A stretch of 64,000 bases of DNA from NCBI RefSeq assembly GCF_002119805.1, contig NZ_CP021059.1, forward strand, positions 1,798,001-1,862,000, in the 5' to 3' direction. Source of the DNA: Macrococcoides canis. Its GTDB lineage: Bacteria > Bacillota > Bacilli > Staphylococcales > Staphylococcaceae. Below, one piece after another: positions 1 through 64,000 of the stretch (positions are counted from its first letter, which is position 1; every line of letters starts with the position of its first letter). The position numbers were made by a program, and so were the translations under genes. The notes under the pieces were generated by a model, which had not been told where the DNA came from, searched no databases, and worked only from the letters and a program-made list of their open reading frames with translations.

Positions 1-369
1 TACAAAGTTTACGAGGATGAATATACGTATGCATTCCTCGATATTTCGCAAGTATCTAAAGGACATACGCTTGTTATCCCTAAAAATGCTGCACCAGATA
101 TGCTGTCAATCGATCCTTCAGACTTACAGCATGTCATCACATCGGTACAGAAGGTTGCCAAAGCTGTCGATAAAGCATTCCAGCCAGACGGAATCAATGT
201 CATCCAGAATAATAGAGCTTTTGCAGATCAATCTGTATTTCATCTGCACTTCCATATCATCCCACGTTATAAAGATGATGTAGATGGTTTCGGTTATGTT
301 TGGGAGACGCATCCAGATACACTTGATATGGAATCATTAAAAACCGATATCGCAAATGCAATCGAATAA
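1..369 (+). CDS. hit: HIT family protein, 5' end missing
   Basis: The reading frame is open from base 1, so the start lies outside the window. It ends in a HIT-family domain. The histidine-triad motif is visible as HLHFHIIPR near the C-terminus, the catalytic H-x-H-x-H of nucleotide hydrolases and transferases such as adenosine 5'-monophosphoramidase. The family is cytoplasmic and usually about 140 residues; roughly 122 are present here. It is followed by a YtxH gene and hpr, the order of the B. subtilis hit-yhaH-hpr region. The precise physiological substrate is unknown. Confidence 0.93.
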   Translation, partial: YKVYEDEYTYAFLDISQVSKGHTLVIPKNAAPDMLSIDPSDLQHVITSVQKVAKAVDKAFQPDGINVIQNNRAFADQSVFHLHFHIIPRYKDDVDGFGYVWETHPDTLDMESLKTDIANAIE

Positions 370-430
370 CTTTCCTTACATAATATTTATGAATATGGGT
401 ATACTATAAAAAAGACAGGAGGCTATAATT

Positions 431-787
431 ATGAAATTATCTAGAATTGCACTTGGTTTCGGTGTCGGCATCGTTGCTGGAGGTGTCACTGCGATACTGA
501 ACGCACCAAAGTCAGGGAAAGAACTGCAGCAAGGATTCAAATCTACTGCCTATGATACGAAAGCACAGGTCAATCAACTGAAGATTGAAACGAATGAAGT
601 GAAAGATTCAATCTTAAATACGAAGAATGCATCTCAAGAAGCGATGTCTACAATGGTCGATGAGATTAAAACGATGATCAGCAACTATAAAGCAGACATT
701 ACACCGAACATCGATAACATTAAAAATAATGTAGAAAACTTGAACAACCGCAAGAACGAAATCACGCAGGAACTCTCAAAAAAATAG
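431..787 (+). CDS. YtxH domain-containing protein
   Basis: A 118-residue protein begins with a short hydrophobic segment (about residues 5-25, Gly-rich GFGVGIVAGGVTAIL) followed by APKSGKELQ, the hallmark of the YtxH family. The remainder is a long Lys/Asn/Glu-rich helical stretch likely to form a coiled coil. These are membrane-anchored general-stress-type proteins of unknown biochemical role. The start is supported by AGGAGG eight bases upstream. It lies between hit and hpr as in Bacillus (yhaH) and has its own terminator downstream. Confidence 0.88.
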   Translation: MKLSRIALGFGVGIVAGGVTAILNAPKSGKELQQGFKSTAYDTKAQVNQLKIETNEVKDSILNTKNASQEAMSTMVDEIKTMISNYKADITPNIDNIKNNVENLNNRKNEITQELSKK

Positions 788-856
788 TATATTAAAAATT
801 CAGAATAAATATTCATAAAATTTTTGTACTATGCTAAAATAATATTATTAATCATT

Positions 857-887
857 AAAGTATGATGTTATCATCATACTTTTTTTA
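857..887 (+). terminator. Rho-independent terminator after the YtxH gene
   Basis: An 11-bp stem (AAAGTATGATG with CATCATACTTT) and a 4-base loop are followed by a run of T. It lies about 70 bases after the YtxH stop and before hpr. Confidence 0.8.
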
Positions 888-960
888 TATTACTATTAGT
901 ATATTATTAAATGACAATTATTATGTGAGATGCATGAATATTCTGGAAGGTGGAACCGAC

Positions 961-1512
961 ATGAAACGTGAACGCGAAAAAGAAATTATCGACAAAATGT
1001 TATTTACTCACAAAGTGTCTCAATTAAGTAAAGCGCTTTGGAAAACAGTAGAAAAAGACTGGCAGAACTGGATTAAACCGTATGATCTGAATATTAATGA
1101 GCATCATATTCTAGTCATTATAAGAAATCTGGAGAAGGCAACCATCTCAGAAGTAAGTCAGTATGGTGTGATGCACGTATCTACCGTGTTCAACTTTGCA
1201 AAGAATCTAGAGAAGCGCGGCTATTTGACGATGCCTAAAAGTAAATTTGATAAACGTAATACATATCTTGAACTTACGGAAAAAGGAAAAGAAGTACTGT
1301 ACGAAACATACAAAGGATATAAAGAATCTGACGACCGTATTTATGATGCTGCGAACAACTATCAGGAATTAATGTTTGACCTTCCGGCATTTACTGAACT
1401 GAAATTTATCGTTGCACAAATCTACGGCTCAGACTTTATTACACACCTTGAAAAGAGTCACGACGACCTATTAAAAATATTACTTGACGAAAACAATGAA
1501 GATAATGCATAA
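961..1512 (+). CDS. hpr: HTH-type transcriptional regulator Hpr (MarR family)
   Basis: A 183-residue MarR-type regulator resembling Hpr/ScoC, which in B. subtilis represses protease and sporulation genes in the transition state. The central winged helix (about residues 55-125) includes ATISEVSQYGVMHVSTVFNFAKNLEKRGY, the helix-turn-helix, then the wing around KFDKRNTYLELTEKGK. The open frame extends about 33 codons upstream, but GGAAGGTGG just before the ATG at 961 and the family's usual N-terminus favour this start. Targets in this organism cannot be read from the sequence. Confidence 0.88.
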   Translation: MKREREKEIIDKMLFTHKVSQLSKALWKTVEKDWQNWIKPYDLNINEHHILVIIRNLEKATISEVSQYGVMHVSTVFNFAKNLEKRGYLTMPKSKFDKRNTYLELTEKGKEVLYETYKGYKESDDRIYDAANNYQELMFDLPAFTELKFIVAQIYGSDFITHLEKSHDDLLKILLDENNEDNA

Positions 1513-1546
1513 TTGCTAGGTAAATTAACCGAATAAGGAGATTGCC

Positions 1547-2122
1547 ATGTATTTATGTAACAAAAATTTTAATATCAGATCGACATACGGAATCCAGAGA
1601 ATCATGCTCATTTCAGCATTGCTTGGAATTATCGTTTACATTGTCAGCTTTGAAATTTTCTCCTCTATATTCGGAAAAAAATTCTCAGATGACAATTTTT
1701 TATTATTCTTGATCAGTCTGATCTGTCTCTACCCTATCCATAAATTATTGCATATGTTGCCATTTATACATGATACGAAATCTTTAATTATACAGAAAAC
1801 AACGAAATCCAGATTCTTTCCACTCATCAATACACGAGTGAATCATCCAGTTCATAAAGTACATTTTGCGATTGCATTGCTCTGTCCAGTCGTTATCATT
1901 TCGGCGGTAACACTTATATGCGCAGTTGTATACCCAATGTTCGCCCATTACTTCCTATTTATATTCGCGGTGAATATCGGATTATCATTTATAGATTTTG
2001 TATATTTACGTTATGTATTCAATACGCCACAATGTTCTTATGTTGAAGAACGTAAATATGGCTTTGAAGTCTTAAGCAAACATGATCTGCCAGCAGACTT
2101 CCATCATACAGATGTAAGATAA
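1547..2122 (+). CDS. DUF3267-type membrane protein
   Basis: A 191-residue protein with about four hydrophobic segments (residues about 20-40, 50-65, 105-130 and 135-155). The PIHKLLHMLPF stretch near residue 65 resembles the DUF3267 motif, which in related proteins reads H-E-x-x-H and suggests a site-2-protease-like fold. Here the glutamate position carries Lys, so zinc-protease activity is doubtful. The start has AAGGAG upstream. It sits between hpr and prsA, 34 bases after hpr, possibly co-transcribed with it. Function unknown. Confidence 0.75.
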   Translation: MYLCNKNFNIRSTYGIQRIMLISALLGIIVYIVSFEIFSSIFGKKFSDDNFLLFLISLICLYPIHKLLHMLPFIHDTKSLIIQKTTKSRFFPLINTRVNHPVHKVHFAIALLCPVVIISAVTLICAVVYPMFAHYFLFIFAVNIGLSFIDFVYLRYVFNTPQCSYVEERKYGFEVLSKHDLPADFHHTDVR

Positions 2123-2156
2123 ATGTATTCATCAAAGATTTATGGTAGAATTTATC

Positions 2157-2178
2157 ATTAGTAAGCCCTCTTACTAAT
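2157..2178 (+). promoter_or_regulatory. Perfect 9-bp inverted repeat before prsA
   Basis: ATTAGTAAG and CTTACTAAT are separated by 4 bases. The repeat starts where transcription from an extended -10 (TGGTAGAAT, 2143-2151) would begin. It lacks a T-run, so an operator or a 5' mRNA stem is more likely than a terminator. Confidence 0.4.
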
Positions 2179-2204
2179 TAGAGTTCTAAAAAAGGAGTAT
2201 CACT

Positions 2205-3116
2205 ATGTCAAACTTCAAGAAAATTATGATGCCAGCAGCGTTATCTGTATCGATTCTCGGATTAACAGCATGCGGCAATGCAACAAACAGTGAAACGATT
2301 GTATCTTCAAAAGCAGGAGATGTAAAACAATCAGATATCATGAAAGAAATCGGGAACGAACAGATTGCTAAAACATCATTCCAGCTGATCTTCAACGATG
2401 TACTTAAAGAAAAGTACGGTAAGAAGATTGATGAAGAAAAGATCAACAAAGAAACAGACAAAGAAATTAAAAAGTATGGAGACGAAAAAACGTTCGAACA
2501 AATTCTGCAGCAACAAAGCCCTGGTATGACTGTTGAGCAGTTCAAAAAGAAACGAATCAGCGATGAATACCAGAAACTGTTCTTAAATGATACGATTAAA
2601 GTATCTGACAAAGACATTAAAGACACAGCTAAGAAAGCATCGCATATACTGATAGCAGTTAAGTCTGAATCTAATAAAGATGGACTTTCTGATAAAGAAG
2701 CGAAAGCAAAAGCAGAAAAAATATTAAAACAAGTCGAAGCGAATAAAGCTGACTTCAAGAAGATCGCTAAAAAAGAATCTGATGACACAGAATCTAAGAA
2801 GAACAACGGTGAACTTGGATATGTTGTAAAAGGTCAGACAGTAGAAGCTTTCGAAAAAGCATTGTTTAAATTAAAACCGGGTGAAATCTCAGATATCGTA
2901 AAGACAGAATTCGGATACCATATCATTATGGCTGAAAAAGAAGATGACTTCGAAAAAGAAAAAGATAAACTCGCAGAAACAGTACGTCAGAACAAACTTC
3001 AGGATAATCCAAAATTATACGTAGAAGCAGTTCAAAAACTATTTAAAGAATACAACGTAGACTTTAAAGACAAAGACATCAAGAAATATGTAGAAGAAGA
3101 AATATTAAAAGCATAA
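2205..3116 (+). CDS. prsA: Foldase lipoprotein PrsA (peptidyl-prolyl isomerase)
   Basis: A 303-residue lipoprotein that assists folding of secreted proteins, including penicillin-binding proteins, on the outer face of the membrane. The N-terminus is a lipoprotein signal peptide ending in the lipobox L-T-A-C, with Cys23 as the lipidation site. A parvulin (PpiC) domain spans about residues 140-240, with ASHILIAVK at its start and GELGYVVKGQ and FGYHIIMAE toward its end. Lys-rich helical arms flank it, as in Bacillus and Staphylococcus PrsA. The start is supported by AAAGGAG. It converges on yhaM across a repeat array. Confidence 0.95.
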   Translation: MSNFKKIMMPAALSVSILGLTACGNATNSETIVSSKAGDVKQSDIMKEIGNEQIAKTSFQLIFNDVLKEKYGKKIDEEKINKETDKEIKKYGDEKTFEQILQQQSPGMTVEQFKKKRISDEYQKLFLNDTIKVSDKDIKDTAKKASHILIAVKSESNKDGLSDKEAKAKAEKILKQVEANKADFKKIAKKESDDTESKKNNGELGYVVKGQTVEAFEKALFKLKPGEISDIVKTEFGYHIIMAEKEDDFEKEKDKLAETVRQNKLQDNPKLYVEAVQKLFKEYNVDFKDKDIKKYVEEEILKA

Positions 3117-3129
3117 GGTCGTACATCAG

Positions 3130-3398
3130 GTCGTGACACGAGCGTTTAGACACGAAAAAAATCATGAAAAGGCGGAAGGAAATGGTTTTTGTTTCCATCC
3201 GCCTTTTTGATTTTTCGAAGTGTCTGCTCGTGGAACGCCGTCAATAAAAAGTCGTGACAGAAGTGTTCTGCCACAAGCGAAACCCGAACGAGGCAAAGAA
3301 AATGCTCTTTGTTTTCTGCATCGTTCGGGTTTTGTCGTAGTGGCAACTTCTGGAACGCCGTCAATAGCTCGTGACACGAGCGTTTAGACACGAAAAAA
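3130..3398. repeat. Modular long-hairpin repeat array 1 (A, B, partial A)
   Basis: Two units of about 116 bases lie head to tail between the convergent prsA and yhaM genes: unit A at 3130-3245 and unit B at 3251-3366. A third partial unit (3369-3398) runs directly into the yhaM terminator. Each unit starts GTCGTGACA and ends AACGCCGTCAATA. Each folds as a long imperfect hairpin: unit A has outer arms CACGAGC...AGACAC and an inner AAAGGCGGA/TCCGCCTTT stem, unit B has an inner CCCGAACGA/TCGTTCGGG stem. The same modules recur in opposite orientation at 18993-19381. No coding function is supported. Confidence 0.85.
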
Positions 3399-3441
3399 TA
3401 AAAAAGACGGGAAGAGACATACAATGTTTCTTCCCGTCTTT
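3399..3441 (-). terminator. Terminator of yhaM
   Basis: A 13-bp stem (AAAGACGGGAAGA with TCTTCCCGTCTTT) on the minus strand is followed by T-rich sequence and begins only a few bases after the yhaM stop. It abuts the partial repeat unit. Confidence 0.82.
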
Positions 3442-3445
3442 GCGT

Positions 3446-4387
3446 TTAATCCAGTGATATTGGTTTATAAAATTGACGGCCTTCCAGTGCAAATATACGT
3501 TCTGTATACTGCCCTTTCTCCACCTTCTTCATATGTTTATCAAACATCTGCATACGTGCATCAATATTATCGATAAAGTGCAGTATCTCCGCTTCTTTTA
3601 ACATCGGTAATTTCGGTGATCCATATTCATATTTCCCGTGATGGCTCAAGATCATATGACGCAAGAGCATCACTTCTTCACCTTCAATATTATGTTCACG
3701 TGCTATACTTGCAACTTCATCACTCATAATAGAGATATGCCCTAATAAGTTTCCTTCTACTGTGTACGTCGTTGCAACCGGTCCAGATAGCTCTTTAACT
3801 TTCCCCATATCATGAACGATTATCCCAGCATATAACAGACTTCTGTTTAATGACGGGTATATATCGCATAGTGCTTTCCCTTGCTTTAACATCGTCAGCA
3901 CATGATACAGCAGTCCTGATACAAAGTTATGATGGTTGCTGCTCGCTGCTGGATACACCATAAACTGCTGCGTATATTTCTTTAACAGTAATCGTGTGAT
4001 GCGCTGCAAGTTCGCATTCTCAATTTCAATAACGTAGTCCATCAGTTCTTCCATCATGGCATCTTCATCGATCGGTGCAGATTCCAGGAAGTGCTCAAGT
4101 TTCACACCATCTTCTGGTGTGACGAGTCTAAACTGATTCACTTTCATCTGTTTGCGTCCTCGATAATCAATAACGTCCCCTTTAACGCGAATCAATTGTT
4201 CTGGCTGCAGTATTTTAATATCTTCTTCTGTTACTGTCCATACTTTTGCTTCGATTTCTCCGCTTTTATCTTTTAAATATAGTGTAAGGTACGGTTTCCC
4301 TTGTCCGGTTACACCTTGTATTGCTTTATGAATCAGAAAGTAGTTATCCACCTGTGTGCCAGGCTTTAATGTTTCGATCGTTCTCAC
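3446..4387 (-). CDS. yhaM: 3'-5' exoribonuclease YhaM
   Basis: A 313-residue cytoplasmic exonuclease of the YhaM/Cbf1 family, which trims 3' ends of RNA (and single-stranded DNA) and needs Mn or Co. An OB-fold nucleic-acid-binding domain covers about residues 15-90. An HD-type domain follows, with metal-binding candidates His152/His153, His162 and the His192-Asp193 pair in [13 protein letters not shown]. The length matches the family. Its start abuts the yhaN stop, so it is the last gene of a yhaO-yhaN-yhaM unit, the same order as in Bacillus and Staphylococcus. Confidence 0.94.
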
Positions 4388-7309
4388 TTATTTAACCTCC
4401 TTCTTGTTGCGCTCTAGTACAATCGTCTGTTTATTCGTAATTGTAGACGAACGGTTACACGTGTAATAGATAATCTGATTATCCTTTTGTTTCAGCATAT
4501 ATTCAAGTATACGTTCTCGACGTTTACGATCAAAATGGACGAATGCATCATCGATGATAATCGGAAATGGATAATAGCGTCTTAATGAATGAATCAAACT
4601 TAGCCTAAGTGCAATATAGAGGAGTTCCTTTGTCGATTGAGACAATTCAGACGGGTGATAGATCTGTCCGTCTGATGCAACTGCTGTAAGAGATTCTTCA
4701 TAACTAATCTTCTTATAGCGATCTTCAGTTAAATAGCTGAAGATTTCCGATGCATCATCAATTACATATGGCAGACGTTCTTCACGTACGTCTTTAATAT
4801 GCGCTTTGATCAAAGTATCGATATAGTTTACAGAGACGAATGTCTCTATCGCTTTTTTAAACTGGTTTCTCTTTATTGCGTAAGTATAGTTCAGCTCACT
4901 CAATGTTTCATCTTCAGAAATCTTATACATCTCGTTATCAATGCGTTTTAACTGTGTTTCAATCGTGTGCTGTTCATCTTGAAGCGTCTGTATATGCGAC
5001 TCAATATCATTCAGCTGTTCTTTCAGTATAGCTTCAGGCACTTCCGCTAAATTCGTATTATCTTCATATGTAAAGGCCTGATTCCTTAATTGTTCGCTCA
5101 ATGTATTGAAGCGTTCAAGGTCTGCATAATATTTTATATGTGCTGCTTCTTTATTATAATAGCTTGAAATGTCATCTACGCCTGCTTCTTCAAATAGCGC
5201 ATGCTGTTCGTCAATGTTTTGCTGTAATGAGCCGTTGATAATTTCAATTTCTTTTAACAGGAGTTCTCGTTTATCACCATTTTTTGCGTATTGAAACTTC
5301 TCTTTTTCATCCTGTGTAAGCATATTCTTCAGATCATGAAATATTGATTCCGGTTCTGTATCAATTGGAAGCTGTGTGATAAGCGATGAAATGTCAGCAT
5401 TAAAATTTTGTAAGCGCTGCTCTTTCTCTTCGAGCTTTGAGTCACACTTTAATGCATCGTCATAAAGACGTGTGATGCGCTGTATTGCCCGATACGCAGA
5501 CGTCAGACGGTTATTTGGATAGCTGTCTTGTATTTTGAGTTCGCTTTTACACTTGCTAAGTGCCTGATGTGTCTCGTCTATACGTTCTGTCGTCTCTTTA
5601 AGATGAACGCTCAGCGCTTCTTTCTGTGCTTTCTCACGGTTTAACTGCGTTAACGTGTCCTCATATTTATCTCGTAATACCTTCTGTGCGTTTAAATCAA
5701 ATGACAGATCAAAGTCATTTTCTAATTTGAAGATACTATCTTCCAGCGACTTCACTTCATTCGCTAATTCCTCATTGAATCTTACTTCCGGCTTTTTATT
5801 CAAGACGATCAGTAATGTTGTTATGACTGCAATTACACTGAAGACGATGCCTGCTGTCCAGTTATTGATCATGAAACTGTAGATGAGTGCAACGATACTG
5901 ATCAATGCAGTGATGATATAGATATATTGCTGCATTTTATATTTTTTGAGTTCACGTGTCTCGTATGCCTGTGCTTCTTGATTCAATTTGTTGTATAGTT
6001 TAGATTTGCTTTCAAGATCGTGCTTTTGATCATACAGTTCCTGAGCTTTATTAAATCGCTCATCGTGTACTTTATCTTTATTGATACGCTTAGTGTCTTC
6101 TGTAAGACGATCAACATTTAAGGAAACAAACTGAATTTCTCTATTGATCTGCGTACTTTCAAGCTCAAGCTTCTCCAGCTGATTGATTTCTGCTGCAATA
6201 CGATTTTGTAACGCTGTACTTTGAGCAACGTGTTCATACTGCTGCCATCCGATATCTTTCATAAGTACAGATTGTTCTGTCTGCAGTGTTTCACGCTGCT
6301 GAGCAATACTTCTTATATCACCTTGCAGTTGCTTTATCGGCTGCTCTTTTTTAATCAGGTTCCTTGATGCTTCAACAAGTTCATCTGAGAGCCGCTTAAT
6401 ATGATGCATCTCCGTTTCAATCTGATGTAATTTCTGCTGACGTAATTCAAGATCTTTCGTTAACTTCTCTGCCTGATGTTTCAGCGATTCAAAGCGATTG
6501 ATCCCTTGCTCAGGAAATACAGGAGGTTCAATATTCAGCTGCAGCTCAAGTCGCTTCCATTCTTGTGCTGCAGTTTGATGTTCTATTTCTCGTAACTTAT
6601 GCCCTTTAACTTCTTCCAGTTCTTTCAGCTGCAATTGAATATGTTCTACTTTGCGTGAATCTTTATGATACGTGTCGTACAGTTCCGTAAAACGTTGTTT
6701 AATATCATCCTGAGCGCGAATTTCAGCTTCTATATGCTGCAGTTCACGTGCCTTTTCAAAGAGGATACCAGTATCATCCTGTTCTTCAAACAGTCGATGC
6801 TTTTCGTCTTTAATCGTGTTCTGCAGCGCTACAAATTCAGTTGATCCGAATGATCCTGCCTGCAGTAAATACGCTTCTAGCTTCTCCTGAGTGAGCTTTC
6901 TGTGGACTTCCTGTAAGCCAAGGACATCAAACGAGAAGATTGATTTATACGTATCCTTCTTCATATAGTTCATCAGCTGACAGAACCAAGCTTCTGACTT
7001 CACTACACCTTCATGTAACACCTGCACCTTTTCCTTGCCGTGAACGAAGACGCGTTCTATGACTATCATTGTATTGTCCGTATGTTCAAGCGTTATCTTG
7101 CCGCCATATTGCGGTGCAAATCGTGGTTCAAGTCTCGGTTCATACTCTCCTTCTTTTGGGAAGCCGAACAATAGTGCATGAATAAAAGCCTGCATCGTCG
7201 ATTTTCCCGCTTCATTCTCACCGAAGATCTGGACGAAATCATGATCGAATTCAAACTTACGATGTTCCAGTCTGCCGTAACCATATATTTCTAAAGATTT
7301 AATCTTCAT
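4388..7309 (-). CDS. yhaN: YhaN, SbcC-like AAA/ABC ATPase with membrane segments
   Basis: A 973-residue SMC/SbcC-like ATPase. The Walker A motif GENEAGKST is at residues 30-38 and Walker B (PIIIDDAFVHFD) near residue 915, with long coiled coils between. Two hydrophobic segments near residues 460-505 suggest a membrane hairpin in the middle of the coiled coil, as in YhaN. The signature reads LSQSTKE where LSxG is usual, and the switch position reads TCN where His is usual, so hydrolysis may be altered. ATG at 7309 follows AAAGG and overlaps the end of yhaO; a GTG at 7318 is the alternative. It probably acts with YhaO in DNA repair, as inferred in Bacillus. Confidence 0.9.
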   Translation of the reverse strand: MKIKSLEIYGYGRLEHRKFEFDHDFVQIFGENEAGKSTMQAFIHALLFGFPKEGEYEPRLEPRFAPQYGGKITLEHTDNTMIVIERVFVHGKEKVQVLHEGVVKSEAWFCQLMNYMKKDTYKSIFSFDVLGLQEVHRKLTQEKLEAYLLQAGSFGSTEFVALQNTIKDEKHRLFEEQDDTGILFEKARELQHIEAEIRAQDDIKQRFTELYDTYHKDSRKVEHIQLQLKELEEVKGHKLREIEHQTAAQEWKRLELQLNIEPPVFPEQGINRFESLKHQAEKLTKDLELRQQKLHQIETEMHHIKRLSDELVEASRNLIKKEQPIKQLQGDIRSIAQQRETLQTEQSVLMKDIGWQQYEHVAQSTALQNRIAAEINQLEKLELESTQINREIQFVSLNVDRLTEDTKRINKDKVHDERFNKAQELYDQKHDLESKSKLYNKLNQEAQAYETRELKKYKMQQYIYIITALISIVALIYSFMINNWTAGIVFSVIAVITTLLIVLNKKPEVRFNEELANEVKSLEDSIFKLENDFDLSFDLNAQKVLRDKYEDTLTQLNREKAQKEALSVHLKETTERIDETHQALSKCKSELKIQDSYPNNRLTSAYRAIQRITRLYDDALKCDSKLEEKEQRLQNFNADISSLITQLPIDTEPESIFHDLKNMLTQDEKEKFQYAKNGDKRELLLKEIEIINGSLQQNIDEQHALFEEAGVDDISSYYNKEAAHIKYYADLERFNTLSEQLRNQAFTYEDNTNLAEVPEAILKEQLNDIESHIQTLQDEQHTIETQLKRIDNEMYKISEDETLSELNYTYAIKRNQFKKAIETFVSVNYIDTLIKAHIKDVREERLPYVIDDASEIFSYLTEDRYKKISYEESLTAVASDGQIYHPSELSQSTKELLYIALRLSLIHSLRRYYPFPIIIDDAFVHFDRKRRERILEYMLKQKDNQIIYYTCNRSSTITNKQTIVLERNKKEVK

Positions 7310-8483
7310 GCTGTTCACCTTTCATCAACATTTTAAGATGTATTTCACCACGGTCTATCAGCTGTGCCGTCTCGAAATCATCATGCTCAATAAACTTCTG
7401 AATGTAAGTGTGCTGCAGAGGGGCGAGCGTCGTATTCATATGCGTTGCTGTGTGGAGCATATCAGAGAATTCTTCTCTCAAAGTATGCGGTGCATGTGCT
7501 TCATCTACAGTAACATCGTCTATCCACACGTACTGCTCTTCTGCTAACTCTGCCAGCTGTATTTGCTCTGTTACTTTTTGCAGCATATGTAAGTCTACGA
7601 GGCTTTCCGCTTCATTACGCAGTGTCACTTGATATATTTGTCTGCCTCTATGCCTTACCGAATCTTTGAAGGCCTGCAGATTCTGATAGATTGCATGTCG
7701 TTCCAGACTGCCGAGCTTAATCACAGCTTTATTAAATGTAATTGTATTGACCGGGATAAATGTTGCAGAAAGCTTACTGCTATCTCCTTCAACATAGAGA
7801 TATCCCGTTTCTCCGTCATCGTCGAAGCGATTTGCCTGTAATTTGCCGGGATAATGAATATGTGCCAGTTCATTCAATGACACGTGCTTACTGTAGCCAC
7901 CAAGTGCCCAGTAATGATACATTTTGCGATTGAGTTCTTCGATATGGAATTCCGTATGTGCTTTTTCTGTATTCATCTGATGATGTAATCCATTCAATAA
8001 TCCGATATGTATGGACTGATCGACTTCATTTACCGGATACATATCCAGCTTATACTCATAATTTGAATACTCTTTGTAACTAAATCCGTGAAAGCGCACT
8101 CTCTCTTTTCCTTTAGTTACAAGCTCATAGGTCTCAACGTCTTCACCGAATGTTATCACATTGTCAGGAAACTTATGAAAGGATTTTACAGACATATTAT
8201 CTTCAATACCATGAATGTAATAGACATAAATATTTTCCGCTTTTAAACGTTCAAATTGCTGTGCGGCATAATAATCGGCTCTAATATTACGGTTCTCCTG
8301 TGAGAACAGATTGCCACTGATGATAATGAAATCTACCTGCCTGTCGATTGCATCATCAACCACACGTTTAAGACTCTTATACCCTGCATTTCTAATCGAC
8401 TTCATAATATATTGCGGAATATCCCCTGCAAGTTGAAACGGTTCATCTAATCGTATATCTGAGCAATGTATAAATTTAATCAT
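7299..8483 (-). CDS. yhaO: YhaO, metallophosphoesterase-fold protein with lost metal ligands
   Basis: A 394-residue homologue of the Mre11/SbcD-like YhaO nuclease. The family needs D-x-H, G-D, G-N-H-D/E, a lone His and G-H-x-H to hold two metals. Here these read D9-I-R11, G57-N58, G92-I93-E94-D95, L-L-N164-G and G195-G196-Y197-S198, so nearly every ligand is replaced although the frame is intact. It is likely a pseudo-enzyme or uses a different mechanism. The frame opens much further upstream, but GAGGG precedes two adjacent ATGs at 8486 and 8483; the second has better spacing. It is coupled to yhaN by overlap. Confidence 0.88.
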   Translation of the reverse strand: MIKFIHCSDIRLDEPFQLAGDIPQYIMKSIRNAGYKSLKRVVDDAIDRQVDFIIISGNLFSQENRNIRADYYAAQQFERLKAENIYVYYIHGIEDNMSVKSFHKFPDNVITFGEDVETYELVTKGKERVRFHGFSYKEYSNYEYKLDMYPVNEVDQSIHIGLLNGLHHQMNTEKAHTEFHIEELNRKMYHYWALGGYSKHVSLNELAHIHYPGKLQANRFDDDGETGYLYVEGDSSKLSATFIPVNTITFNKAVIKLGSLERHAIYQNLQAFKDSVRHRGRQIYQVTLRNEAESLVDLHMLQKVTEQIQLAELAEEQYVWIDDVTVDEAHAPHTLREEFSDMLHTATHMNTTLAPLQHTYIQKFIEHDDFETAQLIDRGEIHLKMLMKGEQHED

Positions 8484-8582
8484 CATAACCCTCACTTTAC
8501 TTGATACTCTTAATTTTACAACAAAATCGTATATATATGTAATGAAACTACAAAATCTTCTATATTTATAATCTCTCTTCAT

Positions 8583-8633
8583 AAAAAAACTCATCCGTAA
8601 AGTACGCATAATCGCCCTACTTCGTGGATGAGT
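8583..8633 (-). terminator. Terminator of hemZ
   Basis: On the minus strand ACTCATCC pairs with GGATGAGT, with further pairing inside (ACGAAGTA with TACTTTA), followed by seven T. It lies just past the hemZ stop. Confidence 0.8.
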
Positions 8634-8641
8634 GTTGAATA

Positions 8642-10111
8642 CTATTGAGTTGTGTAATCATAGAGCAGGTTGAGTTTATCAAGTTTCTGATGCGTATAAT
8701 CCTTATACGTCTTATTATAGCTCTTTGGGTCTTTAGGATTTAAATAGTTCTCTATCTTACCGGTTTCAGGATGAATCAGCTTGCTGGATGCCCCGCACCC
8801 TAACCCGATGATTGTCTGTACTTCTTCCATGATCAAAATATTATAGAGCGACGCTTCTCCTGCTTTAGAATAGCCGATGTTCTCAAGGTTACCGAGAATG
8901 TTCTTCTGACGATATAAATAATAAGGAATATAATCATGCTGTTCTGCGAAAGATTTCGTCAAGTTCATCATATAGATGATCTCATCTCGCGCTGCAACCG
9001 GATACTTTGATTTATTACGTGTCATCTCGCTCGCCGTCTTAAAGCTTAATGTATGCACCGTAAGTGATTCGGGATTCAGCTTCTGCGTTTCATTAAGTGA
9101 ATGAATCACTTCTACACGTGTTTCATTCGGTAAGCCGATAATCAGATCCATATTGATGTTATTCATATGGTACTCACGAGATAACTTAAATTTATCAATC
9201 GTTTCCTGTACGCTATGGTGACGGCCGATCGCCTTTAATGTTTCATCGGTAAAGCTTTGTGGATTGATACTGATACGGTCGATATCGAATGCATTAAGCA
9301 CCTCTAAAGTCGCTCTATCTATTGTATCCGGACGTCCCGCTTCAACAGTAAGTTCACGCACGTGCGTCATATCAAAGTGTGTATATACCGCTTCAAGGAG
9401 CAGCTTTAAATCTTGTGCACTGATAGAAGTCGGTGTCCCTCCTCCGAAATAGATCGACGTCACCTTAATATTATGTGCTTTAAGCCACTTGCCGATATGT
9501 TCAATTTCATATAATAATCCGACGAGAAACTCTGGCACATCATTTTTATGGACTTGAATTGCATATGCCGGAAATGTACAGTATGCACACTTCGTCGGAC
9601 AGAATGGAATGCCGATATAGATGCTGACTTCCTGCTCCAGCTCATGTAAGTCCGGAATCGCATCAAGCTGCGTCTTCGTAATACGCTCCATCAGTTCCAG
9701 CTTGTCATCTGCAATCAAATAGTCACGCTTTAATCTTTGCTTAATTGCGTCGTCCGATTGCCCTTCCTTTAAATACTTATGATAAAGCTTAAGTGGTCTG
9801 ATCCCTGTCAAAGTACCCCAGCTCTGCGTTATACCGGTATGTGCTGTTAACATCTCGATCAGCGTCTCTCCAAGTGCCTGCTTCATCGCACGTTTATCGG
9901 TCTGTTTACGTTCTGCACGCTGTGTATATGTGTCGCCATCGATCGTCAATGTTGTTGTAACGATAGTATGACTATCTTGTTTAATATTTATCGTGATGCA
10001 GTTATCCCCTTGACCTTCGAATAAATACGCATCTTCAAAATAGAGATTCAGTATATTGCGAATATAGAGCTGCAGCTGTTCAAACTGTTCATGTTCTAAA
10101 TAAAATTTCAT
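8642..10111 (-). CDS. hemZ: HemZ-type radical SAM protein (coproporphyrinogen III oxidase-like)
   Basis: A 489-residue radical SAM enzyme. The cluster-binding C-x3-C-x2-C motif is Cys171, Cys175 and Cys178 (FCPTKCAYC), followed by the glycine-rich YFGGGTPTS SAM-binding motif. The long N-terminal extension (about 165 residues) is typical of HemZ rather than HemN. HemZ is named as an oxygen-independent coproporphyrinogen dehydrogenase, though many relatives are haem chaperones (HemW) or of uncertain activity, so the function is inferred. It is transcribed with its own terminator; upstream lies yheA. Confidence 0.88.
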   Translation of the reverse strand: MKFYLEHEQFEQLQLYIRNILNLYFEDAYLFEGQGDNCITINIKQDSHTIVTTTLTIDGDTYTQRAERKQTDKRAMKQALGETLIEMLTAHTGITQSWGTLTGIRPLKLYHKYLKEGQSDDAIKQRLKRDYLIADDKLELMERITKTQLDAIPDLHELEQEVSIYIGIPFCPTKCAYCTFPAYAIQVHKNDVPEFLVGLLYEIEHIGKWLKAHNIKVTSIYFGGGTPTSISAQDLKLLLEAVYTHFDMTHVRELTVEAGRPDTIDRATLEVLNAFDIDRISINPQSFTDETLKAIGRHHSVQETIDKFKLSREYHMNNINMDLIIGLPNETRVEVIHSLNETQKLNPESLTVHTLSFKTASEMTRNKSKYPVAARDEIIYMMNLTKSFAEQHDYIPYYLYRQKNILGNLENIGYSKAGEASLYNILIMEEVQTIIGLGCGASSKLIHPETGKIENYLNPKDPKSYNKTYKDYTHQKLDKLNLLYDYTTQ

Positions 10112-10134
10112 AATCTACCTCTCTTGTACTATGC

Positions 10135-10170
10135 AAAAACCGAACAGTGCGAAAAATGTGCACTGTTCGG
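10135..10170 (-). terminator. Terminator of yheA
   Basis: A perfect 11-bp stem (CCGAACAGTGC with GCACTGTTCGG) is followed by five T on the minus strand. Confidence 0.85.
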
Positions 10171-10200
10171 ATATATTAAATATTGTTATCTATAGAAGCC

Positions 10201-10557
10201 TTAGTCTTCCGCTTTAACACCATATAATTCTTCTAAAGGTTTCATGATAATACGGTTTAACTCTTGAATAATAAAGCTCATACGTTGTTCAGCTTCCATT
10301 AATTTAGAGATGTGCTCATCTTTTTCGATTAATTCAGCTGACGCTTGTGCTTTGTTTAAGTCTTCTTCCGTAATTTCCTGACCTGTCATCTGCTTTTCTT
10401 GAAGCGTTAACTGGATTTCTCTGAATTCATCGAAGATTTTCTTTGATTCAGGGTTATTGTTTACAGCTTCGTAATGAGATTTAATTGCGTTATATTCGTC
10501 GCTCTGACGTAATGAACTTTCTAACTTGTTTGCTTCATCATAAATATTTACAGACAT
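10201..10557 (-). CDS. yheA: YheA family protein (YlbF/YmcA-like, UPF0342)
   Basis: A 118-residue, almost entirely helical acidic protein of the YlbF/YmcA (DUF964) superfamily, recognisable from [20 protein letters not shown] at the N-terminus and the MKPLEELYG ending. Relatives YlbF and YmcA are parts of a complex that helps RNase Y; the YheA branch is uncharacterised. AAGGAG precedes two ATGs at 10563 and 10557; the second is eight bases from the site and gives the usual MSVNIY start. It is downstream of yheB with a 54-base gap, as in B. subtilis. Confidence 0.9.
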
Positions 10558-10611
10558 ATTCATTCTCCTTTATGTTTAATGTTCCTAATCAATATACCAC
10601 GAATGCATCTA

Positions 10612-11742
10612 TTATACAAAAATCGCGATTATACCCTGGAATACACCGATAATACCTCCAAGTAAGAAGCCTAATAATGTGATTAATTTCAGCTCTTTAC
10701 TAGATATTTCGATGACAAGCTTTTCAAGGAACGAAAGTTCGAAGTTATCAATCTGGTCTTTAATGATTTCAGCGATATGAATCTTCTCTAAGATGACTGC
10801 AATATTATCTGCTGTCTTGGTCATCACATAATGAATTAAACGGTCGCCACCTTCAGCTTCAACATATTGAAAAGCTTGAGGCACAAGTGTATAGAGCGGT
10901 GTCTTCATATAATAATCGATATGCATTGCACGCACAATATTTGAATTTAATTCTTCTTTGAAACGTGTAATATCTTGTGCTGCAACTAAAGATTCTGGCG
11001 TCATCGCCATAATACGGGCGTACTCTTTTTTGAGCTCTGTTTCAATGATTGATCTGATTTTAGGCTCCTCACTTAATGCATTCGCCTCCTTGATGACACG
11101 TTCTGCAATCATCTCCTGCGTCATAAACATTTGAATCATGCTGACGAGTCTCCCTTTCTCCATAAAGAAGCGGTCGATCATCTGCATAATATCGTTGTAC
11201 CCTGATTCACTATTGACGTAGGCTCTTAGCTTCTCGATAATCAGTTCAGGAGCCCCTTCAACCTTGCTGTCTATCTTATCCTTTAAACCTTGTGGCAGCA
11301 ATGCCTCGATTGACTCTGACTGATATGTCTCTATCTTCTCTTGTAACAGCTGGTCCACCTTGTTATGAACTTTTGATTCAGCAACGTTCGTAATATCGAT
11401 ATTAAAGCGCTGTGCGAAGTCATCAATACTGTACTGTCCTTCTTTTAAATCCTGAACTTGTTTATTCAGCATACGCTTTAACAGCTGCTCTGTCTGAGGT
11501 GTCATCAACTTCTCTTTAAACACTTCAGGTGTGAGCAAATGATGCGTGACCATCTCTCCAATCTTCAGCGAGAGCTCATTACGTCGTTTCGGTATAAGCC
11601 CCGGCGTAAACGGAAGCTGCTTCCCAAACAGAAACTTCGGTTCAAACGGTCTGAACAACATCTTAATCGCAATAAAATTCGTAAAGCCACCAATCAATGA
11701 GCCGATATGACCCATAAATAATATCATTCCTAATGCGTACAA
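10612..11742 (-). CDS. yheB: YheB family membrane protein (DUF445, UPF0754)
   Basis: A 376-residue protein with hydrophobic segments at both ends (about residues 1-30 and 350-376) and a long, charged helical middle. The motif IGGFTNFIAIKMLFRP near the N-terminus followed by PFTPGLIPKRR is diagnostic of the DUF445/YheB family. Function is unknown; B. subtilis YheB is spore-associated, which cannot apply to a non-sporulating coccus. The start appears to be TTG with AAAGGTG five bases upstream. It forms a two-gene unit with yheA. Confidence 0.88.
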   Translation of the reverse strand: MYALGMILFMGHIGSLIGGFTNFIAIKMLFRPFEPKFLFGKQLPFTPGLIPKRRNELSLKIGEMVTHHLLTPEVFKEKLMTPQTEQLLKRMLNKQVQDLKEGQYSIDDFAQRFNIDITNVAESKVHNKVDQLLQEKIETYQSESIEALLPQGLKDKIDSKVEGAPELIIEKLRAYVNSESGYNDIMQMIDRFFMEKGRLVSMIQMFMTQEMIAERVIKEANALSEEPKIRSIIETELKKEYARIMAMTPESLVAAQDITRFKEELNSNIVRAMHIDYYMKTPLYTLVPQAFQYVEAEGGDRLIHYVMTKTADNIAVILEKIHIAEIIKDQIDNFELSFLEKLVIEISSKELKLITLLGFLLGGIIGVFQGIIAIFV

Positions 11743-11822
11743 TTCATCACCTTTTTCTATAATCTTTCATTACAGTAGTTTATACCACTTAGTTCAAAAA
11801 ACAAACCAAGACAGCGTTTTCT

Positions 11823-11865
11823 AAAAAAATAGCGAGACAAGGGTCATTAAACCACATTGTCTCGC
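11823..11865 (-). terminator. Terminator of the XRE regulator gene
   Basis: GCGAGACAA pairs with TTGTCTCGC across a 17-base loop, followed on the minus strand by a T-rich tail. It lies 12 bases past the gene's stop. Confidence 0.8.
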
Positions 11866-11876
11866 CCAAATATCGA

Positions 11877-12341
11877 TTAAACAGTGATCAGCTGTTCGTT
11901 TCTTTTCTTATTATAGAACATCTCTGCTTCACGCGCTTTATTAGAACCATATAACGGTTGCATAGAACCATCTAATACACGATACAGGTTAGAAATCTTA
12001 TTCTGCTGAAGGATGATATCACGATCTGCTTCAATCGTTGTCCACCATAATTCATTTTTATTATCTTGATCTGGATATGCACATGCACCTCTTGAGATAA
12101 CTTGAATGACTTCTAAAGGATCTCCACCTAAAGTATTTTGTAATACTTCTGAATCTCTGAATAATGCACATAATGACACGCAAGTTGTCCAGTTTGGAAG
12201 TACACGCTCTTTTTCAATCTGAACTAACGTCTTCTTAGATAATCCAATTGTTTGTGCCATTGTATCTTGAGTGTATCCTGCTTCGATACGAACCATTTTA
12301 AACTTTGTTTGTAATAAATCTGTAAATTGTTGCTTATCCAT
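11877..12341 (-). CDS. XRE-family regulator, positional counterpart of S. aureus SA1665
   Basis: A 154-residue protein with an N-terminal XRE helix-turn-helix (about residues 10-65, GYTQDTMAQTIGLSKKTLVQIEKE) and a C-terminal part of about 85 residues with no domain I recognise. In S. aureus a helix-turn-helix protein of similar size, SA1665, lies at the same place between the yheAB-like genes and airSR, and influences beta-lactam resistance. The equivalence here rests on position, size and fold. The gene is divergent from the CDF transporter gene. Confidence 0.85.
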   Translation of the reverse strand: MDKQQFTDLLQTKFKMVRIEAGYTQDTMAQTIGLSKKTLVQIEKERVLPNWTTCVSLCALFRDSEVLQNTLGGDPLEVIQVISRGACAYPDQDNKNELWWTTIEADRDIILQQNKISNLYRVLDGSMQPLYGSNKAREAEMFYNKKRNEQLITV

Positions 12342-12656
12342 GCTTCTACGACCTTTCTTGTATATATTATTATTTTTAGATTGTTCATTTAATAAAATAG
12401 AAATAATACACTATTCATTTAAGGGACTTTACCATCTTAATATAATTTACAAAAAATTAAAAGAGGAAAACCTTATGATTTTCCTCTTTTCTTATAAAAT
12501 TTATAAGTTTGACAAAATTATGCAACATTTTTTACTAATTTTCTTTTTTCGCGCTCGTTAATCACGACAGCGCATTAATTTTCTAAAAAGTCGAAATACG
12601 TTTCTATCGCTATACATTCAGATGTATTTGATTAATAATAGAGATAATGATTATAT
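12342..12656. other. Divergent intergenic region with an orphan hairpin and Fur/PerR-like site
   Basis: No gene is seen here. It holds the divergent promoters of the XRE regulator and the CDF gene. A perfect 12-bp hairpin (12459-12490) is followed by CTTATAAA and preceded by an A-run, so it looks like a bidirectional terminator with no gene to terminate. A GCGCT/AGCGC pair flanks 12552-12575. A 7-1-7 palindrome lies at 12642-12656. Confidence 0.6.
12642..12656. promoter_or_regulatory. Fur/PerR-like 7-1-7 palindrome before the Mn exporter gene
   Basis: The site reads AGATAATGATTATAT. It fits the Fur-family 7-1-7 layout (consensus about TGATAATnATTATCA for Fur, TTATAATnATTATAA for PerR) except at the ends. 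It lies directly before the ribosome binding site, a place where binding would block transcription. Confidence 0.45.
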
Positions 12657-12670
12657 AAAGGATGAGTGCA

Positions 12671-13543
12671 ATGCAGGTTAAAGATCAGTTACAGCAAGCT
12701 CAAAAAGGGGCTAAAGTGAGTATCATCATGTATGTACTGCTCACTACTTTCAAATTATTATTCGGCTATATTCATGGGTCTCAGGCACTTGTTGCAGACG
12801 GTCTGAATAACGCGACCGATGTGGTAAGCTCGGTAGCACTGCTTATCGGACTTGCTATCAGCATGAAACCTGCCGATAAAAACCATAACTATGGACATTA
12901 CCGTTCAGAATATATCGGCTCATTGATCGCATCATTTATTATGTTTGCTGTGAGTGTACAAGTTATACTGCAAGGGATCAAAAATTATATCCGCCAGGAA
13001 TATTCAAATCCTTCTGTCGAGACTGCAGTTGTCGCAATACTCTCAGCATTTGCTATGCTTGCTGTCTACATCTACAATCGCAATCTTGCGAAGAAGCTGG
13101 ATTCCAGTGCACTCAAAGCAGCAGCAGCAGATAATTTATCAGATGCGCTCGTATCGCTTGGAGCATTTATCGGAATCGTCGGTGTATTCTTCGGATTGAC
13201 ATTTCTAGATACCGTTGCCGCAATTGTTGTCGGCTTACTCATAATGAAGACCGCTATCGAAATATTCTTCGAAACAGCAATTACATTAACCGATGGATTC
13301 GATGCCGATACGCTGGAACATATGAAACGTATCGTGCTGTCAGTAGATAATGTAGAAAGCTGTGTAGATATTAAAGGAAGAAATCATGGAGTTATGACAT
13401 TTGTAGATGTGACTGTTACTGTGAACCCTGATTTCACCGTTGCTGAGAGCCATGATATAACAGAGCACATTGAACATGCGATAAAAGAAGAGTATGGCGC
13501 TGTTGAAACGATCGTCCACCTTGAACCAGGCATAGATAAATAA
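12671..13543 (+). CDS. mntE: Cation diffusion facilitator, probable Mn exporter (MntE type)
   Basis: A 290-residue CDF transporter with about six membrane segments and a C-terminal cytoplasmic domain. Metal-site residues appear as D43-x-x-N-x-x-x-D50 in segment 2 and D154-N-x-x-D158 in segment 5. The D-N-x-x-D form, rather than the H-D-x-x-D of zinc exporters, is the pattern of manganese CDFs. AAAGG precedes two ATGs at 12662 and 12671; only the second has a usable distance. A Fur/PerR-like site lies just upstream. Substrate assignment is inference from the motif. Confidence 0.88.
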   Translation: MQVKDQLQQAQKGAKVSIIMYVLLTTFKLLFGYIHGSQALVADGLNNATDVVSSVALLIGLAISMKPADKNHNYGHYRSEYIGSLIASFIMFAVSVQVILQGIKNYIRQEYSNPSVETAVVAILSAFAMLAVYIYNRNLAKKLDSSALKAAAADNLSDALVSLGAFIGIVGVFFGLTFLDTVAAIVVGLLIMKTAIEIFFETAITLTDGFDADTLEHMKRIVLSVDNVESCVDIKGRNHGVMTFVDVTVTVNPDFTVAESHDITEHIEHAIKEEYGAVETIVHLEPGIDK

Positions 13544-13579
13544 AAATGGCACACCCTCTTATTGGGGTGCGCCATTTTT
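13542..13579. terminator. Bidirectional terminator between mntE and a convergent gene
   Basis: AAAATGGCaCACCC pairs with GGGTGcGCCATTTT with A- and T-runs on both sides, serving both convergent genes. Confidence 0.85.
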
Positions 13580-13583
13580 CTCT

Positions 13584-14012
13584 TCATTCTTCATCTTTTA
13601 CAATCATTTTAGCGATATCGGATTGTTCATTAAATCGATTATCAAATTTAATCATAATCCAGACAATCAGCACGATGATTCCAATTCCTATTAATTTATA
13701 CGGAAAGCTTACATACATCAGACAATAATAAAATAATAAAAATATTAGCAGTATAAAAAAAGGTCTGGAGATTACGTAATATTTATCAAAATAATAACCG
13801 CGATAAAATTGACTTCGCCTTAAATCCATTCTTTCTATATTCTGCTTAAGATTGTACATCGATATACACACTCTAATCACCGTAAAGACAATCAGGAGCG
13901 TTATAAAATAAACTACACCTTTATGCTCTCCAAAAATATATTTAAACAGTTCAGTAATCGCAATTGTCGCAAATACGATTATCCAGCTATTATTCCACCA
14001 TTTATCTATCAT
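13584..14012 (-). CDS. Hypothetical small membrane protein
   Basis: A 142-residue protein with four clear hydrophobic segments (about residues 8-25, 33-50, 82-100 and 105-122) and a charged linker between the second and third. I do not recognise the family. The start is supported by AGAGGTGAG upstream. It lies downstream of airR by about 50 bases in the same direction and shares a bidirectional terminator with mntE, so it may be read with airSR, but nothing links it functionally. Confidence 0.7.
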   Translation of the reverse strand: MIDKWWNNSWIIVFATIAITELFKYIFGEHKGVVYFITLLIVFTVIRVCISMYNLKQNIERMDLRRSQFYRGYYFDKYYVISRPFFILLIFLLFYYCLMYVSFPYKLIGIGIIVLIVWIMIKFDNRFNEQSDIAKMIVKDEE

Positions 14013-14063
14013 CGTCTCACCTCTTTTACCATATTATAACAAATATGTGAGGTGTATGCTGCC

Positions 14064-14684
14064 TTAAATCAACTTATATTTCACGCCGTACATCGATGCT
14101 TGTGTACGGTCGCCCACTTCCAGCTTCGCAAATATATGGCTGACATGTGTTTTCACCGTTTTTTCTGAGACAAAGAGCTGTTCTGCGATTTCTTTATTCG
14201 TTAAGCCTTCGCTCATCGCTTTTAACACTTCAAGTTCTCTCTTTGATAATGGGTTTCTTAAATGTGCGAGGTTCATACCACTTTTTCTGACCTTCATAAC
14301 GTCCGGGTGATAAATCTGCTCACCTGCTGCAATCTGCTTAATCGTGTTAATCAGCGCTTTCGGTTCGCTGTCTTTCATCTCATAGCCATCTGCACCTGCA
14401 TCCATCACGCCAAGGACATGTTCTTCATCGATAAAGCTGGATAATACGAGCACCTTCACATCAGGGAATTTCGCTTTTACTTGGCGCGTCGCCTCAATGC
14501 CGTTAAGCTCAGGCATCACAAGGTCCATAATAATGAGGTCGGGTAAGTGCGTTTCATCTAGATGTTCAAGCAGCTCTCTGCCGTTATTGAAATCAGCAGT
14601 TACATTAAAGCTTTCTTCAGTTGATAATAAAAATTTCATCCCTTGTCTTACGATATGGTGGTCATCCACGAGTATGATATTCAT
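14064..14684 (-). CDS. airR: Response regulator AirR (YhcR type, NarL/LuxR family)
   Basis: A 206-residue response regulator: receiver domain with the acidic pair near residue 7, phospho-acceptor Asp54 (IIMDLVMP) and conserved Lys104, then a LuxR-type helix-turn-helix (about residues 145-200, [21 protein letters not shown]). In S. aureus AirR responds to the oxygen and redox state sensed by AirS. AAAGG is followed at once by one ATG (14693) and nine bases later by another (14684); the second is favoured. The kinase stop codon overlaps this start region, so the two genes are translationally coupled. Confidence 0.9.
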
Positions 14685-14689
14685 GTTGC

Positions 14690-15796
14690 TCATCCTTTCG
14701 GGTAGGTGAATTGTACCGTCGTTCCTTGCATCAGTGTGCTGTTTATTTCAAGTATACCACCGATTTCCTGTGCACGTTGCTGCATATTTTTCACCCCATG
14801 AGTCGGTAATGCTTTCATATGTTTATCATTATACCCTTTACCGTTATCATGGATTACAAGTATAAAATGTTCATCGCCCTGTTTCATTGCGATCGTTACT
14901 TCCTCTGTTTCTGCGTGCTTCTTAACATTATTCAGCGCTTCTTGCACAATTCTGAAAGCACTGTTTTCAATTTTATTTTCTAAGTTAATAAAACCTTCAA
15001 CTTCTATCTTTACTTTAAGCCCGAGTACATTACCATAATTCTGCACTGCTTCAACGAGTCCGTGTTCTAGCCCGACTGGTTTCAGCTGCCAGATTAATGC
15101 GCGCATTTCACTTACTGCATCCTGACTCGTCTTCTCGATGATCTGAAATGCAGCTTTCGCGCGGCTGTCATCGGTCATGCTTTCTGCAGCATGTGCCGTA
15201 AGTTTCAGCGAGAACAGCATCTGATTGACCGAGTCGTGCAAGTCTCGTGCAAGCCTTGTACGCTCTTCCTGCAGTGCATTCTCTCGCTCACGTTCTGTAA
15301 GATAGATGCGTTTAATCGCACTTCCAATCTGAAAGGCAACGGATTCCAGCAATGCAAGATCTTCATCAGAATATACGGTAGTAAACGGAGTCGCGACATT
15401 CAGCAGTCCAAAGCGTTCCTGTCCAGACTGCAGTGGGACTGTAGCGTGATGTGTGATGTCATCTGTCATATCACTATACTTTTTATTTGCTTTCACGATA
15501 CGTGAGCACGTAATAATATTTGATGCTTTCGTTAACTTCTTCTGATTATATCGCGATACACACCAGCATGGCCCTTCCGTCATATATCGGCATGACTCCA
15601 TCTTGAGTGCCTGCGGTAACTTATAATCAGAAACAAGCGTATGCTTTCCGTCATCATCAATGAAGAATATCCAGCCAGTAGAAAAATTGGTCCCTTGAAC
15701 AAGTCTGTTCAAGGCACCATTCATCATTGAATATATATCTGTCTCTTCATTTAAGAATTCCGCAATTTCTTTCAGTAAAGCTGTACTGTTCTGCAT
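14690..15796 (-). CDS. airS: Redox-sensing histidine kinase AirS (GAF, HisKA_3)
   Basis: A 368-residue soluble kinase with no membrane segments. A GAF domain (about residues 15-165) carries four cysteines, Cys69, Cys77, Cys79 and Cys97, the pattern that binds an oxygen-sensitive 2Fe-2S cluster in S. aureus AirS (YhcS). The dimerisation box has the phospho-acceptor His187 in [10 protein letters not shown], followed by the N-box ([11 protein letters not shown]) and G-box (DNGKGYN). The gene pairs with airR downstream. Synteny with yhcX upstream matches B. subtilis yhcXYZ. The cluster itself is inferred from the conserved cysteines. Confidence 0.92.
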
Positions 15797-15804
15797 GATA
15801 TCAC

Positions 15805-17343
15805 CTATTTTTTATATTCAACGTTGTATAGATCATGTCTTCTATCGCGTAATTGTCTTACTGTTCCATTCTCTCGTCCACGGCGTAATACTTCAAGGTC
15901 AACGTCACCAATAACAACCATCTCGACGTTCTCACCTGTTTCTCCGACAATACCGTCACGCGCAAAACCGAAATCGCTAGGTGAATAAATACCTGAACCT
16001 GAATACTGGATATCCATGTTTTCAGTTTGTGGTAAATTACCGCACGTTCCGCTTGTTACTGTGTAGATCTGATTTTCAATCGCACGTGCCATCGAACAAT
16101 ATTTCACGCGTAAATAACTTTGTCTGTCTTCAGTTGAGAACGGTGTAAAGATGATTTTAGCACCTTTCTCTGTAGCAATACGTGCCATCTCCGGAAACTC
16201 AGAATCATAACAAATCTGGATGGCGATCTTACCGCAGTCAGTATCAAATACTTCTACGCTATTCCCTGGTGAAATACCCCACCATCTACGTTCATTCGGT
16301 GTAACGTGAATCTTGTACTGCTTCTCGATTGATCCGTCACGACGGAATAAGTATGAAATATTATAGATTTCATCATCTTCTTCAACGAAGTGACTACCAC
16401 CGATAATATTAATATTGTAACGCATCGCAAATTCGTTGAACATTTCGATATATTGTTCTGTGTATTTCGTCAACTGACGTATTGATTCTGCAGGATTACG
16501 CTTCTCATCAAAACTCATTAATTGTGTTGTCAGTAACTCTGGGAATACAACGAAGTCACTTTCAGCATCGTAAGCCACATCTACAAAGTATTCAATCTGG
16601 TTCGCAAACTCTTCAAACGAATCAATTTTACGCATCATATAGTTTACAGTACAAATACGCACCGGATCACTTGTCTTAAAGTGGATGTTTGATTTAGCAA
16701 CATAGTCCGGGTTGTTCCATTCCATGAGTGTCGCATACTTGCTGGAATTCACATCATCCTTTAAATAGTTTGGATTGATACGCATTAAAGTAAAGCCATT
16801 CATATACTGGAATGTTAAGACCGGGTCTTTAATTTTATGCTTCATTACATCATTCACATATTCACGTGGTGTCAGTTCATCCTGATACTTATGATAGTTC
16901 GGAATACGTCCACCGATAATAATTGACTTTAAGTTCAGTTCATATGCAATCTCACGACGTGCTTCATATAATCGTTGTCCGACTTTCATACCGCGGTAAT
17001 CCGGATGCACCATCACTTCAATCCCGTATAAATTATGACCATTATCATTATGGTTAGTAATGTAGCCGTTATCCGTAATGCTGTCCCAAGTATGGCGGTC
17101 ATCATATTCATCAAAGTTGATGATTAAACTTGAACAGCTACCGATGATCTTACCGTCATATTCGATAACCATCTGTCCACGCGGGAACAAGTTTAGATGA
17201 GACTGGAGATGTTCCTTCTTCCAAGGCTCCATACCCGGAAAGCATATTTTTTGTAAGGCGATGATTTCTTCAATATCATCCTTCGTCATTTGACGTGCCT
17301 CTATTGATTTATTAAACTTATCTAAATTTATTTCTTCTGTCAT
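15805..17343 (-). CDS. yhcX: GNAT acetyltransferase fused to nitrilase-family hydrolase (YhcX)
   Basis: A 512-residue two-domain enzyme. The N-terminal part (about residues 15-200) is a GNAT domain with the acetyl-CoA loop HPDYRGMKVGQRL at 113-125. The C-terminal part (about 225-495) is a carbon-nitrogen hydrolase with the Glu-Lys-Cys triad at Glu269 (FPELL), Lys344 (QYKIH) and Cys378 (QICYDSEFPE). The natural substrate is unknown. It is eight bases upstream of airS, as yhcX is of yhcYZ in B. subtilis, and may be co-transcribed. Confidence 0.92.
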   Translation of the reverse strand: MTEEINLDKFNKSIEARQMTKDDIEEIIALQKICFPGMEPWKKEHLQSHLNLFPRGQMVIEYDGKIIGSCSSLIINFDEYDDRHTWDSITDNGYITNHNDNGHNLYGIEVMVHPDYRGMKVGQRLYEARREIAYELNLKSIIIGGRIPNYHKYQDELTPREYVNDVMKHKIKDPVLTFQYMNGFTLMRINPNYLKDDVNSSKYATLMEWNNPDYVAKSNIHFKTSDPVRICTVNYMMRKIDSFEEFANQIEYFVDVAYDAESDFVVFPELLTTQLMSFDEKRNPAESIRQLTKYTEQYIEMFNEFAMRYNINIIGGSHFVEEDDEIYNISYLFRRDGSIEKQYKIHVTPNERRWWGISPGNSVEVFDTDCGKIAIQICYDSEFPEMARIATEKGAKIIFTPFSTEDRQSYLRVKYCSMARAIENQIYTVTSGTCGNLPQTENMDIQYSGSGIYSPSDFGFARDGIVGETGENVEMVVIGDVDLEVLRRGRENGTVRQLRDRRHDLYNVEYKK

Positions 17344-17451
17344 GTATATTCTCCTTTATTTACTCTATAATGATGATAGACAATCATTTTATCAATGTCT
17401 ATAATCTATACCCAATTATTATAGTCGATAAAAGTGAATAGGAGAAAAGAT

Positions 17452-18273
17452 ATGAAACTACACATTATAGAAGCATGGGATAATATGACCATCGAAGCAT
17501 TATTAAAGCATTTGCAGATTCCGAAGAAACCAACACATGAACTACGCATGTCTAAGTCTATTACAATTAACGACAATCCTGCCACATTTCGCGATACATT
17601 GCATACAGGAGATATTCTTAATCTGCCGATACCTGAAGAAAAAAGTAACTACAAATCAAGCTACCGACTTTGTGAAGTTAAATATGAAGATGATTATTTA
17701 GCGATACTCGTTAAACCAAAAGGCGTTAAGACACATCCTAATGATATGAGCGAGTCAAATACGCTGTTAAATCACGCGATCTATACACTTGATTCAGAAT
17801 ACGTTGAACCGATACATCGTCTCGACCAGGAAACTGTCGGTTTGTTACTTGTCGCTAAAAATCCATTTATCAAGAAGATTCTAGATCGTATGCTGGAAGA
17901 ACGATTAATCAAACGTACATATCGTGCGAAAGTTAAAAGTCACCTGCCTCTAAAAAAACAGACGATCGATATGCCGATCGGTAAAGACAAGTTCCATCCA
18001 AATAAACGCCGTGTCTCACAAACAGGCGACCGAGCAGTTACGCATATCGTAAGCTCTAAAGCAAATGGCGATGGCACTGCAGATGTCGAACTTCAGCTTG
18101 AAACAGGGCGTACACATCAGATCAGAGTACATCTCGCTGAAATCGGACATCCCGTTATCGGAGATCCGCTATATAGTGATTCACACCTACGTCAACTCGC
18201 GTTAGAAAGCTATAAGCTGGAATTTGAACATCCATTTACTGGAGAGACCGTTGCAGCAACATTAGAGCAATAG
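17452..18273 (+). CDS. RluA-family pseudouridine synthase (YhcT type)
   Basis: A 273-residue synthase that isomerises uridine in rRNA or tRNA. The catalytic Asp125 is in HRLDQETVG, slightly changed from the common HRLDxxTSG, and the RTHQIRVHL motif lies near residue 225. The N-terminal 60 residues resemble a short S4-like region. The track of codons opens at a GTG at 17434, but AGGAG seven bases before ATG 17452 makes this the start. The B. subtilis yhcT gene also lies beside yhcX. The target uridine cannot be told. Confidence 0.88.
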   Translation: MKLHIIEAWDNMTIEALLKHLQIPKKPTHELRMSKSITINDNPATFRDTLHTGDILNLPIPEEKSNYKSSYRLCEVKYEDDYLAILVKPKGVKTHPNDMSESNTLLNHAIYTLDSEYVEPIHRLDQETVGLLLVAKNPFIKKILDRMLEERLIKRTYRAKVKSHLPLKKQTIDMPIGKDKFHPNKRRVSQTGDRAVTHIVSSKANGDGTADVELQLETGRTHQIRVHLAEIGHPVIGDPLYSDSHLRQLALESYKLEFEHPFTGETVAATLEQ

Positions 18274-18332
18274 TTTTGCATAATGTATAGTGATTCACTA
18301 TGATATAGGTATCAATAATTAGGAGGATCAAA

Positions 18333-18947
18333 ATGATAGCAACAGACATACAGGAAAAATTACTGACACGCCGTGCAGTGAAACAATATGATCCAGCGTT
18401 CAAACTTTCTCAAGAAGAAATACTGGACTTACTCGACGCTGCAAATAAAGCACCGTCAGCATGGAACCTTCAGCATTGGAAGTTTATGGTCGTACACTCA
18501 GACGAAAGTAAACAGAAATTACTTCCTATCGCCTTTAACCAGCAACAAATCGTGGATGCAAGTGCCGTTATCGTAATATTAGGAGACAAGGAAGCGAATA
18601 AGAATATCGATGAAATATGTGCACCGGATATCGAAAAAGGCCGCATGACTGAAGAGATTAAAGAACGTCTCGCAAGTCAGGTGAACAATGTGTATCAAAA
18701 TGAGCATTATGCTTATGAGGCAGCAGTAATGAACTCTACATTCCCAGCAATGCAGATAATGAATTTCGCAACATTACGTGATCTCGGTACATGTGCTATC
18801 GGTGGATTCAACCGTACACAGTTAATCGAATCATTCAACATCGACGAACGCTATGTTCCTACGATGCTGATCACTGTAGGGAAGTCTATTAAGACACCAC
18901 GTGAAACAGATAGAAGAGATGTACAGACAATTACGGAATTTCATTAA
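18333..18947 (+). CDS. Nitroreductase family protein
   Basis: A 204-residue FMN-dependent oxidoreductase of the nitroreductase fold. RRAVKQYD near the N-terminus supplies FMN-phosphate contacts and APSAWNLQHWKF is the usual second FMN-binding stretch; GTCAIGGF lies in the C-terminal part. Such enzymes reduce nitro compounds or quinones with NAD(P)H in the cytoplasm. AGGAGG precedes the ATG. The gene ends at a terminator followed by a repeat array that separates it from the convergent ppk. Confidence 0.88.
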   Translation: MIATDIQEKLLTRRAVKQYDPAFKLSQEEILDLLDAANKAPSAWNLQHWKFMVVHSDESKQKLLPIAFNQQQIVDASAVIVILGDKEANKNIDEICAPDIEKGRMTEEIKERLASQVNNVYQNEHYAYEAAVMNSTFPAMQIMNFATLRDLGTCAIGGFNRTQLIESFNIDERYVPTMLITVGKSIKTPRETDRRDVQTITEFH

Positions 18948-18953
18948 TCAAAT

Positions 18954-18997
18954 GAAAAAGAGAGGCTAAGACATATGTCCTGGTCTCTCTCTTTTTT
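18954..18997 (+). terminator. Terminator of the nitroreductase gene
   Basis: AAAAGAGAG pairs with CTCTCTCTTTT around an inner GACATATGTC palindrome, ending in six T that run into the conserved repeat end motif. Confidence 0.78.
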
Positions 18998-19381
18998 CGT
19001 GTCTAAACGCTCGTGTCACGACCCATTGACGGTGTTCCACGAGCAGACACTTCGAAAAATCAAAAAGGCGGTTGGAAACAAAAACCATTTCCTTCCGCCT
19101 TTTCATGATTTTTTTCGTGTCTAAACGCTCGTGTCACGACCTTTTATTGACGGCGTTCCACGAACAGACACTTCGAAAAATCAAAAAGGCGGTTGGAAAC
19201 AAAAACCATTTCCTTCCGCCTTTTCATGATTTTTTTCGTGTCTAAACGCTCGTGTCACGACCTTTTATTGACGGCGTTGCAGAAGTTGCCACTACGACAA
19301 AACCGGATCGATGCAGAAAACAAAGAACATTTTCTTTGCATCGTTCCGGTTTTGCTTGTGGCAGGACACTTCTGTCACGAC
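18993..19381. repeat. Modular long-hairpin repeat array 2 (partial A, A, A, B)
   Basis: This 390-base stretch between the convergent nitroreductase and ppk genes contains no gene. It repeats the modules of 3130-3398 in inverted order and orientation: a partial end motif (18993-19022), two nearly identical A units (about 19025-19141 and 19146-19262) and a B unit (about 19266-19381). Units A share the inner AAAAAGGCGG/CCGCCTTTT stem and units end CGTGTCTAAACGCTCG then TGTCACGAC. The B unit touches the ppk stop. Short frames read through it are shadows of the repeat. Confidence 0.87.
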
Positions 19382-19383
19382 CT

Positions 19384-21561
19384 TTAGTTACGTTTTAGTT
19401 TGTTCTTCACAAATCCTAATACTTTCGCACGTTTACTCATCATCGGTTTATGTACGATTTCTTTCGGTTTGATCAATGAACGTTTAAATTCCTCTGCTCG
19501 ATACATCAATTCATCTTGTGAATTAATCGCACGTGCATCATTTCTTACATAATGATAGATACCATTTGAATCCTGTTCACGTGCTTTTTGATTATCTTCT
19601 AACTGCAGATTTAATATATCCTTCAACTCTTCTACAATCTTATTATCGATAATCGGGAATAAGATTTCTACACGTTTAATCATATTACGTGTCATCATAT
19701 CTGCTGATGATAAGTACATCTTCTCTTCTCCGTTATGATAGAAGTAATAGATTCTTGAATGCTCAAGGAATCGTCCTACAATGCTGATGACACGAATATT
19801 TTCACTTACTCCAGGAATTCCTGGTTTCAAGCAGCATATCCCTCGAATAATCAGTTTTACTTGAACACCGGCGTTACTCGCTTCATACAGCTTCTTAATT
19901 ACCGTCTTATCTGTTAACGAGTTCATCTTCGCGATGATCAGTCCATTGCCATACTGTTTCTGACACTCGATTTCCTGATTGATATGTTCAATAAATTCAT
20001 CACGAATCTCAAATGGTGCAACATGCAGTCGCTTATACGTCGGTTTCTCAGAATACCCGCTTAAATAGTTGAAGAAGTTCATCGCATCTTCGCCAATTTC
20101 TTTATTCGTTGTGATGATACCCATATCTGTATAGATCTTCGCTGTCTTATCATTGTAGTTTCCTGTACCTAAGTGTACGTAAGGAACGATTTCATCATTC
20201 ACTTTCTTAACGACTAACGTAATCTTACTATGTGTCTTTAAGTGCGTCATACCGTAAATAACGTGACATCCCGCTTCTTCAAGCATGCGCGCCCAGTGTA
20301 CGTTGTTTTCTTCGTCAAAGCGTGCTTTCAGTTCAACAAGTACTGTAACTTGTTTCCCCGCTTCAGCTGCATTCTTAAGTGCATCGATTATCGGAGAATC
20401 ACTTGATACACGGTATAATGTCTGTTTAATTGCAAGTGTATTTGGATCTTCTGATGCATCTTTTATAAAATCAACGATCGGCTGGAATGACTCATATGGG
20501 TGATGAAAGAATACATCACGCTTTAATGCTTCAGCATAAAGATTGCCGTCCCCAAGATATTTCGGTGGACATGGTTCAAATGGCTTGAAGGCAAGTTGCG
20601 GATAACGTTTCTCTATCATTCCTGATAGCTGGAACAACATCGTTAAATCTAACGGTCCTTCAAGCTTGTATACATCACGGTCTTCAATCTCAAGTTCATC
20701 CTTCAGGAATGACGCATTGATCGAAGCATCGTGTCGCGTATCAATTTCAAGACGCACTGCTGCACCACTTTTACGTTTCTTAAGAAACTTCTCTATTTCA
20801 ATCAGCAGATCCTCTGCACCATCTTCATGAATCGTTAAATCTGCGTTACGTGTAATACGGAAAGTAAATGTACGCGTTACTTGATAGCCGTGGAACAACT
20901 TATCGATAAAATGTGTGATGATATCTTCCAGTAAGACATATACTGTTTTTTCACCATTCGTTAATTCAATAATTCGATTAAGTAAAGCTGGAATCTGGAC
21001 GATCGCTGATTTCTTTTCGCCAGCATCCGTTACTACATCTACAAATATATTCAGTGATTTATTAGATAACTTCGGAAACGGTCTGTACGCATCTATACCA
21101 AGCGGTGTTAATGTCGGAAGAATCTCGAAGTTAAACTTCTTTTCAACGATTCTATAATTTTCTGGTGATAATTCATCGACCGATTTGAAGTATACGTTAT
21201 ATCCTTCTAGATCACGAATTAACGCATGATATTGATCATATTGCATCTTCACGTTATCTCTATTTGCCTTATCAATCGCAATCAGCTGTTCTGTCGGTGT
21301 CATCTGTGTCTTATTCTCAGGTTCGCTGAATCCCATCGTTACTTGATCTTTCAGACCTCCAACACGAACCATAAAAAATTCATCTAAGTTTGAACTGGCG
21401 ATCGCTAAAAACTTAATGCGCTCTAGTAATGGATTCTTCTGGTCAAACGCCTCTTCTATAACTCTACGGTTAAATCCAACCCAGCTCACTTCGCGATTAT
21501 TATAATATGCTTTATTTCCTAAATCTATATTCTGATTCATCATCATCACATCCACTTTCAT
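19384..21561 (-). CDS. ppk1: Polyphosphate kinase 1
   Basis: A 725-residue membrane-associated or cytosolic enzyme that makes polyphosphate from ATP. The usual four-domain order is seen: N-terminal helical domain with [13 protein letters not shown], head domain, and two phospholipase-D-like C-terminal domains with histidine motifs (TLYR then [37 protein letters not shown]). The start is uncertain: ATG 21561 is first, but GTGGATG lies ahead of three tandem ATGs at 21546, 21543 and 21540. It follows ppx by 34 bases, so synthesis and breakdown of polyphosphate are encoded together. Confidence 0.95.
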
Positions 21562-21595
21562 GTTTTCATAATTCTGCCTATTCTACTATACCGAA

Positions 21596-23128
21596 TTAAT
21601 GTAAAGCTTTTGTAAATATGAGGTTAATTTTAGATTTAATGATTTTTTCGATGTGTTTCTTCTGTCTCTCTGCCTGATACTCTTCAGCTATTGGATCTCC
21701 GTTGTATTCGATGACTAAATCATATTTATCGTCCTTCTTCTCAAAATAAAGTGCTTCAACGATATTCGTATTGCTGATATTTAATGCATATGAAAACTTC
21801 AGGATGCTGCCTAGCATCTGGATAACATCTTTTTCATCATTGTTAAACCATTTCGTTTCATCTTCATAGAACTTCAGTAAAGATTTATTCTTATAGCTGG
21901 CAAGTAATGCGAGTTTAACACGATTCTTATGGCTGATGCCATTTAGACTTGAATTAGAGAGAATGTAATACGTATGCTGACTCGCTGCATCAGAATCGAT
22001 ATAGCTTCCTAAATAATAAAGATATGCTGCATGCTTTAAGAACGTTTTGTCCTTTTTATTGCCTTTGATCAAGTCATGCTTTTCCATTTCATAATATAAC
22101 GTTTCTGCAATCATCGTACGCTGCATCGCTTCATCATGGTTGATATTATAATCACTCGCTAAGTTACGTAATGAATCCTTAAATACATTATCTTTATCAA
22201 ATGGTAATACGTATTCTTTTTCAAGAACTTTCATAATGACACCTTCACGCAATCCTTTACGAGAGAAGATGAATTCTGTCGCATCTACTTCGTCGAACAG
22301 CGTATTAAATAGCACACATGATGGTACGATAATATCTTGACGATCGCGACTCAAGCCATCCAGATCTTCAAGTTCATCTTTAGGCGTATGAATCAGCGTT
22401 TCAAATACAAGTTCAAGATCCTTCTCCTTCATTCCATATCCGTGCACACCTGCTATCGGGTACTCTGTCATCGACTGGTGAATACGCGCGATATTACGTG
22501 CAGAGCCACCAATTGCAATAATTGGACATTTACGTTTTTCAAGCCACTTCAGACTTTGCAGTTCATTCTTAATGTATTCACCCGCTGCTTTAATCGCTTC
22601 TTCATCATTATGTTCCTTGCCGTCAAAGAACAGCTTCTGTAACGTCACTACACCGAACGGGAAACTATGTGAAAATTTAAGTTCCTTGTCTTCAAAATAA
22701 GTAACTTCCGTACTTCCTCCACCGATATCAACAGTGACACCATCTTCATAGTCTAATGTGTTAATCACTGCATAGTAGCCATAGAATGCTTCTTCCTGTT
22801 CAGTAATAATGCGCACATCTATCCCTGTTTCTTCCTTGACGCGTGCGATAATCGCTTCAATATTAGCTGATTGACGTACAGCTGCTGTCGCTACTGGGTA
22901 AAGTGCATCCACTTTAAACTTATCTGCAACTTTCTGAAAACTTTGTAACGTATCACAAAGCACAGCGATTCCTTTATCCGACATCACCTTATCTGCATCT
23001 AAGTATTGATACAGTCGTGCAGGTGTCTTGATATTCTGTAATTCCTGTAATCCTGTTTCAACTGAATAATCAAAGATTACAAGTCTGATTGTGTTCGATC
23101 CAATGTCTACTAATCCAATTCTCTTCAT
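21596..23128 (-). CDS. ppx: Exopolyphosphatase / Ppx-GppA phosphatase
   Basis: A 510-residue enzyme of the ASKHA fold that removes terminal phosphate from polyphosphate (or pppGpp in related enzymes). The phosphate-binding motif IGLVDIGSNTIRLV is at residues 4-17, the catalytic acidic stretch EEAFYGYYAV near 117 and the second glycine motif TVDIGGGSTEV near 138. A C-terminal HD-like helical domain (from about residue 310) makes it the long form. It lies between fumC and ppk in one direction with short gaps (20 and 34 bases), suggesting one operon. Confidence 0.93.
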   Translation of the reverse strand: MKRIGLVDIGSNTIRLVIFDYSVETGLQELQNIKTPARLYQYLDADKVMSDKGIAVLCDTLQSFQKVADKFKVDALYPVATAAVRQSANIEAIIARVKEETGIDVRIITEQEEAFYGYYAVINTLDYEDGVTVDIGGGSTEVTYFEDKELKFSHSFPFGVVTLQKLFFDGKEHNDEEAIKAAGEYIKNELQSLKWLEKRKCPIIAIGGSARNIARIHQSMTEYPIAGVHGYGMKEKDLELVFETLIHTPKDELEDLDGLSRDRQDIIVPSCVLFNTLFDEVDATEFIFSRKGLREGVIMKVLEKEYVLPFDKDNVFKDSLRNLASDYNINHDEAMQRTMIAETLYYEMEKHDLIKGNKKDKTFLKHAAYLYYLGSYIDSDAASQHTYYILSNSSLNGISHKNRVKLALLASYKNKSLLKFYEDETKWFNNDEKDVIQMLGSILKFSYALNISNTNIVEALYFEKKDDKYDLVIEYNGDPIAEEYQAERQKKHIEKIIKSKINLIFTKALH

Positions 23129-23148
23129 AATTACCTGCCCTTTACTTC

Positions 23149-24534
23149 TTATTTCGGATGAATCATTTCCTCTGGTTTAATCCATTCGTTAAATTGTTCC
23201 TCAGTTAAATAGCCACTGTTAAGCGCAGATTCTTTTAATGTTAATCCTTCTTTATGTGCAGTCTTTGCAATGTATGCTGCTTTCTCATAACCGATATGTG
23301 GGTTAAGCGCTGTTACTAACATTAATGACTCATTTAAGTATTTAGTAATATTCTCTTCAATCGGTTCGATTCCTACCGCACAGTTATCGTTGAATGACTG
23401 CATTCCATCTGTTAATAAATAGATTGATTGTAATGTATTGTACATAATAACTGGTTTAAATACGTTAAGCTCGAAGTTCCCCTGGCTTGCCGCGATTCCA
23501 ACAGCTGCGTCATTACCCATAACTTGTACGGCAACCATCGTTAACATCTCAGACTGTGTAGGGTTTACTTTACCTGGCATAATCGACGAACCTGGTTCGT
23601 TCTCCGGAATAGAAATTTCAGCAAGACCAGCACGAGGTCCTGATGACAGCCAGCGTACGTCGTTTGCAATCTTCATTAAGTCAGCAGCTAATGCTTTAAG
23701 TGCTCCGTGAACGAATGTCACTTCATCGTGTGCAGTTAACGCATGGAATTTGTTTGGAGATGAGATGAAATCATATCCTGTCTGTTCACCGATTTGACGT
23801 GCTACGCGATCACCGAACTCTGGATGTGCGTTGATTCCAGTACCTACTGCTGTACCTCCGATTGCAAGGCTCAGTAATTCCTTCTTAGATGTATTTAATA
23901 ATTCCTCACACTTATCTAACATATAGCGCCATCCTGAAATTTCTTGTCCTAACGTTAATGGTGTCGCATCTTGTAAGTGTGTACGACCAATCTTGATAAT
24001 ATTGGCGAACTTTTCTTCTTTTTCCTTTAAAGTATTACGTAATGTATTTAAAGAAGGTAATAATTTAGCTTCTATTTCGTGGAATAATGCAACGTGCATC
24101 GCCGTCGGATACGTGTCATTAGAGCTTTGCGATTTGTTGACATCATCGTTCGGATGAACAGTTTCGTCGCTTCCAGCTTCCTTTAAATAGTTATTCGCAA
24201 CAAACGCTACAACTTCATTAACGTTCATATTACTTTGCGTACCACTTCCCGTCTGCCATACAACTAATGGGAAATGTTCATCTAATTTCCCGCTCAATAC
24301 ATCATCACACGCTTTAACGATAGCGTCACTCTTAGCTTCAGATAATTTCCCTAAGCCTTTGTTTACAATCGCAGCAGCTTTCTTTAAGTGCGCAAAGCCA
24401 TATACTACTTCAATCGGCATCTGTTCTTTACCTACTGGAAAGTTCTGCTTACTACGTTGTGTTTGTGCACCCCAGAACTTATCTGCAGGTACTTCAATTT
24501 CTCCAAATGTATCGTGTTCAATTCTAAATGACAT
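23149..24534 (-). CDS. fumC: Fumarate hydratase class II
   Basis: A 461-residue class II fumarase, a TCA-cycle enzyme converting fumarate to malate. Diagnostic stretches are [38 protein letters not shown] with the catalytic His, and the superfamily signature [13 protein letters not shown] near residue 320 with the mobile-loop Ser. Length and both ends match the family. GGGGAG precedes the ATG. It is first in a presumed fumC-ppx-ppk transcription unit. Confidence 0.97.
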
Positions 24535-24604
24535 GTTATTCTCCCCTTATCTCTTTTATACTTATATTTTACATTAAATAACGCTTTCATTCATTAATAT
24601 TCAA

Positions 24605-24642
24605 TAAAAAAATCAGAATACACATCATGTATTCTGATTTTT
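24605..24642 (-). terminator. Terminator of the 46-residue protein gene
   Basis: AAAATCAGAATACA pairs with TGTATTCTGATTTT, a perfect 14-bp stem flanked by A- and T-runs, three bases past the small gene's stop. Confidence 0.85.
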
Positions 24643-24644
24643 CA

Positions 24645-24785
24645 TCACGCTTCGTCATCTTGATTTTCCTCATGAGCTTCGGCGTTCTGTTCGGATATTT
24701 GTTCCATCTCTTTACCGAGCTCTACAACATCGTCAAAGTTTGTAACCATTTCGTTCTCTTGGTCTTCATAGCGATGAGTTGACAT
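24645..24785 (-). CDS. Small acidic hypothetical protein (46 residues)
   Basis: A short frame starts at ATG 24785 after AAAGGGGTG and ends TGA at 24645. It encodes a 46-residue, strongly acidic, helical protein beginning MSTHRYEDQENE and containing NFDDVVELGKEMEQISE, with an AEAHEENQDDEA tail. It resembles small conserved staphylococcal proteins of unknown function. The strong ribosome binding site, separate terminator and coherent composition support a real gene. It has no cysteines or hydrophobic segment. Confidence 0.75.
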   Translation of the reverse strand: MSTHRYEDQENEMVTNFDDVVELGKEMEQISEQNAEAHEENQDDEA

Positions 24786-24863
24786 AATTTAACACCCCTT
24801 TAACTAAAAGTTAACATTTGTTAACTATAATATAAATGACACTAAACGATAAGGAGAATCCTC

Positions 24864-25751
24864 ATGCAATTCATCGTAAGAACCCCCTCACAACAAGTCT
24901 ACAGCTTTATGCACCTGAAACACAGATATCATTTCAATGACACCAATGTACGCGACCTTGAAAAGAAGGAACTCGGCTATATCGGTGAAGTAATAGCTGA
25001 TGAATTGATACATGCACACTTCGGTAATGACGCATGTATTTATTTAACTGATTTAAACTATATTATTAATTATACCCAAGTTCAGATCGATTCTATCTTA
25101 ATTATCGAAAATACTTTGTATATTTTTGAAGTGAAGTACTTTAACTTTGATTTGACGTATGATGGTGAACTTTATTATCTTGCTAACGGTGAAGTTCTTC
25201 ATTCCTTGAATAATCAGCTCGAGAAGATTAAGAAGCTCATGCGTTCAGTATTTGAATATAAAGTCGATGACATTATTGTAAAGCCGTTTTTTACGAATAA
25301 GGATCAGAAGATTTATGCTAAGCATGCTGATCATTATTTAACGATGCACAATTATAAAGCATTCTTTAATTCTATTGAGAAGCCAAAATTTTATAATCAG
25401 GCCGTATCTGCCGAATTGATTCAAATGAGAAAACCGAATGACTTTGATAAACCGTTAGAAATACGATATCACGAAGTTGAGAAAGGAACATACTGTCCAG
25501 ATTGTTTTCACAAATTAGAGAAATCGTCGGAAAGAAAATATCAATGCACACAGTGCGATAAAATATTTACAAGTCGAATGATTATTGAACAGAGTTTTAA
25601 AGATTTGCCGATATTGTTTCCGAATATCGTGATTACAACACCATTATTATATGACTGGTTCGGTGGTCAGATGAGTGATCGCAATTTAAGAAGATATTTG
25701 AAGATGCACAAGACTGAGCACCCGTTTAAGTTACTTCATAAGAAAAAGTAA
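24864..25751 (+). CDS. NERD domain protein with zinc ribbon
   Basis: A 295-residue protein. Its N-terminal half is a NERD (nuclease-related) domain: GYIGEVIADELI, then VQIDSILIIENTLYIFEVK, with the Asp and Glu-x-Lys residues of the restriction-endonuclease-like core. A C-terminal zinc ribbon (about residues 215-240, C-P-D-C then C-T-Q-C) follows. Such proteins are often linked to nucleic acid processing but have no firm role. AAGGAG precedes the ATG. It converges on the isomerase-like gene across the 41-bp repeat array. Confidence 0.85.
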   Translation: MQFIVRTPSQQVYSFMHLKHRYHFNDTNVRDLEKKELGYIGEVIADELIHAHFGNDACIYLTDLNYIINYTQVQIDSILIIENTLYIFEVKYFNFDLTYDGELYYLANGEVLHSLNNQLEKIKKLMRSVFEYKVDDIIVKPFFTNKDQKIYAKHADHYLTMHNYKAFFNSIEKPKFYNQAVSAELIQMRKPNDFDKPLEIRYHEVEKGTYCPDCFHKLEKSSERKYQCTQCDKIFTSRMIIEQSFKDLPILFPNIVITTPLLYDWFGGQMSDRNLRRYLKMHKTEHPFKLLHKKK

Positions 25752-25756
25752 TTGCT

Positions 25757-26165
25757 GAGTGGCCGGGCGGCGGACACTCAGCACCCTTTTTATTCGCGAG
25801 TGGCCGATTGGCGGACACTCAGCACCCTTTTTATTCGCGAGTGGCCGATTGGCGGACACTCAGCACCCTTTTTATTCGCGAGTGGCCGATTGGCGGACAT
25901 TCGATACTCTTTTTATTCGCGAGTGGCCGGGCGGCGGACATTCAGCACTCTTTTTATTCGCGAGTGGCCGGTCGGCGGACATTCAGCACCCTTTTTATTC
26001 GCGAGTGGCCGGGCGGCGGACACTCGGCACCCTTTTTATTCGCGAGTGGCCGGGCGCGGACACTCGGCACTCTTTTTATTCGCGAGTGGCCGGGCGGCGG
26101 ACACTCGGCACTCTTTTTATTCGCGAGTGGCCGATTGGCGGACACTCAGCACCCTTTTTGCCGGT
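25757..26165. repeat. Tandem array of ten 41-bp hairpin repeats
   Basis: Ten units begin at 25757, 25798, 25839, 25880, 25921, 25962, 26003, 26044, 26084 and 26125; one unit is 40 bp by loss of a G. Each reads GAGTGGCCG, a variable GC-rich centre (GGCGG or ATTGG), CGGACACTC, AGCACC or a near variant, then CTTTTTATTCGC. GAGTG/CACTC and CCG/CGG form an imperfect hairpin followed by five T, like a weak terminator. Because 41 is not a multiple of 3, several frames stay open with a 41-residue period; I do not regard these as genes. The GC-rich units contrast with AT-rich neighbours. Confidence 0.93.
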
Positions 26166-26204
26166 ATCCGGACACTCAAATCCATGCTCCCCCACATCAT
26201 CAAA

Positions 26205-26232
26205 CAAAAAAAGACCCTCATCCGGGGTCTTT
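26205..26232 (-). terminator. Terminator of the isomerase-like gene
   Basis: AAAGACCC pairs with GGGTCTTT around a 7-base loop, with a T-run on the minus strand, just past the stop. Confidence 0.83.
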
Positions 26233-26239
26233 ACTTCAA

Positions 26240-26851
26240 TTAGCTATACATTTGATAGAAGTACTCACGCACATCTTCAGGTAAGCCTTGTGCTGCGTCT
26301 TTATCCATAATAACGTTCACCATACGATGCGTCTTTAAGTTCGCTGCTTCGAAACGGCCTCCCGCTTCAGTCTTATAAATATTGCGTACTGTATCCGCTT
26401 TTTCGTGTCCTGTTAATAATAGAACGATTTCACGTGCGGCACGTAATCCTTTATCATCATCTTGATCAATGTCTTTATAACCGACTGCTCCGCTACTTGC
26501 TACTGATGCAAATAATGTCGTCAGTTTGCCTTTATTTTCTTTAGTCTTAGCTTTTTCATTGATTAATGACATGATATTACCTTTACCTGCATTGTGATAC
26601 TGGCTTTCAACAGCACCAATATTCAAGTACTCTGATTTCTTCTTATCATAATCAAAGATGTGAATCTGGCTCATATCTACTGGTGTCTTTGCAACGTCCG
26701 CAGAAAGTTCTGCGAGTACAGCATCCGCCTCATTTCCTAATGCTGTTGCAATAATAGAAGTTGGATTATTGTTCATCTGTTTACGGAATATATCTGCTAC
26801 ATAGTTTGCTGCTGTTGATTTATCTTCAAATACTTTAAAGTTCATTGCCAT
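26240..26851 (-). CDS. NagB/RpiA-fold sugar-phosphate isomerase-like protein
   Basis: A 203-residue protein similar in layout to glucosamine-6-phosphate isomerases and 6-phosphogluconolactonases: an N-terminal NYVADIFRKQM helix, ATALGNEADAVLAEL, then a central HIFDYDKK, where enzymes of the family usually carry a D-E pair after the corresponding strand. The missing Glu makes catalysis uncertain. Staphylococci carry proteins annotated this way. AGGAGG eight bases upstream fixes the start at 26851. Function is unproven. Confidence 0.7.
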   Translation of the reverse strand: MAMNFKVFEDKSTAANYVADIFRKQMNNNPTSIIATALGNEADAVLAELSADVAKTPVDMSQIHIFDYDKKKSEYLNIGAVESQYHNAGKGNIMSLINEKAKTKENKGKLTTLFASVASSGAVGYKDIDQDDDKGLRAAREIVLLLTGHEKADTVRNIYKTEAGGRFEAANLKTHRMVNVIMDKDAAQGLPEDVREYFYQMYS

Positions 26852-27023
26852 GATGTTTTCCTCCTAATTGATCTCTTTTTTATTATACATGATTACTTTT
26901 ACTCTTACCCTAAAATTAGCATACATAACCTTATAATTTATAAAGTGCTCTTAGAAATATTGTTTAAATTATTCACACTTTAGGTTATAATGTGTATATT
27001 AATGTTATTTAGGGGGAGTACCA

Positions 27024-27131
27024 ATGAATACTTTATTAATCGGTGTGGTATGTATCGCGTTCTTAACTGCCATCTTAACAGCTGGCCGTGAATCTAGTTA
27101 CGGTTTAAAAGAAGAAGATCTAGACAAGTAA
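27024..27131 (+). CDS. Small membrane protein (35 residues)
   Basis: A short frame begins ATG at 27024 after AGGGGGAG and ends TAA at 27131. The 35-residue product has one hydrophobic helix (about residues 2-20, LLIGVVCIAFLTAILTAG) and a charged tail RESSYGLKEEDLDK. A strong terminator follows at once. It has the look of the small single-span proteins common in staphylococci; function unknown. TATAAT is seen about 35 bases upstream as a possible -10. Confidence 0.72.
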   Translation: MNTLLIGVVCIAFLTAILTAGRESSYGLKEEDLDK

Positions 27132-27155
27132 AAAGCAGCCGCGGCTGCTTTTTTT
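27131..27155. terminator. Bidirectional terminator
   Basis: AAAAGCAGCC and GGCTGCTTTT form a stem around a short CG centre, with A- and T-runs on both strands. It serves the 35-residue protein gene and the convergent nitroreductase gene. Confidence 0.87.
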
Positions 27156-27888
27156 ATTGCTTTAAAAATCCTTTTGACTTTAATACCGCATCAACGTCAA
27201 GTCTCGGTTTACCTTTGAGCATACCGATTACTTGTGCACTCCAGGCGTCATCTCTCTCACCGTTCGTTCTTTCTTTGTAATATGCACTCACGCGGGCATC
27301 ATAATCTTTATAATCGTTGAAATCAAATGGCTGATATTCGTTTTCATGATAAACAACGTCAAATGGCAGACGTTCTTTCTGACTACCTTCCTGATCTGGT
27401 ACACCTGCGACCATCCCAAATAACGGATACGTATATTCTGGTAAGTTCAGCAGTTCGCTGACACGTGCGATATCGTTTCTTAATGAACCGATATAACATA
27501 TCCCTAATCCCATACTTTCTGCTGCTACCGCCATATTCTGAGCTGCAAGTGCGGCATCCACCGTACCTACAATTAGCGATTCCGTTGTTCCAAAGTAATC
27601 ATCGACATTCGTATTAAAATGATGTCCAAGATGATGATGACGATTAAAGTCTACGACAAACACAAATAGATGACCATTATGCTCAACATAGCTCTGAGTG
27701 CTGACTGCTCTTAACTGTGCCTTCAGCTCACTGTCTGTCACCCCTATAATTGAGTAGCTTTGAACGTAGCTTGAAGTTGATGCATGCTGTGCTGCAGTGA
27801 CCAATGTCTTAATCTGTTCTTGTGTCAAAGGTTCGTCCTTAAACTTACGTATAGAACGATGATTGAGTAGTAAATCGATTGTATCCAT
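27154..27888 (-). CDS. nfrA: NADPH-dependent FMN nitroreductase (NfrA/NfsA type)
   Basis: A 244-residue flavoprotein of the oxygen-insensitive nitroreductase group with the NfrA/NfsA layout: NHRSIRKFKDEPL at the N-terminus (FMN phosphate contacts), HASTSSYVQSYSII, and GICYIGSLRND near residue 130. A C-terminal excursion (ERLPFDVVYHENEY...) distinguishes the A type. It reduces nitro compounds, quinones or FMN using NADPH. GGAGG precedes the ATG. It follows trmL in the same direction with a 14-base gap. Confidence 0.88.
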   Translation of the reverse strand: MDTIDLLLNHRSIRKFKDEPLTQEQIKTLVTAAQHASTSSYVQSYSIIGVTDSELKAQLRAVSTQSYVEHNGHLFVFVVDFNRHHHLGHHFNTNVDDYFGTTESLIVGTVDAALAAQNMAVAAESMGLGICYIGSLRNDIARVSELLNLPEYTYPLFGMVAGVPDQEGSQKERLPFDVVYHENEYQPFDFNDYKDYDARVSAYYKERTNGERDDAWSAQVIGMLKGKPRLDVDAVLKSKGFLKQ

Positions 27889-27902
27889 AGTACACCTCCG
27901 AA

Positions 27903-28376
27903 TTATTTTAATCCTGGATAGTTCTGCTGACGCAACGCCTCATATATTAATATTGCTGCTGTATTCGATAAATTAAGTGAACGTACATTATCGTTCATCG
28001 GTATACGCAGTGCTGTATCCATATATTTTTCCTTCACCCAGTCAGGGAGTCCGGTCGTTTCTTTACCGAATATAAAGTAATGTTTCTCATCTGTATTGCT
28101 GTAATCGAATGTAGTATGTGGTTTCTTACCGAACTTCGTCAGCAGATAATAGTGCCCTTTATTCTTCTCAAAAAATTCTTCGATACTATCATAGTACGTA
28201 ATATTGACGAATTTCCAGTAATCAAGTCCTGCTCGACGTAACATCTTATCATCAGTTGAGAATCCTAACGGACGAATTAAATGAAGATCTGTATCTGTAG
28301 CTGCGCAACTACGTGCGATATTTCCTGTATTTGCTGGTATTTCTGGTTGATATAATACGATATTGATTGATGACAT
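27903..28376 (-). CDS. trmL: tRNA (cytidine/uridine-34 2'-O)-methyltransferase TrmL
   Basis: A 157-residue SPOUT methyltransferase of the SpoU/YibK class, which methylates the ribose at wobble position 34 of tRNA-Leu. Family motifs are present: PEIPANTGNIARSCAATDTDLHLI, FGKETTGLPDWV (motif 2) and IPMNDNVRSLNLSNTAAILIYEALRQ (motif 3, the SAM-binding knot). The start directly follows the queG stop, so both wobble-base modification genes are translated together. Confidence 0.95.
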   Translation of the reverse strand: MSSINIVLYQPEIPANTGNIARSCAATDTDLHLIRPLGFSTDDKMLRRAGLDYWKFVNITYYDSIEEFFEKNKGHYYLLTKFGKKPHTTFDYSNTDEKHYFIFGKETTGLPDWVKEKYMDTALRIPMNDNVRSLNLSNTAAILIYEALRQQNYPGLK

Positions 28377-29498
28377 CTATTCTACACTTCCTAAACTTTT
28401 TAATATTTCTATTTTAACATCATTATCTGTTTCCTGCGTATATCTTTCTCTCAAATAATCATGGGTGGACGAACTTATTTGGCCGAGCGCCCAGTACGCC
28501 GTCCCTTTAATTTCGGGTCTCACATCATTTTCAGCGATTTCTTTCAAGTCATCAATGGCATCTATTTCTTTGAAGTGTGCAAGCGCTAAGATCGCATTAC
28601 GCTGAATCGGCTTCTTACCACGCCATGCACCAGCGAGATGACCAAATTCATTCTTAAACTGTTTGTTATTCATCTTTAAAAGCGGCACGAGTAAAGGCTT
28701 TAAAGTCTCTGGCTCCAGTTCGATATCATCGTGCATCGTATTGATGCCACGATTCTTCGGACATACTTGCTGACACGTGTCACAACCATACAACCTGTTA
28801 CCAATTTTCCCGCGATATTCGTCCGGCATAAATCCTTTCGTCTGTGTTAAGAAACTGATACATTTATTGGAATCCAGTTGTCCATCCCCTAACAATGCGC
28901 CTGTCGGACAGCGGTCGATACATATCGTACAGTCGAGACATGAATCGATAACAGCATTGTCTGGCGTAAATGGAATAGAGATCAGCATCTCTCCTAAATA
29001 TGTCCATGTCCCGAGCGTCTTATTTAATATAAAGCCATTCTTCGCTGCATAGCCAAGCCCTGCACGCTCTGCGACTGCACGATCACTTAACACACCCGTA
29101 TCCACCATATTCATCACTTTCGCATCTGGCACACGTTCTAATATAAATGCTTCAAGTAATGATAAACGTTTGTTCAGCAATGTATGATAATCTATCCCCC
29201 ACGATGCGCGTGCGAATATCCCACGACGGGCGCCGCGTATACTTTTCGGCGCGTTCGGTAGTTTATTCGGATAGCCGACCGCAATCGCGATGATAGATTC
29301 AGCTTCTGGCAATGACAGTTTCGGATCAATGCGCTCTTCAATCGAACCTTTCTCAAAGCCTGATGCATAACCTGAACTGTAATAGGCTTCTAGCTTCGGT
29401 CGCAGTTCATGAAAGGGCTCTGCCGTCGTAAAGCCAATGGCATCAATGCCGATTGTCTTACTATAAGCGATAATCTCCTGTTTTAACTGGTCGTTCAT
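28377..29498 (-). CDS. queG: Epoxyqueuosine reductase QueG
   Basis: A 373-residue cobalamin-dependent iron-sulfur enzyme for the last step of queuosine synthesis at tRNA position 34. Two 4Fe-4S motifs are clear: CLDCTICIDRCPTGAL and YGCDTCQQVCPKN. The C-terminal part contains HEAT-like helices that bind tRNA. The frame is open 19 codons further upstream, but AGGAGG before ATG 29498 fixes the start. It overlaps neatly with trmL, another position-34 enzyme. Confidence 0.95.
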   Translation of the reverse strand: MNDQLKQEIIAYSKTIGIDAIGFTTAEPFHELRPKLEAYYSSGYASGFEKGSIEERIDPKLSLPEAESIIAIAVGYPNKLPNAPKSIRGARRGIFARASWGIDYHTLLNKRLSLLEAFILERVPDAKVMNMVDTGVLSDRAVAERAGLGYAAKNGFILNKTLGTWTYLGEMLISIPFTPDNAVIDSCLDCTICIDRCPTGALLGDGQLDSNKCISFLTQTKGFMPDEYRGKIGNRLYGCDTCQQVCPKNRGINTMHDDIELEPETLKPLLVPLLKMNNKQFKNEFGHLAGAWRGKKPIQRNAILALAHFKEIDAIDDLKEIAENDVRPEIKGTAYWALGQISSSTHDYLRERYTQETDNDVKIEILKSLGSVE

Positions 29499-29530
29499 CG
29501 TACACCTCCTAAGCATTAATAGTTTAACAT

Positions 29531-29560
29531 AAAAAAGCGTGTGGATATCCCACACGCTTA
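29531..29560 (-). terminator. Terminator of the amino acid ABC operon
   Basis: AAGCGTGTGG pairs with CCACACGCTT around a short loop, followed on the minus strand by six T. It overlaps the end of glnQ. Confidence 0.87.
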
Positions 29561-30280
29561 CAATACTTTAGATAAAAAGCTCTTCGTTCTTTCGTTCTTT
29601 GGATTTGTAAATATTTCAGAAGGTGCACCTTCTTCTTGTACAATCCCTTTATCCATAAAGATGACGCGATCTGCGACTTCTCTTGCAAATCCCATCTCGT
29701 GTGTCACAACGACCATCGTCATGCCTTCAAGTGCAAGCTTCTTCATAACTTGCAGTACATCTCCTACTACTTCTGGATCCAGTGCTGATGTTGGTTCATC
29801 AAAGAGCATCACGTCCGGATTCATCGCTAATGCACGCGCAATCGCTACACGCTGCTTCTGTCCGCCTGAGAGCTGCGAAGGGTAATGTTCTGCTCTATCC
29901 TGTAACCCAACTTTATCAAGCAGTTCGATTCCTTTTGCCTTTAATGCAGATTTATCACCCTTATTAAGCAGAGAAGGCGCAAGCATCAGATTCTCGATAA
30001 CAGTCTTATGAGGGAAAAGGTTAAAGCTCTGAAACACCATTCCCATCTTCTGTCTAAGTTTATTGATGTTCGTCCCTTTCGCTGTGAGCTGGTTGCCTTC
30101 AAAGATAATTTCTCCGCTTGTCGGCGTTTCAAGTAGGTTCAGACAGCGTAATAACGTTGATTTACCACTACCAGAAGGTCCGATAATTGCGACAACCTCA
30201 CCACTATTTACTTCAAGGTCGATTCCTTTTAACACTTCAACTTCTCCAAAACTTTTGTGTAGATCATTCACCTTAATCAC
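29558..30280 (-). CDS. glnQ: Polar amino acid ABC transporter ATP-binding protein
   Basis: A 240-residue ABC ATPase of the polar amino acid uptake (GlnQ) class. Walker [10 protein letters not shown], signature [15 protein letters not shown], Walker [15 protein letters not shown] and switch His (VVTHEMGF) are all intact. It appears to start with GTG at 30280 after GGAGAATGAG and overlaps the permease gene by eight bases, so the two are coupled. Glutamine as substrate is inferred from the fused partner's family. Confidence 0.94.
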
Positions 30281-31721
30281 TTACACTCATTCTCCTTTCA
30301 AAGACATTCATCACACGTGATAATCCGAATGTCAGTATAAAGTACACAACTGCTGCTATCAGTAACGGTGTAAATGGATCAAACGATGCACCTTGCACCA
30401 CTTGAGCGTTGAACATGAGTTCAGATACCCCGATCACGGAAACTATAGATGACTCTTTAATTACTGTAATAAATTCATTACCAAGTGCCGGCAATATCTT
30501 CTTGATTGCTTGTGGCATGATTACTTTGTTCATCGCCTGTGAATGACTAAGTCCTAGTGAACGCGCCGCTTCCATCTGACCTTTGTCCACTGCTTTAATC
30601 CCTGCACGAATAATCTCAGCAATATACGCTGCACAGTTGATAACGAGTGCGATTGCTCCACAGATGAATGCTGAAACATCGATACCGAGTACTGCTGTCG
30701 TACCGAAGTACACTAAGAATACTTGAACAAGTAACGGTGTCCCACGGATAAACTCGATATAGATCCATGATATCGTTTTTAAAATAATGTTACGACTCAA
30801 TTTCATAAATGCCAGAATGCCGCCAAACAGTGATCCGAGCAATACACCGATTAACGAAATTAATATCGTAGCACCGATCCCCTGAATAAAGAATGTCCCA
30901 TATTTACTGAAGAAGGATCCATCGTTGAACATTGCTTCGTTCGCTTTCTTCTGGAAATCTTTAATCATATCTTTATCCTGTACTTCTTTAATAGACGTAT
31001 TCAACGCATTTAACAGCTTCGGAGAATCTTTAGGTAATGCGATTGCAACACCTTTATCTTCATTTGCAAATGAAATATCTGAAAATGTTAATTTATCATT
31101 TTGTGAGACATAAGCATCCGCTACTGGTCCACCAAGGATAACACCGTCAATTTTTCCGGTATTTAATGACATAACAATTTCAGGAACACGTGTTAATGAG
31201 CTTACTTGAGCATCCGGTAATTCTTCTTTAGCCAATTCTTCCTGCGTTGTCTGTTTTTGTACGCCGATTATTTTACCGTTGAAATCTTCAACTTTGCTCA
31301 GTTTATCTTTATCTTTCTTTTGAACAATCATCTTCTGCTTGTCATACATATAAAAATCCGAAAAATCGACTTCCTTTTTACGTTCAGGAGTTGGAGACAT
31401 CCCTGAGATGATGACATCAATCTTGTTCGTCTTCAAAGCACCTAACAGACTATCAAACTGCATATTGACAATTTTCAGCTCTACTCCCATGTCTTTCGCA
31501 AGTTTTTTAGCGAGCTCTACATCGATACCTTCATAGACACGCTTGCCGTTAACAGTTCTTTCAAATTCATAAGGTGCATAATCTGCTGATAACCCTACAC
31601 GCAGGACGCCCTCTTTTTTAATCTGATCTAATTGATCTTGTTTTGCATTTGATACGGTTGTAAATATTATCGAAAAAATAATTAATACTGTGAATAATTT
31701 AAATATCGAACTCAGTTTCAT
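30273..31721 (-). CDS. Fused substrate-binding/permease protein of amino acid ABC transporter
   Basis: A 482-residue fusion. A signal segment (about residues 5-25) leads to a family-3 solute-binding domain (about 35-265, with [16 protein letters not shown] and [19 protein letters not shown]). A permease domain with about five membrane spans follows (from about 275), carrying the EAA loop [21 protein letters not shown]. The fused GlnPH arrangement is common in staphylococci and streptococci. AAGGAGG precedes the ATG. It works with the ATPase encoded downstream; the amino acid transported is likely glutamine or another polar one. Confidence 0.93.
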
Positions 31722-31852
31722 CCCTCAACCTCCTTATATTTATAACTAATAATACATTATGACGAATAATTATGCAATAGCGAATAAAATAATTTTGAAA
31801 AGAAGATTAATCTATTGTACAATTTATAAAAATCAAAGAGAGAGTGACTTTC

Positions 31853-33019
31853 ATGCCAACATTAAATAACAATATTTTAGAAGTAACTATTCCAGGGACA
31901 AGAGAATTTGCAAATAAAGTAGCAGGTCTGGACGATGCTGTTGATTTGACGCTCGGACAGTCCGGTTTCGATGCACCACAATATATTAAAGATGCAATGA
32001 TTGAAGCAATCAATGACAATAAGCTGCGCTATACACATAACCGTGGTCTTATTGAACTGCGTCAGTCTATCAGTGATAAGTTAAAGCGTGATTTCAACGT
32101 TGACTATGATGCTGAGCATCAGATTGTCGTAACAAACGGTGGGTCAGAAGCAATAGATGATATTTTCAGAAGCATCATCAATCCAGGAGATGAAGTGATC
32201 ATCCCTTCTCCAAGTTATCTTGGGTATGAACCCATTCTGAAGCTGCTCGGAGCTAAAGTTGTCAATATTGATACACGTGATACGCATTTAATTCCGACAC
32301 CAGAAGCGGTTAAAGCGGCAATCACAGACAATACGAAAGCGATTCTATTTAACTATCCGACAAATCCAACTGGTAAGACATTGACATATGATCAGATAAA
32401 AGGTCTAGTAGATGTGCTGAAAGATGAAGATATCTTTATCGTGACAGATGAAATTTATTCAGAGAATATATATGACGTAGAACATCATTCATTTATCGAA
32501 TTTGACAGTGTTCGTGATCGATTATTTGTTATCAATGGATTATCGAAGTCACATGCAATCACTGGTGCACGTGTCGGCTACGTTGCTTCTACTCCTGAAC
32601 TCATTACGCACGTAACGAGCGTTCATCTATACAACTCTATCTGTGTCGCAACGCCAAGTCAGTACGGGGCGCTTAGTGCGTTCACACATGATAATAAAGA
32701 GATCATCGCAATGAATAAAGCGTATAAAGAACGCAGAGACTATCTTTATGACAAATTAACACAGATGGGATTACCAGTAGAAAAACCTCAAGGTGCTTTC
32801 TATATCTTCCCGGATATTTCTGCCTATAATTCAGACTCATATCAGTTTGCTACAGATTTGCTGGAATCTGAACGCCTTGCAGTAGTACCAGGCAGTGCAT
32901 TTTCTAAATACGGAGAAGGTCATATCCGTCTGTCTTTCGCATCAACAATGGAAGAAATTAAAGAAGCATGCGTAAGGCTTGAACGATTCCTGAATAATTA
33001 TCCAAAACAGCAAAAATAA
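31853..33019 (+). CDS. patA: PLP-dependent aminotransferase (PatA-like)
   Basis: A 388-residue fold-type I aminotransferase. The cofactor Lys232 lies in NGLSKSHAITGARVGY, with NYPTNPTGK (substrate/cofactor Asn) and the Asp in IVTDEIY upstream and the C-terminal IRLSFA carrying the carboxylate-binding Arg. The sequence is closest in form to PatA/YkrV-type enzymes of lysine and aromatic amino acid metabolism; the exact substrate is not known. ATG 31853 follows GAGAGAGTG; a GTG at 31844 also lies in frame. Confidence 0.87.
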   Translation: MPTLNNNILEVTIPGTREFANKVAGLDDAVDLTLGQSGFDAPQYIKDAMIEAINDNKLRYTHNRGLIELRQSISDKLKRDFNVDYDAEHQIVVTNGGSEAIDDIFRSIINPGDEVIIPSPSYLGYEPILKLLGAKVVNIDTRDTHLIPTPEAVKAAITDNTKAILFNYPTNPTGKTLTYDQIKGLVDVLKDEDIFIVTDEIYSENIYDVEHHSFIEFDSVRDRLFVINGLSKSHAITGARVGYVASTPELITHVTSVHLYNSICVATPSQYGALSAFTHDNKEIIAMNKAYKERRDYLYDKLTQMGLPVEKPQGAFYIFPDISAYNSDSYQFATDLLESERLAVVPGSAFSKYGEGHIRLSFASTMEEIKEACVRLERFLNNYPKQQK

Positions 33020-33031
33020 ATTTATACAAAA

Positions 33032-33080
33032 ATTAACCCATGACAGTGATGCTGCATTATCACTGTCATGGGTTATTTTC
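33032..33080 (+). terminator. Terminator of the aminotransferase gene
   Basis: AACCCATGACAGTGA pairs perfectly with TCACTGTCATGGGTT across a 10-base loop, followed by ATTTTC. A-rich sequence upstream may allow use from the other strand. Confidence 0.85.
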
Positions 33081-33107
33081 ATTATTATATTATCAATAAT
33101 CAAACGC

Positions 33108-34154
33108 TTACTGCTGTGGCGTAAACTTATATAAACTATCCTGATATTTCGGCATAATCTTTTTTAGCACGATATGCGTAATAAATGCAATCGGCAATGG
33201 AATAATTACGTATGCAAAAAGCAGGCTGAGCACATTAGCAGCGAAACTTCCTTCCATAAACTTCAGTGCATTGATTGGACCAACGAGCCCAGTGTATCCG
33301 AAACCTGCACTCATCGGTGTACCTTGTACATTAAAGAAATATGCACACAGTCCTGCAACAATCCCATTAATAAAGAGCGGTAAAGCAATCAGTGGATTCT
33401 TGAAGTATACAGGCATCATCATCTTCGCAGCACCAATAATTAACGTCAGTACCGTTCCGCGATCATTCACCTTTAATGAACCAAAGATGAACGTGTAGCA
33501 GCAAGCTACAATTCCGAGATTCGCTGCACCGCTTCCTAGTCCAGAAAGACTAATAACAGTAGCAATAGCTACAAGAGAAATTGGCGTTGCCATCAGTAAA
33601 CTGAACGTAATACCGATCAATATACACATCATCAATGGATTCAGTTCTGTGAAGCGTTCAATCATCTGCCCGATCGCTCCTGTGACGTGCTTTACGTAAG
33701 GTAAAGTCAGCGTACCAATGAAGCCCGGCAGAATTCCAGCGATCAATGGCAGAAATACAATATTTAAACTGCCCATCTTATTGCCAGCATAGATTAATAG
33801 CGCTGCACTGATAGCAATCGTCAGCATCATATTGATCAAATCACCAATACCGACGAACTGAAAACCTTTCCCATTAAACTGAACAGCACCAGAACCGAGC
33901 ATCGATGCACCTGATAGAATCGCAGTCTGCAGTGCACTAAACTTAAACTGAGCACCAATAGTAATACCAGCAAGTAAGCTCAGCGTAAACTGGAACACCA
34001 TTAGCAAGTGCCCTAAACTTACAAAAATATCATTATATTGAGCGAGATACTTAAATAATTCACCAAGCATCGCATTCGGTACAAGAGCAACGACAATACC
34101 CGCCGCCATACCGTTAAGAATATTCATAAAAAACTGTTTTGGAGTTAACCTCAT
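33108..34154 (-). CDS. PTS EIIC-like membrane protein (PfoR/EIIC_2 family)
   Basis: A 348-residue protein with about nine or ten hydrophobic segments. The N-terminus (MRLTPKQFFMNILNGMAAGIVVALVPNA) and the GTPMSAGFGYTGLVGPINAL stretch near residue 285 mark the EIIC_2 family, which includes PfoR. No IIA or IIB partner is encoded next to it, so sugar phosphotransfer is unproven and a transport or regulatory role is possible. AGGTG precedes the ATG. Confidence 0.83.
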   Translation of the reverse strand: MRLTPKQFFMNILNGMAAGIVVALVPNAMLGELFKYLAQYNDIFVSLGHLLMVFQFTLSLLAGITIGAQFKFSALQTAILSGASMLGSGAVQFNGKGFQFVGIGDLINMMLTIAISAALLIYAGNKMGSLNIVFLPLIAGILPGFIGTLTLPYVKHVTGAIGQMIERFTELNPLMMCILIGITFSLLMATPISLVAIATVISLSGLGSGAANLGIVACCYTFIFGSLKVNDRGTVLTLIIGAAKMMMPVYFKNPLIALPLFINGIVAGLCAYFFNVQGTPMSAGFGYTGLVGPINALKFMEGSFAANVLSLLFAYVIIPLPIAFITHIVLKKIMPKYQDSLYKFTPQQ

Positions 34155-34222
34155 TGTTACACCTACCCTTTTTTCGTATTGATTCTATTTTTAACATACT
34201 TTATCACTTAAAAGCAATAAAT

Positions 34223-34250
34223 TTGTCAACAAACCTATCTCCATTATAAT
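34223..34250 (+). promoter_or_regulatory. Promoter of the ClpP paralogue gene
   Basis: TTGTCA (34223-34228) and TATAAT (34245-34250) are separated by 16 bases. Transcription would start near 34257, just before the CtsR-like site. Confidence 0.65.
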
Positions 34251-34273
34251 ATTAAAAAGCAGTGAGTGTTATG

Positions 34274-34290
34274 TTTGACTTAAATTGACC
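34274..34290 (+). promoter_or_regulatory. CtsR-like operator
   Basis: TTTGACT-TAA-ATTGACC matches the reverse complement of the CtsR heptad repeat (RGTCAAA-NAN-RGTCAAA) at 13 of 14 heptad positions. It lies about 17 bases after the predicted transcription start, a position where CtsR can repress. Confidence 0.6.
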
Positions 34291-34332
34291 AAAACAATAA
34301 AATAAAAATAACAAGCATATAGGAGGCTTATT

Positions 34333-34887
34333 ATGACAAACGAAAATAAAGATCTAATGTTAGAAAAAATGATAGAATCACGAACAATCGTCATCTCAGG
34401 TGGTATTGATGACAAGTCAGCGAAAGAAGTAGTAAATCAATTATTACTATTAGATTCAATCAATCATGAACCAATCAAATTAATCATCTCATCTCCAGGC
34501 GGACATGTAGATTCAGGCTATCTAATTCACGATATGATCAATTTCATCGAATCAGAAGTTAAGATTATCGGTGCAGGATGGGTAGTAAGTGCCGGCGTAT
34601 TAATTTACTTATCAGGTAAGAAAGAAAATCGCTACGCATTACCAAATACACGCTTCATGATCCATCAACCAAGCGGTGGTACTCAAGGACAAGCGTCTAA
34701 CATGGAAATAACAGCGAAAGAAATTATCCGTACACGTCAAAAGTTAAACGAATTAATCGCACGTGAAACTGGTAAATCAGTAGAAGAAGTTGAACAGCAC
34801 ACAGGCCGTGATTACTGGTTAAGTACGGAAGAAGCTTTAGAGTACGGTATCGTCAATCAAATTATTGAAAACCAAAAAGAAATCTAA
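34333..34887 (+). CDS. ClpP-family serine protease paralogue with shortened N-terminus
   Basis: A 184-residue ClpP-like protease subunit. The catalytic triad is complete: Ser86 (VVSAG), His111 (MIHQPSGG) and Asp160 (GRDYWLS). Compared with housekeeping ClpP of about 195 residues, it lacks roughly ten residues from the N-terminal region that forms the axial gate, and the oxyanion region reads GAGWVVSAG instead of GMAASMG. A CtsR-like operator and a good promoter lie upstream, so heat or protein stress probably induces it. AGGAGG precedes the ATG. No Clp ATPase gene is adjacent. It may form mixed or separate rings. Confidence 0.87.
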   Translation: MTNENKDLMLEKMIESRTIVISGGIDDKSAKEVVNQLLLLDSINHEPIKLIISSPGGHVDSGYLIHDMINFIESEVKIIGAGWVVSAGVLIYLSGKKENRYALPNTRFMIHQPSGGTQGQASNMEITAKEIIRTRQKLNELIARETGKSVEEVEQHTGRDYWLSTEEALEYGIVNQIIENQKEI

Positions 34888-34893
34888 CTCATT

Positions 34894-34929
34894 AATCCCA
34901 ATGCGCATTTCGTTGCATTGGGATTTTTT
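34894..34929 (+). terminator. Terminator of the ClpP paralogue gene
   Basis: AATCCCAATGC pairs with GCATTGGGATT, followed by six T. Confidence 0.88.
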
Positions 34930-35085
34930 GAACTATAACTGTATCTTCTCTCAACATTACTCGATGCCACTACTTTTGGTCTCCTGACAATCGTGTATTG
35001 TTTAACGAACGCATTAAATTATATGTATTTTTTTGCATCTTTATATTATATTCAATATTATGACTAAAACTAACGAGGTTAAAAG

Positions 35086-35415
35086 ATGAACTTAAAACAA
35101 CGCGCAAAACAATTAAAGATAGATGTACCAGCTATATTTATCGCTTTACATAAAAAAGAAACACCAATACTCGCTAAAGTATTGGCGCTCATCACCATCA
35201 TATATGCACTGTCACCTATAGACCTTATTCCTGATTTCATTCCAGTACTAGGATTTTTAGATGACGTTATCTTGTTACCACTATTCATCAGTCTAACCAT
35301 TAAACTGATTCCTGATGACATCTTTAATCAATGCCAGCAAGAAGCCATAAATTTAACCCGTAAAGATTTAAAACGGTGGTATTTTGCCTTGCCGATTCTG
35401 ATTATATGGATATAA
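35086..35415 (+). CDS. YkvA family protein (DUF1232)
   Basis: A 109-residue protein with the DUF1232 core YALSPIDLIPDFIPVLGFLDDVILLPLFISL at about residues 42-73, between two hydrophobic stretches. Many bacteria encode such small membrane proteins; their role is unknown. GAGG lies about ten bases before the ATG. It stands alone between the ClpP paralogue and a convergent hydrolase gene. Confidence 0.85.
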   Translation: MNLKQRAKQLKIDVPAIFIALHKKETPILAKVLALITIIYALSPIDLIPDFIPVLGFLDDVILLPLFISLTIKLIPDDIFNQCQQEAINLTRKDLKRWYFALPILIIWI

Positions 35416-35499
35416 CATGTTACTTCATTTACATTATTATTACTCAATTCTTCAGCTAGATACACATTTGTATTGTAATGTACACAGTCTATTAAATGT

Positions 35500-36306
35500 T
35501 TATAACGCAACTACAAACTTTTTAGCAAGTCTGCGTACTTCATCATAAGCATCAATCATTGGATTGTGGCCAGTGTTTGTTAGAACAGTTGTATGAATAT
35601 GTTCAATAGGCTCAAAGAATCGAATTTGATCTTTATATCCTACGACGTTATCATATTGACCGAGTAATACATAGACAAGCGTATCCTCGTGAATCTGAAT
35701 ATTATCTTCACATCTAAACTGATAAAATTCATTATCCTGACGGCGCAGATTCTTCATAAATTGATTATTCGCACGCTTTATTCCCGGCACCATTAAACGT
35801 CTAAACAACTCCCATGTTTCATGGTTAATGCGTACAGTCATACTTAAATAATCTTTGTAATAATCTTTATCCTCTAATACTTCAAACTGCTCATCTACTT
35901 GACGATCTAATTTCTCTATCGTACGTAGATGTTTCTGTCCTTCAACGACCGGACAAGTGATAAATCCAGCTTTCACCTGCTCCTGTAAACGATCCATAAC
36001 GCCTAAACACATATAGCTGCCGTATGAATGACCGACCAGCACAAACTGTTCATCACCTGTCATCTCTTCAATAAATCCTAGTACAACCTCTAAAATATCA
36101 TTCGTACTATTTAAACCTAAATCCGCTTCAGATTCTCCCATCCCTGGAATATCTAAATAAATACGTTTATAATCCGTAAATATATCATCATACATTTCAT
36201 AATGGCTCGTTAAATCTACACCATTGCCATGAAAGAAATATACGGGTAATCCTTCTCCTTCAGTCTTGTAGTTCAATGTCACATCTTTAATCTCTATTGT
36301 CGTCAT
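35500..36306 (-). CDS. Alpha/beta hydrolase
   Basis: A 268-residue alpha/beta-hydrolase fold enzyme. The oxyanion stretch FFHGNGVD is at residues 24-31, the nucleophile Ser94 sits in VGHSYGS, and the catalytic His is in NTGHNPMID near the C-terminus. Substrate unknown. The frame opens six codons earlier, but GAGAGGA eight bases before ATG 36306 sets the start. It lies 30 bases downstream of the HIRAN gene in the same direction. Confidence 0.88.
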   Translation of the reverse strand: MTTIEIKDVTLNYKTEGEGLPVYFFHGNGVDLTSHYEMYDDIFTDYKRIYLDIPGMGESEADLGLNSTNDILEVVLGFIEEMTGDEQFVLVGHSYGSYMCLGVMDRLQEQVKAGFITCPVVEGQKHLRTIEKLDRQVDEQFEVLEDKDYYKDYLSMTVRINHETWELFRRLMVPGIKRANNQFMKNLRRQDNEFYQFRCEDNIQIHEDTLVYVLLGQYDNVVGYKDQIRFFEPIEHIHTTVLTNTGHNPMIDAYDEVRRLAKKFVVAL

Positions 36307-36336
36307 TAATATTGTCCTCTCCATACTATCTATACA

Positions 36337-36729
36337 TTAATCTTTTAAAAATATATCTATCTTTATCTTTACCCAATTTCCGTTCATACTTTTCGATGAA
36401 ATTTTACCAAAAAGTAGCTTACCAGCATCCATCAGCCTCGAAAATATTATATTATCTGCTTTAGGAATATAACCTAACTTAACACCATCAGCATTTTTTA
36501 TCATTATAGCCTGGGCATCATACGGATTATCTGGTTCTCTATAAAATTTTAATGGATGACCAACCTTTAAGTACTCATATAATTCCTCTATACCCTCAAT
36601 ATGTGATGTTCCGGCGATATAGGTATCAAATAAAAAGATTTCACGCTCAAAAGGCAAAGGTACCGTTAAATTTTTATTATGGATTAAATGCATCAATCCA
36701 TGGTCATTCGGTTTATCTATTTCGTGCAT
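36337..36729 (-). CDS. HIRAN domain protein
   Basis: A 130-residue protein that is mostly a HIRAN domain (about residues 35-125: IAGTSHIEG, GHPLKFYREPDNPYDAQAIMI, GVKLGYIPKADN). HIRAN domains bind 3' ends or damaged single-stranded DNA in eukaryotic HLTF; stand-alone bacterial forms are little studied. A longer frame starts at 36765, but GAGGTG six bases before ATG 36729 and the coupling TAAAATG with the preceding stop indicate this start. It is translated together with the J-domain gene. Confidence 0.85.
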   Translation of the reverse strand: MHEIDKPNDHGLMHLIHNKNLTVPLPFEREIFLFDTYIAGTSHIEGIEELYEYLKVGHPLKFYREPDNPYDAQAIMIKNADGVKLGYIPKADNIIFSRLMDAGKLLFGKISSKSMNGNWVKIKIDIFLKD

Positions 36730-36730
36730 T

Positions 36731-37546
36731 TTACACACCTCGCAATGCATCAATTTTTTGCTCAAATATTTTAATTACTTCATCCAGTTGAATTAACACT
36801 TTTTCCAGCTCAGTCTTCTTCTTATCTATTGCATCCTGATCAGTAATTATTGGCTTCATCGTATAAGGGTATGACGCTTTTATCTGTTCAATCTCAAGCT
36901 TAATCAGTTCTAACTTTTGACGCAATTTATCACGTTCATCAAAAACAGACTTATTATCCAATTTTTTATCATTTGAAGTTCCATTGATAATGAAATATAT
37001 CATTTCAATTGTGAGTATGTCACCCTTTTCATATGCACTGACTGCATTTTGAAATAACTTTAACTGCTCCTCGGTTAAATCGCTATTTAAATCAGGATGT
37101 AACGTCTTAACAATTGTTCGATACATCTTTTTTAATGCCTTATAATCTTCTTCTGACAATGCTTCACCTTTTTGATAGTCAATAGCATTATTCAGTTTGT
37201 TCAGCTGTTCGTCCAGTTGATTTTTGTATATGATAAACTCCTGATCCAGTTGCTCATCAATTAATGATAAATCCACTTTCACCTGACGATTTAACTTTGC
37301 CTGAATCAATTCCACCTTTCGTTTTAAGCGTAAATATAAACATTCTTTTTCAAATATTTTATATTCCAAAAATCCGAGATGTATCATATACGCTGTTTCG
37401 ATATTTTTACACTCCACAAATAAAAGTTCATCGCGCTCAAGTAATAACATCGATATCTCTATTTTAAGTTTTTTAACTTCCTGTGTTATACCCTCAATAT
37501 CTGGGAATATGATTATATTATTCTCCACATTAAGTTCATCAGACAT
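36731..37546 (-). CDS. J-domain-like coiled-coil protein
   Basis: A 271-residue, highly charged helical protein. A J-domain-like segment (about residues 128-185) has the H150-P151-D152 motif in TIVKTLHPDLNSD, with the flanking helices YKALKKMYR and FQNAVSAYEKGD. Long coiled-coil regions lie on both sides (about 20-125 and 205-268). HPD motifs stimulate DnaK-type chaperones, so it may deliver a client to DnaK. The HIRAN gene starts one base past its stop. The combination is not one I recognise from a known system. Confidence 0.8.
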   Translation of the reverse strand: MSDELNVENNIIIFPDIEGITQEVKKLKIEISMLLLERDELLFVECKNIETAYMIHLGFLEYKIFEKECLYLRLKRKVELIQAKLNRQVKVDLSLIDEQLDQEFIIYKNQLDEQLNKLNNAIDYQKGEALSEEDYKALKKMYRTIVKTLHPDLNSDLTEEQLKLFQNAVSAYEKGDILTIEMIYFIINGTSNDKKLDNKSVFDERDKLRQKLELIKLEIEQIKASYPYTMKPIITDQDAIDKKKTELEKVLIQLDEVIKIFEQKIDALRGV

Positions 37547-37724
37547 ATTTAATCACTCCTTTCAATACACGATACAATTCATATATTTATTAATTATTAT
37601 GCATAACAAAGTTAATACTGTAAATCATAAGAATGTTCACTCAAAATAGACAGCGTTCACTTCATGTTAACATTCTTAGATATGGAAATTTATAATCAAT
37701 ATAATGCTTGAAAGGAGTGAAGTG

Positions 37725-38630
37725 ATGAATAATAAGTTAAAGGGGATTATGTTTGTCACATTAGGGTCAATATTCTAGGGTGTCGGAGGCACCGTTTCCC
37801 AGCAAATCTTTCAAGGCTATAGCGTACCACTCGATTGGTTTATAACCATTAGATTAATCTTAAGCGGTATCTTTTTGCTTTGCCTGGCCATGATAAGGAA
37901 GCAAAATATACTGAATGTATTTCGCGATAAGCATACATTTTTCCAGTTTGTGATTTATTCAATATTTGGAATGCTCGCGGTACAGTATACATTTCTAGCA
38001 TCAATAGAAGCGGGTAATGCAGCAGTAGCGACACTCTTACAATATTTAGCGCCGATTGTCATACTGACTTTCCTGCTTATTACACGTAAGACAGAGTTTA
38101 GAGCGATAGATCTGATCATTATACTCGTCTCATCATTCGGAACATTTCTATTGCTCACGAGCGGTAATATTAACAATGTTGTCGTACCTCCAGCAGCAAT
38201 TATCTGGGGATTATTATCAGCAATCGCAGCAGCGTTCTATACAACAATGTACGCCGGAAGACTCTTTGTCCGTAATACCCCACTCGTTATTATTGGAGCG
38301 GCAATTCTTATAGCTGGATTGTTTATCAGTCTATTCAATAGACACTGGCAGATCAATCCACTGTCATACGGTGCAATGTTTAACATTTATCTCATATTCG
38401 TTATCATCGTTGGAACCGCGCTAGCCTTCTTCCTATATCTACTCAGCGTAAAATATATCGACCCACAACTTACTGCGCTACTCGGATGTATTAAACCATA
38501 AACAGCAGTTATTCTCAGTATTGTCTGGCTGACACAACCATTTGATAGCATTCAAAGTTCCATAATGATTATTATACTCTATATCGTGCTATTCATCTCG
38601 ATATTAAATACAAAAGAAAAAACCAAGCAT
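37725..38630 (+). pseudogene. EamA-family transporter gene with two in-frame stops
   Basis: The frame from ATG 37725 (after AAAGGAGTGA) encodes a ten-span EamA/DMT transporter but is cut by TAG at 37776-37778 (GSIF-stop-GVGGT, where Trp is usual) and TAA at 38499-38501 (GCIKP-stop-TAV). The same frame stays open and homologous on both sides of each stop, with no frameshift. The middle part alone encodes about 240 residues of continuous membrane helices. This looks like a recent loss of function, or less likely sequencing error. It ends at a terminator. Confidence 0.88.
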
Positions 38631-38655
38631 CTCGTTAATGAGATGTTTGGTTTTC
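38619..38655. terminator. Bidirectional terminator
   Basis: AAAACCAAGCATCTC pairs with GAGATGTTTGGTTTT with A- and T-runs, between the broken EamA gene and the convergent antitoxin gene. Confidence 0.87.
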
Positions 38656-38661
38656 TAATAA

Positions 38662-38955
38662 TCATACGTCATTTGTTCCATTGTCGTATTTTCTTTTGAC
38701 TTCTTCTAAAGAAGTTGTTTTTTGAGTAAATTCATATTCTTCCAGTGCCTCAGATATCAAACTATGAATTTCATTTTTAGATACCTTGTCTTCAGGTAAT
38801 TTTAATTCGAACGGAATACTATTAGTTAAGACAATTTGTTGCAAATACATATCAAATGCAGTTGAGATAGTGATTCCTAATGATTTCAGAACTTTATCGG
38901 CATCTTCTTTTAATTCCTTATCTACTCTCAAAGTAATCGTACTAGATTTAACCAT
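38662..38955 (-). CDS. Solitary RelB/DinJ-type antitoxin
   Basis: A 97-residue protein with the RelB/DinJ N-terminal ribbon-helix-helix: STITLRVDKELKEDADKVLKSLGITISTAFDMYLQQIV. The C-terminal acidic tail would bind a RelE/YafQ-type toxin. No toxin gene follows: the stop runs into the terminator and then an oppositely directed pseudogene. Nothing upstream encodes one either. It may be a remnant of a toxin-antitoxin pair or act on a toxin encoded elsewhere. AGAGGTG precedes the ATG. Confidence 0.87.
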   Translation of the reverse strand: MVKSSTITLRVDKELKEDADKVLKSLGITISTAFDMYLQQIVLTNSIPFELKLPEDKVSKNEIHSLISEALEEYEFTQKTTSLEEVKRKYDNGTNDV

Positions 38956-39035
38956 AAATGCACCTCTAATGTAAATACATTGTAATACTTATCCAAATTA
39001 TTTGCAAGTAATTTTACACTTTCATAAAAAATAAA

Positions 39036-39072
39036 TTAGCCCCCAGATTAAAAATCATAATCTGCGGGCTTT
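39036..39072 (-). terminator. Terminator of the PH-domain protein gene
   Basis: AGCCCnCAGATTA pairs with TAATCTGnGGGCT, one mismatch, with a T-rich tail on the minus strand, directly after the stop. Confidence 0.8.
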
Positions 39073-39074
39073 TA

Positions 39075-39452
39075 CTAGTTAAGTAATCTTTTCGCTATTA
39101 ATTTTTGTAACTTCACGATATCAGTATCTTTATTAAATAATTTAACGATTGGCATTTGAATGCCTGCAACAAATAATTTTAATTCTGCGTCGATATCAAA
39201 TCGACCTGCATTTTCTACGCTGAATGCTCTAATATTTTTATATGGTATTGTAATAAACTCAATCTTCTCACCTGAATATCCTTGTTTATCAACGATTAAA
39301 ATACGTTTATTAGTAAACACAAACAAATCACGAATCAGAATAAAGCTCGCTTCGACTTCTTCATCTTCAAGCAAATAATCTTGAAATTCAGTTTGAACAT
39401 CTTCAACATTCTTTTCGCTAGAATTGCCCATTAATTCATCAAATAATCCCAT
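39075..39452 (-). CDS. PH domain-containing protein (bPH_1)
   Basis: A 125-residue protein consisting of one bacterial PH-like domain (about residues 20-120). Typical features are VEASFILIRDLFVFTNKRILIVDKQGYSGEKIEFITIPYKNI and the C-terminal helix IVKLQKLIAKRL. Such proteins are soluble, often oligomeric and of unknown role. AAGGAGG precedes the ATG. It stands alone, upstream of the tRNA-Leu terminator on the same strand. Confidence 0.88.
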   Translation of the reverse strand: MGLFDELMGNSSEKNVEDVQTEFQDYLLEDEEVEASFILIRDLFVFTNKRILIVDKQGYSGEKIEFITIPYKNIRAFSVENAGRFDIDAELKLFVAGIQMPIVKLFNKDTDIVKLQKLIAKRLLN

Positions 39453-39556
39453 TCTAATTCCTCCTTTTCTTGTATAGTTTTAATATATCAAATTGAATTT
39501 GGAATTAATAGGAATAAGTGTATATATTTAAAATATTATATATAACTGTAATGTAA

Positions 39557-39590
39557 GAAAAAACCCTTAAACATAGTGTTTAAGGGTTTT
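39557..39590 (-). terminator. Terminator after tRNA-Leu(CAA)
   Basis: AAAACCCTTAAAC pairs with GTTTAAGGGTTTT around a 5-base loop, with a T-run on the minus strand. Confidence 0.85.
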
Positions 39591-39596
39591 AATCAA

Positions 39597-39678
39597 TACC
39601 ACCGGTCGGGGTCGAACCGACACTCCGTGAGGAACCGGATTTTGAGTCCGGCGCGTCTGCCAATTCCGCCACGGTGGC
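39597..39678 (-). tRNA. tRNA-Leu (anticodon CAA)
   Basis: Acceptor GCCACCG pairs with CGGTGGT. The anticodon loop reads CTCAAAA, giving CAA. It is a class II tRNA with a long variable arm. No CCA is encoded. It lies apart from the main tRNA cluster, downstream of a secreted-protein gene. Confidence 0.93.
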
Positions 39679-39736
39679 TAAATGGTCAATGTAAAAATTA
39701 TAACTCAACTCAATTTATACGTCAACCACTCTTATA

Positions 39737-40834
39737 TTACTTGTAATAAATTTCTTTTACGTACCAAGTCTTGCCTTCTTTTTCAGCGTATATTGCGACA
39801 TGTTTGCCATACTCACGTGTTAAGCTGTACATCATTTCATTCGTACCTTCTTGTTTATACTTATGCACTTTTGAATATGTGTATTTTCCAAGTACTTTAT
39901 CAAGTGATGATAATTTATAATTTTTGTCATAATAATCGAACATCATATTATCTAGCACTGCATCCTGTACTTTCGCATTTCTCTTTTGTTTCTTATATTC
40001 AAATACAAGCGGTGCTTCTTGTCCGTATTCGCTAGTGACGTACTGATATTTCAGATCGCGTTTAATATTATCACCGACTGCGTCACCTATTGTTTTTTTA
40101 ATCATGCTAAATTTCATTCCTGGTTTAACTTTATAATATACAAACTTACCATTTTTCATAGCGCTTAACTGTTGATTTGTTAATTGTTTGATTTCTACAT
40201 TGTATAGCTTACCTTTAGAAGGTTTTGTATTCGTGCCGTCTAGACCAATATCGCTTGTTTCCATATAGACTTCACTTACCACCCAGGTTCCTTTAGGGCG
40301 TACTAATGAGATATTTGCATTTTTGTATGTCAGCTGCAGTTCATCGTCATTTTTATTCTTATTAGAGAATGTTGTTAAATCTTGATGTACGGGTTTACCT
40401 AAATTATTTTTAATATCATTATATTTTATATTTTTATTTGTGTAATCCACATATACACTTTTAATCTTTAAGTTATTGAATACATAATCTTTTTTAGGGG
40501 TTGTGAAAAAGAACCCGAATTCTTGTTTATTATGCATGTATTCTGAACTTCCAATCATGCCTCCAGCAAATACATCATGTTCTTCTACTTTAGAGTAGCC
40601 AAATGTTTTATTCATCTGTGTATATGTATTGTTAAGTCCTATTCCTTTAATTTTATAGGTCCCATTGATTACAGCCTGCGCATCCGCTTGATTTTTTAAG
40701 TTAGGTAATATGGGCTTTGCAGTTTTAGTATTGCTAGTAACAGGCGCATTTTTTCCCGTTCCTGATGCATCTGCATTACTGAGTCCAGAGAATAATAATG
40801 TACTCGCTAATACTCCGCTTATAATTTTTTTCAT
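39737..40834 (-). CDS. Secreted hypothetical protein
   Basis: A 365-residue protein with a clear Sec signal peptide (MKKIISGVLASTLLFSGLSNADA, cleavage near residue 24) and no later membrane segment or sorting motif, so it is probably released. The mature part is Lys/Asn/Tyr-rich. Two regions (about 60-190 and 215-365) share a pattern of Y-K-I/V-K, G-x-x, and a closing W-V-x-E-V/I-Y, suggesting an internal duplication. I do not recognise the family. It sits between tRNA-Leu and the end of the tRNA cluster. AGGAG precedes the ATG. Confidence 0.78.
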   Translation of the reverse strand: MKKIISGVLASTLLFSGLSNADASGTGKNAPVTSNTKTAKPILPNLKNQADAQAVINGTYKIKGIGLNNTYTQMNKTFGYSKVEEHDVFAGGMIGSSEYMHNKQEFGFFFTTPKKDYVFNNLKIKSVYVDYTNKNIKYNDIKNNLGKPVHQDLTTFSNKNKNDDELQLTYKNANISLVRPKGTWVVSEVYMETSDIGLDGTNTKPSKGKLYNVEIKQLTNQQLSAMKNGKFVYYKVKPGMKFSMIKKTIGDAVGDNIKRDLKYQYVTSEYGQEAPLVFEYKKQKRNAKVQDAVLDNMMFDYYDKNYKLSSLDKVLGKYTYSKVHKYKQEGTNEMMYSLTREYGKHVAIYAEKEGKTWYVKEIYYK

Positions 40835-40938
40835 GGTTGTGCTCCTATATTCGTTTTACTTATTTTACATTTTATTCTATTTATAAGATATATTATAAAA
40901 TAAATAATGTTACTCGCATATAGATTTTGTAAAAATTT

Positions 40939-40971
40939 CAAAAAAAAATAAGCTACCCAATGGTAACTATA
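40939..40971 (-). terminator. Terminator at the end of the rRNA-tRNA transcript
   Basis: On the minus strand AGTTACC, a 4-base loop and GGTAGCT are followed by TTATTTTTTTT. It lies directly after tRNA-Gly(UCC). Confidence 0.75.
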
Positions 40972-40973
40972 AA

Positions 40974-41048
40974 TGGAGCGGAAGGTAGGACTTACACCTA
41001 CATCTCAGATCAGGAAGATCTGTATTCTAAGAGTTGAAATACTCCCGC
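40974..41048 (-). tRNA. tRNA-Gly (anticodon UCC), probably peptidoglycan-dedicated
   Basis: Acceptor GCGGGAG pairs with CTTCCGC, the anticodon loop CTTCCTG gives UCC and CCA is encoded. The D-loop has C18-T19 in place of G18-G19, D-stem pair 10-25 is T-T, and the T-loop reads TGTAAGT instead of TTCRANT. Loss of the D-loop/T-loop contacts and of T-psi-C is the known mark of staphylococcal tRNA-Gly species that feed FemXAB interpeptide synthesis instead of the ribosome. Confidence 0.88.
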
Positions 41049-41067
41049 AATATAAAATTAGTAAAGA

Positions 41068-41141
41068 TGGAGGCGCCAACCGGATTTGAACCGGTGATAG
41101 AGGTTTTGCAGACCTCGGCCTTACCACTTGGCTATGGCGCC
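41068..41141 (-). tRNA. tRNA-Cys (GCA)
   Basis: Acceptor GGCGCCA/TGGCGCC with discriminator T and encoded CCA. Anticodon loop CTGCAAA. Confidence 0.95.
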
Positions 41142-41146
41142 TTTAA

Positions 41147-41218
41147 CTGGGCTAGCTGGATTCGAACCAACGAGTGACGGAGTCAAAGTCCGTTGCCTTA
41201 CCGCTTGGCTATAGCCCA
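41147..41218 (-). tRNA. tRNA-Gln (UUG)
   Basis: Acceptor TGGGCTA/TAGCCCA, discriminator G, no encoded CCA. Anticodon loop CTTTGAC. Confidence 0.95.
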
Positions 41219-41230
41219 TTAATAATAAAG

Positions 41231-41304
41231 GGCGACTGATGGGAATCGAACCCACGAGTGTCGGAACCACAATCCGATGCGTTAACCACTTCGCCACAAT
41301 CGCC
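41231..41304 (-). tRNA. tRNA-His (GUG)
   Basis: The extra 5' G (G-1) pairs with C73, the identity element of tRNA-His; acceptor GCGATTG/CAGTCGC. Anticodon loop TTGTGGT. CCA is not encoded. Confidence 0.95.
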
Positions 41305-41305
41305 A

Positions 41306-41379
41306 TGGCAGGGGCAGTAGGAATCGAACCCACACCAAAGGTTTTGGAGACCTCTATTCTACCGTTGAACTATGCCCCT
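41306..41379 (-). tRNA. tRNA-Trp (CCA)
   Basis: Acceptor AGGGGCA/TGCCCCT, discriminator G, encoded CCA end. Anticodon loop CTCCAAA. Confidence 0.95.
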
Positions 41380-41439
41380 ATTAAATGTTTACAATAACTA
41401 TTATTATAATCTATCTTGATAATAATTTAAAATACAAAT

Positions 41440-41522
41440 GGTGGAGGGGGGCAGATTCGAACTGCCGAACCCGAAGGAGCGGATTTACAGTCCGCCGCGT
41501 TTAGCCACTTCGCTACCCCTCC
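41440..41522 (-). tRNA. tRNA-Tyr (GUA)
   Basis: Class II tRNA with long variable arm. Acceptor GGAGGGG/CCCCTCC, encoded CCA, anticodon loop CTGTAAA. Confidence 0.95.
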
Positions 41523-41530
41523 ATAAGGAA

Positions 41531-41606
<76 letters not shown>

Positions 41607-41625
41607 ATAATACAAAATAAAAAGA

Positions 41626-41698
41626 TGGCTCAGGACGGAATCGAACCGCCGACACAAGGATTTTCAATCCTTTGCTCTACCGACTGAGCTACTGAGCC
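41626..41698 (-). tRNA. tRNA-Phe (GAA)
   Basis: Acceptor GGCTCAG/CTGAGCC, discriminator A, no encoded CCA, anticodon loop TTGAAAA. Confidence 0.95.
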
Positions 41699-41703
41699 AT
41701 ACA

Positions 41704-41779
41704 TGGCGGTCCCGACGGGAATCGAACCCGCGATCTCCTGCGTGACAGGCAGGCATGTTAACCGCTACACCACGGGACC
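41704..41779 (-). tRNA. tRNA-Asp (GUC)
   Basis: Acceptor GGTCCCG/CGGGACC, discriminator G, encoded CCA, anticodon loop CTGTCAC. Confidence 0.95.
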
Positions 41780-41788
41780 ACTTAATAA

Positions 41789-41862
<74 letters not shown>

Positions 41863-41916
41863 ATAATAATAAATTGAAAAACCATCTATTTTATTGATTG
41901 CTGAAGTAAAAAATAA

Positions 41917-42009
41917 TGGCGGAGGAAGAGGGATTCGAACCCCCGCGAGCCGTTAAGCCCCTGTCGGTTTTCAAGACCGATCCCTTCAGCCGGACTTGGG
42001 TATTCCTCC
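41917..42009 (-). tRNA. tRNA-Ser (UGA)
   Basis: Class II tRNA with a long variable arm. Acceptor GGAGGAA/TTCCTCC, discriminator G, encoded CCA, anticodon loop CTTGAAA. Confidence 0.95.
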
Positions 42010-42020
42010 ATTATATAAAG

Positions 42021-42094
42021 TGGACCTTGCAGGACTCGAACCTGCGACCAAACGGTTATGAGCCGTTTGCTCTAACCAACTGAGCTAAAGGTCC
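42021..42094 (-). tRNA. tRNA-Ile2 (CAU, lysidine-modified)
   Basis: Anticodon loop CTCATAA would read Met, but the body (acceptor GGACCTT/AAGGTCC) is that of Bacillus tRNA-Ile2, where C34 is changed to lysidine by TilS. CCA is not encoded. The elongator Met is the next gene upstream. Confidence 0.85.
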
Positions 42095-42129
42095 TAAATC
42101 CAAAGGTAAACACTTATTAAAATAAATAG

Positions 42130-42203
42130 TGGCGGCAGAGGGGATCGAACCCCCGACCTCACGGGTATGAACCGTACGCTCTAGCCAGCTGAGCTACGCC
42201 GCC
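42130..42203 (-). tRNA. Elongator tRNA-Met (CAU)
   Basis: Acceptor GGCGGCG/TGCCGCC, as in Bacillus elongator Met. Anticodon loop TTCATAC. No encoded CCA (CTA follows the discriminator). Confidence 0.9.
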
Positions 42204-42224
42204 GAAATAATATTAAAATTTATA

Positions 42225-42300
42225 TGGTGGAGACTAGCGGGATCGAACCGCTGACCTCCTGCGTGCAAAGCAGGCGCTCTCCCAGCTGAGCTAAGCCCCC
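42225..42300 (-). tRNA. tRNA-Ala (UGC)
   Basis: Acceptor GGGGGCT/AGTCTCC with two G-T pairs, encoded CCA, anticodon loop TTTGCAC. Confidence 0.95.
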
Positions 42301-42318
42301 ATATATATGTAAAGCGAG

Positions 42319-42392
42319 TCGGGAAGACAGGATTCGAACCTGCGACCCCTTGGTCCCAAACCAAGTGCTCTACCAAGCTGAGCTACTTCCCG
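42319..42392 (-). tRNA. tRNA-Pro (UGG)
   Basis: Acceptor CGGGAAG/CTTCCCG, discriminator A, no encoded CCA, anticodon loop TTTGGGA. Confidence 0.95.
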
Positions 42393-42405
42393 TAGCTAAT
42401 AAAAA

Positions 42406-42482
42406 TGGCGCGCCCGAGAGGAGTCGAACCCCTAACCTTTTGATCCGTAGTCAAACGCTCTATCCAATTGAGCTACGGGCGC
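42406..42482 (-). tRNA. tRNA-Arg (ACG)
   Basis: Acceptor GCGCCCG/CGGGCGC, discriminator G, encoded CCA, anticodon loop CTACGGA; A34 is expected to become inosine. Confidence 0.95.
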
Positions 42483-42497
42483 ATATTAAAGATTAAA

Positions 42498-42586
42498 TGG
42501 TGCCGAGGACCGGAATCGAACCGGTACGGTAATCACTTACCGCAGGATTTTAAGTCCTGTGCGTCTGCCAGTTCCGCCACCCCGGC
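42498..42586 (-). tRNA. tRNA-Leu (UAA)
   Basis: Class II tRNA. Acceptor GCCGGGG/CCTCGGC, encoded CCA, anticodon loop CTTAAAA. Confidence 0.95.
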
Positions 42587-42602
42587 ATTTAAAATTTAAT
42601 AA

Positions 42603-42677
42603 TGGAGCGAAAGACGGGATTCGAACCCGCGACCCCAACCTTGGCAAGGTTGTATTCTACCACTGAACTACTTTCGC
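42603..42677 (-). tRNA. tRNA-Gly (GCC)
   Basis: Acceptor GCGAAAG/CTTTCGC, encoded CCA, anticodon loop TTGCCAA. The T-loop is the normal TTCGAAT, so this is the ordinary translating species, in contrast to tRNA-Gly(UCC) at the far end. Confidence 0.95.
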
Positions 42678-42682
42678 AAAAA

Positions 42683-42766
42683 TGGTGCGGGTGAAGGGAG
42701 TCGAACCCCCACGCCAAAGGCGCTAGATCCTAAGTCTAGTGCGTCTGCCAATTCCGCCACACCCGC
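42683..42766 (-). tRNA. tRNA-Leu (UAG)
   Basis: Class II tRNA. Acceptor GCGGGTG/CACCCGC, encoded CCA, anticodon loop CTTAGGA. Confidence 0.95.
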
Positions 42767-42783
42767 ATATAAAATTATTAAAA

Positions 42784-42859
42784 TGGTGAGCCATAGAGGA
42801 TTCGAACCTCTGACCCTTTGATTAAAAGTCAAATGCTCTACCAACTGAGCTAATGGCTC
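42784..42859 (-). tRNA. tRNA-Lys (UUU)
   Basis: Acceptor GAGCCAT/ATGGCTC, encoded CCA, anticodon loop CTTTTAA. Confidence 0.95.
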
Positions 42860-42865
42860 AAGAAA

Positions 42866-42941
<76 letters not shown>

Positions 42942-42952
42942 ATAATAATAAA

Positions 42953-43028
42953 TGGTGGAGGATGACGGGCTCGAACCGCCGACCCTCTGCTTGTAAGGCA
43001 GATGCTCTCCCAGCTGAGCTAATCCTCC
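42953..43028 (-). tRNA. tRNA-Val (UAC)
   Basis: Acceptor GGAGGAT/ATCCTCC, encoded CCA, anticodon loop CTTACAA. First tRNA after 5S rRNA, nine bases from it. Confidence 0.95.
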
Positions 43029-43037
43029 TGGGTAAAT

Positions 43038-43154
43038 CTGCCCGGCAACGTCCTACTCTCGCGGATCGTAAGACCAACTACCATCGGCGCTAGAGAGCTT
43101 AACTTCTGTGTTCGGTATGGGAACAGGTGTGACCTCTCTGCCATCGTCACCAGA
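43038..43154 (-). rRNA. rrf: 5S ribosomal RNA
   Basis: The minus strand begins TCTGGTGACGATGGC and ends GTTGCCGGGCAGA; the two ends pair. The central CCGAACACAGAAGTTAAGC is the universal 5S stretch. Ends are accurate to a few bases. It lies between 23S and the tRNA cluster. Confidence 0.95.
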
Positions 43155-43251
43155 CAAATGAAAGAATAAATAATTTATACTCTCAAAACTAGATAAAGTA
43201 AGTAAGATTGGTGATTTCCAAGCATCACCGAATAAAAAATCTATAAAATTG

Positions 43252-46173
<2,922 letters not shown>

Positions 46174-46385
46174 TGTTATTAATATTGTGATGTCTGCATA
46201 AATGCAGACGCGCGATTTTTTCAAGAATTCAAATATGAACTCACTCGGTTTTGCTTGGTAAAATCTTTATATCTTCTTACTTTATCTAGTTTTCAAAGTA
46301 CAATCTGAATGTATAAACATTCAAAACTGAATACAATATGTCAATGTCAATTCCTACAGACCTGATGGTCTGTTTCCGTAATTAT

Positions 46386-47944
<1,559 letters not shown>

Positions 47945-48081
47945 TAGATTGCTTGATAAAGCTCTTTGATTGCTTGAGGCAATCACTCTTGGGAGTGAAC
48001 TTAATCACTCAAATTATTGGAATTAACGTTGACATATTGTCATTCAGTTTTCAATGTTCATTTTTGTTGCTACAAGATAAA

Positions 48082-48110
48082 AGTTTAACACGTTTTATTC
48101 TTGTTTGCAA
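48082..48110 (-). promoter_or_regulatory. rRNA operon promoter P2
   Basis: On the minus strand TTGCAA (48105-48110) and TAAACT (48082-48087) are 17 bases apart, about 140 bases before 16S. Confidence 0.65.
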
Positions 48111-48288
48111 GTTTTAATTTGAAGAAGTTTTACACTCACACTTCCTTGTTCGAAATGTTTTGTGCGCCGTTCTTACTCAATTAATATTAAATGTTTGAGA
48201 ACATAATTTCAATAGCATTTTTTACACTTTTTCAATTTTGTTTTTCAAACGTTTATTCGTTGGTGTCACTTATTTTTGCGACTTTTAT

Positions 48289-48317
48289 ATCTTAACAAGC
48301 GAGCAAATATTCGTCAA
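48289..48317 (-). promoter_or_regulatory. rRNA operon promoter P1
   Basis: On the minus strand TTGACG (48312-48317) and TAAGAT (48289-48294) are exactly 17 bases apart, upstream of P2, matching the tandem rrn promoter layout of Firmicutes. Confidence 0.7.
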
Positions 48318-48513
48318 GCCTTTTTATAATTATTTTTCATATATTATTTTAGCTTCTTCTATATGTTATTCTTTCTGTTCTATTTGTTATGTGTTCATAT
48401 TCTATGTATGATCATTCTTTTGATAATAAACCCGTTTTAATTATAGTGAGTTATTATATAAGTATAGAAAGAATATGTTATAATTCTTGTCAGTATATAT
48501 AGGAGATGATGAT

Positions 48514-48918
48514 TTGAAATTATTCAATAGAAAACCTACAAGTAAGATCAACAGAATGCGCACGTGGGCACTTTCTATCATATTCATTGCAATGTTTGTA
48601 ATGTATATAGGTGCGGCGATATTCTATTTTTCTCATAGTAAGCTCTTGTTTTCATTGTTCTTATTAATTGGTACATTATTATTCTTATTTAGTTTCGTGA
48701 TGTATTTCTGGATTGGTATGTTGTCGACAAGAACTGTGCAGGTTCGCTGTCCAAACTGTGAGCATTATACGAAGATGCTTGGCAGAGCGGATATATGTGC
48801 TAACTGCAATCAACCGTTGACACTTGATCCTTCATTGGAAGGGAAAGAGTTCAACCAAGATTACAATAATAAGAGAAAGAGTAAAGTGCTTGAAGAACAA
48901 AATAAAAACGGAAACTAA
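48514..48918 (+). CDS. ygzB: YgzB family protein (UPF0295)
   Basis: A 134-residue protein with two membrane spans (about residues 18-38 and 45-70) and a C-terminal cytoplasmic zinc-ribbon-like part with C-P-N-C and C-A-N-C motifs. This is the UPF0295/YgzB family, found beside perR in Bacillus and staphylococci; its function is unknown. The start is TTG at 48514, six bases after AGGAGAT; an earlier in-frame TTG at 48487 has no such site. It converges on perR over a shared terminator. Confidence 0.88.
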   Translation: MKLFNRKPTSKINRMRTWALSIIFIAMFVMYIGAAIFYFSHSKLLFSLFLLIGTLLFLFSFVMYFWIGMLSTRTVQVRCPNCEHYTKMLGRADICANCNQPLTLDPSLEGKEFNQDYNNKRKSKVLEEQNKNGN

Positions 48919-48938
48919 TTTGATTAGTTTCCGTTTTT
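48904..48938. terminator. Shared terminator of ygzB and perR, overlapping both stop codons
   Basis: AAAAACGGAAACTAAT pairs perfectly with ATTAGTTTCCGTTTTT around TTG. The arms include the last codons and stop of both convergent genes. Confidence 0.9.
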
Positions 48939-49373
48939 ATTTTGACATTCTGGACATACACCGTAAATCTCCATACGATGATGTGTAACAGCATAACCTG
49001 TAATATGTTCTGCAATATTCTCTACTTCATCCAGTCTCGGATAGTGAAAATCTTTAATCTTACCGCATTCCGAACAGATAATGTGGTAATGATTCTGCGT
49101 ATCAAAGTCAAATCTGCTTGCTGCATCACCATATGTGAGTTCCTTTACAAGACCACTCTCTTTAAAGACCTTTAAGTTATTATAGACAGTAGCCACGCTC
49201 ATGTTAGGGAAATTCGGAGATAAAGCTTTATAAATTTCATCTGCTGACGGGTGACTATCTGTTGCAATAAGGTACTGTAAAATAGCTTGTCGTTGAGGTG
49301 TAATCCTTACGCCAGTCTGTCTTAACGTGCTAATTGCTTCTTGCAGAAAGTCTTCCTGCGTATGAACTGACAT
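48924..49373 (-). CDS. perR: Peroxide-responsive repressor PerR
   Basis: A 149-residue Fur-family regulator that represses peroxide defence genes with Fe or Mn and is inactivated by histidine oxidation. The structural zinc site is Cys100, Cys103, Cys140 and Cys143. The regulatory-metal residues match B. subtilis PerR with a +4 shift: His41, Asp89, His95, His97 and Asp108. The Asp at 108 and the SRFDFDT context favour PerR over Fur or Zur. A PerR box overlaps its own promoter, suggesting autoregulation. Neighbours ygzB and bcp are as in Bacillus and Staphylococcus. Confidence 0.95.
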
Positions 49374-49391
49374 TCGACCACCTCTTTTACT

Positions 49392-49434
49392 TTATAGTAA
49401 TTCTATTTTACATCTTAATTTTCATTATTGTCAA
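49392..49434 (-). promoter_or_regulatory. perR promoter with PerR box
   Basis: On the minus strand TTGACA (49429-49434) and TAAAAT (49405-49410) are 18 bases apart. The 15-base site ATAGAATTACTATAA at 49392-49406 matches the PerR box TTATAATnATTATAA at 11 of 14 positions and overlaps the -10. Confidence 0.65.
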
Positions 49435-49443
49435 ATACCCAGT

Positions 49444-50391
49444 TTAGTATCCTTTGTTTAAGTCTACGATATTCTTGAAGTTATCTTTATTATCAATACC
49501 CATATTCATATTATCAATAAAGATATTTGTAGCGCGTTGATTGTAATGTGTACTTAATCCGGTTATGTGAGGCGTCATAATCACATTGTCTAATGTATAC
49601 AGCGGATGATCCGCTTCAAGTGGTTCATTATAGAAGACATCAAGGCATGCAAATCTGATCACTTTATCTTTCAGTGCCTGCATAAGTATATCTTCTTTAA
49701 CTACTGTGCCTCTCCCTACATTAATAAATAATGCATCGCTTCCCATCGCCTTAAAATCTTCTGCTTTAAGTAGATCTATCGTACTTGCTGTTTCCGGTAA
49801 CACATTGACAATAATATCTGATTGTTCAAATGCCTGTATGCGTTCTTCTATCGCATATACTTCATCAAAGTGCGTTTTATCCTGTCCTGTTGTATTGATA
49901 CCGATCACTTTCATATTGAATGCTTGCGCAATACGTGCAGCATATGATGGTATTTCTCCTGTACCGATAAAGCATATTGTCTGCTCAAACAGTTCTTTAT
50001 GTCTAATATCTGTTTTAAAGCCCTTCGCCTGCTGTAAACTATAATACTCCAGTACATTTTTGTAGTCTGTCATAATATAGCTGAATATATATTCCGAGAT
50101 TTGTACTTTATGTACGCCGCGTGCATTCGTCAATATAATATTTCTCTCTTTAATGGTTTCAAGTGGCAGTTTGTTGACACCAGCAGCATACCACGCGATC
50201 CACTTTAAGTTCGGGCATTGTGAGAGAAATGCTTCATCAACTCGTCCATCATGCGAAATTAATATATCCATACTTTCCTTATCTTCTTCAGTCATATCTT
50301 TTAGCGCAATTGATCTAAATGAATGCTCAGGATACTGTGCTATAAGAGTATCCAATATTTCCCCAAGCTTTACATTCGAAATAATGTTCAT
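49444..50391 (-). CDS. D-2-hydroxyacid dehydrogenase family protein
   Basis: A 315-residue NAD(P)-dependent dehydrogenase. The Rossmann part has FIGTGEIPSYAARIAQAF near residue 140 (G-x-G-x-x-x-x-x-A), the catalytic Arg and Glu appear in NVGRGTVV and DVFYNEPLEADHPLY, and the His in MTPHITG near 275. The substrate, a 2-hydroxy or 2-keto acid, is not known. It starts directly upstream of the bcp stop (bcp first, then this gene), so both are likely in one unit. Confidence 0.9.
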   Translation of the reverse strand: MNIISNVKLGEILDTLIAQYPEHSFRSIALKDMTEEDKESMDILISHDGRVDEAFLSQCPNLKWIAWYAAGVNKLPLETIKERNIILTNARGVHKVQISEYIFSYIMTDYKNVLEYYSLQQAKGFKTDIRHKELFEQTICFIGTGEIPSYAARIAQAFNMKVIGINTTGQDKTHFDEVYAIEERIQAFEQSDIIVNVLPETASTIDLLKAEDFKAMGSDALFINVGRGTVVKEDILMQALKDKVIRFACLDVFYNEPLEADHPLYTLDNVIMTPHITGLSTHYNQRATNIFIDNMNMGIDNKDNFKNIVDLNKGY

Positions 50392-50856
50392 CTATTTATC
50401 TCCTTGCAATACCTTTTTGATATCTTCCATCTGTGTCTTTACTTTAACCCCATCAAACACTTCAATGATACGTGTATCGTCATCTAGAATAATCGTTGTT
50501 CTTACAATTCCCATCGATTCTTTACCGAATGATTTCTTCAGTCTGTATATACCTAGCTGTTCTGAAAACGTATAATCTTCATCGACAAGCAGATCGAATT
50601 TCAAATTGTGCTTATTAATAAAGTTCGTATGCTTTACTTTACTGTCTCCACTAACACCATATACTTGTGCATCCAGCTCATTAAGTACATCAAGGTTATC
50701 ATTGAAATCGCATGCTTGCGTTGTACATGTTGGTGTATTGTCTCTCGGATAGAAGTATAGCACCGTCTTCTTACCGAACAGATCTTGATTTGTTATGATG
50801 TCCCCATGTTGATTCTCCATTTTAAAATCAGGCAATAGCATTCCTTTTTCTAACAT
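50392..50856 (-). CDS. bcp: Thiol peroxidase Bcp (peroxiredoxin Q)
   Basis: A 154-residue thioredoxin-dependent peroxidase that reduces peroxides in the cytoplasm. The peroxidatic Cys44 is in TPTCTTQAC and the resolving Cys49 five residues later, typical of the Bcp/PrxQ type. The frame is open 37 codons upstream over the hemL promoter, but GGAGTG before ATG 50856 and family length give the shorter form. Divergent hemL and nearby perR match the Bacillus/Staphylococcus order. Confidence 0.94.
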   Translation of the reverse strand: MLEKGMLLPDFKMENQHGDIITNQDLFGKKTVLYFYPRDNTPTCTTQACDFNDNLDVLNELDAQVYGVSGDSKVKHTNFINKHNLKFDLLVDEDYTFSEQLGIYRLKKSFGKESMGIVRTTIILDDDTRIIEVFDGVKVKTQMEDIKKVLQGDK

Positions 50857-50937
50857 AAATAACACTCCATCCTCAAATATTATATAAGTATATGATAGTA
50901 TAGTAGACGAAAATACTAAACAAAAGAGGTCGATAAA

Positions 50938-52224
50938 ATGAACTTTAATAATTCTGAAGCAATACAAAAACGCGCAAATGCCGCAATTCTCGGTGGTGTG
51001 AACTCTCCTTCACGTTCTTACAAGGCAGTGGGTGGCGGTGCTCCAGTAGTGATGAAACGTGGTGAAGGTGCTTACTTCTACGATGTTGATGGTAACAAAT
51101 ATATTGATTATCTTGCAGCATACGGTCCGATCATTACAGGACATGCGCATCCTCATATTACTGAAGCGATTAAGCGTGCAGCTGAAAATGGTGTATTATA
51201 TGGTACTCCGACTGAACACGAAGTTGTGTTCGCCGAAATGTTGCAAGAAGCAATCCCATCATTAGAAAAAGTCCGCTTCGTAAACTCAGGGACTGAAGCC
51301 GTGATGACAACGATTCGTGTTGCACGTGCATATACTGGAAGAGATAAGATTATCAAATTTGCAGGATGTTATCATGGCCATTCAGATTTAGTGCTTGTAG
51401 CAGCAGGTAGCGGTCCTTCACAACTTGGTACTCCCGACTCAGCAGGCGTACCAAAAAGCGTCGCTCAAGAAGTGATCACTGTTCCGTTTAATGATATCGA
51501 ACAATTTAAAGAAGCATTCCATCACTTCGGCGATCAGATTGCGGGTGTATTAGTAGAACCTATCGTCGGGAATTTCGGTATAGTTGAACCACACGAAGGA
51601 TTTCTAGAAGCAGTGAATGAAGTGGCGCATAGTCACGGGGCGCTTGTTATCTATGATGAAGTTATCACTGCATTCCGCTTCTGCTACGGGGGTGCACAAG
51701 ATATGCTTGGCGTTAAACCTGACTTGACCGCTTTCGGTAAAGTTATCGGTGGCGGCTTACCAATTGGTGCATATGGGGGTCGTCAAGATATTATGGAGCA
51801 TGTTGCGCCTCTTGGACCAACATACCAGGCAGGTACGATGGCAGGTAATCCATTAAGTATGCAGGCAGGTATCGCACTACTTGAAGTGATTAAAGCTGAA
51901 GGAACTTATGAATATCTCGATAAACTCGGCGAGATGCTCGAGAATGGCATTAATGAACTGATTGAAAAATACAATATTAAAGCTAATATTAATCGTCTTA
52001 AAGGGGCTATGACCATCTACTTCACAGATGAAAAAGTAGAGAACTATGAACAAGCAGAAGCGACCGATGGAGAAGCTTTCGCTAAATTCTTCAAACTGAT
52101 GCTGCATCAAGGAATCAACCTTGCGCCTTCTAAATATGAAGCATGGTTTATCACTATCGCTCATACAGAGCAGGATATTAAAGATACGCTCATTGCAGTT
52201 GAAAACAGTTTTAAACAAATGTAG
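50938..52224 (+). CDS. hemL: Glutamate-1-semialdehyde 2,1-aminomutase
   Basis: A 428-residue PLP enzyme that makes 5-aminolevulinate from glutamate semialdehyde in haem synthesis. The cofactor Lys268 lies in [18 protein letters not shown], the cofactor Asp in [11 protein letters not shown], and the N-terminal [15 protein letters not shown] and the [10 protein letters not shown] motif are characteristic. In this chromosomal context it corresponds to the second copy (gsaB/hemL2) of staphylococci, so another hemL may exist in the hemAXCDBL operon. AGAGG precedes the ATG. Confidence 0.95.
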
Positions 52225-52286
52225 CTTGAAAAAGTGTGCAATGTCATGTATAAGTGTACTAACGAATAAATAAATGAGGTCGAAAT

Positions 52287-53369
52287 ATGAAACTAGGTGC
52301 ACGTATATTCAAAACTGGAATCGCTATTATCGTGGCCCTGCTTATTGCCCAGCAAATTAATGTACAAGGTGCTGTCGTTGCTGGTATCTCGGCGTTATTT
52401 GCAATACAACCCAATGTGTACAGATCATATAAAACGATTATCGAACAGTTTCAAGGGAACTTAATCGGCGCTGTACTTGCAGTAATCATGGCTTATTTAT
52501 TTGGTTTTCATATCGTTATCATCGGTATTACTTCTATTATCCTGATTTCGATATTACAGAAGATCAACCTTTCACATGTTACAGGTCTTGCTGTAGTCAC
52601 TCAGCTTATTATAATGGACCACCAGGATGGTGCTTTCCTGGAATCTGCTGTCTTACGATTTACCTTCGTGATGATCGGCGTAATCAGTGCGTTTGTCGTT
52701 AATACACTATTTTTACCACCTAAGTTCGAAAGCAAGATTTATTATCAATGTTTAAGTATCTCAAGCGATATCTTCAAGTGGATTCGTCTGGAAATCAATG
52801 GTTCAACTGAATTTCATGCAGTTAAAAGAGATATAGATAATATCCGCAGTCGCATCGAGAAGCTTGAAGAACAGTATAACTTATACAAAGAAGAACGTGC
52901 ATATACGAAAAAAGGCAGCATCCGAAATTTACGCAAGAAAATCATCTTTAAGGAGACTGTACTGGCAACGCGTCGTGCCCATGATGTCCTGCGAAAAATG
53001 CATAGATACGAAAATGATGTCATTAATTTGCCGGAAGAATTAAAGGTACAGATCAAGTTTGAACTCGATGAATTAATGACATTACATGAAGAGCTACTCA
53101 TGCGTATTTCTAAGAAAGTCCCCGCTACAAAACATGACTGTCAAACTGGAATAACTGAACATTATAAACTCAATATCATGGACGCGTTTCTTGAAGAAAT
53201 CAACACGACACCAAGCGATGCATACAGTAAGGAACATATCTTTGTAATTATCGGGACATTGTTTGATTATCGTGATAAACTTGAGCACCTTGACCGTATT
53301 ACACATAGCTTCTATAAGTTTCATAAAGAGGATAAGAAATTCAGAATCAAACATAGTGAAGAGTATTAA
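52287..53369 (+). CDS. Aromatic acid exporter-like membrane protein (FUSC/DUF939)
   Basis: A 360-residue protein with an N-terminal membrane half of about five or six spans (residues 1-145), including FKTGIAIIVALLIAQ and AISALFAIQPNVYRSYKT, the ArAE_1/FUSC signature. The C-terminal half (about 150-360) is cytoplasmic, charged and largely coiled coil, with KLEEQYNLYKEERAY. Function is inferred from the family only. AGG lies ten bases before the ATG. It lies 60 bases after hemL and may be read with it. Confidence 0.85.
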   Translation: MKLGARIFKTGIAIIVALLIAQQINVQGAVVAGISALFAIQPNVYRSYKTIIEQFQGNLIGAVLAVIMAYLFGFHIVIIGITSIILISILQKINLSHVTGLAVVTQLIIMDHQDGAFLESAVLRFTFVMIGVISAFVVNTLFLPPKFESKIYYQCLSISSDIFKWIRLEINGSTEFHAVKRDIDNIRSRIEKLEEQYNLYKEERAYTKKGSIRNLRKKIIFKETVLATRRAHDVLRKMHRYENDVINLPEELKVQIKFELDELMTLHEELLMRISKKVPATKHDCQTGITEHYKLNIMDAFLEEINTTPSDAYSKEHIFVIIGTLFDYRDKLEHLDRITHSFYKFHKEDKKFRIKHSEEY

Positions 53370-53380
53370 TGTTCAATAGC

Positions 53381-53411
53381 AAAAGGGAGTGCGATTTCGC
53401 ACTCCCTTTTG
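53381..53411. terminator. Bidirectional terminator
   Basis: AAAAGGGAGTGCGA pairs perfectly with TCGCACTCCCTTTT around TT, between two convergent genes. Confidence 0.9.
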
Positions 53412-54014
53412 TTATTGCCAGCCGTTATTCTCTTCTACTTTAACTTTATCCTTTGATACGTGAGGATTTCCACGTACAGTAAATCGATAGAGATAGTCTA
53501 CTGCTTCTTCTTTATTATCGATACCGATGCGCTTTGAAGCTGTAATGGCTTTCGGTATTCTGCCTTCTCTTATACATACGCCGTCGTCATTTAGACGCGT
53601 TCCATTGTAACGCTCCCTTTTGATGCCTAAACTTTGCGTCAGTTTCCCTGGTCCGTCTGTCAGATTGATTTCACGACCTCGTCTCTCTATCATCTTATCT
53701 ATTCCTGTTACCGGTTCGATTCCGCGGATAAGTACTCCTTCAGGGTGCGCTTTATCTTTCGTTATAAAGTTCATACAATGATGTCCATGCATCGTATATA
53801 CATAAATCGTACCAAAGTCGCGATACATCATTTCATTCTTCTTAGTTCGACGAAGTTGATATGCATGAGCCGCCTTATCATGTTCCCCAAGATAAGCTTC
53901 TACTTCGGTAATATACCCACCAGTAACAACACCGTCCTGCTCAGTATAGATATACTTACCGAGCAGCTTCTGTGCTGCTGTTAATGTATCATGTGATAAA
54001 AATGATAGATCCAA
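53412..54014 (-). CDS. 3-methyladenine DNA glycosylase (AAG family)
   Basis: A 200-residue base-excision repair enzyme of the MPG/AAG fold: ARL/LGKYIYT at the start, ITEVEAYLGEHDKAAHA with the catalytic Glu, YGTIY-type YVYTMHGHHCMNF, and GVLIRGIEPV with LTDGPGKLTQSLGI. It removes alkylated purines. The start is TTG directly after the TAA of the upstream gene, with AGAGG eight bases before it, so it depends on translation coupling to the FMN glutamate synthase-like gene. Confidence 0.92.
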   Translation of the reverse strand: MDLSFLSHDTLTAAQKLLGKYIYTEQDGVVTGGYITEVEAYLGEHDKAAHAYQLRRTKKNEMMYRDFGTIYVYTMHGHHCMNFITKDKAHPEGVLIRGIEPVTGIDKMIERRGREINLTDGPGKLTQSLGIKRERYNGTRLNDDGVCIREGRIPKAITASKRIGIDNKEEAVDYLYRFTVRGNPHVSKDKVKVEENNGWQ

Positions 54015-55616
54015 TTAAATCGCCTCTTCCAGACCTCTATATAATTTCGCGACATATTGTTCGCCAGTCATGATTTCTCCGTTTTCATTGCGATATAATA
54101 AGTGCTTCACATTGATTTCTGTCGGTGATTTCACTCCGCATGCTGCTGCAAGATTAAACAATCCTTCATGCATACTGACCACATAGTTTGTCACACGATA
54201 TTGTTTCTCTTCGATAACGAGACCCTTCTCCTTATCTGGATCAGTCGTTGCAACACCGACCGGACAGTCGTTCGTATGACATTGCTGCGCCATAATACAT
54301 CCGACACTCATCATCATCGCACGCGCTATTTGAACGAGGTCAGCACCAAGCCCTAACGCAATAGCAACTTTATCCGGTGTAATCAGTTTTCCAGATGCAA
54401 TGATCTTAATATCTTGTCGTAATCCATTCTTCTTCAGTACACCGTCTAATATCGGTAATGCTGAGAATAACGGTAGACCTACTGTATCTTCAAGCTCTTG
54501 ATACGTCGCACCTGTTCCACCTTCACCACCATCGACAGTAATGAAGTCCGGATAAATTCCTGTATCCTTCATATCTTTAACAAGTGCTTCCAGCATCGTA
54601 ATATTACCGACAACCATCTTGAATCCAACGGGTTTTCCACTTAGCTGCTTAAGTCTCGCAATAAAATTAAGCAGATCAATATTATTATGGATAAATGTGA
54701 AACGGTTTGGTGAGTTAATCGTAGTAAATGGCTTAACATTACGGATCTTAGCGATTTCTTCCGTAACTTTGTCAGCTTCTACGTGACCTCCACGTGTTTT
54801 AGCCCCTTGTGCTAACTTTATTTCAAACGCACGTACATGCTCAATTTGCGACTTCTGGATAAACAGTTCTTCACTGAAATTACCGTCTTCATCACGTACA
54901 CCAAATAGACCTGGTCCAATCTGGAAGATAATATCTACATTCCCTTTAAGGTGATGATCACTTAAACCGCCTTCTCCAGTATTCATCCATGTTCCTTCTG
55001 CAAGCCCTAATCCTTTACTCAGCGCAGTAATTGCATTTTTACCTAAAGCACCGTAACTCATTCCAGACTGACCAATTAATCGTTTTATCTTAAATGGTTG
55101 ACGTGCATTCTGTCCAAGAACGATGGCATGCTCATCCGTTAATAAATATGGATCGATTACCGCATCTTCCCTATGTTCATCTCTGCTAAATAAACCTTCG
55201 TTATCTAGTTTATAGAGTTTCGTACTCAGCTTTCTCGACTGATCGATTTCAAGCTCACTTGCTTCATTTGGAAACAAAGAGTTTTGAAGATAGAATCCTG
55301 GTTCAGTGAAATCGCGTCGTGAACCAAATCCGCCGATACGTGATTTATACTTTCCGGCCTTAACTACATCAAGATAATCCTTTCTCGAAAAAGGTGTCGC
55401 CTCATTATCCGACTGCATCAAATACTGACGCATCTCCGGCCCAATCTTCTCGAAGAAATACCTGACACGTCCAAGCACCGGATAGTTCCTTAATATACTA
55501 TGCTGATTCTGCTTTCTATCAACAAATACAAGATAAATTACAAACAATACTATTCCAGCAAAGATTGCGAGTATGATCATATCAACAATCAGCTGAATCC
55601 CCTGCATGACACTCAT
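54015..55616 (-). CDS. FMN-binding glutamate synthase family protein
   Basis: A 533-residue membrane-anchored protein. An N-terminal span (about residues 8-30) precedes a GltB-type FMN/(beta/alpha)8 domain: GQSGMSYGALGKNAI, GEGGLSDHH, AQGAKTRGGHV, VDGGEGGTGATYQEL and a cysteine-bearing stretch CIMAQQCHTNDCPVG. The amidotransferase and beta-subunit parts of true glutamate synthase are missing, so glutamate formation is unproven. ATG 55616 follows AAAGGGGA, which lies inside a long inverted repeat. Confidence 0.9.
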   Translation of the reverse strand: MSVMQGIQLIVDMIILAIFAGIVLFVIYLVFVDRKQNQHSILRNYPVLGRVRYFFEKIGPEMRQYLMQSDNEATPFSRKDYLDVVKAGKYKSRIGGFGSRRDFTEPGFYLQNSLFPNEASELEIDQSRKLSTKLYKLDNEGLFSRDEHREDAVIDPYLLTDEHAIVLGQNARQPFKIKRLIGQSGMSYGALGKNAITALSKGLGLAEGTWMNTGEGGLSDHHLKGNVDIIFQIGPGLFGVRDEDGNFSEELFIQKSQIEHVRAFEIKLAQGAKTRGGHVEADKVTEEIAKIRNVKPFTTINSPNRFTFIHNNIDLLNFIARLKQLSGKPVGFKMVVGNITMLEALVKDMKDTGIYPDFITVDGGEGGTGATYQELEDTVGLPLFSALPILDGVLKKNGLRQDIKIIASGKLITPDKVAIALGLGADLVQIARAMMMSVGCIMAQQCHTNDCPVGVATTDPDKEKGLVIEEKQYRVTNYVVSMHEGLFNLAAACGVKSPTEINVKHLLYRNENGEIMTGEQYVAKLYRGLEEAI

Positions 55617-55621
55617 TAAAT

Positions 55622-55667
55622 AATCCCCTTTATATTTTGATATTACTATCATAATATAAAGGGGATT
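55622..55667 (-). promoter_or_regulatory. Hairpin enclosing the ribosome binding site of the FMN glutamate synthase-like gene
   Basis: A perfect 15-bp inverted repeat (AATCCCCTTTATATT / AATATAAAGGGGATT) with a 16-base loop. On the minus strand the second arm contains AAAGGGGA, six bases before ATG 55616. It lacks a T-run and lies 30 bases after the exporter gene. Confidence 0.7.
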
Positions 55668-55697
55668 GAAATCGCTATAGATTTAAATAAATAATTC

Positions 55698-57446
55698 TTA
55701 ATCAACACTTTCTAAGTTTTGAATAGAATAAAGATTATAATAATGTTCGTGCTTTTGCATCAATTCCTGATGCGTACCCATCTCAACAATTTCACCGTTT
55801 TGAACTACAACAATCTTATCTGCATGTGTAATTGTCGATAATCTATGTGCAACGATCACTGTTGTTCTATCTTGAGATAATGACTCTAATGCTTCTTGAA
55901 TCACCGCTTCACTTTCAAGATCCAGTGCACTTGTCGCTTCATCCAGTATAAGAATCGGTGGATTCTTCAAGAATACACGAGAAATTGCAACACGCTGCTT
56001 CTGTCCTCCTGATAACTTAACGCCACGTTCACCTACTTCTGTATCATAACCGTCCGGTAAACTCATAATAAAGTCGTGGGCATTTGCGAGTTTCGCAGCC
56101 TGAATCATCTCTTCTTCCGTCGCACCAGGCTTACCTAGCAAGATATTATTACGAATCGATTCAGAGAAGAGAATATTGTCCTGCATGACCATTCCTATTT
56201 GTGTACGTAAGCTTTCCAGTGTATAGTCTTTAATCGGATGATGATCAACAGTGATTTCTCCTTGTGTAACATCATAGAATCTTGGTATTAAACTGATCAT
56301 CGTCGATTTACCACCGCCGCTCATCCCAACAAATGCTACCGTTTCACCGCTTTTAATATCCAGATTAATATTGTGTAATACTTCTGTATCACCTTCATTG
56401 TACTTAAATCCAACATTGTTAAATGAAATATCTCCTTGGTGAATCTGAATATCTCGTGCGTTCTTCGTATCTTTAATATCATACGGTTCATCAAAGAGCT
56501 GGAACATACGGTCCATCGATGCCATGCTTTGTGTTAATGTCGTTGATGAGCTGACCAGTCTTCTTAGCGGGCCATAAAGCCTGTCAAGATAGGCGATAAA
56601 TGCTGCCAATGCACCGACTGATAGGTGGCCACCAACAACTTGCCAGGCACCAAAGCCTACTACAAGTAATGGTCCGATATCTGTAATCGTATTGATCACT
56701 GCGAAACTTTTGGCGTTCCATCTCGTATGATTCATCGCTTTATTCAAAAAGTTCTTGTTGCGTCTATCGAACCTTTGATTCTCCTCTTCTTCGATGGCAA
56801 ATGTCTTGATCAGTGTCATACCTTGAACACGTTCATGCAGGAATCCCTGTACTTCTGCCAATGACTGACTGCGTTCACGCGTAAGCTTACGTAAGTTGCC
56901 GAAGAAATAGTAGACACTGAACATATAGAATGGAAAGACGATCAATGACACTAGTGTTAACTTCACATCCATCGTAAACATGATGGCAAGTGCAATAATG
57001 ATCGTAACTAAGTCCAGCCATACATTCATCAGACCAGTGATGATGAAATCTTTCGTCGATTCCACATCATTGATAACACGCGAGATGACTTCTCCAACTT
57101 TATTGTTAGCATAAAATCTTACGCTCAGTGCCTGAAGATGTTTATAGAGTTTCTTTCTGATATCGTATAAAATCTTGTTGCTTGTCCACTGTGCGAGATA
57201 CTGTCTGAAATACTCAACCGGCGGACGGATAACTGTGAAGATAAAGCCGAACAGTAATAAGGCTTGCAGTAATGCTTCTTTCTTCTCTGCGACTGACAAC
57301 GATGTGTTATTGATGACATCATCGATAACATATTTAATCAGTAATGGTATTAATAATGGAATCCCAAACTTTAATATCCCTATAATAATCGTCAAGATAA
57401 TCAGCATCGTATAGGGTTTTACAAATTGCATATAGCGCTTTAACAT
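55698..57446 (-). CDS. ABC multidrug exporter, Sav1866 (YgaD) homologue
   Basis: A 582-residue half transporter: six membrane spans (residues about 1-315) followed by an ATPase domain. The sequence follows S. aureus Sav1866 closely from the first residues ([10 protein letters not shown]) through [20 protein letters not shown] to the C-terminal YSIQNL. Walker [10 protein letters not shown] near residue 375, signature [13 protein letters not shown], Walker [13 protein letters not shown] and switch His AHRLST are all intact. It acts as a homodimer. AAGGAGA before ATG 57446 rules out the earlier in-frame start at 57467. It lies beside ygaC as in B. subtilis. Confidence 0.95.
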
Positions 57447-57486
57447 ATTATTCTCCTTCAATATCATTCTTCTTTATTACTCAATC

Positions 57487-57538
57487 AAAAAACCGAACAA
57501 TGCAGAAAACGACATACATTTTCTTCACACTGTCCGGA
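57487..57538 (-). terminator. Terminator of the DUF402 gene, related to repeat unit B
   Basis: CCGGACAGTG and CATTGTTCGG arms with an inner AGAAAA/TTTTCT stem, followed on the minus strand by six T. The core (GCAGAAAAC ... TTTTCTT ... CCGG) resembles unit B of the hairpin arrays. Confidence 0.7.
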
Positions 57539-57568
57539 TTTAACAAAGAGGATTACTGCTCTGTATCC

Positions 57569-58120
57569 TTAATCTTCGCTGATTCTCTTTTGAAAATGAA
57601 ATCTTTCCTGCCAGACTTTAATAAAGTCCGGAGCAAATGGTCCTTTCTTTCTTTCAATCCATTGTTGCAAAATATCAACGTTTCGCCTAAGGATCAAATC
57701 GATCTCTTCGGGATAGTTCATCTGTTTCATGTGCTGCTGATATTCATCTTCATCAAGCAGATGATACTTGCCATTTGGATATACTTTAATATCCAGGTCG
57801 TAATCAATGTACTTAATGGCCTCACTATCACATACAAATGGTGAGGATAAGTTACAGTAATAATAGACGCCATCTTCACGGAACATACAGATGACATTAA
57901 ACCAGTATTCTGCATGAAAATAGACGATTGCAGGTTCACGTGTAACCCAAGTTCGACCATCGCTCTCAGTTACAAGCGTACGATTATTCCCTCCGATAAT
58001 GACATGATTTGTTCCTTTTAAAATCGTTGTTTCAGACCAGATTCTGTGAATTTTCCCGTTATGTTTATAGCTTTGAATCTGCACATTCTGGCCTTCTTTT
58101 GGTATGGATTCTTTGACCAT
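57569..58120 (-). CDS. ygaC: DUF402 domain protein (YgaC type)
   Basis: A 183-residue protein of the DUF402/UPF0374 family, related to nucleoside phosphatases and nucleases. Characteristic stretches are [20 protein letters not shown]-type [41 protein letters not shown] and [14 protein letters not shown], with the acidic residues D-x-D and E used for metal binding. AGGTGG eight bases before ATG 58120 sets the start. It lies directly upstream of the Sav1866-type gene in the same direction, but its own terminator separates them. Confidence 0.87.
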
Positions 58121-58185
58121 GTTCCACACCACCTATATTTAGTATTTGCATTTTAAATTATAACATAACTTTTTTCACATTTAAC

Positions 58186-59220
58186 CTATTTCAACTCATC
58201 AATATATTTTTTGAATATTTTTGTCATTGATACGGGGAAATTAAATCGTTCTTTCTCTTCTATATCAATAAATTTTGCATCATCTACATGACCTAGTGCC
58301 ACCGCACGATAAACTTCCATCTGCCATGTCACATGGGTAAACTGATGCTTAAGTGACATAAAAGGGTCTGCTTCAATATATAACGACATGTTCAGCTGTT
58401 CTTCAATCGTATCTTGATGCGTGTCGATATTAAACATCGGAAACTGCCACATCGACTGCAGTAAACCACTATCTGGTCGCTGTTCAATATAAATCTTATC
58501 ATCATGCATGATTACTAGAACTTTCCAATGTTCTGTCTTCTTTTTAATCTTCTTAAGTTTTACCGGTAGTAACTCCACAGTACCTGCTCTATAGCTTTCA
58601 CAATGTTCCTGCACTGGACAGAACATACATAATGGCGACTTAGGTGTACATACAGTCGCACCGAGTTCCATCAAGGCTTCATTAAAGTCGCCCGCTGCTT
58701 CTGGCATCACATCCATCACCTTCTGTTCAAAGTGACGTCGTGCTGATGAACTCGATATATCATAATCATCGTTATCCAGTCTTGAAAACACACGGTACAC
58801 ATTGCCATCAACTGCTGGTATTTGATGATTGAATGCGATGCTCATCACAGCACCTTGTGTATATGGGCCGACCCCTTTCAACTTTAAGAAGTCTTCAGGA
58901 TCATTCGGTATTATGCCGTCATAGCTATCCTGCACTTCTTTTACAGCACTATGAAAATTGCGAACACGTGAATAATACCCGAGCCCTTCCCAATATTTTG
59001 AAACTTCATCAATATCCGCAGAGGCCAGCGTCAATATATCAGGAAATCGCTCCGTAAACTTCAAATAATAAGGTTTTACCGTATTGACCTGAGTCTGCTG
59101 CAGCATGACTTCTGATAACCAGATTTTATACGGATCTTTCGTTTCTCTCCAAGGCATCTCTCGTTTATTCTTATAGAACCAGTCTAAAAGATGCTGTGAA
59201 AATTGCTGTTTGTTTAACAT
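58186..59220 (-). CDS. mutY: A/G-specific adenine glycosylase MutY
   Basis: A 344-residue repair enzyme that removes A opposite 8-oxoguanine. The N-terminus has MPWRETKDPYKIWLSEVMLQQTQV with the catalytic Glu, the helix-hairpin-helix LKGVGPYTQGAVMSIAF is followed by the catalytic Asp in VDGNVYRV, and the 4Fe-4S motif is Cys-x6-Cys-x2-Cys-x5-Cys (CTPKSPLCMFCPVQEHC). A NUDIX-like C-terminal domain (from about residue 230) recognises 8-oxoG. AGAGGAAAG precedes the ATG. Confidence 0.95.
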   Translation of the reverse strand: MLNKQQFSQHLLDWFYKNKREMPWRETKDPYKIWLSEVMLQQTQVNTVKPYYLKFTERFPDILTLASADIDEVSKYWEGLGYYSRVRNFHSAVKEVQDSYDGIIPNDPEDFLKLKGVGPYTQGAVMSIAFNHQIPAVDGNVYRVFSRLDNDDYDISSSSARRHFEQKVMDVMPEAAGDFNEALMELGATVCTPKSPLCMFCPVQEHCESYRAGTVELLPVKLKKIKKKTEHWKVLVIMHDDKIYIEQRPDSGLLQSMWQFPMFNIDTHQDTIEEQLNMSLYIEADPFMSLKHQFTHVTWQMEVYRAVALGHVDDAKFIDIEEKERFNFPVSMTKIFKKYIDELK

Positions 59221-59316
59221 TGCTTTCCTCTTTCTAAAAAAATTTAATTTCCAAGCATGAATAATTTATCATTACATTCTATTCGTTATATAATAAATCA
59301 TGAAAGGAATGATACT

Positions 59317-60297
59317 ATGGACACTGCCACTCATGTCGTTATGGGCGTTGCGCTCGCCGGTCTTGCAACAATCGATCCTGCTGTAACTTCTATGTATCCT
59401 GCAGTTGTAACAACTGTTATGGTCGGTTCGCAAATACCAGATATCGATACTGTTCTGAAGTTACGCAATAATGCGGTATATATTACCCATCACCGCGGTA
59501 TAACACACTCAATACCATTTACATTATTCTGGCCGGTTGTGCTGACCATTGTGATGATGCTTATTTTTAAAGTGGATGCTCCGCTCCATCTATGGATGTG
59601 GGCACAGATTGCTGTTTTCCTGCATGTCTTCGTAGATATCTTTAATTCGTATGGGACACAGGCGTTACGACCACTTACTAAGAAATGGATACAGATCGGT
59701 ATTATTAACACATTTGATCCGATTATATTTATGTCACATATCATTGCAATATTGTTATGGTATATCGGATTTAATCCAATCTATACATTTGGCAGTCTCT
59801 ACATACTACTTATCGTCTACTATATCATTCGACGTATGCTGCAACAAATGATTAAGAAGAACGTTCTGTTACGCATTCCAAAAGATGAAACGGTTCTCAA
59901 AACATTTGTTGCACCAACCATCAGATTCTTTGAGTGGCGTATCGCTGTTCAGACTGATAAGTATGACTATATCGGCAGAAGCTATAAAGGAAGTGTCCAC
60001 TTCAGCGATCAGTTCGTTAATAAGAAACTTCCAGATGACGCAGTGATGCAGCATGCAAAGCATGACAGAAACTTACGCGCATTCTTAAGCTTTAGTTCTA
60101 TTTACCGTTATACAATAACAGAGACGGATACAGGCTATGAACTTCGCTTTATAGATTTACGTTATTTAAAGAATGGACATTATTCTTTCGTTGCAATTCT
60201 TAGTCTGGATAGCGCATACCGTGTCACACATAGTTATACAGGATGGGTATTCTCAGAAGAAAAATTACAGCGTAAGCTCATCAAGGGCAAAATTTAA
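59317..60297 (+). CDS. YfhP-like membrane-bound metal-dependent hydrolase family protein
   Basis: A 326-residue protein of the YdjM/YfhP (DUF457) family. The N-terminal membrane part has four or five spans and conserved histidines: DTATHVVMGVAL, HHRGITHSIPFTLFW and HVFVDIFNSYGTQ, the proposed metal-binding site. The C-terminal part (from about residue 190) is soluble. AAAGGAA before ATG 59317 sets the start. In B. subtilis yfhP also lies beside mutY (yfhQ). The activity is not proven. Confidence 0.88.
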   Translation: MDTATHVVMGVALAGLATIDPAVTSMYPAVVTTVMVGSQIPDIDTVLKLRNNAVYITHHRGITHSIPFTLFWPVVLTIVMMLIFKVDAPLHLWMWAQIAVFLHVFVDIFNSYGTQALRPLTKKWIQIGIINTFDPIIFMSHIIAILLWYIGFNPIYTFGSLYILLIVYYIIRRMLQQMIKKNVLLRIPKDETVLKTFVAPTIRFFEWRIAVQTDKYDYIGRSYKGSVHFSDQFVNKKLPDDAVMQHAKHDRNLRAFLSFSSIYRYTITETDTGYELRFIDLRYLKNGHYSFVAILSLDSAYRVTHSYTGWVFSEEKLQRKLIKGKI

Positions 60298-60346
60298 CCC
60301 GAAAATCAAAGTGTTGTTCGGTAACACTTTGATTTTCGGGTTTTTT
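60296..60346. terminator. Strong terminator after the YfhP-like gene
   Basis: AACCCGAAAATCAAAGTGTT pairs perfectly with AACACTTTGATTTTCGGGTT (20 bp) around GTTCGGT, then six T. It begins at the stop codon. Confidence 0.92.
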
Positions 60347-60353
60347 CATCGCT

Positions 60354-61133
60354 TTATTGCTGATTTTTTTTGTTAATATTAATTTCGTCCTTCAAAATCG
60401 TAAATAAATAATCAAACCATATATAGATAATAACAAGTTCAAAAACAAAGATAATTTGAGAAGGTAGATTGAAAAATGCATTTGTTCCAAACACGGTTGA
60501 TTCCTGTATTCCATTGATTACAAAGTTGAATGGATTGAGCTTCAGTATATTCATCAATAAGTCCGGCAAGTTTCCTGGAACCCAGAGAATCGGAGACGTC
60601 ACAAGAATTACAAGCAGCAGCAATACAATCAGCCATTTAATATTGCGCGTTAAATGTCCACTCAATGCAACGATTGTACAGATGGGCATCAGTAAAATAA
60701 TCGTCATCAGTACGAAGTAAAGAATACACAATAGATTCGTCGTCAATTCAACTTTATTTCCGATTGCAACGAGCAGCAGTACAATATAAGAAATTAAGAA
60801 TATAAATATAAAATTCATGATTTGGACTGTAATTAGCACATAACTTGGTAAGTTCGTAATATTAAGTACATAGCCTCTCGTATGCAAAATCTTCATCGCG
60901 TAATAAATTGAGCAGCCGATACACATAAACATTAAATAACCACTGAGCTGCCATATTTTTGTGATGCGTTCTAGCGGTAGACTCTCTGTTACATTCATAT
61001 AGAAGAATGTTGCAGCGATAACAAAAATATTTAATGCGAGCCAGGATAAATAAAGTTTCTGGTTATAATAAAATTCCATCAATGCATTTTTTAATGTGTG
61101 CGGAATATATTTTATTGAAAGATAAATTTCATT
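60354..61133 (-). CDS. ABC-2 type permease, TagG/TarG-like
   Basis: A 259-residue membrane protein with about six spans and the layout of ABC-2 polysaccharide/teichoic acid exporters (TagG, TarG): a short amphipathic N-terminus, spans at about 25-45, 55-75, 100-130, 140-165, 170-195 and 225-245. A small extracellular loop holds LPDLLMNILKLNPFNFVINGIQES, matching the P-x-x-x-x-x-N-P-x-x-x-x-x-x-G-x-R/Q signature near the C-terminus of that family. AGGTG sets the start at 61133. It overlaps the paired ATPase gene, with no teichoic acid synthesis genes nearby. Confidence 0.8.
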   Translation of the reverse strand, partial: NEIYLSIKYIPHTLKNALMEFYYNQKLYLSWLALNIFVIAATFFYMNVTESLPLERITKIWQLSGYLMFMCIGCSIYYAMKILHTRGYVLNITNLPSYVLITVQIMNFIFIFLISYIVLLLVAIGNKVELTTNLLCILYFVLMTIILLMPICTIVALSGHLTRNIKWLIVLLLLVILVTSPILWVPGNLPDLLMNILKLNPFNFVINGIQESTVFGTNAFFNLPSQIIFVFELVIIYIWFDYLFTILKDEININKKNQQ

Positions 61134-61144
61134 CATGTGAACAC

Positions 61145-62674
61145 CTACATCTGTATAATCAGCCATTCATCTTTGCTGAAATCAGCAATAGCATAGCCAT
61201 CATCTAATTTAATAATCCATTGTTCTGTACTAATATTGAATTTCTGTTTCAGCTTTTCTTCATTGACTATCGGAAAACTAATTCCATTCATAATATCATA
61301 ATCATTAAAGTGAAGATAGATTTCATTTTTAGTGAGTTTAATTTTAAATCGATCGTTGGATTCAGGATACAGTTCTTTGTTGATAACACTATGATGCTTC
61401 CCAAGATACCCATTGAAGAACTCTCTGAAGTTCGAATAGTTACCATACATATAATCTTCAAGCTCGCTCATCGTGTATTCATCATATAGTGCTGCTGGAT
61501 TGATATATATGACGTCCTGCTGCTTAACTTCCATAGTTTTCTTCTGATAATCCACTTTGTATGTTTCATCGCCAATACTAGAAATCGTCATTGTATTTCC
61601 TGCAGGCAGCTTCACCTTCTGTTCGCCTTCAAGTTCAGTCGGTTTATTCGTTACACCGATTGCATACTTCTCACGAAACTCATCTACTGGTTTCTCTACA
61701 ATTCCTTTTTCATCAGCTGCAACTTCTGTATTCTTCATACCGATGTCATTGATTAGGAGCAGAAACATTACCGCAATACCTGCGATTAACATCAATGTCG
61801 ATATTAATGTACGCTGCAACGTTTCATCGAAGATTGCTCCGCCGTATTTTTTGATGCGGCTGAGCTTCTCATCTTTATCATGATTCAGGCTACGCGACAT
61901 ACGCATCTGAAGGTCGAACAATTCACGTTCCTCATCCGTACGACAGCTATAATAATCACTTACATAAGATTGATATAAGGGCAGCACTTCAGCGGGAGTC
62001 CCCGATTTCTTAACTTGTCCATGACTCATCCATGTAATATAGTTCGCACGTGATCGAATCAGCTCCATATTCGAATCGATTAGTACGATAGCACGTTGTT
62101 CTTTCTTAAACATATCGATAACCATATGAAACTTCTTCTTAAAGTCGCTATCCATATACTGATAAAGTTCATCGAAGATAATCACATCAGGTTTTATAAA
62201 ATAAGCAAGACTTACGAGCAGCTTCGTTTGTTCCTCTGTAGTTAATTGCTGGATCGATGACTTTTCCTTACCGTTAAGCTCGGCAAAGTCGATGACATGT
62301 TTACGCTTTTCATTATATGATTTCAGCGGCATATTGTACGTAAGGAAAATCGACTCAATCAGCTGTCTGACTGAAGTACTGCCTTCAAATATGTGATTAT
62401 GGCTTGCAAGAAACGTTAAATACTCATTCTTAACACGACCGCTGTTAGGTTCAACAACTTTAGCCATAAGTTTCCCGATAATGGATTTACCAGAGTTCGG
62501 TAAGCCAACTAAAGCAAGTATTTCTCCGCGATAGAGATGGATTGTTACATCTTTGACTTCAACAACATGGTTCTTCGATTCAGGAAGCATCAAGTCTCTG
62601 AACTTCTGAAAACCACTGACTTGTCTGAAATACTTTGTAACATTAAGCAATCTTACCAAAATTTCACTTGTCAT
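61145..62674 (-). CDS. TagH-like ABC ATPase with extracytoplasmic C-terminal domain, divergent motifs
   Basis: A 509-residue protein: ATPase domain (about 1-250), linker, one membrane span (about 289-310) and an outer domain (about 330-509), the layout of B. subtilis TagH. Walker A is GLPNSGKS (57-64) and Walker B with the catalytic Glu is IIFDE169. The signature position reads QLTTEEQ (143-149) instead of an S-G-x form, and the switch position reads D-S-N202 instead of His. The export substrate (teichoic acid or another glycopolymer) and its ATPase efficiency are uncertain. AAGGAG precedes the ATG. It is coupled to the permease gene. Confidence 0.82.
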   Translation of the reverse strand: MTSEILVRLLNVTKYFRQVSGFQKFRDLMLPESKNHVVEVKDVTIHLYRGEILALVGLPNSGKSIIGKLMAKVVEPNSGRVKNEYLTFLASHNHIFEGSTSVRQLIESIFLTYNMPLKSYNEKRKHVIDFAELNGKEKSSIQQLTTEEQTKLLVSLAYFIKPDVIIFDELYQYMDSDFKKKFHMVIDMFKKEQRAIVLIDSNMELIRSRANYITWMSHGQVKKSGTPAEVLPLYQSYVSDYYSCRTDEERELFDLQMRMSRSLNHDKDEKLSRIKKYGGAIFDETLQRTLISTLMLIAGIAVMFLLLINDIGMKNTEVAADEKGIVEKPVDEFREKYAIGVTNKPTELEGEQKVKLPAGNTMTISSIGDETYKVDYQKKTMEVKQQDVIYINPAALYDEYTMSELEDYMYGNYSNFREFFNGYLGKHHSVINKELYPESNDRFKIKLTKNEIYLHFNDYDIMNGISFPIVNEEKLKQKFNISTEQWIIKLDDGYAIADFSKDEWLIIQM

Positions 62675-62686
62675 CTTTCATTCTCC

Positions 62687-63001
62687 TTATAATTGTAGCA
62701 ATGCAAGCGGAATACCTTCTTCATCAAGAGAACCACCCAGTCTGAACCCCCAGGCAAACACACCTTTAACGCGGTCCACCTTAAAGTATTCCGGTTCATT
62801 TCCTACGAGCGCATATACTTTGCCAGGCTGTACTTTCTGTGCATCGACTAAATAGCTTTCTGCAATAAGTGCTTTACGCATCCATACTTCATACTCATTT
62901 ACAATGCCCATCATTTCTGCTTTTCGTGCTTTCTCTCTGTAATCTGCTGTAATCTGCTGTAACTCATGAGGCGTCATTTCAATCAATTTCTTCTCTTCCA
63001 C
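62687..63001 (-). CDS. yfhH: YfhH family protein (DUF1811)
   Basis: A 104-residue protein that matches YfhH of B. subtilis: M-T-P-H-E-L-x-x-I, REKARKAEMMGIVNEYEVW and a C-terminal small beta-barrel with FKVDRVKGVFAWGFRLGG. Function unknown. It appears to start with GTG at 63001, inside the last codons of recX (overlap of 23 bases), so translation is coupled. The order recX-yfhH is conserved with Bacillus. Confidence 0.88.
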   Translation of the reverse strand: MEEKKLIEMTPHELQQITADYREKARKAEMMGIVNEYEVWMRKALIAESYLVDAQKVQPGKVYALVGNEPEYFKVDRVKGVFAWGFRLGGSLDEEGIPLALLQL

Positions 63002-63791
63002 TTAACCCACTATCCTTTATCTTTGTCATAATATCATCATACTGAAATCCTTTTTGCATTAAACTTTGAATGACTTTCTGACTCAGCATGAAACCTTCAT
63101 GTTTTCTTGCAAGTCTCGTCACCGTTTTTTCGAATGCTTTATCTAATGCCATGTCACTTGTCTCAAGTTTAACATTTTTCATGGCATCATTTGCAATATC
63201 CAAATTATAACCTTTTTGAATAAGAGTTTGAATAACTTTCTGCTGAATCATCTTTGCAGACTGTTTCTTTTCATATTTTTTCATAACTTTCTGGGCAATC
63301 TTATCGATACGCTCTGAAGTAATCAAATCTTCAAACTGTGCATGATACTTATCTATGATCGCTTGCTCAACGCCGAGCTGTTTTAATGTCTGTATGAATA
63401 TTGCCGGACCTTTATCTGTCGTGTTCAGCAATGTATTCATATAACTCTTCGCATAATCATCGTGATCAATATATTTATTGTCCTTGCAGTACTGAATGAC
63501 ACGGTCAATCACTTCGCTACGCACTTCATCCCCGGCCAGATAACTTCTCACTTCTGACTCTGTTCGTTTCTTATATGACAAATAGTTTAAAGCATTATTA
63601 ATTGCGACGCGATACCCATCATACTCACCGATACTACGCAGATCCTCATCGGATAATATGAGATCTTTCCTTAAATTAAAATAGACATACGTCGCCGCAT
63701 CAATGCCCGCAAAGAAATTACCATTAATATACAGGTTAAATCTATCTTTGTTATGCTTTTGAACTTCAATCTTCGTAATCTTATGTTCCAT
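62979..63791 (-). CDS. recX: Regulatory protein RecX
   Basis: A 270-residue all-helical protein that binds RecA filaments and limits recombination. Three-helix repeats are visible, with YLSYKKRTESEVRSYLAGDEV, DDYAKSYMNTLLNTTDKGP, KMIQQKVIQTLIQKGYN and a final LMQKGFQYDDI. The long form with an N-terminal beta region (KIEVQKHNKDRFNLYINGNF) is typical of Firmicutes. GGAGGG precedes adjacent ATGs at 63794 and 63791; the second is better spaced. yfhH follows by overlap. Confidence 0.93.
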   Translation of the reverse strand: MEHKITKIEVQKHNKDRFNLYINGNFFAGIDAATYVYFNLRKDLILSDEDLRSIGEYDGYRVAINNALNYLSYKKRTESEVRSYLAGDEVRSEVIDRVIQYCKDNKYIDHDDYAKSYMNTLLNTTDKGPAIFIQTLKQLGVEQAIIDKYHAQFEDLITSERIDKIAQKVMKKYEKKQSAKMIQQKVIQTLIQKGYNLDIANDAMKNVKLETSDMALDKAFEKTVTRLARKHEGFMLSQKVIQSLMQKGFQYDDIMTKIKDSGLSGREEID

Positions 63792-63821
63792 CATAACCCT
63801 CCATCATGCTGCGCTCAAAAT

Positions 63822-63850
63822 AAAAAAAGACGAGACAGCATCTCGTCTTT
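63822..63850 (-). terminator. Terminator of sgtB
   Basis: AAAGACGAGA pairs with TCTCGTCTTT around a 5-base loop, with a T-run on the minus strand, eight bases past the sgtB stop. Confidence 0.87.
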
Positions 63851-63857
63851 CATTATA

Positions 63858-64000
63858 TTACAAACCACTTAAAGCTTCATTATATTGCGTTTCAGTTATT
63901 ACATTCTGTTCTAACATTTTATTTAACGCGAACTCTGTTCTGGATTTGAGCGCTGCGTCATTCTGGTAATCATCAATCTGATAAACAGAAGGCGCATTGA
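63858..64000 (-). CDS. sgtB: Monofunctional peptidoglycan glycosyltransferase SgtB, C-terminal end
   Basis: Only the last 47 codons are inside the window; the start is beyond 64000. The visible end begins NAPSVYQIDDYQND, contains LKSRTEFALNKMLEQNVITETQYNEAL and stops at 63858. NAPSxYxP/I followed by an M-x-x-x-x-I-T/N-xx-Q-Y repeat is the C-terminal pattern of family 51 glycosyltransferases such as staphylococcal SgtB, which polymerise lipid II outside the membrane. recX next to sgtB is also the S. aureus order. Confidence 0.82.
   Translation of the reverse strand, partial: NAPSVYQIDDYQNDAALKSRTEFALNKMLEQNVITETQYNEALSGL

Follow-up and report, generated by a model that had tools for sequence, protein, structure and literature searches.

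A folded repeat of about 119 nt at gene 3' ends in Macrococcoides canis and across two bacterial families

In this study, we describe a family of structured non-coding repeats of about 119 nt in Macrococcoides canis. That the family exists and has the fold described here is as good as certain. Our main reading, to which we give a probability of roughly 0.55, is that the repeat is a mobile element whose niche is the stretch separating a stop codon from an intrinsic terminator. Interspersed hairpin repeats are a kind of element already known; unusual are the fold common to two bacterial families, the strand-specific conservation, the position next to stop codons and the absence of any evident mobiliser.

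The window, a stretch of 64,000 nt, contains two arrays, both of which we read base by base. Their units are about 119 nt long and stand head-to-tail on one strand in each array. Array 1 (3127-3398, + strand, order A, B, truncated A) lies between a gene for a PrsA-type foldase (+) and yhaM (-), array 2 (18992-19384, - strand, order B, A, A, truncated A) between a nitroreductase gene (+) and ppk (-). An earlier note on this DNA had located both arrays correctly on opposite strands, with array 1 beginning at 3130, whereas the covariance model has its first unit start at 3127. The note had also called them mirror copies; they are inverted with respect to each other, but the order of the units excludes an exact mirror. 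The features are given below, with matches to R1, a covariance model built on 22 diverse units of this genome.

3127 to 3245, + strand: full unit of type A (R1 match of 117.7 bits; fold), with an outer GG/CC base, a 7-bp stem 1, a 4-nt GTTT bulge, a 6-bp stem 2 AGACAC/GTGTCT, an internal loop, an A/T stem and an inner GC hairpin
3248 to 3365, + strand: full unit of type B (R1 match of 119.7 bits; fold), with the outer frame of A, stem 1 CAGAAGT/ACTTCTG, bulge GTTC and stem 2 TGCCAC/GTGGCA
3368 to 3398, + strand: truncated unit, 5' arm (L) of type A only (BLAST, 100% to query positions 2-31)
3403 to 3441, no strand assigned: hairpin AAAGACGGGAAGA...TCTTCCCGTCTTT fused to the truncated unit, 3' of convergent yhaM (fold of 3368-3445, z -7.0), read as the predicted intrinsic terminator of yhaM
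19267 to 19384, - strand: full unit of type B, with which array 2 opens right behind the ppk stop codon (R1 match of 117.6 bits; fold)
19146 to 19264, - strand: full unit of type A (R1 match of 116.3 bits)
19025 to 19143, - strand: full unit of type A (R1 match of 114.7 bits)
18992 to 19022, - strand: truncated unit, 5' arm (L) of type A (BLAST, 100% over query positions 1-31)
18954 to 18998, no strand assigned: hairpin resembling a terminator, located 3' of the nitroreductase gene and joined to the truncated unit (sequence; fold of 18950-19023, z -3.0)

The outer frame GTCGTGACA...GGAACGCCGTCAATA is common to types A and B and the inner stems differ, as the earlier note had seen. Its observation that the outermost partial module is joined to a terminator also holds: each array closes with a truncated unit, reduced to the 5' arm, which runs into a terminator-like hairpin beside the convergent gene. 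A simple terminator scan of the arrays gave weak candidates only. Elsewhere in the window, a weak match (57440-57570, - strand, 27.5 bits, model positions 34-86) is probably the decayed inner hairpin of a unit.

Each full unit folds as a single long hairpin, as had been proposed, with z scores of -6.6 to -8.9; none of 200 dinucleotide shuffles folded as well. The sequence varies strongly among the copies of the genome, and subfamilies have little stem sequence in common. Still, the anatomy of all full units, judged by eye, is alike. At its base stands RAGG/CCGTTTA with a 1-nt bulge. Stem 1 follows, then a 4-nt bulge GNTY in the 5' arm, stem 2, the internal loop GAGC/GTCGAA, a stem that varies and, at the apex, the loop GNTYTTT. 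Among 61 units of less than 85% identity, near-invariant letters are found at the base (AGG...CCGT), around the 4-nt bulge (G16, G18 and T20, with G23 and its partner C at 100%), at two letters of the internal loop, the C and G of its GTCGAA side, and in the GNTYTTT loop at the apex.

Covariation supports this fold. Across 22 units of this genome, 95.1% of the alignment cells are paired and 23 of 32 pairs show double-sided changes, counts in which many copies are recent relatives and the cells are not independent events. The covariation score is 0.493, as compared to 0.185 for shuffled and about 0.1 for slid controls. The result was repeated on 98 sequences and on 58 mostly enterococcal sequences outside the building sets of both our models, in alignments which were fitted to the model structure and lean towards it. 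Moreover, the fold is specific to one strand. In well-paired columns G.U pairs outnumber A.C by about five to one (148:24, 114:27 and 70:13 in three alignments, the first two of which have loci in common). In the genome of M. canis the complementary strand reaches no more than about 30 bits with the covariance model, full units roughly 57-124. Covariation beyond shuffled and slid controls and a strand-specific wobble, the two marks by which we tested for a structured element, were both found.

The G.U asymmetry indicates that the strand running from the L to the R end is kept as a folded single strand. This strand is probably RNA, the likely form since the unit follows the stop codon in sense in most arrays. 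Strand-asymmetric C-to-T mutation or single-stranded DNA, instead of selection on RNA, could account for part of the excess. The excess is lower (17:10 versus 203:41) in the few contexts in which neighbouring genes are antisense only. Such contexts make up 6 of the 38 arrays of this genome and 16 of 86 in a second set, so that the folded strand need not be transcribed at every locus. On balance, we slightly favour a role of the folded repeat at the RNA level.

Concerning the position relative to genes, the enrichment between convergent genes anticipated by the earlier note is present: 26 of 38 arrays lie in convergent gaps, as compared to 7 of 37 intergenic gaps in the window (Fisher p = 2e-5), and none of the 38 in a divergent gap. 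Of 25 convergent arrays, 21 have their L end 0-12 nt after the stop codon of the same-strand gene, where random placement within the same gap predicts 5.8. Other genomes behave alike, with the L end within 12 nt of a stop codon in 36 of 45 convergent arrays (7.1 expected) and the R end almost never near one. The difference between the two ends gives the order stop codon, units, truncated unit or terminator, opposite gene. Placement is looser at enterococcal loci. Replication-strand bias was not seen by eye, assuming oriC near base 1 (16 arrays leading, 22 lagging).

Such a position would also suit tandem bidirectional terminators, reinforced by local duplication and insulating convergent genes from each other. 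The convergent enrichment, the terminator-like hairpin at the close of the arrays and the A-tract/GC-stem/T-tract form of the A-type inner stems fit this explanation. Yet a terminator needs neither a GNTY bulge nor a conserved internal loop, an apical heptaloop or a fold fixed across two families, and same-direction gene contexts are common in the 86-array set. We regard it as very unlikely. A cis-acting regulatory RNA domain of the 3' UTR, selected copy by copy at each locus and binding a protein or sRNA to set mRNA stability or 3'-end processing, would account for an RNA-like conservation of the bulge and of the internal and apical loops, for the G.U excess and for units directly after the stop codon. 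Against selection at each locus stand the neighbours of unrelated function (PrsA, YhaM, nitroreductase and polyphosphate kinase in the window), the gain and loss of copies at one gene between sister species and the antisense-only contexts, and we consider it rather unlikely. A two-way transcription barrier, protein binding and recombination, put forward in the earlier note, are candidate functions at most.

The family is widespread. The covariance model finds 46 units at E <= 1.5e-10 in the 2.36-Mb genome, and unit A or B as BLAST query matches dozens of places, so that the modules are not single-copy outside the window, in line with the earlier note. The family is present in all nine genomes of the genus and in 41 of 108 genomes of the Staphylococcaceae, in three of five genera. 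Staphylococcus species are among them, a pattern scan naming S. pasteuri, S. rostri, S. petrasii, S. americanisciuri, S. pseudintermedius, S. pragensis and S. croceilyticus. In 399 genomes spread over the class, a second model has matches in two families only, the other family being represented by 72 of 105 genomes and 13 of 17 genera. We infer that it is the Enterococcaceae, because units are carried by plasmid records that bear the names E. faecalis and E. faecium, along with a few of Lactiplantibacillus (L. plantarum). The full length of a unit plus its terminator, used as query, is matched in plasmid records of E. faecalis. Strand-specific conservation of the fold, precise placement at stop codons and this taxonomic breadth are additions to the earlier note.

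In the plasmid search, the window array and one B-type copy gave no match. Among phages the window array again had none, and of three unit patterns two matched no viral contig and the third matched two. Ninety records labelled Listeria phage, among them LM 4-11-1 / 4-14-1 (OR848733.1, OR846889.1 and similar), carry units of enterococcal type; those listed are unannotated and look like bacterial contaminant contigs. An enterococcal-type unit also occurs in plasmid records of Klebsiella, E. coli and Pseudomonas (CP069369.1, OL539428.1, NZ_CP151545.1), which mislabelling, contamination or transfer of DNA may explain. Arrays of about five units mixing stem types (L278 1559-2161, L329 1501-2094, L333) are good material for recombination history.

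Very probably the family is mobile and has moved recently. In sister genomes, the orthologous gap often has no repeat but a plain terminator; prsA-yhaM and rplS in two genomes of the genus (G004, G008) are such empty sites. Several near-identical B-type copies are flanked by the complementary arms of a host terminator (AAAAAGGTA/TACCTTTTT, CGACAAA/TTTGTCG, AAATACC/GGTATTT), which means that the element occupies a terminator stem; in several copies it has replaced the apex of the host terminator. Empty sites and host-arm flanks fit the idea, put forward in the earlier note, of a spread by intrinsic terminators. The origin from terminators suggested there is borne out in part: in appearance, the truncated modules are units that have lost their 3' part and are fused to terminators, but the full unit is an older element, common to two bacterial families. 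Within arrays, tandem copies are near-identical, and spacers at the left edge reappear at the internal junctions in a locus-specific manner (AAAGAAAGGACG, AACAGAAGG, AAATAAAAAGG), which suggests that units were duplicated in tandem on the spot. As a route of spread we tentatively propose, from junctions read by eye, that template switching takes place between terminator hairpins. A palindromic apex GAGACTTATGTCTC is common to several host terminators (G000 1015252, L201, L210, L226, L228) and is a possible source of homology for exchange between them. At 1395544 and 1428733 of the M. canis genome (G000; L179, L180) one unit occurs twice, 33 kb apart, with flanks identical as far as read, which suggests a recent duplication.

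Mobility in trans, of a MITE-like DNA element moved by a hairpin-targeting transposase (IS1272/TnSha1-like) or a Y1 transposase (REP/IS200-type), has precedents. IS1272 and TnSha1 target staphylococcal terminator hairpins with blunt deletions and no target duplication (PMC4923244), and the replaced host apices described above would agree with this. Likeness to the present family lies in the target and in the loss of part of the hairpin; the difference is that IS1272/TnSha1 encode a transposase and are far larger (TnSha1, 3022 bp) (PMC4923244). No copy of the repeat was seen carrying a transposase gene. PF05598, which we take to be the marker domain of IS1182/IS1272-type transposases, was not found in G000, G001, G003, G005, G006 and G007, which include most of the copy-rich genomes. 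Y1_Tnp (PF01797) was not found in eight of the nine genomes of the genus, these six among them. A reverse transcriptase (PF00078) is present only in G000, G006 and G007 within the genus and absent from the copy-rich G003 (62 matches) and G005 (46 matches). The one reverse-transcriptase domain of G000 (C1 481293-481811, open frame of 556 aa) is missing from most relatives. On this phyletic pattern we reject IS1272/IS1182-type, Y1 and reverse-transcriptase partners as general mobilisers. A transposase may have been lost after the spread, be plasmid-borne or lack PF05598; even so, we think a transposase-moved element improbable.

Only one published lead resembles the family. Efa-1 of E. faecalis was described in 2008 as an intergenic repeat of 163 bp with about 65 copies and a predicted pair of adjacent hairpins; in the accessible part of the source it is an anonymous single-genome family from a stem-loop survey, with no mechanism given (PMC2267715). 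By description, size, copy number and double-hairpin shape are those of about one unit plus the following terminator (PMC2267715), and Efa-1 may be an earlier sighting of the family. Beyond this lead, no clear description was found in the literature on Macrococcus, Staphylococcus and Enterococcus. The family is uncatalogued and absent from the Rfam release searched. No match reached the gathering score at the window units or in 12 staphylococcal, enterococcal and Lactiplantibacillus loci, apart from an unrelated T-box, and in 11 loci of the M. canis genome relaxed thresholds gave nothing but sub-threshold matches. For the 'ssNA-helix' motif there was neither an Rfam match nor a paper in the literature searched. 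A reading as integron attC-like sites, considered for the bulged hairpin and the array form, was dropped as no attC core-site pair was seen. BOX elements are modular and structured, are not known to have a transposase of their own, and probably differ from the present repeat in modules and sequence. Compared by description only, BOX of Streptococcus pneumoniae and the present family are alike in being interspersed intergenic repeats (PMC3049150). STAR elements are likewise staphylococcal intergenic repeats in arrays of variable copy number, built on a 14-bp direct repeat T(G/A/T)TGTTG(G/T)GGCCC(C/A) (PMC3532100). That core is absent from the modules of both window arrays, in agreement with the earlier note, and the two are not identical. 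A STAR-like hairpin (e.g. ...TGTGTTGGGGCCCC) is nested in the 3' arm of units of S. pasteuri and S. croceilyticus:

L236 6553-6730: unit with nested STAR-like hairpin
L244 6704-6882: unit with nested STAR-like hairpin
L254 1104-1277: unit with nested STAR-like hairpin

Comparable matches of 170-250 nt occur in G070, G096 and G104, and hairpin repeats seem to insert into one another.

In the mobile-repeat reading that we prefer, the kept strand would act as RNA in the 3' UTR of the upstream gene, where a trans-acting factor would recognise its fold through bulge and loops. A copy would arrive at a new terminator when two terminator hairpins undergo exchange or template switching, the flanks of the inserted element becoming the arms of the host stem; tandem duplication would then multiply it on the spot. 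Often the last unit in an array would lose its 3' arm, and the remaining hairpin would take over or share termination. The spread would follow a perhaps host-driven route without a dedicated mobility protein. The element is probably mainly selfish, sited where insertion harms least. A further suggestion, which we hold with considerable doubt, is that the fold itself is what is propagated, as RNA or single-stranded DNA. The family would then be a non-autonomous terminator-niche element of Staphylococcaceae and Enterococcaceae, recognised by way of bulge and loops; host or other machinery, with no dedicated transposase, would copy it from one terminator to the next.

If our reading is true, it becomes testable how a structured repeat moves between terminators with no transposase found alongside. 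Many genomes in two families of medical and industrial importance would then hold up to dozens of RNA-like copies at gene 3' ends. This would bear on the annotation of 3' UTRs, on the interpretation of Term-seq data and on strain typing in Staphylococcus and Enterococcus.

Follow-up and report, generated by a model that had tools for sequence, protein, structure and literature searches.

The locus lies within a window of 64,000 nucleotides of Macrococcoides canis DNA (positions 1,798,001-1,862,000 of a single-contig genome of 2.36 Mb), and comprises three genes on the minus strand in the order yhaO, yhaN, yhaM. The first, yhaO (7299-8483, minus strand), is an undamaged open reading frame encoding a Mre11/SbcD-like protein of 394 amino acids with the N-terminus MIKFIHCSDIRLDEPF; ORF, alignment and fold model define it, and by sequence it is a YhaO orthologue. 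It sits immediately upstream of yhaN (4388-7318, minus strand), encoding a Rad50/SMC-like ATPase partner identified by AAA_27 and AAA_23 matches and by its motifs, and reportedly named SbcE in one study; and of yhaM (3446-4387, minus strand), the third gene in the run, a 3'-5' exoribonuclease matching NF010007 at 530 bits (cut-off 460). The GTG at 7318, where the ORF list starts yhaN, is probably part of the yhaN ribosome-binding site AAAGGTGA; this site precedes the ATG at 7309, which is probably the start and, if so used, gives an 11-bp overlap with the yhaO stop. Overlaps of 4 or 11 bp join yhaO and yhaN in all 16 species of the Macrococcus/Macrococcoides clade. In a search upstream of yhaO across the family, no LexA/SOS box with fewer than two mismatches lay 250 bp or less from a yhaO start.

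The protein has lost most of its metal site. We set ligand columns by aligning window YhaO with canonical relatives, and used P. furiosus Mre11 numbering for the reference set of seven ligands (D8, H10, D49, N84, H173, H206 and H208) and the catalytic histidine (H85); in a profile alignment, motifs II-V can be seen in register with P. furiosus Mre11. With coordinates computed from the start at 8483, all on the minus strand, the aligned motif I (aa 9-11, 8451-8459) reads D-I-R for D-x-H, motif II (aa 57-58, 8310-8315) G-N for G-D, motif III (aa 92-95, 8199-8210) G-I-E-D for G-N-H-D, motif IV (aa 162-165, 7989-8000) L-L-N-G for L-L-H-G, and motif V (aa 195-198, 7890-7901) G-G-Y-S for G-H-x-H. 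One of seven ligands (D9) is present and six are replaced (H11R, D58N, N93I, H164N, H196G and H198S), and the catalytic histidine, the proton donor, is glutamate at aa 94 (H94E). The Pfam Metallophos model (PF00149) had no match to window YhaO even at E<=10; a 177-aa N-terminal fragment of a Staphylococcus YhaO, used as a control, matched with E = 8.8e-14. The original prediction had described an intact, full-length yhaO, coupled to yhaN and stripped of nearly every metal ligand, and each part is borne out by the reading frame, the 11-bp overlap and the motif readings; no canonical replacement motif was found elsewhere in the chain, where further D-x-H (aa 297), GD (aa 20 and 233) and H-x-H (aa 208) motifs fall off the aligned sites. 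Sequencing or assembly error was rejected as the cause of the altered motifs, the state being common to many independent genomes.

The loss extends throughout the clade. The catalytic histidine is absent from all 16 species, replaced by A, E, S, T or M (an exact His-to-Ser change occurs in one member); N84 apart, one or more metal ligands are missing from 14 of the 16, and D9 is invariant in every species. Writing the states in the order D8, H10, D49, N84, H85, D, H173, H206, H208, the window protein reads DRNIEDNGS and three genomes including M. caseolyticum DRNIEDNGN; five others (bohemicum, goetzii, epidermidis and two more) read D[L/Y/F]NT[E/S]DHHP, and Macrococcus sp. DPC7161 reads DHGNEDHHD. 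Within Macrococcus proper, only the N84 ligand and the catalytic histidine are gone from M. lamae and M. equipercicus (DHDEADHHH), with further states in bovicus and a close relative (DHDETGYGH), carouselicus (DHDKTDYGH) and hajekii (DYNEMDNGV). Outside the clade the state is DHDNHDHHH in all 71 loci (55 different genomes) from Staphylococcus, Mammaliicoccus and two outgroup families, and 59 of 60 further Bacilli YhaO sequences were canonical; because these columns are so nearly invariant elsewhere, their loss in the clade is far above chance. Full-length yhaO is found in all nine genomes of the window's genus, Macrococcoides (formerly Macrococcus), where M. caseolyticum and its relatives give the nearest hits to the window genome. 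Across the family, 106 of 108 genomes have a yhaO match, and the two Staphylococcus genomes that have none (G087 and G102, genus code g5) both carry SbcD. Four YhaO proteins of the M. bovicus, carouselicus and hajekii types (L039, L040, L041 and L043) have about 15 residues deleted behind a conserved HG-x-S, around window aa 136-150, giving proteins of 378-379 aa in that subclade only.

The 16 species form a single clade (100) in the YhaN tree, and again (100) in a YhaO tree built without the ligand columns; horizontal transfer of a divergent yhaO was rejected on this agreement. By parsimony, on trees from quick searches in which the long-branched sp. DPC7161 is possibly misplaced, H85 was lost once, each of the other six ligands at least twice, and D9 never; misplacement of sp. 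DPC7161 would change how many times N84 is counted as lost, but the catalytic histidine would still have gone only once. The aligned sequences and trees thus indicate that the catalytic histidine was lost first and once, at the base of the clade and before the Macrococcus clade diversified, with parallel erosion of the metal site afterwards, the ligands going later and repeatedly; this answers the question of when the residues went, which the original prediction had posed as a check.

We next consider the fold. An AlphaFold2 model of window YhaO (mean pLDDT 85.9) matched MjMre11 with Z 25.8 and E. coli SbcD with Z 25.2, and a model of a canonical staphylococcal YhaO, built likewise, gave Z 26.0 and 24.8. 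In the predicted window model the match to Mre11/SbcD spans residues 1 to about 330, covering the phosphoesterase and capping domains, and C-terminal helices are also predicted. In complexes of the Mre11-Rad50 type the C-terminal helices of Mre11 bind the base of the ATPase coiled coil and the phosphoesterase subunits dimerize; within the family, Mre11 has regions that touch the ATPase and DNA. The window protein resembles the SbcD/Mre11 nucleases in fold over both domains (Z about 25), but the SbcD of the same genomes retains the motifs that YhaO does not. The same is true of the canonical YhaO of Staphylococcus and Bacillus (yhaONM, with YhaN being SbcE), which shares gene order, predicted fold and partner with window YhaO, and in staphylococci about 40% identity, but keeps the site from which the window protein has lost the catalytic histidine and six of seven metal ligands.

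An eroded site could mark a gene under relaxed selection, decaying, dispensable and heading for loss, and the stepwise erosion, the deletion in the bovicus-type lineage and the two Staphylococcus genomes with no yhaO match would fit such a course. However, the reading frame is undamaged in all 16 clade species, and pairwise dN/dS for yhaO (several deep pairs, saturated at synonymous sites, were left out) is 0.03-0.13 in the clade versus 0.05-0.09 in active clades, with similar values for yhaN. Of 89 columns invariant among 18 non-redundant active proteins, 45 stay invariant in the clade. Compared with active relatives, mean column identity fell by 0.63 at the ligands and by 0.19 within four residues of them, versus 0.06 in the rest of the phosphoesterase domain; it rose by 0.06 in the capping domain and by 0.02 in the C-terminal region, neither of which is less conserved than in active relatives. 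The near-site columns differ from the rest of the phosphoesterase domain at a borderline p of 0.05, and from the capping domain at p 0.0006. Invariant columns were lost at 7 of 8 ligand positions versus 37 of 81 elsewhere (Fisher p 0.03); taken as a bare count this enrichment is modest, since variation also affects many of the other invariant columns. We conclude that yhaO in the clade is not decaying but is held under purifying selection; decay was already disfavoured and we consider it very unlikely. The proposal that the protein kept its fold while losing its chemistry is upheld by this selection, by the confident Mre11-type model, by the intact motifs of YhaN and by the focus of erosion on the metal site.

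Selection might instead preserve a pocket rebuilt as a different active or binding site, with new chemistry or with a nucleotide, metal or protein partner. In favour of this are the invariance of D9, the fixation of G-N (aa 57-58) in all nine Macrococcoides and of R11 and E94 in the window's four-species subclade, and 14 columns that are fixed in Macrococcoides and found in no active sequence. Against it, the replacements vary by group (R, L, Y, F or H at aa 11; I, T, E, K or N at aa 93; S, N, P, D, H or V at aa 198), so there is no common new ligand set, and conservation drops around the site. On balance we regard a rebuilt site as unlikely, though, with D9 retained throughout, the pocket may keep some ligand binding or structural use.

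What the loss did to activity can be judged from characterized homologs. In P. furiosus Mre11 the H85S substitution fully abolished both exo- and endonuclease activity (PMC8007570), and the homologous histidine is called essential in Mre11 and in PolD DP1 (PMC4996933); because of this, the ancestor of the clade was very probably already nuclease-dead, and its descendants are predicted to be without nuclease activity. We found no nuclease measurement on a canonical YhaO in the literature, so the activity of the ancestral protein is itself argued from the family. Residual or divergent activity, for example one-metal catalysis or catalysis with partner-supplied residues, would find its best candidates in the basal M. 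lamae and M. equipercicus, which retain six of seven ligands and might, to judge from those residues, retain weak activity. But the proton-donor histidine is gone from every clade member, its substitution by itself ends both activities of P. furiosus Mre11, and the window protein holds just one of seven ligands. We consider surviving nuclease activity very unlikely.

The partner ATPase has not followed YhaO. Window YhaN has an undamaged Walker A (GENEAGKS), signature (LSQSTKE) and Walker B (IIIDDAFVHFD), and all three motifs are undamaged in every clade member. SbcD is found in all 16 clade genomes, and its D-x-H, GD, GNHD and GHxH motifs are undamaged in all nine clade sequences read; the cell thus has a standard SbcD nuclease, and loss of the site is confined to YhaNO. 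Loss of all Mre11-type nuclease from the cell was rejected on the presence of SbcD in all clade genomes. A recombination role fits the complex: in Bacillus pumilus, yhaONM has been described as a putative cluster for double-strand-break repair whose induction accompanies that of the SOS regulon (PMC3896406), and the single-strand binding protein SsbA counts B. subtilis SbcE among its listed partners (PMC7031210). YhaN also has one or two strongly hydrophobic stretches in the middle of its coiled coil (aa 462-500 of the product of 4388-7318, minus strand), which are present in all 41 YhaN examined from the order and in three from another family; at the equivalent position the SbcC proteins encoded by these genomes carry a CPVC zinc hook. 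This pattern suggests that YhaN carries a membrane hairpin in place of the hook.

The YhaO active site has been lost a second time, independently, within a single genus of a different Bacilli family: two of three genomes there have an altered YhaO (L272 in G309 and L274 in G386) and the third (L273 in G385) is canonical. The changes comprise G-A-S-D or a G-A-H-D-like motif for GNHD, tyrosine for the histidine of motif IV, and GG for GH in motif V. The first altered protein has the full state DHDASDYGH; the second retains the motif III histidine (GAHD) but has LYG and GG. Because this species combines ligand changes with a retained histidine, the order of loss may differ in this genus, with ligands going before the catalytic histidine. 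The H-to-Y and GH-to-GG changes are similar to those of the bovicus type, although the lineages are unrelated. Beside both altered proteins YhaN retains Walker A, a signature motif and Walker B, and both genomes have SbcD.

Taken together, these observations make it probable that YhaO in the clade is a pseudonuclease, a structural and DNA-positioning subunit on the YhaN heads, with YhaNO a non-cutting clamp or sensor and SbcCD the enzyme that cuts. Loss of the catalytic histidine in the clade ancestor would have left YhaO nuclease-dead, and the metal ligands, being useless from then on, would have been free to erode later. The protein would retain the fold together with the capping domain and the C-terminal helices, yet would neither hold two metal ions nor protonate the leaving group. 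Docked on the YhaN ATPase heads, it would serve an ATP-driven clamp, sensor or scaffold at DNA ends or forks, with cutting left to the separate SbcCD; binding of YhaO to YhaN, DNA clamping and this division of labour are proposed as the most likely arrangement. The parts retained (the ATPase, the fold, and the regions contacting ATPase and DNA) would be those that an ATP-driven Mre11-Rad50 needs for tasks other than cutting. Because strong selection maintains the gene beside its ATPase although the site is lost, the job of the complex is probably independent of DNA cutting.

Inactive metallophosphoesterase subunits are already known, and what sets the YhaO case apart is its unusually well preserved intermediates. 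VPS29 of retromer uses an inactive metallophosphoesterase fold as a rigid scaffold (PMC3101248), much as we propose for YhaO, but it is a eukaryotic trafficking protein rather than an Mre11-type DNA-repair subunit, and it has kept weak metal binding. In eukaryotes, DNA polymerases alpha and delta have B-subunits with an inactive phosphodiesterase fold, while the archaeal equivalent of these subunits, DP1, works as a nuclease (PMC4996933); like YhaO the B-subunits are inactive parts of a DNA machine, but the complex is a different one and the loss is ancient and eukaryotic, whereas the YhaO clade has surviving intermediate stages. Searches of the open-licence literature turned up no Mre11, SbcD or YhaO protein described as a natural pseudonuclease.

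It has long been asked which functions of Mre11-Rad50 need the nuclease, and point mutants have been the usual approach. The clade offers a natural graded series, from loss of the catalytic histidine and one ligand to loss of six ligands, with the ATPase retained, and these graded losses make nuclease-independent functions testable across natural relatives. Annotation of yhaO as an exonuclease on the basis of its family would be incorrect for the entire clade. More tentatively, we suggest as a possibility, at somewhat less than even likelihood, that the clade turned a Mre11-Rad50-type machine into a nuclease-free, probably membrane-anchored clamp or sensor, with intermediates still living, and that this was repeated at least once in another Bacilli family. 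If that conversion took place, YhaNO would have a conserved job in these bacteria that does not rely on cutting DNA.
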